Below, piece by piece: positions 1-35,701 of a stretch of DNA of 35,701 bases. Position 1 is the first letter of the stretch. Each line of letters opens with the position of its first letter. The translations under genes and the position numbers were made by a program. Source of the stretch: Lachnospiraceae bacterium (GTDB taxonomy: Bacteria > Bacillota > Clostridia > Lachnospirales > Lachnospiraceae). The notes under the pieces are model-generated. The model worked only from the letters and a program-made list of their open reading frames with translations, ran no database searches and was not told the DNA's origin. The DNA is taken from contig JAFRVX010000087.1 in assembly GCA_017438305.1 (NCBI GenBank), positions 1 through 35,701 on the forward strand, read 5' to 3'.

Positions 1-1
1 C

Positions 2-556
2 TTCACGGGCGTGTTTGAGGCGGCAGTCATCCATTACGCCGTGGCAAAGATATTCGGGCCGCTCCTTTTTGGCCGAGGATGGTGCGGATATGCCTGCTGG
101 ACGGCCATGGTGCTGGATTTTCTGCCCTATAAGGTTCCGGAAAAACCGGGAAAGAAGATCGGCTGGATAAGATATATCATCTTTGCCGCTTCCCTGATTT
201 TTGTTGCCGTACTGTTTCTGGCGCATGTCGGGAATATCGAAAGGATCATGTTCTGGGCGTTTATCGCCGGCAACGTTCTGTATTATGCGGCGGGGATCAT
301 CCTGGCCTTTGCCTTTAAGGATAACCGGGCCTTCTGCAAATATATCTGTCCGGTCACGGTCTTCCTGAAGCCCATGAGTTATTTCTCGCTTCTGAGAGTA
401 AGATGCGATAAGGAAAAATGCATCTCCTGCGGAAAGTGCAGACGGGTATGCCCCATGGAGGTAGATGTTACAGATAATTCAAGAAAAAGGAAAAACGGCA
501 CGGAGTGCATCCTCTGTATGGAGTGCGTAAAGAATTGTCCCAAAGAAGCACTTTGA
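2..556 (+). CDS. NapH-like membrane iron-sulfur protein, 5' end cut off by the window
   Basis: The frame is open to the window edge, so the true start lies upstream; the GTG at 11 is unlikely to be the start. The protein has membrane segments (one around IIFAASLIFVAVLFL, another around NVLYYAAGIILAFAF) and two polyferredoxin-type Cys motifs at membrane borders, GRGWCGYACW and FCKYICPVTVF, as in NapH/YccM/NosR-type proteins (Fer4_5). The C-terminus carries two classical ferredoxin motifs, CISCGKCRRVCP and CILCMECVKNCP, for two [4Fe-4S] clusters. Such proteins pass electrons between the membrane quinone or a flavoprotein and a partner. Its place upstream of a molybdoenzyme gene set fits that role, but the partner is inferred. 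Family assignment is firm; specific function is not. Confidence 0.85.
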   Translation, partial: FTGVFEAAVIHYAVAKIFGPLLFGRGWCGYACWTAMVLDFLPYKVPEKPGKKIGWIRYIIFAASLIFVAVLFLAHVGNIERIMFWAFIAGNVLYYAAGIILAFAFKDNRAFCKYICPVTVFLKPMSYFSLLRVRCDKEKCISCGKCRRVCPMEVDVTDNSRKRKNGTECILCMECVKNCPKEAL

Positions 557-702
557 TCTTCCGGCTGCAATAGCTTTGAGGACAGTGATCCGAGGTTTAT
601 GAAGGATCTCTGTTTCATTCGTGGTTCATGATTGACAGGAGTTATCAGAAAAGCGCCGGAAATCCCGGCCGGTCAGGATTTGAAAGAGAGGTCTGAAACA
701 AC

Positions 703-1146
703 ATGAAAAAACAAAGAATCTTATGGATGGTATTATTCATAGCTGCCGTGCTTTTGATCTTTGCCGCCTGTTCTTCACAGAATTCGAGAAGAAACCGTGT
801 CAGAAGACTGTATCAGAAGAACGAGGCGTCCTTTACGCAGGCAGCTTTGGGAAATGATTTTGCTTCCCTTGAGAAGGTCAGCGGCATCCTTGAGGTAAAG
901 ACGGAAAACGAACATGTGGATATTCGATGCAGAGCGGGAGGTTTTGCATCCGAGACCTGTTACTGCGGGATCTTCTATTCGGAAAAAGATGACCTTCTGG
1001 CCGAGTGCTTTTCCCCTGTTCCGGAAAATACGGAGAAACTGGAAGCGGACGGCAGCGGATACCGTTATCGGGAACCCGGCGGAGATAATCAGTACTATGT
1101 GGAAAGTCTCGGAAATCATTATTTTTACTATGAGACCCGGTACTGA
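703..1146 (+). CDS. Small lipoprotein of unknown function
   Basis: 147 residues. The N-terminus is a lipoprotein signal: basic MKKQR, a hydrophobic stretch, and lipobox FAAC with the Cys near residue 23, so the mature protein should be lipid-anchored outside the cell. The rest (about 120 residues, rich in charged and aromatic residues, with ETCYCGIFY in the middle and a Tyr-rich C-terminus) is not a family I recognise. An AGAGAGG-like ribosome binding site precedes the ATG. It sits between the NapH-like gene and the cyclase gene on the same strand, with 48 nt to the latter, so it may be co-transcribed with the molybdoenzyme locus. Function cannot be stated. Confidence 0.75.
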   Translation: MKKQRILWMVLFIAAVLLIFAACSSQNSRRNRVRRLYQKNEASFTQAALGNDFASLEKVSGILEVKTENEHVDIRCRAGGFASETCYCGIFYSEKDDLLAECFSPVPENTEKLEADGSGYRYREPGGDNQYYVESLGNHYFYYETRY

Positions 1147-1194
1147 CCCGGGCGATGATCCGGGCAATGGAGCGGCAAAGGAGCGTGTACAGAG

Positions 1195-1791
1195 ATGATC
1201 TATGATATTTCCCAGGAAGTTTTCAGCTGTGAGATATATCCCGGCGATCCTGCGCCGGAAAAACAGCTGTTCAGTTCAATGGAAAAAGGTGATCTGTATA
1301 ACCTGACGGTATTCAGCATGTGTGCCCATAACGGTACGCATGTGGACGCGCCGTTTCATTTCTTTCGGGAAGGGAAGACCGTAGACGCGGTCTCCCTGGA
1401 ACACTTTGTGGGGATGGCTTATGTTGCGGAGCACTGCGGGACCGTTTCCGGGGAAGACGCTGCGAATATCCTTGAAAAAGCAAAAAAGCGGGATCCGGAA
1501 GCGGCAAAAAGGATCCTGATAAAAGGGCCGGCCGTCGTCTCTTCCGAAGCGGCAAAAGTATTTGCTGCGGAAGGGATATGGCTTCTCGGCAATGAATCCC
1601 AGACCGTAGGGCCGGAGGACGCACCGATGGAAGTGCATCTCATCCTGTTGGGCGCCGGAACCGTACTGCTTGAAGGTATCCGTCTGGCAGCGGTTGAAGA
1701 GGGAACTTATTTTTTAAGCGCGGCTCCGTTGAATCTGTCCGGAGCGGACGGTTCACCCTGCAGAGCCGTATTGATAACAGCCGGAGAATAA
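1195..1791 (+). CDS. Cyclase family protein (kynurenine formamidase-like metal hydrolase)
   Basis: 198 residues, near the usual ~200 of the family (PF04199). The signature metal-binding segment HNGTHVDAPFHF is at residues 45-56, giving His45, His49, Asp51 and His55 as likely ligands for zinc or manganese. The start MIYDISQEVF and the segment IYPGDPAP are also typical of this family, which includes bacterial kynurenine formamidase KynB and isatin hydrolase. The substrate here is unknown. An AAGGAG ribosome binding site lies 11 nt before the ATG. It lies among redox genes, but no tryptophan-degradation genes are nearby, so a kynurenine role is not supported by context. Confidence 0.88.
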   Translation: MIYDISQEVFSCEIYPGDPAPEKQLFSSMEKGDLYNLTVFSMCAHNGTHVDAPFHFFREGKTVDAVSLEHFVGMAYVAEHCGTVSGEDAANILEKAKKRDPEAAKRILIKGPAVVSSEAAKVFAAEGIWLLGNESQTVGPEDAPMEVHLILLGAGTVLLEGIRLAAVEEGTYFLSAAPLNLSGADGSPCRAVLITAGE

Positions 1792-1802
1792 ACCGCCGGC
1801 TT

Positions 1803-1883
1803 CTGTTCATCCTGTTCATGGCCGTAACGGTCGCATTTGCCGTGCTGCTGTATAAAGGCGCGGAAAAGATAAAGAAGAAATGA
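1803..1883 (+). CDS. Possible small single-span membrane peptide (26 residues)
   Basis: Between the cyclase stop and the ferredoxin start there is an open frame encoding a hydrophobic span (FILFMAVTVAFAVLLY) followed by a basic tail KGAEKIKKK and a TGA at 1881. The frame stays open upstream through RRINRR, giving positive charges on both sides of the span. Possible starts are CTG 1803, ATG 1818 (which would cut the span) or a start inside the cyclase gene; none has a convincing ribosome binding site, so translation would need coupling to the cyclase gene. The stop overlaps the ribosome binding site of the next gene. The composition looks coding, but this may be chance. Confidence 0.3.
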   Translation: MFILFMAVTVAFAVLLYKGAEKIKKK

Positions 1884-1895
1884 GGAGGGTCAATC

Positions 1896-2453
1896 GTGTC
1901 AAATTATGGTTTTTTGTATGACCAGACCCGCTGTATCGGCTGCAATGCCTGCCAGATGGCCTGCAAGGACGGGCATGACCTGGAGGCGGGACTGTTTTTC
2001 CGCAGGGCGCAGACGCTGGAATACACGGATGATCAGGGCCGTCTTGCGGTCATGCATTATTCGGGCAGCTGCAATCATTGCCAGGACGCGCCGTGTATAG
2101 AACACTGCCCCACCGGCGCCATGCACCGGCAGGAGGATGGAACGGTCGCCGTCGATCCGGAGAAATGCATCGGCTGCGGGACCTGTACCTGGGTCTGCCC
2201 CTACGGCGCCCCGAAGGTGAGCCGCAGAACAGGCCGGTCCATGAAATGCGACGCCTGCCCGGACAGGCGGAAAGAGGGCAGGGAACCGCTTTGTGTGGAG
2301 GCCTGTCTGACCCACTGCCTGGCTTTTGTGGATCTGGACACCCTGACGGATGAAGAAAAGCAGCGCTGCACCAATACGCTGCCCATCCTGCCTTCTCCGG
2401 AAAAGACTCATCCGAACCTGCTGATCCTGGCAAAGGAGGCGTTTCATGGCTAA
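1896..2453 (+). CDS. DmsB-like ferredoxin subunit with four [4Fe-4S] clusters
   Basis: 185 residues starting at GTG, preceded by GAGGAGGG. Sixteen cysteines fall in the four-cluster pattern of DmsB/NrfC/PhsB electron-transfer subunits: CIGCNACQMAC, CNHCQDAPCIEHCPTGAM, CIGCGTCTWVCPYGAP and CDACPDRRKEGREPLCVEAC. It should carry electrons between the flavoprotein encoded next and the molybdoenzyme two genes downstream. No signal peptide or membrane span is seen, consistent with a cytoplasmic chain. Its stop overlaps the next gene by 8 nt, so the two are almost certainly translated together. No DmsC/NrfD-type membrane anchor gene is present in the window. Confidence 0.93.
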   Translation: MSNYGFLYDQTRCIGCNACQMACKDGHDLEAGLFFRRAQTLEYTDDQGRLAVMHYSGSCNHCQDAPCIEHCPTGAMHRQEDGTVAVDPEKCIGCGTCTWVCPYGAPKVSRRTGRSMKCDACPDRRKEGREPLCVEACLTHCLAFVDLDTLTDEEKQRCTNTLPILPSPEKTHPNLLILAKEAFHG

Positions 2454-3633
2454 ACGATATCTGGTTTTAGGAACCGGCATAGCCGGCCTGTCGGCTGCCC
2501 GAGAGATCCGCGGTCAGGATCCGGAAGCGGAGGTTTTGCTGATCGGTGCGGAGCCGGACAGCCCTTACCTGCGTCCACTCCTCAGCAAAACGGATTTCCG
2601 GCGGCTTCAGCGGCAGAAGATCCTGATCGAGGAAGAGCGCTGGTATGAAGAAAACAGGATCAGTCTGATGAAGGGATGCGCCGTGGCTGCCATCGATCCG
2701 AAGCAGCACCTGGTCACCCTTTCCGACGGCAGGAATCTTTCTTACGATAAATGCATTTATGCCCTGGGCGCGGACTGCTACGTGCCGCCCATTCCCGGCA
2801 GGGAAAAGGCAGGCGTGCTTACGCTTCGCACCATCGGGGATTTCCATAAGCTTAAAAAACACTCTTTTACCGCTGAAGAAGCCGTACTGATCGGCGGGGG
2901 CGTCATCGGCATTGAGATGGCCTGGGAACTGCGGCAGCTGGGCATCCGCTGCACCATTCTGGAAGCCATGCCCCGCCTGATGGCGCGGCAGCTGGACGAG
3001 GAATCGGCCGCGGTGCTTCAGGAAAGGATCATCGCAGCGGGCTGCGGATGCTGTACCGGCGCCGAGATCATTGAGATCACCGGTGAAGATAAGGCCGACG
3101 GCGTTCTTCTGGCGGACGGACGGCGTTTTCCGGCGGACATCGTCATTCTTTCCGCCGGAGTGCGCCCGGTGATCGGCCCGGCAAGGGACGCGGGGCTTGT
3201 GTGCGATCGCGGCGTGGTGACGGATACAGCGCTTTTTACCAGCGATCCGGATATCCTGGCGGCCGGTGACTGCATACAGTGCGGCGGTCCCAATCCGGGT
3301 CTGTGGAACTACGCCCGGATCTCCGGTGAGACGGCGGGTTACAACGCGGTCCATCCGGAGAAGGCAAAGACCTTTGAAGCCGGATCCTTCCCCCTCATCA
3401 TGTCGGCGATGGGCATGGGGCTTTATGCCTCAGGGAATACCGGGGAAACAGAGAATGTCACGGCCGTTCGGAAGCGGCGGCCAAACACGGCGGATCCGGG
3501 AGCCTTCCGCGTCAATCAGAACGCGCGGGGGGAAGAGACCTTTGAGAAACGATTTTATCAGGACGGGAAACTCTGCGGCGCGGTACTGATCGGCGATATC
3601 AGCGGCATGGCAGAGATCCCGGACGAATGGTAA
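2446..3633 (+). CDS. FAD/NAD(P)-dependent oxidoreductase, electron donor to the molybdoenzyme
   Basis: 395 residues. It has an N-terminal FAD-binding dinucleotide fold (GTGIAGLSAA, from residue 9), a second NAD(P)-binding fold (VLIGGGVIGIEMAWEL, about residue 147) and the FAD motif ILAAGDC near residue 270, as in rubredoxin reductase and the NirB N-terminal domain. It lacks an obvious active-site CxxC disulfide, so it is more likely an NAD(P)H:ferredoxin-type reductase than a disulfide reductase. AAAGGAGG lies 6 nt before the ATG, inside the previous gene. Gene order suggests it feeds electrons from NAD(P)H to the four-cluster ferredoxin and then to the molybdoenzyme; this coupling is inferred. 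Confidence 0.9.
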   Translation: MAKRYLVLGTGIAGLSAAREIRGQDPEAEVLLIGAEPDSPYLRPLLSKTDFRRLQRQKILIEEERWYEENRISLMKGCAVAAIDPKQHLVTLSDGRNLSYDKCIYALGADCYVPPIPGREKAGVLTLRTIGDFHKLKKHSFTAEEAVLIGGGVIGIEMAWELRQLGIRCTILEAMPRLMARQLDEESAAVLQERIIAAGCGCCTGAEIIEITGEDKADGVLLADGRRFPADIVILSAGVRPVIGPARDAGLVCDRGVVTDTALFTSDPDILAAGDCIQCGGPNPGLWNYARISGETAGYNAVHPEKAKTFEAGSFPLIMSAMGMGLYASGNTGETENVTAVRKRRPNTADPGAFRVNQNARGEETFEKRFYQDGKLCGAVLIGDISGMAEIPDEW

Positions 3634-3646
3634 GGAGGCGGCCGGA

Positions 3647-6448
3647 ATGAAAGAAAGAAAAACTTGGCAGGAACTCATCAGCCGCCCGGCGGATTTCCTG
3701 GAGAGCCGGGAGAAGGGGATGGCCGTCTGCGCGTCCTTTCCGGGCTTCAAAGCGCATACGGTAAGAGACTGGGAGCTGATGTACGATTTCTGCTTCCGCG
3801 GAACGGATGCGGACTTTACGCCGCCCCTGTGGGCTTCGGTCTGCCTGGGCGAAAAGGCGCTCCTCAACCAGACGACGCTGGAGATCATCCGGTTCTATCA
3901 TCGGTGGGGGTATGAGCCTCAGTGGATCGAAGGCAATCCGCCGGACTATCTGGGGGAAATGTTCCGTTTCTTCGAATATCTGCTTTTCGCGGAAGGCGGA
4001 GATCTTCCGGCCCGCGTACAGGCCGCAGAGGATTTCCTGGATAATTATCTTCTGGAAGGACTGAAGGCCCTTACCGAAAGCCTGGCGGGTTATCCGGACG
4101 TTTATCCCGATATCCCGGCGTTTTTCCGGGAGGTGCTCTCGGAACTCAGTCTTCGGGAGATCACCGAGGAGGATCTTGGCGGCGGCGGATATGCACTGAA
4201 AGCGCCTGTCCCGGATGAGGAAGAACATATCATCAACAGCGGCGGCCTCAATAACTGCGGCGGGATCTGTGTGATCCGGCCCCACGTCCGGGAAAACTGC
4301 GTGCTGCAGATCGAATCCGACTGCAATCCTTCCCATGCGCCTCAGATCAGAGCCTGTGTCCGCGGCCGCGGCTACCGGAAGACCTATCTGAATCCCGACC
4401 GGCTGCGTTATCCGATGCGCCGGCTCGGCGAACGGGGAAGCGGGAAATTTGAACGGATCAGCTGGGAAGAAGCGGTCAGCGAGGTGGCGGATAATATCCG
4501 GCGCACCGGCCGCCTGTACGGCCCGGGAAGCCGCTTCGTCCTGTACGGCACGGGGGTGTGCGGCATCATGCGTCCCGGCACGCTGATGAACCGGCTGCTT
4601 GCGCTGGACGGCGGCTATCTGGATGCCTATAATTCCTACAGCTCCGCCTGCGTAACCTATATATCCGATTATGTTTACGGGACGCCGAACGGCGGCAGCA
4701 GCGCTTCCACCCAGCTGGATGCGAAGCTGATGATCCTCTGGGCGGCCAATACGGCAGAAACGATCTTCGGCCCGGAACGGAATTATTATCTGTCCCAGCT
4801 GAAGCAGAAGGGCGTGAAGATCATAGCCGTCGACCCTCGCCTCAGCCAGACGGCGGTGGCCTACGCGGACGAATGGTTTGCGCTCAGACCGTCCACCGAT
4901 GCGGCGCTGGCGGACGCCATGGCGTACGTCATCTTCGAGGAAGGCCTGCAGGATCAGCATTTCATCGATACCTACTGTTTCGGTTTCGACGAGGAACATA
5001 TGCCGGAAGGCGTGCCGGCGGGAGAAAGCTATCACAGCTATCTATTCTGCGTAAAAGACGGTATTCAGAAGACGCCTGAGTGGGCGGAAGCGATCACGGG
5101 GATCGAAGCGCAGCGTATCCGGGCTCTGGCCAGGGAATACGCCACAACGAAACCTGCCTGCATCGAAGCCGGTTTCGGCGCCCAGCGCCACGGCAACGGC
5201 GAACAGTCCGCCCGCGCCCTGATGATGCTCTCCTGCCTGACCGGCAATGTGGGCGTCAGCGGCGGAAGCAGCTGCGCCAACGGGAGCCGCATCAATGAAC
5301 ATACGCCGATGGCGAATTATCTTCTGCGCACAAGGAATCCCTATCCCGGAAGGATCCCCACGTTTTTATGGACCAAAGCCATAGAGCACGGTACCGAACT
5401 GGAACCGCTTAAAGACGGGATCAAAGGGACGGAGAAGCTGGACAGCAATATCAAGATGCTCTTCTGCATGGCCAGCAACATCCTGATCAACCAGCACAGC
5501 AATATCAACGATACCATCCGTATTCTGAAGGATGACAGCAAGTGTGAGATGATCGTCTGTTCCGACGTCTTCATGACGCCCAGCGCCCGGTACGCGGATC
5601 TTGTGCTCCCGGCCACTTCGGTATTTGAAGGGGAAAATATGATCAGCCCCTGGGCGGGCAGCAACTATTATCTGAAGCATAACCGGGTCATCCGGCCCCT
5701 CTTCGGCTGCCGTTTCGAATTTGACTGGCTGAAGGAAGCCGCCGCCCGTTTAGGTCTGTACGATGACTTTATTGATGGAAAACCGGAGGTCAGCGACTGG
5801 CTGAAAGCCAATTACGCGTATATCCGGGAAAGAGAACCGGAGCTGCCGGACTATGAGACTTTCAGCCGGGAGGGCGGCTGGCAGTTCAAAGAGCAGATCA
5901 AAGCGGTGGGTTTTGAGCAGGAGATCAAAGACCCGGCAAACCATCCCTTCCCGACGCCCTCCGGAAAGATAGAGATCTTTTCAAAAAGGCTTTACGATCT
6001 GGATCAGCCGGATATCGCCGCGATCCCCCGCTATATGCGCTGTCCCGAAGGGCCGGAGGATCCTCTCAGGGAGAAATATCCGCTGCAGCTGATCGGCTGG
6101 CATACAAGGCGCCGGGCGCATTCCATCCATGACAACAATGAATGGCAGGATGAAGTGGAAAAACCCGGTGTCTGGATCCATCCGGAGGATGCGGCCGACC
6201 GCGGCATCCGGGACGGAGAGATGACAGAGGTCTATAATGACCGGGGATGCATCCGCATCCCGGCGGTCGTGACGGAAAGGATCCGGCAGGGGGTGGCGGC
6301 CATTTCCCAGGGCGGCTGGTTTACGCCGGACAAACAGGGTACCGATACCCGCGGCAGCATCAATGTGCTGACGTCCACCGCCTATCCCACGCCGATCGCC
6401 AAGGGAAACCCCCAGCATACGAACCTGGTGGAGATCCGTAAAGCATAA
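3647..6448 (+). CDS. DmsA-like molybdopterin oxidoreductase with an N-terminal TorD-like chaperone domain
   Basis: 933 residues. Residues about 1-178 look like a TorD/DmsD chaperone: helical, with PPDYLGEMFRFFEYLLF (98-114) matching the family's conserved PxDHLxxE region, and FLDNYL. From about residue 195 it is a complete DMSO-reductase-family catalytic subunit, closely DmsA-like: Cys204, Cys208 and Cys237 (ACVRGRGYRK) near the Fe-S site, NPDRLRYPMRR, KFERISWEEA, YNSYSSACV (330s; a Ser is the probable Mo ligand), VDPRLSQT, GFGAQRHGNGEQ, NILINQHSNIND and a C-terminal MGD-binding domain ending NPQHTNLVEI. The first Cys of the usual CxxxCxxxC motif is Gly200. There is no Tat signal, so the enzyme should be cytoplasmic. 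AAGGAGG precedes the ATG. The substrate is unknown; an S- or N-oxide or similar acceptor is possible. Confidence 0.93.
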   Translation: MKERKTWQELISRPADFLESREKGMAVCASFPGFKAHTVRDWELMYDFCFRGTDADFTPPLWASVCLGEKALLNQTTLEIIRFYHRWGYEPQWIEGNPPDYLGEMFRFFEYLLFAEGGDLPARVQAAEDFLDNYLLEGLKALTESLAGYPDVYPDIPAFFREVLSELSLREITEEDLGGGGYALKAPVPDEEEHIINSGGLNNCGGICVIRPHVRENCVLQIESDCNPSHAPQIRACVRGRGYRKTYLNPDRLRYPMRRLGERGSGKFERISWEEAVSEVADNIRRTGRLYGPGSRFVLYGTGVCGIMRPGTLMNRLLALDGGYLDAYNSYSSACVTYISDYVYGTPNGGSSASTQLDAKLMILWAANTAETIFGPERNYYLSQLKQKGVKIIAVDPRLSQTAVAYADEWFALRPSTDAALADAMAYVIFEEGLQDQHFIDTYCFGFDEEHMPEGVPAGESYHSYLFCVKDGIQKTPEWAEAITGIEAQRIRALAREYATTKPACIEAGFGAQRHGNGEQSARALMMLSCLTGNVGVSGGSSCANGSRINEHTPMANYLLRTRNPYPGRIPTFLWTKAIEHGTELEPLKDGIKGTEKLDSNIKMLFCMASNILINQHSNINDTIRILKDDSKCEMIVCSDVFMTPSARYADLVLPATSVFEGENMISPWAGSNYYLKHNRVIRPLFGCRFEFDWLKEAAARLGLYDDFIDGKPEVSDWLKANYAYIREREPELPDYETFSREGGWQFKEQIKAVGFEQEIKDPANHPFPTPSGKIEIFSKRLYDLDQPDIAAIPRYMRCPEGPEDPLREKYPLQLIGWHTRRRAHSIHDNNEWQDEVEKPGVWIHPEDAADRGIRDGEMTEVYNDRGCIRIPAVVTERIRQGVAAISQGGWFTPDKQGTDTRGSINVLTSTAYPTPIAKGNPQHTNLVEIRKA

Positions 6449-6477
6449 ACAGGCGGCAGGGCATAAACAGGCGGCAG
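6443..6477 (+). repeat. Tandem duplication spanning the molybdoenzyme stop codon
   Basis: The 17-base string GCATAAACAGGCGGCAG occurs at 6443-6459 and again at 6461-6477 (period 18). The first copy contains the final Ala codon and TAA stop of the molybdoenzyme gene. It looks like a recent short duplication with no coding effect. Confidence 0.85.
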
Positions 6478-6554
6478 AAGCATTCAACAGCTGCTGCCCT
6501 GAACATCTGTCCGGGCCGCTGTGCGGTCTGAAGAAGGGTTTCGGGAGGAAATCT

Positions 6555-7253
6555 GTGAAATATAAAAAACTACAGCAGCTGCTTTTCTGGACGCTCTGCT
6601 GCGATCTGGGGCTATTCGCCAAGCGGCTGATCGCTCCGGGCGCCAATCTGATCACGGAAGCCCTTCATATCCCCGGAGGGATCGGGACCAGCTTCTCCCT
6701 GATGTTTCTGGTGATCGGTTCCTGTGTGATCCCGCGTTTCGGCAGCGGTATGCTTATGGGAGCGGTGCAGAGCATGCTGGCAGTGTTTTTCGGCATGACC
6801 GGGAGCATGGGCTTTCTTGCCCCTGTCGGGTATATTATTCCGGGACTGATCGTGGATATCGTCCTGTGGGCAGGCAGAAAAAGCCGGCTGGGCAACCTGT
6901 CAGGCTGCCTGCTGGCCAATATGCTTTCATCGGCTGCGGCGGCGCTTACGGCAAACTTCATTGTTTTCCGGCTGCAGGGCATCGTCCTGATGCTGTATGC
7001 GGCGGTCAGTCTCTTTACCGGAGCGGTCTGCGGCCTTGCGGCGGGGAAAACGGCCGGATATCTGGAAGTTATTTTGAAAATTCGTGAAAAGAAGGATATG
7101 AGTCATGCGGCAGAAAAGAATCATTATACTGATCCTTCTGATCCTGGCGGCAGCGGCAGCGCTGCTTGCGGTCCTGCATCTTACGGGGGACAGGACTGCG
7201 GAACCGGGCAGGGTGGAGATCAGCCGGAAGGATCAGAAACGGTCTGCAGGTGA
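6555..7253 (+). CDS. ECF transporter S-component-like membrane protein
   Basis: The GTG start is preceded by GGGAGG. The first about 178 residues form a small, very hydrophobic integral membrane protein with about five or six spans and Gly/Pro-rich loops (PRFGSGMLMGAVQSM, FLAPVGYIIPGLIVD). This resembles substrate-binding S-components of energy-coupling factor transporters, perhaps of the YkoE/ThiW type, which take up vitamins or cofactor precursors. The ECF ATPase and T genes are not nearby, as is normal for shared-module ECF systems. From about residue 183 (MSHAAEK) the frame runs 149 nt into the next gene and encodes a low-complexity Gly/Ser tail, probably because the original stop was lost. 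Lying between the molybdoenzyme and mobA suggests a cofactor-related substrate, but this is a guess. Confidence 0.6.
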   Translation: MKYKKLQQLLFWTLCCDLGLFAKRLIAPGANLITEALHIPGGIGTSFSLMFLVIGSCVIPRFGSGMLMGAVQSMLAVFFGMTGSMGFLAPVGYIIPGLIVDIVLWAGRKSRLGNLSGCLLANMLSSAAAALTANFIVFRLQGIVLMLYAAVSLFTGAVCGLAAGKTAGYLEVILKIREKKDMSHAAEKNHYTDPSDPGGSGSAACGPASYGGQDCGTGQGGDQPEGSETVCR

Positions 7254-7569
7254 GGCGGATATTGCCCGGATCCCGGTAAAGGGCGAACTGGTCAACGGAA
7301 AAGGGGAGAAGGTCAGCATAGACGCAAAAGGAAGCCTGCTGGCGGACCTGCTGACGCGCGCCGGTATCGATCCGGCCGAAGTATCGGTCCTGAAAATAAC
7401 GTCTCAGGACGCGTATTCCGCCGAGGTCTCCGGGGAAGAACTGCGGGAAGCAGGCAAGGTATATCTGGTCAGCGAGGACGATGGCACTTTTACGCTGGTC
7501 GTTTTCGGCGACAGCAATTCAAAACGCAAAGTAAAGAACACAGTACGAATAGAGGTCGATCCGGAATGA
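7105..7569 (+). CDS. Membrane-anchored small protein, weakly like a sulfite-oxidase-type molybdopterin fold
   Basis: 154 residues. MRQKR is followed by an Ile/Leu/Ala-rich span, giving an N-terminal signal anchor, so the rest should face outward. The mature part (LLADLLTRAGID, VLKITSQDAYSAEVSGEEL, VYLVSEDDGTFTLVVFGD, VKNTVRIEVD) follows the order of conserved segments in the C-terminal part of YedY/MsrP-type sulfite-oxidase-fold domains (PF00174), but it is much shorter and lacks the cofactor cysteine region. GAAGGAT gives a ribosome binding site 8 nt before the ATG. It starts inside the 3' end of the previous frame and overlaps mobA by 4 nt, so it is part of the operon. The family call is tentative. 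Confidence 0.65.
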   Translation: MRQKRIIILILLILAAAAALLAVLHLTGDRTAEPGRVEISRKDQKRSAGEADIARIPVKGELVNGKGEKVSIDAKGSLLADLLTRAGIDPAEVSVLKITSQDAYSAEVSGEELREAGKVYLVSEDDGTFTLVVFGDSNSKRKVKNTVRIEVDPE

Positions 7570-8150
7570 AGATTGAAGAAACAGCTGCCATTATCCTGGC
7601 CGGGGGACAAAGCTCGCGCATGGGTACGGATAAAGCGAAGCTTCGGGTGGGAGAAAAAACTCTGTTGGAGCTGATGACGGAAAAGGTGAGACGCCTGGGG
7701 ATCACCGAGATCGTCGTATCCGGCTGTTCCGACTGTCCGCCGGGAACCACCTTTGTCCCGGACATGATCCCGGGACGGGGCCCTTTAAGCGGTATCCACG
7801 CAGGACTGCGGCAGATCCGTCACCGGTCCGGCCTGGTGCTGCCGGTGGATACGCCCCTCATCCCGGAAGAAACCCTGCGGCTTCTTATCGAAGCCCACGG
7901 AGACCTTCCGATCACTGTCCTGACGTTTAATGGCCGCCCGGAGCCTCTGGCGGCGGTCTATGACGCCTGCCTGGTTCAGGACTGCGAAAGGATCCTGAAG
8001 GAAGAAAAAACCAGCCCCCGCAGATTGTTTGACCTGTACGGGTATCATCCCGTTCCCTATACGAAAGATCCGGACCTCCTGATCAACTGCAACACGCCGG
8101 AAGAATTCGCCCGGGTGCAGGCAGGATACAGATCACCGGATGCATTTTAA
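7566..8150 (+). CDS. mobA: Molybdenum cofactor guanylyltransferase MobA
   Basis: 194 residues, the usual length. The nucleotide-binding signature ILAGGQSSRMGTDKAKL is at residues 10-26. PVDTPLI takes the place of the usual C-D-M-P-F metal-binding segment, RPEPLAAVYD matches the conserved R-x-Q/E-P-L-x-A region, and INCNTPEE is the typical C-terminal motif. MobA joins GMP to molybdopterin to make the MGD cofactor that DMSO-reductase-family enzymes need. The ATGA overlap with the previous gene and the terminator 53 nt downstream mark it as the last gene of the molybdoenzyme operon, so enzyme and cofactor maturation are probably co-expressed. Confidence 0.93.
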   Translation: MKIEETAAIILAGGQSSRMGTDKAKLRVGEKTLLELMTEKVRRLGITEIVVSGCSDCPPGTTFVPDMIPGRGPLSGIHAGLRQIRHRSGLVLPVDTPLIPEETLRLLIEAHGDLPITVLTFNGRPEPLAAVYDACLVQDCERILKEEKTSPRRLFDLYGYHPVPYTKDPDLLINCNTPEEFARVQAGYRSPDAF

Positions 8151-8202
8151 GAATAACCGCCCGGCGGCCCTTCGGCCTGAAGCGGACAGAGAGTACATTT
8201 TA

Positions 8203-8245
8203 AGACACCGGCGGCGTCTGAAAAGACGTTATCGGTGTCTTTTTT
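8203..8245 (+). terminator. Intrinsic terminator of the molybdoenzyme operon
   Basis: AGACACCG (8203-8210) pairs with CGGTGTCT (8233-8240), and an inner CGTCT pairs with AGACG. The stem runs straight into a T tract. It lies 53 nt after the mobA stop. Confidence 0.9.
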
Positions 8246-8318
8246 GCGAAAATCGTCAAAAGAAGCGTAAAATCCAGACTTGCCGTGCTGTTTTGTATCC
8301 CTTTTGTAACCCTCGCCT

Positions 8319-8326
8319 GTTATAAT
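8319..8326 (+). promoter_or_regulatory. Extended -10 promoter for the secreted-protein pseudogene
   Basis: TGTTATAAT is a perfect extended -10 element (TGnTATAAT). No good -35 box stands 16-18 nt upstream, as is common for extended -10 promoters. It lies after the mobA terminator and about 115 nt before the start codon at 8444. Confidence 0.65.
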
Positions 8327-8443
8327 GGCACCGGATCAAAGAATTAGACTGCAGAAGTATGAAACAAATCGTACGGCACGGCCTGAGCCATGCCGCAAGA
8401 TGCAGCATTCTTTAAAAGATCATCAGAGAAAGGAAACACTGTG

Positions 8444-9615
8444 ATGAAGATATTCAAAGCAGCAGCCGCGGCCGTTCTGGCACTGGCACTTCTGATCCAG
8501 ATGCCTGCCCGCGCCTATGCACAGACACAGAACGCGGACACTAAGGATTACATCAGCGAAGTGAAGATCGCTATGGGCGGCGACGCGGAGAAAGCCCTGG
8601 AAGGTTATACCATTCTGAGCGACGAGAATGGCAAGGCCGTCGACCTGAACAAGGACGCCGGCGGCGGCTGGGGCTCCCAGGGAGACAAGAGAGTCATCCT
8701 GGGTTACAAGACCACGAAGGAACAGAGTGAAGCCATCACAGACCTGGCTGTCATGAACATGAAGGGCGGCTATGACGTACAGGAATACGAAGCGCTTATA
8801 AAGCAGCGGATGGACAGCCAGGTCATCCCCCTTATTCAGAAGCTCCAGGCGGCGAAAGATTTCGAAGATGACGCCAGGACCCTGCTGCAGAACTGGGATG
8901 CTTTCCGTGAAGTATTGATCAGCGCGGATGAAAAAGCCGCAGGGCTGGAGGAGATACGGTCTTCCTGGGCTACCGCTCCGGATCCTATAACTGGGACGAG
9001 ATCAACAGGCAGGGTTCCGAGGACGAAAGAAAGGCTGTCATGAAGCGCCAGGAAAGAGATGCCATCTACGACATCATCGTTACCCGGAATGAGCCCTATC
9101 ATGCGGAAGGCATCGTCAGCAAGGGAATCTATTTCACGCCGGCATCCGGGAAGAGCCTGAATTCAGGCTGCATCACCGGCTCGCCCATTTATGTGTATTA
9201 CGCGACGCCGTATCATTCCCAGGCCTACAACAAGAGGACGAACCAGTCGACGATCTCTCCGGAGACGGTCTTCTCCGGTTTCATCACCCGTCTGGGATTT
9301 GGCGAAAAAGACCGGGTACCGTATAATAGTTTCAAAGAGGAAGATATGACCTATACGATGAAGCGCTCAATCGCGGCGGTCAGCGGAAAAGGTTATAACG
9401 AGTATCTCCCCTGGGAATATGTCATGGAGAGGGACGATGCAGCGCCGATAGACGTGAACTACGGCGCGGCGAGCTGCAACGGCGACTACTGCGAAGACGT
9501 CCGGATCCACATGTTCGCCCAGCGGTCCAACGGCAGGGTGAAGCCCGCCGGACAGATCACGGGAGGCTTCCTGGAAAGCACCTATGAGGTCGGCGACGTG
9601 TATCTTAAAAAATAA
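8444..9615 (+). pseudogene. Secreted surface protein gene broken by a one-base frameshift
   Basis: The start is ATG 8444 after AGAAAGGA. The first residues, MKIFKAAAAAVLALALLIQ, are a signal peptide with likely cleavage after AYA. The first frame runs to about 8935, then degenerates and stops at 9043. From about 8932 a second frame is clearly coding (GDTVFLGYRSGSYNWDEI, then through MKRQERDAIYDIIVTRNEP) and continues to 9615. The switch maps to an A5 run at 8931-8935: one extra A would give a single open frame reading SADEKSRRAGGDTVFLGY, about 390 residues. Conserved-looking segments such as VMNMKGGYDVQEYEALIKQ and SGFITRLGF remind me of Lachnospiraceae surface proteins, but I cannot name a function. 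It may be a true frameshift, an assembly error, or slippage on the A run. Confidence 0.75.
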
Positions 9616-9673
9616 TCTGAAAAAGGAAAGTCCTATGATAAGACGGACCCGGATAAAATGTTATTCAGTTAAT

Positions 9674-9763
9674 GACTGATCAGCTAAAGACCAATCAGAT
9701 AAGCATTAAGCAGAAAAGGACCGGACGGATAAAGACCGGTCAGATAAAGATAACTGAATACGG
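9674..9763 (+). repeat. Six degenerate 15-bp tandem repeats
   Basis: Six back-to-back 15-bp units start at 9674, 9689, 9704, 9719, 9734 and 9749. The clearest copies are GACCAATCAGATAAG, GACCGGACGGATAAA and GACCGGTCAGATAAA; the third and last are weakly conserved. They lie between the frameshifted gene and its terminator. No gene is seen here. Confidence 0.6.
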
Positions 9764-9770
9764 AAATTTC

Positions 9771-9807
9771 CGCCGGGGGCTGATGCTTAAGCCTCCGGCG
9801 CTTTTTT
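9771..9807 (+). terminator. Intrinsic terminator after the frameshifted surface gene
   Basis: CGCCGG plus GGCT (from 9771) pairs with AGCC plus CCGGCG (ending 9800), followed by C and six T. The arms each have one unpaired base. Confidence 0.85.
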
Positions 9808-9809
9808 GA

Positions 9810-10166
9810 CTTTTTTCAGCCGGACGCACCTATGGGAAAAGCTGCATCCCGCTTCGGTACACAAAAGAGCAGCGGGACAGCGCACCGGAGGAAAGAGCTT
9901 CCGTTCCGGACGACGTCTCCGAATCCGCCGGGTTTACGGGAAAAGCCAGCCTGGTCTGCCCCTACGGCGATCTGGCGAAGCACAATATCGACTTTGCGGC
10001 TTACACCAGTGATGAGATGGATCTTGCCTATTTTGACGCCGTGAAAGACGAAGCCCTCGCGGTGGTCTTTGATACGATGGACGCAAACCAGCCGCTGGGC
10101 GTCTCATCGGACAACCCGAACCTGGCTTATACGCAGATCATCTTCGTGCTGGTGCCGGACAGATAA
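9810..10166 (+). pseudogene. 5'-truncated gene remnant, C-terminal part of an unknown protein
   Basis: A frame open from just after a TGA at 9807 to TAA at 10166 has coding character in its second half (FTGKASLVCPYGDLAKHNID, YFDAVKDEALAVVFDTMDAN, LAYTQIIFVLVPDR) but no usable start codon or ribosome binding site at its 5' end. Its beginning abuts the preceding terminator. It therefore looks like the end of a gene whose front was deleted. A terminator follows 54 nt later, as expected for an original 3' end. I do not recognise the family. It lies between two surface-protein genes and may derive from a related gene. Confidence 0.55.
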
Positions 10167-10219
10167 GGCCGGATCGGATACACCGACGTATGAGATCCGG
10201 ATAGCCGGACACAGCATTT

Positions 10220-10255
10220 TGCCGGAGGCTGAAACATTCAGCCCCCGGCATTTTT
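10220..10255 (+). terminator. Intrinsic terminator after the gene remnant
   Basis: TGCCGG plus GGCTGAA pairs with TTCAGCC plus CCGGCA, followed by five T at 10251-10255. It touches the stop codon of the convergent VOC gene. The opposite strand has no T tract, so it works for the + strand only. Confidence 0.8.
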
Positions 10256-10709
10256 ACCGCACCGGTTTGATATTCAGGTTCACGCCGAGCCTGTCTTCCG
10301 CGTCTACGATCGTCCAGCTGGAACCCGGATAGATGCCGAGCGTCCGGTTTGTGTTGTAGCCTTCCGCCGCGAGTCCTTCAATGATCGTATCTCGTTTCCC
10401 GCCGACCTCGAAGCCGATATGATGAACGCCATTGCCGTGTTTATCCAGAAATTCCTGAAAAGAACTCTCGCCGCCCGCCGGCTGGTGCAGTTCGATCACA
10501 AAGCCCGGCATCTCGATATCCGCGACCAGCAGATCGCAGGAAACCGGCTTTCCGCGGTAGGTATACTGTTCATTTCCCTCAAGATGCCGCTTCTGGATCT
10601 GCGGCATCTCAATGCCGAAAAGATCCGCCCATCCCTTCGCGGCGGCTTCAATGTCCGCGACGACAATACAGATCTGGGCGAAGCCCTTCTTATCCACAGG
10701 TGTATTCAT
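10254..10709 (-). CDS. VOC-fold protein (glyoxalase / methylmalonyl-CoA epimerase-like)
   Basis: 151 residues from the internal ATG at 10709, chosen because GGAGGA lies 9 nt upstream; the longer frame has no such site. The sequence (FAQICIVVADIEAAAKGWAD, DLLVADIEMPGFVIELHQP, GNGVHHIGFEV, LGIYPGSSWTIVDAEDRLGV) has the paired beta-alpha-beta-beta-beta modules of the vicinal oxygen chelate superfamily, with His and Glu residues (IELHQP, VHHIGF) at usual metal-ligand positions. It resembles methylmalonyl-CoA epimerase and lactoylglutathione-lyase-like proteins; the substrate cannot be assigned. It is a lone minus-strand gene between plus-strand surface genes. Confidence 0.85.
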   Translation of the reverse strand: MNTPVDKKGFAQICIVVADIEAAAKGWADLFGIEMPQIQKRHLEGNEQYTYRGKPVSCDLLVADIEMPGFVIELHQPAGGESSFQEFLDKHGNGVHHIGFEVGGKRDTIIEGLAAEGYNTNRTLGIYPGSSWTIVDAEDRLGVNLNIKPVR

Positions 10710-10759
10710 GATCTGAGATCCTCCGGCAGTCAAGAAAAGAGGATCCCAGTGCAGGTGTT

Positions 10760-10836
10760 TGCGAGCGGATTTGCTTCAGACGTATACAAGCAGAACCTGC
10801 CGCGGATATTTACAAGCGGATCCTGCCATGGATGGT
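10760..10836 (+). repeat. Three degenerate 25-26-bp tandem repeats
   Basis: Units begin at 10760, 10785 and 10811. The second and third share TACAAGC followed by GGA/AGA and CCTGCC; the first shares GAGCGGATTTGC. The 420-nt gap between the VOC gene and the next start (10710-11129) holds this block, then A-rich DNA with a candidate promoter, and no gene that I can see. Confidence 0.45.
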
Positions 10837-10882
10837 TAAGTGTCGGAAAGAAAATATTATTTTATGTTCACCAAAGTGGCTA

Positions 10883-10911
10883 TGGACATTTAAGGAAAAG
10901 TAAAATAAAAT
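10883..10911 (+). promoter_or_regulatory. Candidate promoter for the large surface protein
   Basis: TGGACA (10883-10888), a 17-nt A-rich spacer and TAAAAT (10906-10911), each one base off consensus. The untranslated leader would be about 210 nt. A TATAAA at 11102 is an alternative -10 closer to the gene. Confidence 0.4.
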
Positions 10912-11129
10912 AAAAACATAACGAAAAAAGACGGAAAAACGTGTGTGAAAACGATAATAGTAACAAAAAATAACATGATTACAGTGTCAAAAGACCGATC
11001 CACACTCATGCCTGCGGCGCGAAGCCAGTCCTTCATGGTATGTATGTGGAGATCAGATTTTGGGACACGCCGGCAATCATTTTCAGGGCTTTTAAACCCT
11101 TATTATAAAATAAAAAAAGGGTGGGCAAA

Positions 11130-14100
11130 ATGAACGAACGAAAACATTTTCTGAAACGGATCGCGGCGCTGGCCGCCGCGCTGGTCCTGCTGCTGCAGGC
11201 CCTGCCGCTGTCTGTTTCGGCGGAAGTGGATCCTGACTACGGTTTCGATTTAAAAGAGGTCAGGGTCACCTATGATGAAAAGACTTATGACCTTCTGGGG
11301 GAGGTGCTGAACCTCCCGGGAGGACTCCTGGCGGAACTGCCCTTTGAACTGGACGTTAATGAAAAAGCAGTCGGCGACGTGGAGCTGACGGCCGAAACGG
11401 ACGGCGCGGTCAGCTCCCTGTACCGCGGCCGGGAGCGTTCCTTTACGATCCAGACGGCGGAATGCTCCGAGAATACAGTCCTGAAAGCCCGGGTCTTTGA
11501 TCAGAAAGGCGCGCATATCTGGGATTACGTCCTGGGGCTCCGCTTCATGCCGGGCGGTGTTCAGGAGCGCTTCGGGAAATCGATCCAGATCGGACTGGAA
11601 GGCGGTTCCGGGGTCGTGGTGGACATGGATTCCCTCAGTCCGGGAATGGCGCTGAAGCTGATCCCCTTCGTGATCCCGGTGACGGCAAAGGTCACGGCGG
11701 ACGGACGGACGATCGTCGGTTTCGGCGCGAATTCCGGCGACGTCAATTTCTGGCATGAAGCACTGACCACGAACAAGATCGCGGAGAATATCTCCAAAGC
11801 GAAAATGTACGAGCAGTTCTGCAAGGAGCATGATACCAGGTGGATGGGCGGCGGCAAGCCGGTCGTGGCCTGGAGCGTGAACGGCGCCGCGATCTCCTAT
11901 GATAAAAACCCGGAGAAAGTCACCGGTACCATTAACATTTTTGCCGGCATCTCCTACGGCGGCGCCTGGCAGTATGAGATGTTCGTCATCGATGTGGCGG
12001 TCACGGGCGGCTTTAACCGCAGCTGGACATGGACTTATGATCCGCATAAAAATCCGTCTTCTTCTATTAATGTGGAACTGGAGGGCCGCTTTAAATTAGA
12101 CGTCGGGGCCGGCGTAGGCGTGGCCAATGTTTACAGCCTCGGTATCTACGGTGCGGCCGGCTTCACGGTCGGCGGCCAGATCATTCCGGACCTCAAATTT
12201 ACAAAAGTCGTCTTAAGCGGCGAGTTCGGTATCCGGGCGAAGCTTTTCGGACGGACGCTTTTCCAGTGGACCATCGTCAGCGGCTCCCACGACTTTCTGA
12301 AATCAAATGAGATCAGCACGCTGGAACGTCTGGATCAGGAGCTTGAACTGCTGCTGGCTTCGGGGTACGCGTCCACCTATGCGGTGGCAAGGAATGAAAT
12401 AAACGAAGAACCGGTCTGGTACGGGAATGATGTCAGTACGCCGTCCGCTCGGACCGGAGAAGCAAATACCGAAAAGAACGGCCTCAATCAGAATTATTCC
12501 CATCTGCTGGCCTCCGGCATTTATCCCGAAACCGAGATCCGGTGCTGTGAGATCCCGGGACACCAGGGCGAATACCTGATCACCTTTATCGGGAATGACG
12601 TCAGCCGTGCGCCGGGGAACCGGGAAACGCTGATGTATTCTGTCTACTCGGAAAAAACCGACAGCGTGACAGAGCCGAAACCGGTGTGGACTTCTGAAGA
12701 ATATGCCGGTCTTCCGGACTATCATCCGGACCTTTATGCCGGGAAAAAGGATGACCAGATCTATATTGCCTGGGAGAAAGCGGTTTCTCCCGTCGGAGCC
12801 GAAGACAGTTTTTCGAACATTGCCGCGAAGTGCGGCATCGCTGCTGCGCGGTACGATGTTTCCTCCGGCAGCTTTACCGACCAGAAACTGATCTGCCGGG
12901 ATGATACCTGCCGCCTGGCAGAGCCGAAGGTCTTTCTGGTCAATCATCTGGGGCGGCCCGTTCCCGCGGTTGCCTTCTGCACGCAGCCTTTGGATGATCC
13001 TGCCGGCATATCATCGGAAGCTGAGCATGAACTCCGTGTCTTAAGCTACAACCGGATCGATGAGCAGTGGGACAGCAGCCGTCTTCTGAAGACCGTCCGC
13101 GGAAGGATCCTTTCCTTTGACGCTGCAGCAAACGCGAAAAACGAGCCTTATCTGGCCTATACCGTTAAAAATCCGGACGGAACGATTGTTTCCGGCACCG
13201 ATACCGGCGAACTGCCGGAAGGCATGACAAACGTACAGTTCGCGGAATATCAGGGGAAGACAGTCCTGACCTGCCGGAAAAACGACCGTGTTTATGTTGT
13301 TCAGGAAAGCGGCGAGACCGCGGTCACTCCGGAAGACCTGGTGGTTCCCTCCGAATACCGGATCTTCGGCGACCTCGGGAAAAACTGCATGATCGTCGGG
13401 ACCTCCTCCGGTCAGTATGCTCAGGACGCCGTGGCCGTGCTCCACTCGGAGAACGACGGCTGGTACACCACCCAGCTTACGGAGGTGGATTCTTTCTCAA
13501 ACGTCAACCACTTCACCGCTGTCTACGGAAGCAGCCGGCCGGTGATCCTCTACAGCGTACAGCGTTACGCCATGACGGACGAACCGGTCGCCTATGAAAA
13601 CGAAGCCGGCAGCAATGCCGCCTTCATGGATCCGCTGCCCTACGAAGAGACCGCCGGCGATCTGTATATCCAGGCCGGTGAGGCAAACCGCCACGCGACG
13701 ATCGTCTCTGCCTATATCGAGAATGAGATAACAGAGAGCGGCGTGGTCTGTTACGCCAACGCCATGGTCAGAAATACCGGTCTTGAAGCCATTGATACGC
13801 TGTACTGCTATTCCCGGGACGCCTACGACCGCTGGTGGGATATGCAGCTGGCCTCGGACGGACACATCGGCGCCGGCGAGACCGTGAACCTCCGCTTCCC
13901 GGTCAAGCTGCCTTACACAGAGAATGTTTATCCCTTCGATACCCGGATCGGCATCCGTCTGGAAGACGCTCCCACAGGAGACGTCATGAGCGAGTGTCCG
14001 GTGACGGTGGAGGCCGCGGAATATCATGTGACGGCAAAGCATCTGTACAGAAACAGCTACGAATCCTTGTCTGTGTACGTCGGCATCGACGGACCCGGGA

Positions 14101-14597
14101 CCCGGAACGGAAAGATCGTATTCTCCGATGCGGATTCCGGCAAAGTACTCCTTGAAAAACCCTTCAGCGGCCTGACAGCGGTGAACGGCATCACCTACGC
14201 CGGCTTCGATGCCGCGGACCATATGTTTGTAAAGAGCGGGATTTCGAGGATCGCTGTCCGGGTCGTGGATGAGAACGAAACGGAAGAGGAGGCAAAAGAG
14301 GCGCTGCCCCATTATGTGATCAACGCGCTGGAAAGCCGTTTTGAAACGTCGGAGCGCGAGTTCATGTCCCACACCATCGTTCCTTCAACAGAAGAGAGCA
14401 GAGCTTCCGAAGAGTCCGGGGAAAGCAGCATTCCCACGGAAAGCAGCACATCCGCAGAAAGCAGCACATCTGCGGAACCTGAACCTGTTTCCGAACGGAT
14501 CCCCTCCTGGCCGTTCATAGCCGGCGGCGCAGGCGCCGTTGTCCTGATCCTGCTGGCAGTTGTGTTTGGCAGAAAGAAAAAGAAAGAAGAAATGTAA
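11130..14597 (+). CDS. Large surface protein with signal peptide, Ser/Glu stalk and C-terminal membrane anchor
   Basis: 1155 residues from the ATG at 11130, with an AAAGGGTGG site just upstream; GTG 11121 is the less likely start. The signal peptide covers about residues 1-31 (FLKRIAALAAALVLLLQALP, then VSA). Residues about 120-390 are Gly-rich and beta-like, with repeated small aromatic motifs (GGFNRSWTWTY, GIYGAAGFTVGG). About 400-820 alternates short strands and Asp/Gly turns (DDQIYIAWEKA, NEPYLAYTVKNPDG, SSRPVILYSVQRYA), which suggests beta-propeller blades. Then come Ig/CARDB-like segments (GVVCYANAMVRNTGLEAIDT). The C-terminus has a Ser/Thr/Glu stalk, one membrane span and RKKKKEEM; there is no LPxTG. 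I recognise no named family; a role in binding or adhesion is a guess. Confidence 0.85.
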   Translation: MNERKHFLKRIAALAAALVLLLQALPLSVSAEVDPDYGFDLKEVRVTYDEKTYDLLGEVLNLPGGLLAELPFELDVNEKAVGDVELTAETDGAVSSLYRGRERSFTIQTAECSENTVLKARVFDQKGAHIWDYVLGLRFMPGGVQERFGKSIQIGLEGGSGVVVDMDSLSPGMALKLIPFVIPVTAKVTADGRTIVGFGANSGDVNFWHEALTTNKIAENISKAKMYEQFCKEHDTRWMGGGKPVVAWSVNGAAISYDKNPEKVTGTINIFAGISYGGAWQYEMFVIDVAVTGGFNRSWTWTYDPHKNPSSSINVELEGRFKLDVGAGVGVANVYSLGIYGAAGFTVGGQIIPDLKFTKVVLSGEFGIRAKLFGRTLFQWTIVSGSHDFLKSNEISTLERLDQELELLLASGYASTYAVARNEINEEPVWYGNDVSTPSARTGEANTEKNGLNQNYSHLLASGIYPETEIRCCEIPGHQGEYLITFIGNDVSRAPGNRETLMYSVYSEKTDSVTEPKPVWTSEEYAGLPDYHPDLYAGKKDDQIYIAWEKAVSPVGAEDSFSNIAAKCGIAAARYDVSSGSFTDQKLICRDDTCRLAEPKVFLVNHLGRPVPAVAFCTQPLDDPAGISSEAEHELRVLSYNRIDEQWDSSRLLKTVRGRILSFDAAANAKNEPYLAYTVKNPDGTIVSGTDTGELPEGMTNVQFAEYQGKTVLTCRKNDRVYVVQESGETAVTPEDLVVPSEYRIFGDLGKNCMIVGTSSGQYAQDAVAVLHSENDGWYTTQLTEVDSFSNVNHFTAVYGSSRPVILYSVQRYAMTDEPVAYENEAGSNAAFMDPLPYEETAGDLYIQAGEANRHATIVSAYIENEITESGVVCYANAMVRNTGLEAIDTLYCYSRDAYDRWWDMQLASDGHIGAGETVNLRFPVKLPYTENVYPFDTRIGIRLEDAPTGDVMSECPVTVEAAEYHVTAKHLYRNSYESLSVYVGIDGPGTRNGKIVFSDADSGKVLLEKPFSGLTAVNGITYAGFDAADHMFVKSGISRIAVRVVDENETEEEAKEALPHYVINALESRFETSEREFMSHTIVPSTEESRASEESGESSIPTESSTSAESSTSAEPEPVSERIPSWPFIAGGAGAVVLILLAVVFGRKKKKEEM

Positions 14598-14609
14598 AGG
14601 GGGGAGATT

Positions 14610-15173
14610 ATGCAGAAAATATTCGCGGATCCTTTCTATCAATGTGCGGCTCAGTTTGATCCGGACAGCGAATACCTTTCCGTCGGCGAGGTTGAATATT
14701 ATCTTTTATATGATGAAAAGGCCCATGAAGGTCTGAGATCCCATAAAGAAGCACTGCTTTTTGTCTTTGAACGGCTGGATCCTTCCGGCTGTGATATCGA
14801 TAAGGCACAGGCAGAGCAGCTGGATCCGCAGATGTTTTTTTACTGCCCGAATATTATAAGGACGGATCGTTACGGCAATGCCTGGTATGATGCCGAATGG
14901 AAACCGGATGATAACAACATCGGAACGACAGTCCCTTACTGGTATGCGCTGATGGAACCGGTTCATAGCAGAAGAAACACGCCTGAAGACTTCAGAAAAG
15001 TGAATGAGGTACTTTTTCCGAAGGGTACAGATGCCCTGGAGGTCTATGAATGGACAACAGACTGGTCCAATTTTTTTGATGCCGGACATGAGTGGTACGG
15101 GGCGTGCTGCTGGAGCATCTATGACAGAAGCCTGGACAGATACATTGTCATGCTCGTATCCGCAACAGACTGA
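14610..15173 (+). CDS. Uncharacterised cytoplasmic protein downstream of the surface protein
   Basis: 187 residues with AGGGGGGAG before the ATG, only 12 nt after the previous stop, so probably co-transcribed. It has no signal peptide or membrane span. It is acidic and rich in Trp, Tyr and Phe (EWKPDDNNIGTTVPYWYALM, EVYEWTTDWSNFFDAGHEWY, ACCWSIYDRSLDRYIVMLV). This style resembles small immunity-like or SMI1/SUKH-type proteins that sit beside polymorphic toxins, but I cannot place it in a family, and the preceding gene has no recognisable toxin domain. Function unknown. Confidence 0.75.
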   Translation: MQKIFADPFYQCAAQFDPDSEYLSVGEVEYYLLYDEKAHEGLRSHKEALLFVFERLDPSGCDIDKAQAEQLDPQMFFYCPNIIRTDRYGNAWYDAEWKPDDNNIGTTVPYWYALMEPVHSRRNTPEDFRKVNEVLFPKGTDALEVYEWTTDWSNFFDAGHEWYGACCWSIYDRSLDRYIVMLVSATD

Positions 15174-15424
15174 CGGGTATTATTTTGCGGCAGCCCTTTC
15201 CGAGGGACAGAGAGCCGCTATCGGGATAATATCCGTAAAAGGGCTGATCCTGACCGGTCTTACGGATAATGAAGTGGTGGTATGACAGCGAAGGCGACGG
15301 ACCCGGGAACATCCGGGGACAACATATAAAGACGGGCTCTGAGAAAGGTCATAAGAACTGAGAATAAAGAACTGAACAGAATAGAAGACCTTTGAAGAAC
15401 AGAAAAACTGAAAATTACAGCCCA

Positions 15425-15453
15425 AGGCCGGACGATTATGTCCGGCCTCTTTT
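15425..15453 (+). terminator. Intrinsic terminator of the surface-protein transcript
   Basis: AGGCCGGAC (15425-15433) pairs with GTCCGGCCT (15440-15448) around a 6-nt loop, followed by CTCTTTT. The preceding 250 nt contain an A-rich block (15353-15414) with repeated AAGAACTGA-like words and no gene. Confidence 0.88.
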
Positions 15454-15513
15454 ATGAGTTTTCCGACAGAAGGGTCATTTCTCTTCAGAAGTCTCCTGAT
15501 CCATGAATATGAT

Positions 15514-15666
15514 TATTCGGGTTGGATTTATGTTGAGTACATCGGCCAGGTCTTTATTTATTGCGTCAGCCCGGTATTTATTAAGCACATCGGCCTGTTT
15601 TTTGATCTGTTTTTTGATTACATCGGCCGGATTTTTATTGAGTACATCGGTAAGATTTTTTTATGT
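15514..15666 (+). repeat. Degenerate 24-bp tandem repeats upstream of the GPH transporter
   Basis: Units begin at 15514, 15538, 15562, 15586 (shortened), 15619 and 15643. The shared core is TACATCGGCC followed by a T-rich stretch and TTGAG or TTAAG. The block sits inside a frame from 15454 to 15717 that would encode repeated YIG-x-I-F words, but that frame starts in the terminator tail without a ribosome binding site, so I treat it as non-coding. Confidence 0.65.
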
Positions 15667-15684
15667 ATTTTAAGAGTTTATTCG

Positions 15685-15713
15685 TTGACTAAAAGGAGCG
15701 GAAGGAATATACT
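15685..15713 (+). promoter_or_regulatory. SigA-type promoter for the GPH transporter
   Basis: TTGACT (15685-15690), a 17-nt spacer and TATACT (15708-15713). Transcription should begin near 15720, giving a leader of about 110 nt before the ATG at 15829. Confidence 0.85.
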
Positions 15714-15725
15714 ATAAATCAAATT

Positions 15726-15761
15726 AAGTCCGATATAAACAAAATTATGGATGTCGGACTT
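15726..15761 (+). promoter_or_regulatory. Inverted repeat at the transcript start: operator or leader hairpin
   Basis: AAGTCCGA (15726-15733) and TCGGACTT (15754-15761) are perfect inverted copies. With inner ATAT/ATGT pairing the RNA could form an 11-bp stem with a 14-nt loop. The position a few nt after the predicted start site fits a repressor operator, or a 5' hairpin that affects RNA stability. Confidence 0.65.
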
Positions 15762-15828
15762 TATGCAGTACAGATCCCGTTCAAAGATATCAATAACGAC
15801 GGGGAATCTTTGAAAGGAGGTTGTGTTA

Positions 15829-17241
15829 ATGAACACGCCCGCAGAAAAACCGGCTGTTAAAGAAAGAGCCGGTCTCAAGCTGATGTTCGGCTATGGCCTG
15901 GGTGAGGTTGCCTGCCAGATGAGCTGGTACATGATCAACAGCTATCTGAACATCTTCTACACGGATGTCGTCGGTCTTACCGGTACCGCCATATCCGCCA
16001 TCGTCCTGATCGCCCGTATCTGGGACGCCATCAATGATCCGATGATGGGCCAGATCGCGGACCGCACCAAGACCCGCTGGGGAAAATTCCGGCCTTATCT
16101 GATGTTTGCGCCGCCGGTCCTGGCCATCTTCAACCTGCTGACCTTTACGGTCTTCCCGGTCCATGGGATCATGAAGATCGTACTGTGCGCGGTCTGTTAC
16201 ATAGGCGCCGGCATGGCCTACACCGCCTGCTCTATCGCCTATCAGGCGCTGCTGAACGTCATTGCCATAGACTCCCGGGTACGGCAGCTTTTAGCTACAG
16301 CCCGAAGTACCGGAGCCTCCATTATCGGTATTATCCTGTCCATGGTCGCCATGCCGATCATTCTTCATTTCAGTTCAGCTGTAGGTCCTGACGGCGCTCC
16401 GGCTGCAGACGGTCACGGTTACTTCATGGCTACCCTGATCTTTTCGATCGCGCTGATCCCCATTTTCTGGGCCTGTGCCGCTCTCTGTAAGGAAACTTAT
16501 ACGGATAAACTTCATGCCGGCCCGACGGAAAAGACCGGCTTTGTCAAAAACCTCAGGGACCTGGTAAAGAATGACCAGCTTCTCATCGTCGTCATCGCGA
16601 CCATCGTCGGTACGATCTGCGTCACCGGCCGTTACGGCATCCTGGTTTATCACGTTATCTATGTTGTCGGCGGTCCGCAGTATATCACGCCGATGTTCAC
16701 CGCTATGACGGTAGGTCAGCTGGTGGGAACCCTGACCGTACCGTGGGGCACGAAGGTCTTCGGCAAGAAGAAATACATGATCATCATGAATATCGTGATG
16801 GCTGCCGGCTTCACGGCCCTGTTCCTTTATCCGACCAGCAATCCGGTCTATCTGATCGGCGTATCCTTTATCGGGGCTCTGGGCTTCGGTGCTCCGGCCA
16901 TCTGCTACGGCATGGTGGGCGATTCCCTGGAATACGGCGACTGGAAACTGGGCAGACGTCAGGAAGGTCTGGCTGCGTCCATGCTTTCCTTCGGCGTTAA
17001 GCTGGCCACAGCCATCTGCGCACCGGTGGTCATGCTGCTCTTCGCGGTAGGTTATGTGCCGAACGCGGAACAGACCGAATCCACAAAGCTTGGCATCAAC
17101 TTCATGGTCAATATGCTGCCGGCGATCCTGGCCCTGGTTTCCTGCATCCCGCTGATCTGGTACAAGCTGACCGATAAACGGGTCACGGAGATCAGAGAAG
17201 ATCTGGAAGCAGGCAGACATGCCTGGGATAAGAAAGACTGA
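15829..17241 (+). CDS. GPH-family (MelB-like) sugar:cation symporter
   Basis: 470 residues from ATG 15829, with AGGAGG 8 nt upstream; the GTG 6 nt earlier has no room for a site. About 12 membrane spans. The N-terminal half carries family hallmarks: GEVACQMSWYMINSYLNIFY, WDAINDPMMGQIADRTKTRW directly followed by GKFRPYL, and in the C-terminal half DSLEYGDWKLGRRQEGL. These match the glycoside-pentoside-hexuronide:cation symporters (MelB, UidB, XynP), which import sugars or glycosides with Na+ or H+. No glycosidase gene is adjacent, so the substrate is open. It has its own promoter and terminator, so it is probably monocistronic. Confidence 0.93.
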   Translation: MNTPAEKPAVKERAGLKLMFGYGLGEVACQMSWYMINSYLNIFYTDVVGLTGTAISAIVLIARIWDAINDPMMGQIADRTKTRWGKFRPYLMFAPPVLAIFNLLTFTVFPVHGIMKIVLCAVCYIGAGMAYTACSIAYQALLNVIAIDSRVRQLLATARSTGASIIGIILSMVAMPIILHFSSAVGPDGAPAADGHGYFMATLIFSIALIPIFWACAALCKETYTDKLHAGPTEKTGFVKNLRDLVKNDQLLIVVIATIVGTICVTGRYGILVYHVIYVVGGPQYITPMFTAMTVGQLVGTLTVPWGTKVFGKKKYMIIMNIVMAAGFTALFLYPTSNPVYLIGVSFIGALGFGAPAICYGMVGDSLEYGDWKLGRRQEGLAASMLSFGVKLATAICAPVVMLLFAVGYVPNAEQTESTKLGINFMVNMLPAILALVSCIPLIWYKLTDKRVTEIREDLEAGRHAWDKKD

Positions 17242-17320
17242 TCCGGATCAGCAAAGTGCTTTCATGCGGCCAAACAGTGAGGCTTAAGGGAAAAGCTGAA
17301 AATAAAACTGAATATAAAAG

Positions 17321-17360
17321 AAGGCCACCACAAACCTGTCGATTTGTGATGGCCTTTTTT
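17321..17360 (+). terminator. Bidirectional terminator between the symporter and the peptide ABC operon
   Basis: The arms AAGGCCACCACAAA and TTTGTGATGGCCTT (one mismatch) form a long stem followed by T on the + strand. On the minus strand the same stem is followed by CTTTTAT, so it can also end the convergent oligopeptide operon. Confidence 0.85.
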
Positions 17361-17446
17361 ATGACCCGGAGCGGCTTTATACCGCTTCCGGTGATGGATG
17401 TTTTGATCTGATCCGTGAAAGATCCGGCCGCTGATCAGTCTGAAGA

Positions 17447-18301
17447 TCAGCCTGCCGAATTGAGATCGACGGTGGACAGATCCCATTCTTCATGGATCTT
17501 CGGAACGTCGCTGATCAGTCTCTTGGTGTAATCAGCCTGGGGATTGAGGATGACCTCGTCCGCCTTGCCGAATTCTACGAATTTGCCGTGCTCCATGATA
17601 TAGACGGTATCTGAAATGTAATAGGCCAGACCGATATCATGAGTAATGAAGATGATGGTCATGCCGGTTTCGTCACGCAGATTCAGGAGCATGTCCAGAA
17701 TGGTGGAACGTGAGCAGGCGTCTACCATGGAGGTCGGTTCGTCAGCTAACAGGATCTTCGGCCGAAGCAGGAAGATGCGGGCGATCATAAGACGCTGCAT
17801 CTGGCCGCCGGAAAGTTCGAAGGGATACTTATTCGTCAGCTCAGCGAACTTCAGGTTAACGAAAGAGCAGGCTTCCGTCATCATTTCCACTTTCTTTTCA
17901 TAAGGAAGATGTCTCCCGCCTCTCATGTGAATACAGTCCAGAAGTACTGAATCGATCTTATGGAAGGTGTTATAGGAGGAGAAGGGATCCTGGAAGATAG
18001 CCTGAATGCCTTTCCAGTATTCATTCCTCTTCTTATGGGTGGAGATATCCCGGGGTTTGCCCTGGAACAGGATCTCTCCTTCGGAAACATTCAGGAGGCC
18101 CAACAGCATCTTGGACAATGTCGTCTTTCCTGATCCGGATTCTCCCACGATTGAAACAAATTCTCCCTCGTGAAAATCGAAATCAACATGGTCCACAGCT
18201 ACATTAGCCTTTTCACCCATGCCGAAAACACGGGTTACATTCCGGCCTGAGAGGCACAGCGGGCCATTTGTATAATCTTTTCTTTCAATCGTTTCACTCA
18301 T
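17447..18301 (-). CDS. Oligopeptide ABC transporter ATP-binding protein (OppF-type)
   Basis: 284 residues. Walker A is GESGSGKTT, the Q-loop is in AIFQDPFSS, the ABC signature is LSGGQMQRL, Walker B is ILLADEPTS and the switch His is in FITHDIG. It powers import through the two permeases encoded upstream. The C-terminus lacks the Cys-rich oligopeptide/dipeptide extension (PF08352) found in the partner ATPase, as often in OppF-type subunits of such pairs. The ATG at 18301 overlaps the OppD-type gene by 8 nt and has AGGAG upstream. It is the last gene of the operon; a small hairpin (17430-17451) overlaps its stop codon. Confidence 0.93.
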
Positions 18302-19307
18302 GGCTGAACTCCTCTCTGATCTCTTCTTCCGACATCAGACAGCGATACATTCTGGAATTATTCTCTCCAAACATCCTTTCTGCCGGTGCCGTGTAGAAAC
18401 ATTCCGGTTTCGCATATCTGCATCTTTCGGCAAAGCGGCAGCCTGCCGGAGGTTTCTTTAAGTTAGGCGGCGTGCCGGGGATGGCCGTCAGCTTCTGGCC
18501 TCTGGTGCCTTCTTCGGGAACCAGGATGGAGCCCATCAGACCATGGCTGTAAGGATGGATCGGATCAAAGACCATTTCCTTCGCTGAACCGTATTCCACC
18601 AGCTGACCGGCGTACATGACCGCTATATCATCCGTAACGTTATACAGAAGCGGCAGTTCGTGGGTGATGAACATCATGGACTTGATGTAGCCTTTTTCCA
18701 TGAGTTCCCTCATCATTTTAATGACCATCTTCTGAGAAGTAACGTCCAGAGCCGATGAAGGTTCGTCCGCGATCAGTACCTTGGGTGAAAGGATCGTGGA
18801 GACTGCGATGACGGTACGCTGCTTCATACCGCCGGAAAGTTCTACTGCATGCCGGTCCAGGACTTCTTTTCCCAGGCCAAGCTCAGCGAAACGCTGCTCA
18901 GCTCTCTCCCTGATCTCCGCCTTCGTGGCCTTGGGGTCATGAGCCCTGATCACGTCTTCGATAAAACGAATGATCTTCATGGTCGGATTCAGGGCATTCA
19001 TTGCTGCCTGCGGAATGTAAGCGATTTCCGTACCTAATACGGAGGTTCTTACCTTATCCGGATCTAAACCGGAAATATTCTGCCCGTCGATAAAGATATC
19101 CCCGCTCATATAATGCAGCGGCGCGAAATAATAACCCATGACAGATAAAGCCAGAGTAGACTTGCCGCAGCCTGATTCACCGGCGATACCTAAGGACTTT
19201 CCCTCTTCAATCTTGAAACTGACATCGTCCACAGAGTAAACGTCTTCACCAAAACGGGTAACATACTTGGTTTTGAGGTTTCTGACCTCAAGCATTGCTT
19301 TTCCCAT
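18294..19307 (-). CDS. Oligopeptide ABC transporter ATP-binding protein (OppD-type)
   Basis: 337 residues from the ATG at 19307, preferred over the upstream GTG (19325) because AAGGAGG lies 5 nt before it. Walker [11 protein letters not shown]-loop IPQAAMNAL, signature LSGGMKQR, Walker [12 protein letters not shown], switch FITHELP. The C-terminal extension has the family's Cys motif, [14 protein letters not shown] and later YRC, which may hold an Fe-S cluster as reported for some peptide-transporter ATPases. It pairs with the OppF-type subunit encoded next. Confidence 0.93.
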
Positions 19308-19317
19308 ACATCCCTCC

Positions 19318-20550
19318 TTAGTCACGCAGTGCCGGGTTAAACACCTGGTCCATACCGGTATTCATCTGGTTCAGTGAGAACGTGATGGCGGCAATGATAA
19401 AGATGACCGGGAAGTATGCCCACCATGAACCGTTAGTATGAGCGGAGTAGTTCATGGCCCAGTTCATCATCAGGCCCAGAGTAGGCGTAGTTGTAGTCTT
19501 CGGTCCTAAACCTAACAGAGACAGCTGGGCTTCGGCCAGGATTCCGGAAGACACCTGAAGGATGAATGCCATCACAACATAGGATGCGATATAAGGCAGG
19601 ATGTCCGTCAGGATGATCCGGGCCAGGCTGTGGCCGGAAATCTTGGACAGGTTCACGTGATCACGGTTACGGAGCGAAATGACCTGCGAACGAACGGAAC
19701 GTGCCGTCCATGTCCATGAGGTCAGACCGATTACGACAGCGATGATCATCGGACCGCGGGCTTCCTGGCCTAAAGAATAGGAAATGAGGATCAGGAGCAC
19801 GAAACCGGGGATGACGGTAAACATGGTAGTAATGAACATGATGATCTCATCTACCCATCCGCCTAAATAGCCGGAAAGAAGGCCGAAGAACAGTCCAAGG
19901 ATCGTAGCAACGATACCTGCCAGAAGGCCGATCTTTAAGGAAGTTCCGGCAGCGGCCAGAAGTTCTTTCAGCATGTCGCGGCCAAAGTTTTCCGTACCCA
20001 GAGGCAGGACCTTTACGTTAGCAACAGCACCGGTCCTGACATAGTCAGTCTTGTTTATTGTAGACTTCGCCTCTTCACTGCCTTCATCATACACCAGCAT
20101 ATTGTCGGCGCTCTTTAAGGCTTCCAGTCTTTTCTGAATACGCTGGAAATTCTTTTTTTCCGCAGACTTCATCTTTGTCTGCATTAAAGTATCATAATTC
20201 TTTTCCCAGATATCGATAAGGACTATGGGATCTTCCAGATCGCCTTCATAGGTGATCCCGGATTTCGCGATAAGCTCTTTCATGGAAGTCTTATCAGATT
20301 CATCGATCGCCGCCGCCATACGCTTTTCATCAGCGTCGGAGAGTTTTAATACCTCTGTCTTTGTCGTAACGGCGTCATAAAGCGAGAAATATACACCTGG
20401 TTTTGCAAAGGTACCGACACCAATACGCTCCAAGGGATCACCCGGAACGATAAAGGGATAAATAATGATCAGGACTAAAACCACCAGGAATGTGATCAGT
20501 CCTGACATGAATTTAGGAGAATGCAATAATTGCTTTAATGTACTTTTCAT
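19318..20550 (-). CDS. Oligopeptide ABC transporter permease (OppC-type) with an enlarged outer loop
   Basis: 410 residues, about 100 longer than usual OppC/DppC. It has TM1 at about 15-35, then an extra charged, helical segment (about 60-170, for example [20 protein letters not shown] and [17 protein letters not shown]), then the standard region [20 protein letters not shown] and five further spans. The EAA-type loop facing the ATPase is around [19 protein letters not shown]. The insert is placed on the extracellular side and could help dock the binding protein or select substrate. AAAGGAGGAG precedes the ATG. It is transcribed with the OppB-type gene 14 nt upstream. Confidence 0.92.
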
Positions 20551-20564
20551 CCTTGACTCCTCCT

Positions 20565-21575
20565 TTATGCATCGAACTGCGCAGCTTTGACACGCGGATC
20601 AATGAAGCCATAGATGACGTCCAAAAGCAGTGTTACGATCAGCACCATCAAGGTGATCATCAGCGTACAGGCAGAGATCAGCGGATAGTCAGCTGAAGTA
20701 ACAGCGCCGAACATAGTACTGCCGAGTCCGGGGTAAGAGAATACTCTCTCCGCTACCAGGGCGCCGCCGATAGAGGTGCCTAAAGACATGGCCAGGCCTG
20801 TGACCTGGGGAAGCATGGCGTTACGGAACACATATCCGACGATCTTCTTGTCTTTTATGCCTAAGAAGCGGGAATATTTAACATAGTCCGCGTTTAATTC
20901 ATAGATAGACATGGATCTCATACCGATTGCCTGGCCGCCGATAGAGATGAGAACGATGGACCAGAATGGCAGCTGATAATGCTGGATGACTGATGCTACA
21001 AATTTCCAGCTGAAATTCGGGATCATTTCATAGCTGTAAGCACCGGCCACCGGAGCGATCTTCAGTTTAATGGCAAATATAAACAGCAGAATAATGGCTG
21101 ATCCGAATGCAGGAATGTTGCTGATGAACATAGAGACCGGCATGACAACCTTGTCCCAGCCTTTTCTGATATAGGCCGCCACGGCACCTAAGACATTGCC
21201 CAGGATCCAGCCTACGATAATAGCCGGTATCTGCAGGGCCAGGGTCCAGCCGATGGATGTTTTGATTATATCGGAAACTTTTCTGGGATACTGGCTGAAT
21301 GATGTGCCCAGATTTCCCTGAAACAGGTTCTTGATATAGATAAAAAACTGAGTGATCAGGGGTTTGTTAGTCCCGAATTCTTCAGCGAAGTGATTGTACA
21401 TTTCCTGAGAGGCGGTCGGATCCGTGGAAGAACCTATCACCTTGTTGACGATAGATGCTACGGGATCTGACGGCATCAGACGGGGAAGCAGGAAGTTCAG
21501 CACCACAGCGAAGAACAGGGTGACCAGGAACCAGATGAGCTTCTTCCCAAAATACTTTCTATAGCCTTTTGACAT
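20565..21575 (-). CDS. Oligopeptide ABC transporter permease (OppB-type)
   Basis: 336 residues. It begins with [20 protein letters not shown], as in OppB/DppB, followed by the outer loop with the [10 protein letters not shown] and [20 protein letters not shown] elements, and then the permease core with an EAA-type loop near [20 protein letters not shown]. It ends FIDPRVKAA, the usual DPR signature. Together with the OppC-type protein it forms the membrane channel. It follows the binding-protein gene after a 75-nt gap that holds a terminator-like hairpin. Confidence 0.93.
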
Positions 21576-21596
21576 CTGACTTCTCCTTCACATTGG

Positions 21597-21631
21597 AAAA
21601 AAGAGCGGCCGTGCCCTTCAGGAACACGGCC
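21597..21631 (-). terminator. Partial terminator/attenuator between binding-protein and permease genes
   Basis: On the minus strand GGCCGTG (21631-21625) pairs with CACGGCC (21613-21607) around an 11-nt loop, followed shortly by six T. It lies between the solute-binding protein stop and the OppB-type start. Such a site would make the binding protein more abundant than the membrane parts. Confidence 0.75.
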
Positions 21632-21650
21632 ACCCTTAAGTGAATATTAA

Positions 21651-23561
21651 TTATTCGGCAAGTTCAAGTTCGAACAGTGCACGGATACCGTAACCGGACA
21701 CACAGTTTGCAGGAGGAATATTTCTTCCGTCATCTGCAGAAGGATAGTTAGTCCAGATGGTTTCGTTAACTGCATCGAAGAAAGCAGGACGATACATCAG
21801 CGAGAAGCTGGGTACATCGGTCAGGTAGATCTTGGTCAGTTCGGTGTAAGCATCTTTGATCTCTTTTTCATCGGTCATAGTGGGGATCTTCTTCAGAAGA
21901 GCATCCGCTTCATCATTGACGTACTGACCCCAGTTACCGGAACCATTGTTCTTAACGCCGACATAGTCTTTGCTCATGAAGCCCATAACACGTGCCCAGG
22001 GTGAAGACGGGGCAGCAGTTGCAGGAGACCACATGAAGATTTCATAATCTTTCTGGTCAGGATCCTGGATGACAGGAATGTACATATCAGCATTGGGATA
22101 AAGAGTGGTGATCTCAACGCCGATCTCCTTACCGGCGGAAGCTACGATTTCCATAGCCGCCTGCCAGTCAGACCAGCCGTTCGGGCAGACTGCCTTCAGG
22201 GAGATCTTCTCGCCCTTGTATTCACGCCAGCCATCATTATCGGAGTCAACGATACCTGCTTCATCAAGGAGCTTCTTGGCGCCCTCGACGTCGTTTCCTG
22301 CCCACTGCAGATCCTTGACAGCGTCATGATCATACAGGGCCTGCTCACCGGCGGTGGGGTTCATCAGAGAACGGGGAACAGCTTCGAAGGACGGAGACTG
22401 ATTCGTCATGGCGTTCTTGATGATGGCGGGATAGTCTACAGCAATAGCAATAGCTTTACGAAGAGCAACATTCTCGGCGATGACCGGGATGTTCATGTTG
22501 AACCAGCCGGTAGGCATGCCTAAGCATACACCGTAAGGCTCGTCATTGTAATAGGTGGAGATGGGAAGCTTCTCATCAAGCCACATCTTCTGGACGTTGC
22601 CGATGAACTGCTGGTTAACGTCGATCTGGCCGGCCTTGAAAGCAACTTCGGTGGCGGCGTTGTCAGCATAAAGAGCATGTGCAAGGTACTTCGGAACCGG
22701 AAGTGTTCCCCACATGGACTTATCCTGTCCCCAGTAGTTGTCATCGCGGACTAACACGACCTTCTGATCATTGTCATACAGTCTGGTGTAGGGACCGGAC
22801 CAGACAACATCTTCTGCCTTATCCTGAAGGATAGCGGAAGCATCATTATTGTTGCGCTCGCAGACCTTATCCATCCAGGCAGCCTGGCATACATAAACAC
22901 CTACCAGATAGTCTTTAACAAGCAGGGGGTTCTTCGGAACGCCTTCATCGTTAAGAGCCAGGTGGAAGACAGCTGTCTTTTCATCAACGGCTTCGATCTT
23001 GTCGATATAAGCGCCGTAAGTGGTAGCAGTAGCGTTGCCGATGGCCTTGGAAACTTCCAGAGTCTTCGCAACGTCTGTAGCGGTCACGGGTGTTCCGTCT
23101 GACCATTTGGCAGCTTCTTTGATCTTAACGGTCATGGTGGACATGTCATCGCTCCACTGAGGATCACCGTCAGCCAGAAGGGGCTGCAGAGAACCATCCA
23201 TGAAGTTGTACATGTACAGGGTTTCGAACATCATCGTACGGGAACCGCTGGCCACTGCGCTGATCGCGAAGTTGTTCTGGGTAACGCCGATGGGGTTCCA
23301 GGTAGCAACGACACCCCACTGCAGGCCGCCGAAATACACGGTCTCGTTTCTGGGAAGCTCAGTGAGGTCGCCTTCTTTTTCAGTGGAGCTTTCGCCTTCC
23401 TTTGTTTCGGGAGCTGCGGTAGTGCCTTCAGAGGCATCCGGAGCCTTGGTGGATTCCTGAGATTCAGGAGCCTTGGTAGTGGTGTCTCCGCCGCCGCCGC
23501 AGGCCAGAAGGGCCGAAGCGCAGAGGAGTGCTGCCAGAAAGACAGCCAGTAATTTCTTCAT
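21651..23561 (-). CDS. Family 5 solute-binding lipoprotein of the oligopeptide ABC transporter
   Basis: 636 residues. The lipoprotein signal is MKKLLAVFLAALLCASALLA followed by Cys21. Next is a flexible Thr/Glu/Ser/Lys-rich linker to about residue 68, then the SBP_bac_5 domain (PF00496): ADGDPQWSDDMSTMTVKIKE, AAKWSDGTPVTATDVAKTLE, DVVWSGPYTRL, NMNIPVIAENVALRKAIAIA. It should capture peptides or similar solutes outside the cell. AAGGAGG is 7 nt before the ATG, and a strong promoter lies 63 nt further upstream. It is first in the operon, before the permeases and ATPases. Confidence 0.94.
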   Translation of the reverse strand: MKKLLAVFLAALLCASALLACGGGGDTTTKAPESQESTKAPDASEGTTAAPETKEGESSTEKEGDLTELPRNETVYFGGLQWGVVATWNPIGVTQNNFAISAVASGSRTMMFETLYMYNFMDGSLQPLLADGDPQWSDDMSTMTVKIKEAAKWSDGTPVTATDVAKTLEVSKAIGNATATTYGAYIDKIEAVDEKTAVFHLALNDEGVPKNPLLVKDYLVGVYVCQAAWMDKVCERNNNDASAILQDKAEDVVWSGPYTRLYDNDQKVVLVRDDNYWGQDKSMWGTLPVPKYLAHALYADNAATEVAFKAGQIDVNQQFIGNVQKMWLDEKLPISTYYNDEPYGVCLGMPTGWFNMNIPVIAENVALRKAIAIAVDYPAIIKNAMTNQSPSFEAVPRSLMNPTAGEQALYDHDAVKDLQWAGNDVEGAKKLLDEAGIVDSDNDGWREYKGEKISLKAVCPNGWSDWQAAMEIVASAGKEIGVEITTLYPNADMYIPVIQDPDQKDYEIFMWSPATAAPSSPWARVMGFMSKDYVGVKNNGSGNWGQYVNDEADALLKKIPTMTDEKEIKDAYTELTKIYLTDVPSFSLMYRPAFFDAVNETIWTNYPSADDGRNIPPANCVSGYGIRALFELELAE

Positions 23562-23630
23562 GTTTTTTCCTCCTTATAAATATTGACAGGACATTATCAC
23601 GTAACGGCCTGTTAAAACATGATACTTCGT

Positions 23631-23658
23631 ATTATAGCAACTTCGCCACAAAATTCAA
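23631..23658 (-). promoter_or_regulatory. Promoter of the oligopeptide transporter operon
   Basis: On the minus strand TTGAAT (23658-23653), a 16-nt spacer and TATAAT (23636-23631), with a TG one base upstream of the -10 box (extended -10). Confidence 0.8.
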
Positions 23659-23738
23659 GATATTTTTACTTTATGTTTGGCAAAATTTGCAGAATTGTCT
23701 GATCAGCGGTGCGTTACGGCGCGGAAATTGTTTTCCGA

Positions 23739-23767
23739 TTGCCAAACCGGTCTGTCAGGAGTACAAT
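23739..23767 (+). promoter_or_regulatory. Promoter of the zinc-ribbon membrane protein operon
   Basis: TTGCCA (23739-23744), a 17-nt spacer and TACAAT (23762-23767). Transcription would start about 30 nt before the ATG at 23805. It is divergent from the oligopeptide operon promoter, about 100 nt away. Confidence 0.7.
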
Positions 23768-23804
23768 AACCGGGAATACACATAATTAATCAGGAAAGGA
23801 TCCT

Positions 23805-24536
23805 ATGAGCAAAGTCAGATGCAAAAGCTGCGGGGCGGTATTCGACGCCGGACTGAGTTACTGTCCCTATTGCGGCGTCATGAATAAAAGAGGCGCCTAC
23901 GCGGAATTCAGGGGAAAGATCTCCTCCCTTACGGACGCCATGTTCGGGCTGAAGGAAGACGTGCAGCAGTCCGTCAGCCGGATGATCCTGTCGTCGCTGC
24001 TCCGTTCCCTGCTCTTCATCGCCGTCATCGTCGGGGCGGCTTATGCCTTTTCCCGCACGGCTCAGGTCAATTATTACAACGACCCGGAATATGACCAGAA
24101 GGCCTATGAAGAGATCGTCTGGATGGACGAAAACCTGGACCGGCTCAACGATGCCTATGAAAGTGGGGATTACAAGGCCGTGGAAAAGCAGTATTACGAA
24201 AATACCCGCGCCGTTCAGAAATGGTCCCGCTATTCTGCCTACAAGTTAAAATACGCGTACGAAAAGATCGAAGCGGAGAGCCGTTTTGACCTTTGGCGGT
24301 TCCGGGACATGCTGTATTTCATTTTCTATCCGGAGTACTACACCGGATACAACGGGATGAAGCGGGTGGATGAAACGGAATACAATGAACTGAGGCAGAC
24401 CCTGGTCTCGGAGCTCCAAGATCTGGGCTACACCTATACCGAGCTCGAAGAGATCTACGCCGGATGTTCGGACGACTACGGCTATATGGACGCTGATCTT
24501 CTGAAAAAACATGTGAAGGAGGACGGGAATGGTTAA
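23805..24536 (+). CDS. Zinc-ribbon membrane protein, first of three
   Basis: 243 residues. The N-terminal zinc ribbon has Cys6-x2-Cys9 and Cys20-x2-Cys23 (CKSCGAVFD, YCPYCG). A single membrane span covers about 62-82. The outer domain of about 160 residues is charged and Tyr-rich (NYYNDPEYDQKAYEEIVWMD, AVEKQYYENTRAVQKW, FYPEYYTGYNGMKRVD) and probably helical. GGAAAGGA precedes the ATG. It overlaps the next gene by 8 nt. Such one-span zinc-ribbon proteins are common in Clostridia, but I know no function for this one. The topology, ribbon inside and helical domain outside, is inferred. Confidence 0.8.
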   Translation: MSKVRCKSCGAVFDAGLSYCPYCGVMNKRGAYAEFRGKISSLTDAMFGLKEDVQQSVSRMILSSLLRSLLFIAVIVGAAYAFSRTAQVNYYNDPEYDQKAYEEIVWMDENLDRLNDAYESGDYKAVEKQYYENTRAVQKWSRYSAYKLKYAYEKIEAESRFDLWRFRDMLYFIFYPEYYTGYNGMKRVDETEYNELRQTLVSELQDLGYTYTELEEIYAGCSDDYGYMDADLLKKHVKEDGNG

Positions 24537-25248
24537 CTGCAGAAAATGCGGGGCGCCGCTCTCCCTGGACCAGGCTTACTGTCCTTACTGCGGCGAGCCC
24601 AATCCGGAAGCGCAGGAACATCTGAAGAAGCTTCAGGAGATGAACGAACAGTTCGAAAACGCCAGCCGGGAAGTCGCCGCGGAGGTAAAGAAAAGCCGTA
24701 AGGGCTACGGCATCCTGGTGATCCTGGTGATGCTGCTCCTTGCGAACCTGGTGATCTTCGTGATGCACGCAAAGAGCTACGATATCGCGGAACGCATCAT
24801 CGCCTCGAAAATGACGGAGAGCGAGATAAAAGCCCGGCTGGATAAATACCTGGAAGCGGGCGAATATATGGAAATGGCTCTCTTTATGAACAAGTTTTCC
24901 CTTTCCTACCGGGATTACGAAGACTACAGCCGGATAGCCTGGCTCGCCGATCTGCAGAACCGCATGACGGATTCCGTGACCCGGTATCTTTTCAGCACTG
25001 ATCCCTACGAGGATCCCCTGGTGAGCACCTGCCGGGCCATAGGGGACTACGAGGAGGAATACGTCCGGCTGAACAAAAGGGACGTCAGCGAGACCGTACG
25101 ACTCCATACGGAAAAAATAAATGGCGAAGTGAACGGCTTCCTCCGGAATTTCCTGGGGCTTACAGAGCAGGACATCGCCAGAATTAAGGATATGAACGAA
25201 TCCGCCCTGCTTATCCTTGTGAATGAGAGGCTTAACAATGAAAAGTAA
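24529..25248 (+). CDS. Zinc-ribbon membrane protein, second of three
   Basis: 239 residues with the same plan as its neighbour: a zinc ribbon with Cys4-x2-Cys7 and Cys18-x2-Cys21 (CRKCGAP, YCPYCGEPNP), a short predicted coiled coil (EAQEHLKKLQEMNEQFENAS), one membrane span at about 60-79, and an outer, mostly helical domain of about 160 residues. The outer domains of the two proteins do not look closely alike by eye, though both carry short helical hairpins (for example LDKYLEAGEYMEMALFMNKF). AAGGAGG lies upstream inside the previous gene. It overlaps the third gene by 11 nt. Function unknown. Confidence 0.8.
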   Translation: MVNCRKCGAPLSLDQAYCPYCGEPNPEAQEHLKKLQEMNEQFENASREVAAEVKKSRKGYGILVILVMLLLANLVIFVMHAKSYDIAERIIASKMTESEIKARLDKYLEAGEYMEMALFMNKFSLSYRDYEDYSRIAWLADLQNRMTDSVTRYLFSTDPYEDPLVSTCRAIGDYEEEYVRLNKRDVSETVRLHTEKINGEVNGFLRNFLGLTEQDIARIKDMNESALLILVNERLNNEK

Positions 25249-25636
25249 ATGGACAGGCCTGGCCCGGATCCTGGCGCTGCTTCTGATGATCATCCTCTTT
25301 ATCAACAGCTTCGAGCTGTTTAAGGATATCCGGCGGCAGGTCATATACGGCTCGAGGAGCACAGGCTTAAGCACCCTGGACGACTGGTTCGACCAGGGCG
25401 AATATCAGAAGATCTGGAACGCTGCCGCCGCCAACACCTGGGCTGACGACGAACTTTCGGCGGACGTGTCCCAGTATGAGGCCTTCGGCCGGTATTACCA
25501 TGCCTGGGTAAAAGCCCGGAGCCTGGAGGACAATGAAGCGTATCTGAAGGCCATGGAGAAGGAAAAAGCGGCCATCTCCTGGAAGAAGATACTGGAAGTG
25601 ATAAAGATCCTGGAAGAAGATCCCGGAGAACAATGA
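25238..25636 (+). CDS. Small membrane protein, third of the zinc-ribbon operon
   Basis: 132 residues from the ATG at 25238, chosen because GAGAGG stands 7 nt upstream; the ATG at 25223 has no site. It has one N-terminal span (about 8-25) and an outer helical domain with LDDWFDQGEYQKIWNAAAAN and HAWVKARSLEDNEAYLKAME. The phrase D-x-G-E-Y-x-K resembles segments in the outer domains of the two preceding proteins (ESGDYKAVEK, EAGEYMEMA), hinting at a shared fold. It has no zinc ribbon. The 11-nt overlap suggests translational coupling, so the three may form a complex. Function unknown. Confidence 0.72.
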   Translation: MKSKWTGLARILALLLMIILFINSFELFKDIRRQVIYGSRSTGLSTLDDWFDQGEYQKIWNAAAANTWADDELSADVSQYEAFGRYYHAWVKARSLEDNEAYLKAMEKEKAAISWKKILEVIKILEEDPGEQ

Positions 25637-25748
25637 TGCCGGTGATCATAGACCGGCAGCGAAGCCGCGTCCATATCTGCGGGAAGTGTGACTTTTTACA
25701 GGGACAGTCCTACGGATACGATCTATATTTATTAGGAAAGGACAAAAA

Positions 25749-27152
25749 ATGAGCAGCAGACGTCTGCCGGTGCCGGAAAAAGGCTTTTTTAAACATCTTC
25801 TCATCCTGGCCGTACCGATGGTCCTGCAGAACCTGGTCACGTTCCTGGTGGGTTTTGCCGATAATATCATGGTGGGGACGCTGCGGGAGACCGCGATCTC
25901 CGGCGTATACATCGGAAATCAGGTCCAGACGATCCTCCAGATGATCGTGATCGGCGTGGACTCCGCCATGCTGATCCTGGCAGCCCAGTACTGGGGCGCG
26001 AAAAACACGGACAGCATCAAAAAACTGCTGGTGATCGCCCTGAGCATCTCCGCCGGCCTCGCGGTCATTCTTTCCGTCGTGGTTTTTATTGCGCCTTACG
26101 GGGTGATGCATCTGTTTACCCAGGATGAAGCGGTGATCGGCGAAGCCATGCGCTATGTGACTTATGTCCGCTGGACCTACATCCTGTTCGTCTCTTCCCA
26201 GATACTGCTTACGGGCATGCGCAGCGTGGAGAAGGTGCGCATCGGCATGTACACCTCCTTCATCTCCCTGGGCGTCAACGTGGTGCTGAACTATATCTTT
26301 ATTTTCGGAAAGCTCGGCGCCCCGGCTATGGGTGTTGCAGGCGCGGGCCTGGCGACCCTGATCTCGCGGATCGTCGAATTCGGCATCGCCTTCGGCTACG
26401 TCCTGTTTATCGACGGCCGCCTGCATTTCCGCCTGCCGGACTTTATCCGTTCCGACAGAAAGCTATGGGCGGATTTCTTCCGTTACGGCGCGCCGGTGAT
26501 CGCCGGCTGGATCGTCTGGGGCATCAACAACGCCTTCCGGGGGGCCGTGGTGGGCTCCATGGGATCAAGTGTTACGGCGGCGGTGAGCATTTATTCAAAC
26601 TGCAGCCAGATGGCCAACGTGATCCTTTCCGGCGTCTCGGGAGCCCTGGGCATTATTACGGGCCAGCTGGCCGGCGCGGGAGAAGTGGAGCGGGTGAAAA
26701 ACCATGCCCGCCTGGCGCAGCTTCTGCTTCTGGGAATCGGCGTTTCGGGCTGCCTCCTGATCAACCTGATCAAGATGCCGTTCATCCGGCTGTACAGCGT
26801 TTCGGAGGAAACGGCGGTGATCGCCCGGCAGATCCTGACCTCTTTTTCGTTCCTGTTCATCGGCACCTGCGTGCAGGGCCACGCCATGGGCTGCACCGTA
26901 AAGCCCGGCGGGGATACCCGCTTTGTTTTCATCAACGATACGATCTTCGTCTTCCTGTTCGTGATCCCGGCGGCTGCCCTGTGCCGGTACGTCTGGAACC
27001 TGGCGCCCTGGATCGTCTTTACCGTGCTGAAATCCGACGAGGTCCTGAAATGGCCGGTGGCCTTTATCAAGATCAATTCCTTTAACTGGATCCATAACCT
27101 GACCCGCAGCGAAGAAAGCGCCGGACCGGAACAAATTACCGGCAGAGCCTGA
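25749..27152 (+). CDS. MATE family efflux transporter
   Basis: 467 residues with 12 predicted spans in two similar halves. Family hallmarks include LAVPMVLQNLVTFLVGFADN and IMVG near the N-terminus and FFRYGAPVIAGWIVWGINNA at the start of the second half. MATE proteins export drugs or metabolites using Na+ or H+. GGAAAGGA is 6 nt before the ATG. It follows the zinc-ribbon operon by 112 nt. That gap has a GC-rich hairpin (25637-25658) without a T tract. The substrate is unknown. Confidence 0.93.
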   Translation: MSSRRLPVPEKGFFKHLLILAVPMVLQNLVTFLVGFADNIMVGTLRETAISGVYIGNQVQTILQMIVIGVDSAMLILAAQYWGAKNTDSIKKLLVIALSISAGLAVILSVVVFIAPYGVMHLFTQDEAVIGEAMRYVTYVRWTYILFVSSQILLTGMRSVEKVRIGMYTSFISLGVNVVLNYIFIFGKLGAPAMGVAGAGLATLISRIVEFGIAFGYVLFIDGRLHFRLPDFIRSDRKLWADFFRYGAPVIAGWIVWGINNAFRGAVVGSMGSSVTAAVSIYSNCSQMANVILSGVSGALGIITGQLAGAGEVERVKNHARLAQLLLLGIGVSGCLLINLIKMPFIRLYSVSEETAVIARQILTSFSFLFIGTCVQGHAMGCTVKPGGDTRFVFINDTIFVFLFVIPAAALCRYVWNLAPWIVFTVLKSDEVLKWPVAFIKINSFNWIHNLTRSEESAGPEQITGRA

Positions 27153-27230
27153 AGCCGCGGATCATTTCCGATCCGGAAAGGATCAGTCATCCCGGGCATA
27201 AGAGAAACTGAAGAAGCAAGCCGGACCGAT

Positions 27231-28016
27231 ATGGTCTTTACCTCAAAATGGGACAGGGTCACCGTCCCCGTTACCATAAACTATACGGAATTGTGGACGG
27301 CTTACGGTGCTTCGGAAGAAAACAGTCAGGATACCCACAGCAGGAGACAGGATATCATTAAGGGGCTTTTCTATCCCGGGGACAAGGTCGACAATATTCT
27401 CGGGATCCTGAAAGAAAAACATCTGCTGGCAACAGAACCGGATTACCAGTTTGAAGGAAGGCCTCCCTTCATGTACTACAGGATCAATGAACAGGACTCC
27501 AGACTGTCCTGCGATTACATCTCGGATACCGGAAGCACCGTCTTCGAACTCCGGCTGGAGAGGGTGACCAACACCATCACCTTCGACGACGGAGCGGGGA
27601 ACAAGACCACGAAGAAGATCGTTCCCGGCATCAGGATCCAGTTCCCCTCCGTGACCCGACAGGGATATGACTTCGTCGGATGGCAGAACGAAGCGGGAGA
27701 GATGGTCTCCATGGACGATCTGCCCGTCAGCACAAAGGACGAGACCTTTACGGCCATCTGGAAAAAGATCCCGCCGACCTTTACGCTGGTGTTCCAGATC
27801 CTGAAGAGGGGCAAGGGGACAATGCCTTTTATCTATGAAACCGTCCGGACCATGACGGTGACCTGGGATTCTTATGAGATCCCGGTACGGAAGCTTCTGG
27901 AAATGGAGGACATGAGCGGATACACCTACAGCGACACCCATTCCGGATGGGGCATTGACGATATCGTGCCGATCAAAGAAGACGGGACCACCGAGATAAG
28001 ACTCCGGTTCAAGTAA
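27231..28016 (+). CDS. InlB/Flg_new-repeat protein, apparently missing its 5' end
   Basis: 261 residues from the first ATG. There is no ribosome binding site and no signal peptide. The open frame extends back to the MATE stop codon. Residues about 113-178 match a Listeria-Bacteroides repeat (Flg_new, PF09479): NTITFDDGAGNKTTKK, then QGYDFVGWQNEAGE and ETFTAIWKK. Such domains occur in large secreted surface proteins, so this is probably the C-terminal fragment of one. The segment before it (DIIKGLFYPGDKVDNILGIL) and the one after (GTMPFIYETVRTMTVTWDSY) are not recognised. It may be an untranslated remnant. Confidence 0.6.
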   Translation: MVFTSKWDRVTVPVTINYTELWTAYGASEENSQDTHSRRQDIIKGLFYPGDKVDNILGILKEKHLLATEPDYQFEGRPPFMYYRINEQDSRLSCDYISDTGSTVFELRLERVTNTITFDDGAGNKTTKKIVPGIRIQFPSVTRQGYDFVGWQNEAGEMVSMDDLPVSTKDETFTAIWKKIPPTFTLVFQILKRGKGTMPFIYETVRTMTVTWDSYEIPVRKLLEMEDMSGYTYSDTHSGWGIDDIVPIKEDGTTEIRLRFK

Positions 28017-28067
28017 ACAGTTTTGTGTATAAATGCTTTCCGTGAGCAATATAAGGGAGCAAAGATA

Positions 28068-29096
28068 ATGAGTACGATAACAATCAGAAAGACCAGCATA
28101 ACCGCGCTGGATACCGACGCGGTCGTCAACGCCGCGAACGAGGGCCTGTGGGCCGGCGGAGGCGTATGCGGCGCCATTTTCAAAGCGGCGGGGCATGACG
28201 AGCTTCAGGCAGCCTGCAGGAAGATAGGCCATTGCGATACCGGCTCGGCGGTCATTATGCCGGGCTTCGGCCTGAAGGCAAAATACATCATCCATGCGGT
28301 CGGACCCCGGTGGACGGACGGAAAGCACAGGGAACCGGAGCTTCTGTACGGAGCGTATTACAGGTCCCTGGAGCTTGCCGCAGCCCATAACTGCCGCTCT
28401 GTCGGTTTTCCGCTGATCTCCTCCGGTATCTTCGGCTATCCGGCGGAGGGGGCCTGGAAGCAGGCCCTCGCCGCCTGCCGGGATTTTCTTGACCGGCACA
28501 AAGAAGTGTCCCTGGATATCCTCTTTGCCGTTCTCAGCGATGAGGTCCTGGAGATCGGAAAGAAGGCCCTCGAAGAAATCAGCGCGCAGGGGAATAAAAC
28601 CGCAGGCGATAAAACCACAGCCGGCAGCGGACCCGGGGACCGCAGCAAAAACGAGGCCGGCGATAAATCCGGGTCCCGTACTAAAGCCGCAACACGGAAG
28701 GACTGGAAGAACCTGCCCATGCCGGAGCGGTGTGAGACCTTTGTTTTCAGAAGACCCTTTACCGAAGAACAGATGGCAGCCCTCCGCCGCGGCAATATCC
28801 CTCAGGGAATGGAGGATAAGTGGTTCTGGTATGTGGAGGGCGATACCCTCTATGCCCACCGCAGCTGGTCCGGCTTCTGCATTTACCGGATAGACTTAAG
28901 ACCGGATGGCCGGCATGTGGTGACCGTGAACCGCGATCCCGAACAGTACGGGGAAACAGATATTGCCGAGGACGCCCGGCAGCTCAGCAAATTGCTGAAC
29001 TGGTGGGTCGAGGACACCTACGATTATTATAACGAATGGCTTGCCGAAACTTGGGACGCCCTGAAAAAGGCGGGAAAAGACAGCGGAGAAGAATAA
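28068..29096 (+). CDS. Macro-domain protein with an extra C-terminal domain
   Basis: 342 residues from ATG 28068 (AGGGAG 8 nt upstream). Residues 1 to about 170 are a macro domain that binds and often hydrolyses ADP-ribose adducts: DAVVNAANEGLWAGGGVCGA, YIIHAVGPRW and LISSGIFGYP are the conserved loops. A low-complexity Lys/Ser/Gly linker (about 175-212) leads to a C-terminal domain of about 125 residues (CETFVFRRPFTEEQMAALRR, then DKWFWYVEGDTLYAHRSWSG and CIYRIDL). I have an impression of similar stand-alone Clostridia proteins but cannot name the family. The fusion hints at NAD/ADP-ribose-linked control; the target is unknown. Confidence 0.88.
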   Translation: MSTITIRKTSITALDTDAVVNAANEGLWAGGGVCGAIFKAAGHDELQAACRKIGHCDTGSAVIMPGFGLKAKYIIHAVGPRWTDGKHREPELLYGAYYRSLELAAAHNCRSVGFPLISSGIFGYPAEGAWKQALAACRDFLDRHKEVSLDILFAVLSDEVLEIGKKALEEISAQGNKTAGDKTTAGSGPGDRSKNEAGDKSGSRTKAATRKDWKNLPMPERCETFVFRRPFTEEQMAALRRGNIPQGMEDKWFWYVEGDTLYAHRSWSGFCIYRIDLRPDGRHVVTVNRDPEQYGETDIAEDARQLSKLLNWWVEDTYDYYNEWLAETWDALKKAGKDSGEE

Positions 29097-29218
29097 CTCC
29101 CGGCAGGGAGTGGAAAGGTGAAGAGAAAATGGATCGCCGGCAATACCCGGCCGTGTTTAATCAGCCCTATGCGGCAGGCAGATGAACGGACCGGATCCGG
29201 ATCTATGATAACCGCTTT

Positions 29219-29282
29219 TTGACAAAAACCACGTAAAAACCTTTACACGTTAAAACGAAAAAAACTGTACAAGTTAAAACGA
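29219..29282 (+). promoter_or_regulatory. Candidate promoter with a direct-repeat operator for the RibD-like gene
   Basis: TTGACA (29219-29224) has a weak -10, TTTACA, 17 nt later. TACACGTTAAAACGA (29244-29258) and TACAAGTTAAAACGA (29268-29282) are direct repeats with a 24-bp spacing and one mismatch. They cover the -10/start region and end at the ribosome binding site, so a repressor binding there would block transcription. Confidence 0.45.
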
Positions 29283-29294
29283 GGAGGATCTCAT

Positions 29295-29978
29295 ATGTCA
29301 GACAGACCGGTTACGACACTTTACATGCTGATGTCAGTGGACGGGAAGATCAGTACCGGGGCGTCGGATGACCTGGATGTTGATAAGGATTTCCCGGGCA
29401 TAGACGGCCTTAAAGACGGCCTTCATCAGTACTATGAGATAGAGCAGACGACGGACCTGTGGTCGTTCAATACGGGACGGGTGCAGGAGAAGATGGGGGT
29501 CAACGAAAAACCTCTGCCGGAGAAAACGCCGGTGTCCTTCGTGCTTCTGGACAACCATCATCTGACAGAGCACGGCGTGCGGTATTTCTGCGCAAGATCG
29601 AAAGAGTTTGTGCTGATCACAAGGAATAAGGAGCATCCTGCCTTCAGCGTGAAGGAACCGAATCTCCACATTCTTTTCCAGGAGAAACAGGATCTGAAGG
29701 AAGCGCTTAGACTTTTAAAAACACAGTTCGGATGCGAACGGCTGACGATCCAGAGCGGCGGCACGGTGAACAGTCTTTTCCTCAGGGAAAAGCTGTTTGA
29801 CTATGTCGATCTCGTGGTGGCGCCGGTACTGATCGGGGGAAAAGACACCTCGACACTGATCGACGGCAGATCCCTGGTAAGTGAAGACGAATTATCCGGA
29901 CTGGGCGTTCTGAAACTGGAAGAGTGCCAGGTCCTGAATGACTCTTATTTAAGACTCAGGTATAAAGTCGTTTCATAA
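29295..29978 (+). CDS. RibD C-terminal / DHFR-fold reductase-like protein
   Basis: 227 residues with GAGGAGG before the ATG. The N-terminus LYMLMSVDGKISTG matches the RibD_C family (PF01872) signature, and later segments (TIQSGGTVNSLFLREKLFDY, VVAPVLIGGKDT) are the usual NADPH-binding and C-terminal motifs. Canonical RibD reduces a pyrimidine ribosylamine in riboflavin synthesis, but no riboflavin genes or deaminase domain are here, so this is more likely a stand-alone reductase of unknown substrate. A direct repeat sits just upstream. Confidence 0.85.
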   Translation: MSDRPVTTLYMLMSVDGKISTGASDDLDVDKDFPGIDGLKDGLHQYYEIEQTTDLWSFNTGRVQEKMGVNEKPLPEKTPVSFVLLDNHHLTEHGVRYFCARSKEFVLITRNKEHPAFSVKEPNLHILFQEKQDLKEALRLLKTQFGCERLTIQSGGTVNSLFLREKLFDYVDLVVAPVLIGGKDTSTLIDGRSLVSEDELSGLGVLKLEECQVLNDSYLRLRYKVVS

Positions 29979-30007
29979 CAGCAGGCTGAAGGATAAGGAG
30001 GTACATC

Positions 30008-30595
30008 ATGTCCATGAAACCGATCATAGGCATCCGGTCCGCTGTGACGGATGAAGAACTGGCTTTTATCCGCGAGATGGGCATCGAATACGTCGAGCTG
30101 AACTTCCGTGAGGAGGAAACCGTGCCGAGCCTCTGCGGCGTGGGCAGTCTGATCTGGAACATGGACGGTTACCGCCGGGCGTTCGCCCTGGATAAGGCCG
30201 GCATCGTGGGCGTCAAGCTCTGTGTCGGCTGCTGGCTGGAAGGCGGAGAGGCCTTCGGCGATATCCTGGCGGATATCAAAGAACTCCAGGAAGACGGCCG
30301 CATCGTCTGCGTGCATTTCCGGAATGTAAGCGCTCCGCTGCCGGTCTTTGAGGAAACCCTGGCGGAAGACGGTTATGCGGATATGTACGCCATCATGAAG
30401 CAGCTCATCCTCTGCGGCTATGAAGGCCCCATCTCCATCGATCATGCCTTCCGGGGGTATCCGTCCACGGGCGGAATGATCGGATCCTTTGCCTATCCCA
30501 CCGGCCATATGAAAGGCATGATCTATGCCATCGAGCATGAACTCGCGCCGGCTTCGGATTACAGCGCTGCCGCTGGATCGCCTTCCGTAAAATGA
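30008..30595 (+). CDS. Half-length mannonate dehydratase-like TIM-barrel protein
   Basis: 195 residues; AAGGAGG lies 6 nt before the ATG. The C-terminal two thirds follow mannonate dehydratase UxuA: GVKLCVGCW, VCVHFRNV, FEETLAEDGYADMYAIMKQL and GYEGPISIDHA. The likely Mn ligands Cys72, His103, Asp145 and His146 are kept by position. The N-terminal part (TDEELAFIREMGIEYVELNF) looks like the first barrel strand of UxuA, but about half of the usual ~390 residues are missing between them. It may be an internally deleted relic or a reduced isomerase/dehydratase of altered function. The intact frame and good start argue for expression. No hexuronate genes are adjacent. Confidence 0.65.
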   Translation: MSMKPIIGIRSAVTDEELAFIREMGIEYVELNFREEETVPSLCGVGSLIWNMDGYRRAFALDKAGIVGVKLCVGCWLEGGEAFGDILADIKELQEDGRIVCVHFRNVSAPLPVFEETLAEDGYADMYAIMKQLILCGYEGPISIDHAFRGYPSTGGMIGSFAYPTGHMKGMIYAIEHELAPASDYSAAAGSPSVK

Positions 30596-30617
30596 TAATT
30601 GAGCCAGCTGAAAAATA

Positions 30618-30641
30618 GGCAGCCCCGGGGCTGCCCTTTTT
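30618..30641 (+). terminator. Intrinsic terminator, convergent with the MarR gene
   Basis: GGCAGCCCC (30618-30626) is followed by GGGGCTGCC and five T. Upstream A residues give a weaker T-rich tail on the opposite strand, so it may also serve the marR-type gene. Confidence 0.88.
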
Positions 30642-30687
30642 CTTACGGATCGTGACCCGGAGGCCGATGATGACCTCCTGTCATGAA

Positions 30688-31425
30688 TCAGTGATTTCCT
30701 TCAATGATCTTTTTCAGTAATGTTTTCAGCGTTTCCTGTTCCTCTTCGCTCAGCATATGGAAGGGATCGCTGTGCTCTTCGGTCTCTTTTAAGGCCTGCC
30801 GGCCGGCGTCAGAGAGGGAGAGGGTGTTTTTCCGGCGGTCATTTTCATCCGGTTTACGAAGGATCAGCCCCTTGCTTTCCAGCTTCGTCAGCAGTTCGCT
30901 TAAGGAACCGGGGCGGATGGCCAGGATCTCCATCAGGGTCTGCTGCGAAATATCCGACGTTTCTCCCAGGAGCTTCAGAATGCGGAGCTGCGCCATGCCT
31001 TCCATGCCGGATCTTCCCCTTCCCCGGCCGGGGCGGACGGCGTGGGCGGCAAAGGCCAGGAGAGAATGCAGGGAATCATCCTGCGGAAGATGCGGGAAAC
31101 GCGGGCCCTCATGCATGCCGGGTTCCTGATTCCCGAAAAAGCCGTGTCCCCTGAAAGGGCTGCCTTCACGGTCTTCTTTGCGATGGCATCTGTGTCCGCC
31201 CCGGTGTTCGGCGCCATGTTCGGCGCCATGCCTGTCTTTGTGTTCTTCTCCGTGTTCTTTTCTGCGTTCCTCCGCCTTCTTGAGGTATTCCTCCGGTGCG
31301 GCTTCTCCCGACAGGATCCGCTCCACCATTTCCTGGCCTCTTTCACAGTGAAGATCGTCGATGGGGCAGCGGCGTCCGCAGTTTACACAGTTGGGCATTA
31401 TGTTTTTTAATTCTTCTAAAGTCAT
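30688..31425 (-). CDS. MarR-family regulator with Cys cluster and His-rich helix
   Basis: 245 residues from the ATG at 31425, selected because AAAGGAG lies 9 nt upstream. Residues 13-27 hold four Cys (CVNCGRRC, then HC). Residues 58-78 have six His at exact 4-residue spacing (H58, 62, 66, 70, 74, 78), then Cys80 and His81. The C-terminal half is a winged helix of MarR type: GMAQLRILKLLGETSDISQQ, PGSLSELLTKLESKGLILRK and ENDRRKNTLSLSDAGRQAL. The Cys and His clusters suggest metal or redox sensing; this is inferred. Its promoter is flanked by two palindromes, so it probably represses itself. It is divergent from a MATE exporter gene. Confidence 0.9.
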   Translation of the reverse strand: MTLEELKNIMPNCVNCGRRCPIDDLHCERGQEMVERILSGEAAPEEYLKKAEERRKEHGEEHKDRHGAEHGAEHRGGHRCHRKEDREGSPFRGHGFFGNQEPGMHEGPRFPHLPQDDSLHSLLAFAAHAVRPGRGRGRSGMEGMAQLRILKLLGETSDISQQTLMEILAIRPGSLSELLTKLESKGLILRKPDENDRRKNTLSLSDAGRQALKETEEHSDPFHMLSEEEQETLKTLLKKIIEGNH

Positions 31426-31494
31426 GATCTGTTCTCCTTTCCTGTAAGTCAGGCAGCGATAAGATCGCTGCAAACGAATAGTGGCGTCAATTGA

Positions 31495-31553
31495 TTAGGT
31501 ACCTTACGATAGGAGATTATAACAGCGCCGAAAAGAAATGTCAAGGTACCTAA
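31495..31553 (-). promoter_or_regulatory. MarR-type gene promoter flanked by two GGTACC operators
   Basis: On the minus strand there is a consensus promoter: TTGACA (31544-31539), a 17-nt spacer and TATAAT (31521-31516) with an extended TG. TTAGGTACCTTA at 31495-31506 lies just after the start site, and AAGGTACCTAA at 31543-31553 touches the -35 box. The two sites are near-exact inverted copies and each is itself palindromic, with centres 47 bp apart. This fits binding by a dimeric MarR repressor. Confidence 0.8.
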
Positions 31554-31654
31554 CTAATTTTTTTTAAAATTTTTTTTAGCTGTTTTTTTTTACTCAGGCG
31601 CAGGGGTTTCCCTGCAGAAAACGATTTCAGTTTACACAAGACGAAAAACATGAC

Positions 31655-31741
31655 CGGGATAAAGAGAGAATCTGCCGGAATAGAACAAAACCCGTTCGGA
31701 ATGAAGAGAGAGTCCGATCGGACTGAAGTGAAAAATCCGTT
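31655..31741 (+). repeat. Four degenerate 21-23-bp tandem repeats
   Basis: Units begin at 31655, 31676, 31697 and 31719, each starting CGGGAT, CGGAAT or CGGACT followed by an A/G-rich stretch and ending near TCCGTT or CCCGTT. They lie between the MarR operators (with T-rich DNA at 31558-31591) and the MATE promoter. No gene is seen in this gap. Confidence 0.5.
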
Positions 31742-31751
31742 AAGACAAAGC

Positions 31752-31780
31752 TTGTTTTGTTTCTTTTCAGGAATTATAAT
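31752..31780 (+). promoter_or_regulatory. Candidate promoter of the MATE-ATPase fusion gene
   Basis: TTGTTT (31752-31757), a 17-nt spacer and a perfect TATAAT (31775-31780), about 40 nt before the ATG. No GGTACC palindrome is present here, so direct control by the adjacent MarR is not shown. Confidence 0.6.
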
Positions 31781-31819
31781 GAATCGCAGAGAATATTTTT
31801 TTTCAAGAGGTCATCAATT

Positions 31820-33604
31820 ATGGAAGGATCTGTCAATTCAACGGCAAAACCGTCGGTTATGCTGACAAAACTGTACTTCCGCCTGCTGCCGATCCAGATC
31901 CTGATCGCGGTGGTCGGATCCATCAACGGCATTGTTTCCACTCTTTTTGCCAGTAACTACGTAGGAGCGGAAGCCATGAGCGCCGTAGGACTCTACGGGC
32001 CCATCAACCTGTTTATAGGCGCCGTAAGCACCCTGCTCTTCGGCGGTTCACAGCTTCTGGCGGGCGAATATATGGGAAAGAGCCAGGTGCGGCACACCCA
32101 GAATGCTTTCACCCTGGACCTTATTTTATCCACGGCCTTTGGCCTGGTGATCAGCCTCCTCCTGGTACTGGCGGGACTCGCAAACGGCGCCAGGCTGTTT
32201 ACGAAAAACGAGGCCGTAGGGGGGATCCTGAATCAGTACCTTTTGGGCCAGGCCATCGGCGTGCTGCCCATGGTCCTCGGCCAGCAGTTATCGGCCTTCC
32301 TTTCCCTGGAGCACCAGAATAAACGGACCACCGTGGCGAGCATTGTCTTTATTATCGTCAACCTTATTCTGAACTATGTTTTCGTTTACCTGCTGAAAAT
32401 GAGCGCCTTCGGTCTTTCCCTGGCCTCGTCCTTAGGCATGTGGGTGTTCTTCCTGGTCCAGTTCCAGCATTATCTCAGCGGAAAATCATCTCTGAAGATC
32501 TCTCCGAAGGGCGTTCACTGGAATGATACCGGAAAGATCGTCAGGATCGGCCTGCCGACGGCGCTGAACACCGGCTATCAGGCGGTCCGCGGCGTCATCG
32601 TCAATGCGGTCATCGTGAAGTACGTCGGCGAACTGGGGCTTTCCGCCTTCTCCGCCGCAAATACCATGCTGGGCTTCGCCTGGGCGATCCCCGGCGCCAT
32701 GCTGGCGGTTTCCCGGATGCTGATGAGCATCAGCGTCGGTGAAGAGGACCGTCAGTCCTTAAGAGATGAGATCAAGATCATGTTCACCCGGTGTATCCCG
32801 CTGATGACCGTGATCTGCGCTGCGATCATCCTGCTTTCGGGAACGCTGGCGGGGTTCTATTTCCAGGACAGGGCATCTGATGTGTACCAGATGACAAAGG
32901 CCGGCTTCATGATCCTGCCTCTTTGCATGCCCCTTTCCATCATCAGTATGCACTTCACCTGCTACGGCCAGCTCTCCGGAAAGGATATCCTGATCCATGT
33001 GGCCAATGCCTTTGACGGATTCATCTCCGTCTCCTTCTTCACCTGGCTTCTGACCCCGGCGATCGGGATCAAGGGCGTGTACGTGGCCAATGTGATAAAC
33101 GGCATCGTCACACTGATCATTTTTGTGGGCTACTCCGTCCTTAAAAACAAACGGTTTCCGAAAAACACCGACGATCTTCTGGTGGTGCCCGCGTCTTTCG
33201 GCGTACCGGAAAATGAGCGCATGGACCTGACCGTGACAAAGCTGGACGAGGTCGTTAAAGTGGCTGAGGAAGTGCATCAGTTCTGCCTGGACCGGGGGAT
33301 CGATGAAAAACGGGCCTATCTCGCCGGACTTTCGATGGAGGAGATGGCCGGCAACATCATAGAGCACGGCTATACAAAGGATAAGAAACAGCACTCCGTG
33401 GACGTGCGCGTGATCCATAAGGACGATGAAATGATCCTCAGGCTGAAGGATGACTGCGTCCCCTTCGACCCGAAGGAAAGAAGCGAGATCGTGGATCCTG
33501 AAGACATTACGAAGAACATCGGCATCCGCATGATCTACAGGCTTGCCAGTGACATTAAGTATCAGAACATCCTGGGACTGAACGTCTTAATGATCAAGGT
33601 GTAA
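31820..33604 (+). CDS. MATE transporter fused to an RsbW-like ATPase domain
   Basis: 594 residues from ATG 31820 (AAGAGG 9 nt upstream; the longer frame has no site). Residues about 15-450 are a MATE-type transporter with 12 spans (YFRLLPIQILIAVVGSINGI, LNTGYQAVRGVIVNAVIV). Residues 468-594 are a soluble HATPase_c_2/RsbW-like domain: N-box SMEEMAGNIIEHGY (about 505-518), a modified D-box RLKDDCVPFDP, and a G-box-like NIGIRMI. RsbW-type domains bind ATP and can phosphorylate or hold anti-sigma partners; joined to an exporter, it may sense ATP or a protein partner and gate transport. No STAS or sigma gene is nearby. It is divergent from the MarR regulator. Confidence 0.92.
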   Translation: MEGSVNSTAKPSVMLTKLYFRLLPIQILIAVVGSINGIVSTLFASNYVGAEAMSAVGLYGPINLFIGAVSTLLFGGSQLLAGEYMGKSQVRHTQNAFTLDLILSTAFGLVISLLLVLAGLANGARLFTKNEAVGGILNQYLLGQAIGVLPMVLGQQLSAFLSLEHQNKRTTVASIVFIIVNLILNYVFVYLLKMSAFGLSLASSLGMWVFFLVQFQHYLSGKSSLKISPKGVHWNDTGKIVRIGLPTALNTGYQAVRGVIVNAVIVKYVGELGLSAFSAANTMLGFAWAIPGAMLAVSRMLMSISVGEEDRQSLRDEIKIMFTRCIPLMTVICAAIILLSGTLAGFYFQDRASDVYQMTKAGFMILPLCMPLSIISMHFTCYGQLSGKDILIHVANAFDGFISVSFFTWLLTPAIGIKGVYVANVINGIVTLIIFVGYSVLKNKRFPKNTDDLLVVPASFGVPENERMDLTVTKLDEVVKVAEEVHQFCLDRGIDEKRAYLAGLSMEEMAGNIIEHGYTKDKKQHSVDVRVIHKDDEMILRLKDDCVPFDPKERSEIVDPEDITKNIGIRMIYRLASDIKYQNILGLNVLMIKV

Positions 33605-33660
33605 GAAGAGCGTACAGGCGCTGACACCCGGAACCCGGGATAATGATCCGAAACACAGAA

Positions 33661-33697
33661 GGAGCCCGTATCCAGAACGGATACGGGCTCCGGTTTT
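33661..33697 (+). terminator. Strong intrinsic terminator of the MATE-ATPase gene
   Basis: GGAGCCCGTATCC (33661-33673) and GGATACGGGCTCC (33679-33691) form a perfect 13-bp stem with a 5-nt loop, followed by GG and TTTT. Confidence 0.9.
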
Positions 33698-33732
33698 ATT
33701 AATAAGTTCTGTCAGTACTTCGTGCCGGATTT

Positions 33733-33882
33733 TTACGATAAAGTCACCGTCAGGGTGTCGCTGTATTCGCTGTAGAAATCCAATTCGATCATCGCCGCCG
33801 CAGTTTTCCACTGCCCGCGGGACCTTCGTGGTGCCCGGGATCGGCACGAAACAGGACCACTGGGCAGAAAAAAGCAAACGAC
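33733..33882 (-). pseudogene. Decayed C-terminal fragment of an aldo/keto reductase
   Basis: On the minus strand, SAQWSCFVPIPGTTKVPRAVEN (given here in part: CFVPIPGTTKV and RAVEN) matches the conserved P-I-P-G-T-x-K region near the end of aldo/keto reductases. After a frameshift in a GCG run the other frame continues AAAMIELDFYSEYS to a TAA at 33733. Nothing of the barrel is left upstream. It looks like an old relic. The rest of the 33698-34059 gap shows only a possible -10 (TATAAT at 33919-33924) for the next gene. Confidence 0.45.
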
Positions 33883-34059
33883 AGTCTTTCATGACTGGAT
33901 TTTCGGGACAGGCCTGTCTATAATAGAACCATAAAAAAGACGGCGGCCGCACAGAACTGGTTCTGCAGCCTGCAGGAGCAGTTCTGAAAAAGGAAGAGAT
34001 GATCCCGAAAACGATCACCTGATAAAGCCGGTTATGGCATGAAGGGGGTATGATCACGC

Positions 34060-34524
34060 ATGAAAACAGAAGATTCAGGCACGAAAAGGTTCCGCCATAC
34101 GAAGCGGCCGGGATTCTGGCTCGGATTCATCGATTTCTTTACCGCCGGGCTTTTCTTTCTTTTGTATATGCCCTTCGGCGGCCTGCAGAAGGAACTGGAG
34201 GCGGTGCTGGGACATCGGGTGATGCCCTATTGGAAAGCTTATCTTCTGGGCATTCCGACGCTGTTTCTGTATCCCCTGGTCTGGATGGCGCGGATCGCGG
34301 AAGAACTGAAGAAAAAGGCGATCGGCCTGGGCATAGACGGGCCGTATACCTCCTGGCGACATATGTTCGGCTGGAATACCTTAGGGATCCTGCTTTTCGG
34401 ACCGGCCGTGGCGACGCACCGGTTCTTTGATACGCTGAATAAGATCGAAGCCAGACTGAACGAAGACGAAGCCAGACCGAACGAAGACAAAGCCAGGAGG
34501 AATAGAGACGCGGAAGCGTCATAA
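34060..34524 (+). CDS. DUF4234-like small membrane protein
   Basis: 154 residues with three predicted spans: FWLGFIDFFTAGLFFLLYMP, AYLLGIPTLFLYPLVWMARI, and one near FGWNTLGILLFGPAVATHRF. The second span, with TLFLYPLVWMARIAEELKKK, resembles the core of DUF4234 proteins (small membrane proteins of unknown role, often with zinc ribbons elsewhere). The C-terminal tail is charged, with two near-repeats (ARLNEDE, ARPNEDK) encoded by a small duplicated DNA segment. AAGGGGG lies 11 nt before the ATG. Its natural terminator seems to be at 34812-34845, separated from the gene by an inserted structured element. Confidence 0.65.
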   Translation: MKTEDSGTKRFRHTKRPGFWLGFIDFFTAGLFFLLYMPFGGLQKELEAVLGHRVMPYWKAYLLGIPTLFLYPLVWMARIAEELKKKAIGLGIDGPYTSWRHMFGWNTLGILLFGPAVATHRFFDTLNKIEARLNEDEARPNEDKARRNRDAEAS

Positions 34525-34613
34525 ACCACGCATTTATACCTGTCAGGACCTGTCGTTAAAATACGAAATCGCAGCGGCTGTCTTGAGAAACTGCGCAGCT
34601 GCTGTCATATCAT

Positions 34614-34792
34614 GATATAGTCGCCAAAAGTAGATTCCGGATGGTTCCGTGCTTCGCACTCCCACCATCCTCCCTCATTCCGCACTCTCGTGGAGTAAAA
34701 ACTCCACTTCGTGCTTCATGAGGGGCACGCCAAGAAGTCTTTTCTCCACTGGAATGTAAACATTCCGTGGAGTCCGACTTTTGGCGTTGGAA
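34614..34792. mobile_element. Candidate MITE or structured RNA element flanked by a 9-bp direct repeat
   Basis: TCATATCAT occurs at 34605-34613 and 34793-34801, exactly flanking a 179-bp segment like a target-site duplication. Near the ends, CGCCAAAAGT (34622-34631) and ACTTTTGGCG (34777-34786) are perfect inverted repeats. Inside are three strong hairpins: GGATGG/CCATCC (34639-34670) around GTGC-TTC-GCAC; CCCTCAT/ATGAGGG (34672-34724) enclosing GCAC/GTGC and GTGGAGT-AAAA-ACTCCAC; and CTCCAC plus GGAATGT with ACATTCC plus GTGGAG (34744-34772). The whole could fold as a four-way junction. There is no coding frame or transposase, so it would be non-autonomous. A structured ncRNA is the alternative. 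Confidence 0.65.
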
Positions 34793-34811
34793 TCATATCA
34801 TTATTTATATC

Positions 34812-34845
34812 CCCTGTCTGCCTGCGGGCCGGACAGGGTTTTTTT
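34812..34845 (+). terminator. Intrinsic terminator after the structured element
   Basis: CCCTGTC (34812-34818) pairs with GACAGGG (34832-34838), followed by seven T. If the element at 34614-34792 is an insertion, this is the original terminator of the DUF4234-like gene. Confidence 0.88.
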
Positions 34846-35020
34846 ATGCCTTCGTGCAAGGGGACCCGGTGCCTTGAAGGACGTTTTCTTTATTTTATCT
34901 TAATATGGCGGGGCAGAATCCTAATGCCATCTTTGCAGCCGTTCCTGTAAAATGAGGGAACAGTTCAGAAGAAGAACCTGCAGATTTATGAGGGGATCAC
35001 ATGAGTTCACAAGGAGAACC

Positions 35021-35142
35021 TGAGAGCTCATGAAGTTAGTCTGAGAGCTCATGAAGTTAGCCCGAGAGCTCATGAAGTTAGCCCGAGAGCTCATTAGGCA
35101 GTCTGAGAGTTCATGAGGTAAGTCTGCAGGTTCATGAGGAGA
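35021..35142 (+). repeat. 21-bp tandem repeats upstream of the TrkH gene
   Basis: Units of 21 bp start at 35021, 35042 and 35063 and are nearly identical (core GAGAGCTCATGAAGTTAG). More diverged copies start at 35084 (20 bp), 35104 and 35125. Weaker relatives occur just upstream (34979-35020). The block ends in the ribosome binding site of the potassium transporter gene. The stretch 34846-35020 holds no gene that I can see. Confidence 0.85.
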
Positions 35143-35150
35143 TAGATCTT

Positions 35151-35701
35151 ATGGCCAGACAGGTTTTCGGGAAGAAGCTGACTTCTTTCAAATCATTATT
35201 TTTGGTTTTCTGGGGCTGATCCTTGTGGGAACGATCCTTCTAATGCTTCCCATTTCGGCCAGAGGAGGCCATGGCGCGACGATCGAAGAGGCCCTGTTTA
35301 CGTCCACCTCTGCCGTCTGCGTCACGGGACTGGTGGTAAGGGACACGGCGGAATACTGGTCAGGCTTCGGCCAGGCGGTCATTCTGGTGCTGATACAGAT
35401 CGGCGGCCTGGGGATCGTAACCGTTGCCGCCTTTATCGCGATGATCTCCGGAAGAAAGATCTCCCTGATGCAGCGGGGCCTCCTTCAGGACAGCCTCTCA
35501 GCCCATCAGATCGGGGGCATCGTGAAAATGACCCGGTTTATCTTTCTGACCGCGCTGATCGCCGAAGCCGCCGGGGCGCTTTTCATGATGCCGGTATTCT
35601 GCCGGCAGTACGGGGCTTCCGGGGTCTGGATGTCGGTGTTTCATTCGGTCTCCGCCTTCTGCAACGCCGGGTTTGACGTTATGGGCAGTAAGACGGGCGC
35701 C
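35151..35701 (+). CDS. TrkH/KtrB potassium transporter, 3' cut by window, frameshift near the start
   Basis: The ATG at 35151 follows GAGGAGA by 8 nt and encodes MARQVFGKKLTSF. From 35186 the clearly conserved protein continues in another frame: FQIIIFGFLGLILVGTILLM, then the first pore loop TSTSAVCVTGLVV, the segment LIQIGGLGIVTVAAFIAMIS, and a second pore loop VSAFCNAGFDVMG, running open to the window end. That second frame has no start codon upstream, so a single base is missing in the TTT at 35186-35188; one added T restores KLTSFQII. The protein is the channel-like subunit of a Trk/Ktr K+ uptake system. A TrkA/KtrA regulator would be expected downstream. The frameshift may be a real mutation or an assembly error. 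Confidence 0.85.

Follow-up and report, generated by a model that had tools for sequence, protein, structure and literature searches.

A TorD-DmsA fusion without a Tat signal

We confirmed that the gene at positions 3647..6448 (forward strand) of the window, that is, the whole 35,701-nucleotide stretch of DNA analyzed here, from a member of the Lachnospiraceae, which are bacteria of gut and rumen, encodes a TorD-type chaperone fused to a DmsA-type molybdoenzyme that lacks a Tat signal, and its product is probably a cytoplasmic DmsA-family S- or N-oxide reductase that carries a dedicated TorD-type chaperone as its N-terminal domain. The ATG, preceded by a GGAGG site, opens a single frame of 933 amino acids without a stop, which comprises a TorD/NarJ-family domain (residues 1-178; 3647..4180) and a DmsA-type catalytic subunit (residues 190-933; 4214..6445), both on the forward strand. 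The TorD-like N-terminus proposed in the initial annotation was borne out by an HMM search of residues 1-198, which matched PF02613 with 36.1 bits (cutoff 22.2, E 8e-9, match over residues 35-136), and by an AlphaFold2 model built on a 37-row alignment (whole chain: mean pLDDT 92.5, pTM 0.92), in which residues 2-169 are all-helical, with no strand of three or more residues in that stretch. Residues 190-933 scored 872.2 bits against TIGR02166, the DMSO/selenate reductase A subunit family (cutoff 777.7), and both PF00384 and PF01568 matched the catalytic part above their cutoffs. The chaperone part had also been described as running without a break into a full DmsA-like subunit; the frame is indeed open throughout, but the subunit is not fully canonical, since its first Fe4S4 cysteine is missing. 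Neither the N-terminus nor the TorD/DmsA junction shows a Tat signal, in agreement with the initial annotation, and the only in-frame start codon found from about residue 158 up to the Fe-S motif is a GTG at residue 163, within the TorD domain. The fused gene accounts for both the sole PF02613 match and the sole PF00384 match in the window genome.

Distribution of the fusion

Searches with PF02613 covered sampled genomes, 295 from the order, 391 from the class and 398 from the phylum, and recovered fused copies beyond the window in six genomes (G138, G178, G491, G568, G739 and G1057), with the matches lying in frames of 938-1048 amino acids. In a scan of genome_contigs that used an alignment of seven fused proteins as the query, at least 530 relatives were confirmed; TorD and DmsA share one frame in 30 of the 80 best-scoring of these loci, which, having been picked with a fused query, give no measure of how frequent the fusion is. 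With the window and the six genomes added, there are 37 fused rows, 35 of them distinct (L012 is the same as L036, and L035 the same as L055), and these were compared with 50 unfused rows (87 rows in all). The survey of homologues that had been suggested therefore found the same fusion in at least 35 distinct loci, and the possibility that it is unique to the window genome is rejected. Isolates with the fusion include Clostridium sp. DSM 17811 (L052), Oribacterium sp. C9 (L060) and Acetitomaculum ruminis DSM 5522 (L097). A further isolate is Lachnospiraceae bacterium MC2017 (L037), in which the frame breaks further on within dmsA, and at four loci (L039, L048, L049 and L111) the fused frame reaches the end of the contig. 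Nearly all fused loci are labeled as Bacillota groups or lie in the phylum of the window, the one other label being a draft Planctomycetaceae (L056). Among genomes close to that of the window, the fusion is rare. The catalytic part nearest to that of the window is 93 percent identical and belongs to another family of the same order, which suggests horizontal transfer.

Origin of the fusion

A separate torD gene was found at 20 of the 50 unfused loci examined, in 18 of these upstream of dmsA, at a distance of ~600-900 bases and in the same orientation (the torD of L078 is in two pieces). In Alkaliphilus (L062), Tissierella (L063) and many Bacillaceae, the dmsA gene beside the separate torD starts with a Tat signal, and from this arrangement in relatives the fusion would join neighboring genes and replace the Tat region. 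The initial annotation had named two genes at this position in homologues as evidence against a fusion. Such an arrangement does occur in relatives. Since many independent assemblies, and isolates too, have the fused frame open, we take the arrangement with torD as its own gene immediately before a dmsA with a Tat signal to be the ancestral one.

A tree of catalytic parts was built from 58 of the 87 rows, near-copies and others having been dropped; the AU tests used the same rows except L068, the 5' end of which is cut. In this tree, L034 falls among Tat-bearing rows that have a separate torD. A single origin of all fused rows was rejected (AU test, p 2e-5), whereas a single origin of all fused rows except L034 was not (AU test, p 0.58). 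For the TorD part of L034, the closest sequences are the separate TorDs of L063 and L062 (43 and 39 percent). The simplest account is at least two fusion events. Finally, the Hungatella group contains closely related, cytoplasmic-looking DmsAs without a TorD domain and with no torD within 5 kb, which may represent either a loss or a separate line.

The iron-sulfur site and the Mo-ligand position

The Fe4S4 (FS0) motif of the window protein, NSGGLNNCGGIC, lacks its first cysteine, and PF04879 (Fe4S4) reaches only 13.5 bits on this protein, under its cutoff of 22.7. The first FS0 cysteine is likewise absent from all seven rows of the first fused alignment, and no cysteine occurs in the six residues before the second FS0 cysteine in 33 of the 37 fused and 20 of the 50 unfused rows. 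Because unfused rows share the loss, it appears to be older than, or independent of, the fusion; that it is a consequence of the fusion is rejected, since the cysteine is also missing from L061, L062 and L063, which are unfused and bear a Tat signal. Ser332, which we take to be the position of the Mo-ligand serine of DmsA, is invariant in 37 rows, Enterobacteria among them. In NarG, FS0 is a His-ligated [4Fe-4S] cluster according to the available part of a 2023 review (PMC10609526), so an altered FS0 ligand is not fatal in itself.

Electron supply and cellular location

The genes preceding the fused gene on the same strand could supply its electrons. A DmsB-like ferredoxin subunit (1896..2453), on which no Tat signal was seen, matches Fer4 families above cutoff and TIGR02951 with 169 bits, below the cutoff of 214.1. 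It is overlapped by the gene for an NAD(P)H/FAD oxidoreductase of the Pyr_redox_2 type (2446..3633; PF07992, 189.3 bits), the proposed electron donor, which ends 13 bases ahead of the fused gene. A separate oxidoreductase gene lies near 18 of the 37 fused rows (17 of the 35 distinct ones) and near none of the 50 unfused rows. In a sister clade the oxidoreductase is itself part of the fusion: at seven Erysipelotrichaceae loci, oxidoreductase, TorD and DmsA form one chain of 1325-1357 amino acids (~1356 in Solobacterium), with the Fe-S motif near residue 600-630, and the extra N-terminal part of L043, the one of the seven loci searched against Pfam, is Pyr_redox_2 (196.5 bits). Other fusions in this group of enzymes are DmsA-ferredoxin in L103 and DmsA-MobA-MobB in L077.

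The linkage and fusion of the oxidoreductase, together with these other fusions, favor a soluble, cytoplasmic, NADH-linked reductase, and a cytoplasmic location is the best reading of the sequences. Matches to the DmsC anchor were found at none of the 37 fused and six of the 50 unfused loci, in an insensitive search that is weak evidence for the lack of an anchor, and a loose Tat pattern matches three fused rows (L040, L041 and L048). Electrons would pass from NADH to the FAD protein, then to the DmsB-like ferredoxin and on to the cytoplasmic reductase. The substrate class, an S- or N-oxide, we infer from the enzyme family alone.

Selection on the TorD domain and its likely role

The TorD part is under purifying selection, with dN/dS values of 0.14, 0.15 and 0.10 when the window, L011 and L012 were compared, against ~0.06 for the DmsA part. 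The fused copy is the sole PF02613 match in six of the seven genomes with the fusion, and G739 has two more. The PxDH motif reads PPDYLG in the window, so that the Asp is kept and the His is replaced by Tyr. Many separate TorDs of the group have PDDH and others have PADH or PEDH; most rows of the main fused clade have PPDY or a similar motif, and the His is kept in L032, L033, L034 and L070. No match to the PxDH pattern was found in L056, L057 and several separate TorDs. The His of this motif presumably belongs to the leader-binding pocket of DmsD. The available part of one paper on these chaperones (PMC4464133) has no passage naming the PxDH residues.

We read these motifs as pointing to a leader recognition that has been relaxed and a cofactor-loading role that has been kept. 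The tethered TorD domain would hold the apo-enzyme at a 1:1 ratio for insertion of FeS and bis-MGD, and, with export lost, its role in signal-peptide proofreading would be dispensable. From the role of its family, we infer that built-in cofactor loading, as the initial annotation proposed, is the best account of the domain. Alternatively, TorD could be a retained structural domain that no longer takes part in cofactor insertion and serves instead to stabilize the mature enzyme or to keep DmsB or the FAD protein in place. Such a role would fit the ordered, rigidly placed N-terminal domain of the model, the replacement of the PxDH His in the main fused clade and the Hungatella-type relatives, which do without TorD, so that the domain is not needed by all. 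We nevertheless consider it unlikely, given that Asp100, Pro98 and Gly103 are conserved across the first seven fused rows, that the domain is under purifying selection, and that six of the seven fused genomes have no second PF02613 match. Finally, an assembly or frameshift artifact or a decaying gene is highly improbable and is rejected: the window comes from a draft genome (81 percent complete, 5.77 percent contaminated) and the N-terminal domain was found in none of 60 relatives of this genome, 14 of the same genus, but such an origin is contradicted by the same architecture in 35 distinct loci, isolates included, by the low dN/dS and by a contig that looks native, since a substrate-binding protein encoded on it is matched at 91 percent in G003, a genome of the same genus.

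Putative cofactor genes downstream of the fusion

The fused gene is followed on the forward strand by a gene for an ECF-S-like membrane protein (GX; 6555..7253), which matches PF09819 with 19.7 bits, below the cutoff of 25.2, and the relatives of which stop near the position that corresponds to base 7103. PF09819 is matched by nine of the 11 members of the GX family (best E 6.9e-7), and the GX homologue in L014 scores 43.9 bits, above cutoff; no relative of GX was found in the PDB up to E 10. The next gene (7105..7569) encodes a small protein whose model (pLDDT 86, pTM 0.71) consists of a single membrane helix at the N-terminus and of a beta domain, which is weakly similar to pterin binders of the sulfite-oxidase (SUOX) fold. 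PF00174 was found in five of the 11 members of this family (best E 7.9e-4, below cutoff), the window protein not being among the matches. When the family and the L014 proteins were compared with the PDB, the best match was the pterin-binding 7kp2 (E 0.024), and its Agrobacterium counterpart 7kos followed at E 0.33, in a list that also has unrelated neuropilin chains at E 0.15-0.69; for the longer SUOX-like protein of L014 no PDB relative was found. The 7105 protein resembles PruR (7kp2 and 7kos), at the level of a weak profile match, in being a small protein of extracytoplasmic type, but it is membrane-anchored and adjoins an ECF-S-like gene rather than DcpA. The third gene (7566..8150) encodes a MobA-like guanylyltransferase for MGD formation, which matches PF12804 with 115.6 bits, above cutoff, and the best NCBIfam match of which is TIGR02665 (94.5 bits, below the cutoff of 151.85).

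In each of the 12 rows with a GX or a SUOX-like gene, the other gene of the pair is present too. An Rfam run on 22 distinct loci or windows, from which L062 and L063 were excluded, placed a Moco riboswitch (RF01055) directly ahead of this pair in L038 and L014 and ahead of a run of MobA and the pair in L043, L045, L048 and L050, so that the riboswitch is present in six of the 12 sources with the pair and in none of the 10 without. A search of the window for a Moco riboswitch gave no match at the gathering score, nor one up to E 3 within bases 1-9500. The riboswitch of L014 precedes a complete ECF set, made up of an S component, two proteins that match PF00174 below threshold, an ABC ATPase and CbiQ, and this set adjoins dmsB, a Tat-bearing dmsA and torD.

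Undetected Moco synthesis genes and a possible salvage route

Neither MoaA (PF06463) nor MoeA (PF03453) was found in the window genome, in the two nearest fused genomes (G138 and G178) or in G003, which is of the same genus and has no match to the fused N-terminal domain; these four genomes are drafts, 77-88 percent complete. Both proteins are present in G491, G568, G739 and G1057. In a survey of 57 genomes (those of 50 of the 80 genome_contigs loci and seven others, with G003 and L014 left out), MoaA was not found in 10 of the 11 genomes with the GX/SUOX-like pair near dmsA, compared with seven of the 46 without the pair; the exception is L043, in which MoaA is present alongside the pair. When only loci of at least 8 kb were considered, the counts were 10 of 11 and three of 39. 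The corresponding Fisher p values, 4e-6 for all loci and 3e-7 for those of at least 8 kb, are not corrected for kinship, and about four lineages carry the signal.

A tentative reading of these data, to which we give appreciably less than even weight, is that the operon serves Moco salvage in a cell without molybdopterin synthesis of its own, as a self-contained set that combines import, MobA, TorD loading and a reductase that reoxidizes NADH. The ECF-type importer (6555) and the anchored, SUOX-fold pterin-binding protein (7105) would take up Moco or molybdopterin released by neighboring cells, MobA (7566) would turn the imported cofactor into its guanine dinucleotide form, and the TorD domain would then load it into the reductase, which would reoxidize NADH. 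We give close to an even chance to the alternative that the pair serves another purpose, such as transport of molybdate, tungstate or another pterin, or export of a cofactor for use by extracellular proteins, and that the absence of MoaA reflects draft incompleteness. Consistent with this alternative, most of the MoaA-negative genomes are drafts, L043 holds both MoaA and the pair, and L047, L060 and L071 lack MoaA and show no pair in loci of more than 8 kb. In addition, the window has no riboswitch and its own family matches fall below cutoff, which count against salvage, and the pocket of PruR, the closest solved SUOX-like relative, is probably too small for Moco according to the available part of its description (PMC13259868). 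Against this alternative stand the excess of MoaA-negative genomes among those with the pair and the absence of MoeA as well from three genomes of the window type, despite the strong purifying selection on the DmsA part; moreover, a cell without MoaA would gain little from importing molybdate.

Salvage of Moco by bacteria would, if true, be new in kind. Our search of open-licence papers found no description of a bacterial Moco importer or of a Moco-linked ECF system, and the abstract of one account (PMC9793310) holds that a cell in need of Moco has to synthesize its own, with the nematode treated as the exception. If the downstream genes import Moco, this view would have to change where bacteria are concerned, and Moco could be counted among the cofactors traded in the rumen.

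Relation to known systems

Both halves of the window protein score above the curated cutoffs of known families, TorD/DmsD/NarJ (PF02613) and DmsA (TIGR02166), which are genetic partners in relatives, but here they form one polypeptide without a Tat signal. The DmsA part also differs from that of the respiratory DmsABC complex in having no visible Tat signal; separate-torD relatives such as L062 and L063 have one. BisC-type sulfoxide reductases are cytoplasmic and act on S-oxides, and they would share both the location and the S-oxide chemistry with the window enzyme; nevertheless, TIGR00509 (bisC_fam) scores 375 bits on the window protein, far under its cutoff of 1018. Mycobacterial NarX, the nearest published case that we found, includes a NarJ-like part and, likened by description rather than by sequence, resembles the window protein as a fusion of nitrate-reductase-type parts but belongs to another branch of enzymes. 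It is described, in the part of one source available (PMC7759655), as a fused-domain nitrate reductase of unclear function that is without nitrate reductase activity. In the available parts of two further sources (PMC10609526 and PMC4464133), separate chaperone and enzyme proteins are the rule. The initial annotation knew of no characterized example of the fused architecture, and we likewise found no TorD-DmsA fusion described in open-licence papers.

The fusion is best regarded as a new form of a known chaperone-enzyme pair. How TorD-family proteins recognize the mature enzyme, and at what stoichiometry, are called unsettled in section 6 of the 2023 review (PMC10609526). With a natural 1:1 fusion, which can be produced as a single chain, both the mode of holding and the ratio become directly testable, and the repeated fusions, with oxidoreductase, chaperone, ferredoxin and MobA-MobB, point out which partners a cytoplasmic DmsA has.

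Domain architecture of the fused protein and its relatives

The Fe4S4 site FS0 in the DmsA part of the fused protein lacks the first cysteine of its motif (window 4214-4360, residues 190-238), a feature common to most fused relatives and to many unfused ones. In Solobacterium and its relatives (loci L043, L045, L046, L047, L049, L050 and L051), a Pyr_redox_2 part lies N-terminal to TorD-DmsA in chains of 1325-1357 aa, the Pfam assignment being that of L043 (3741-7811) alone. Related DmsA proteins are also found in a DmsA-MobA-MobB fusion (L077 4968-8234) and in a DmsA-ferredoxin fusion (L103 103-2850). At two other loci (L065 4941-7820 and L076 4962-7832), DmsA carries a C-terminal extension of ~200 aa that, judged by eye, looks like an SGNH/GDSL-type hydrolase. 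The fused frame of Lachnospiraceae bacterium MC2017 (L037 4995-7124) is interrupted within the DmsA part.

Gene neighborhood

Two further proteins are encoded upstream of the operon: a NapH-like ferredoxin membrane protein (2-556), whose score does not reach the NCBIfam cut-off, and a protein of arylformamidase/cyclase type (1195-1791). The window also holds a Clostridiales-1 RNA (RF01699, 101.9 bits) on the minus strand at 34632-34795. Downstream of the fused gene, an ECF-S-like protein is followed by an anchored SUOX-like protein and then by MobA (window 6555-8150). In Oribacterium sp. C9 (L060), TorD and DmsA are fused, the ECF-S/SUOX-like pair is absent within 5 kb and a search of the genome did not find MoaA. 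At L014 (2640-6605), the ECF set is complete and is accompanied by two SUOX-like proteins; it lies downstream of a Moco riboswitch and adjoins a Tat-type dms operon. Among the loci compared here, the ECF-S-like and SUOX-like genes never occur one without the other.
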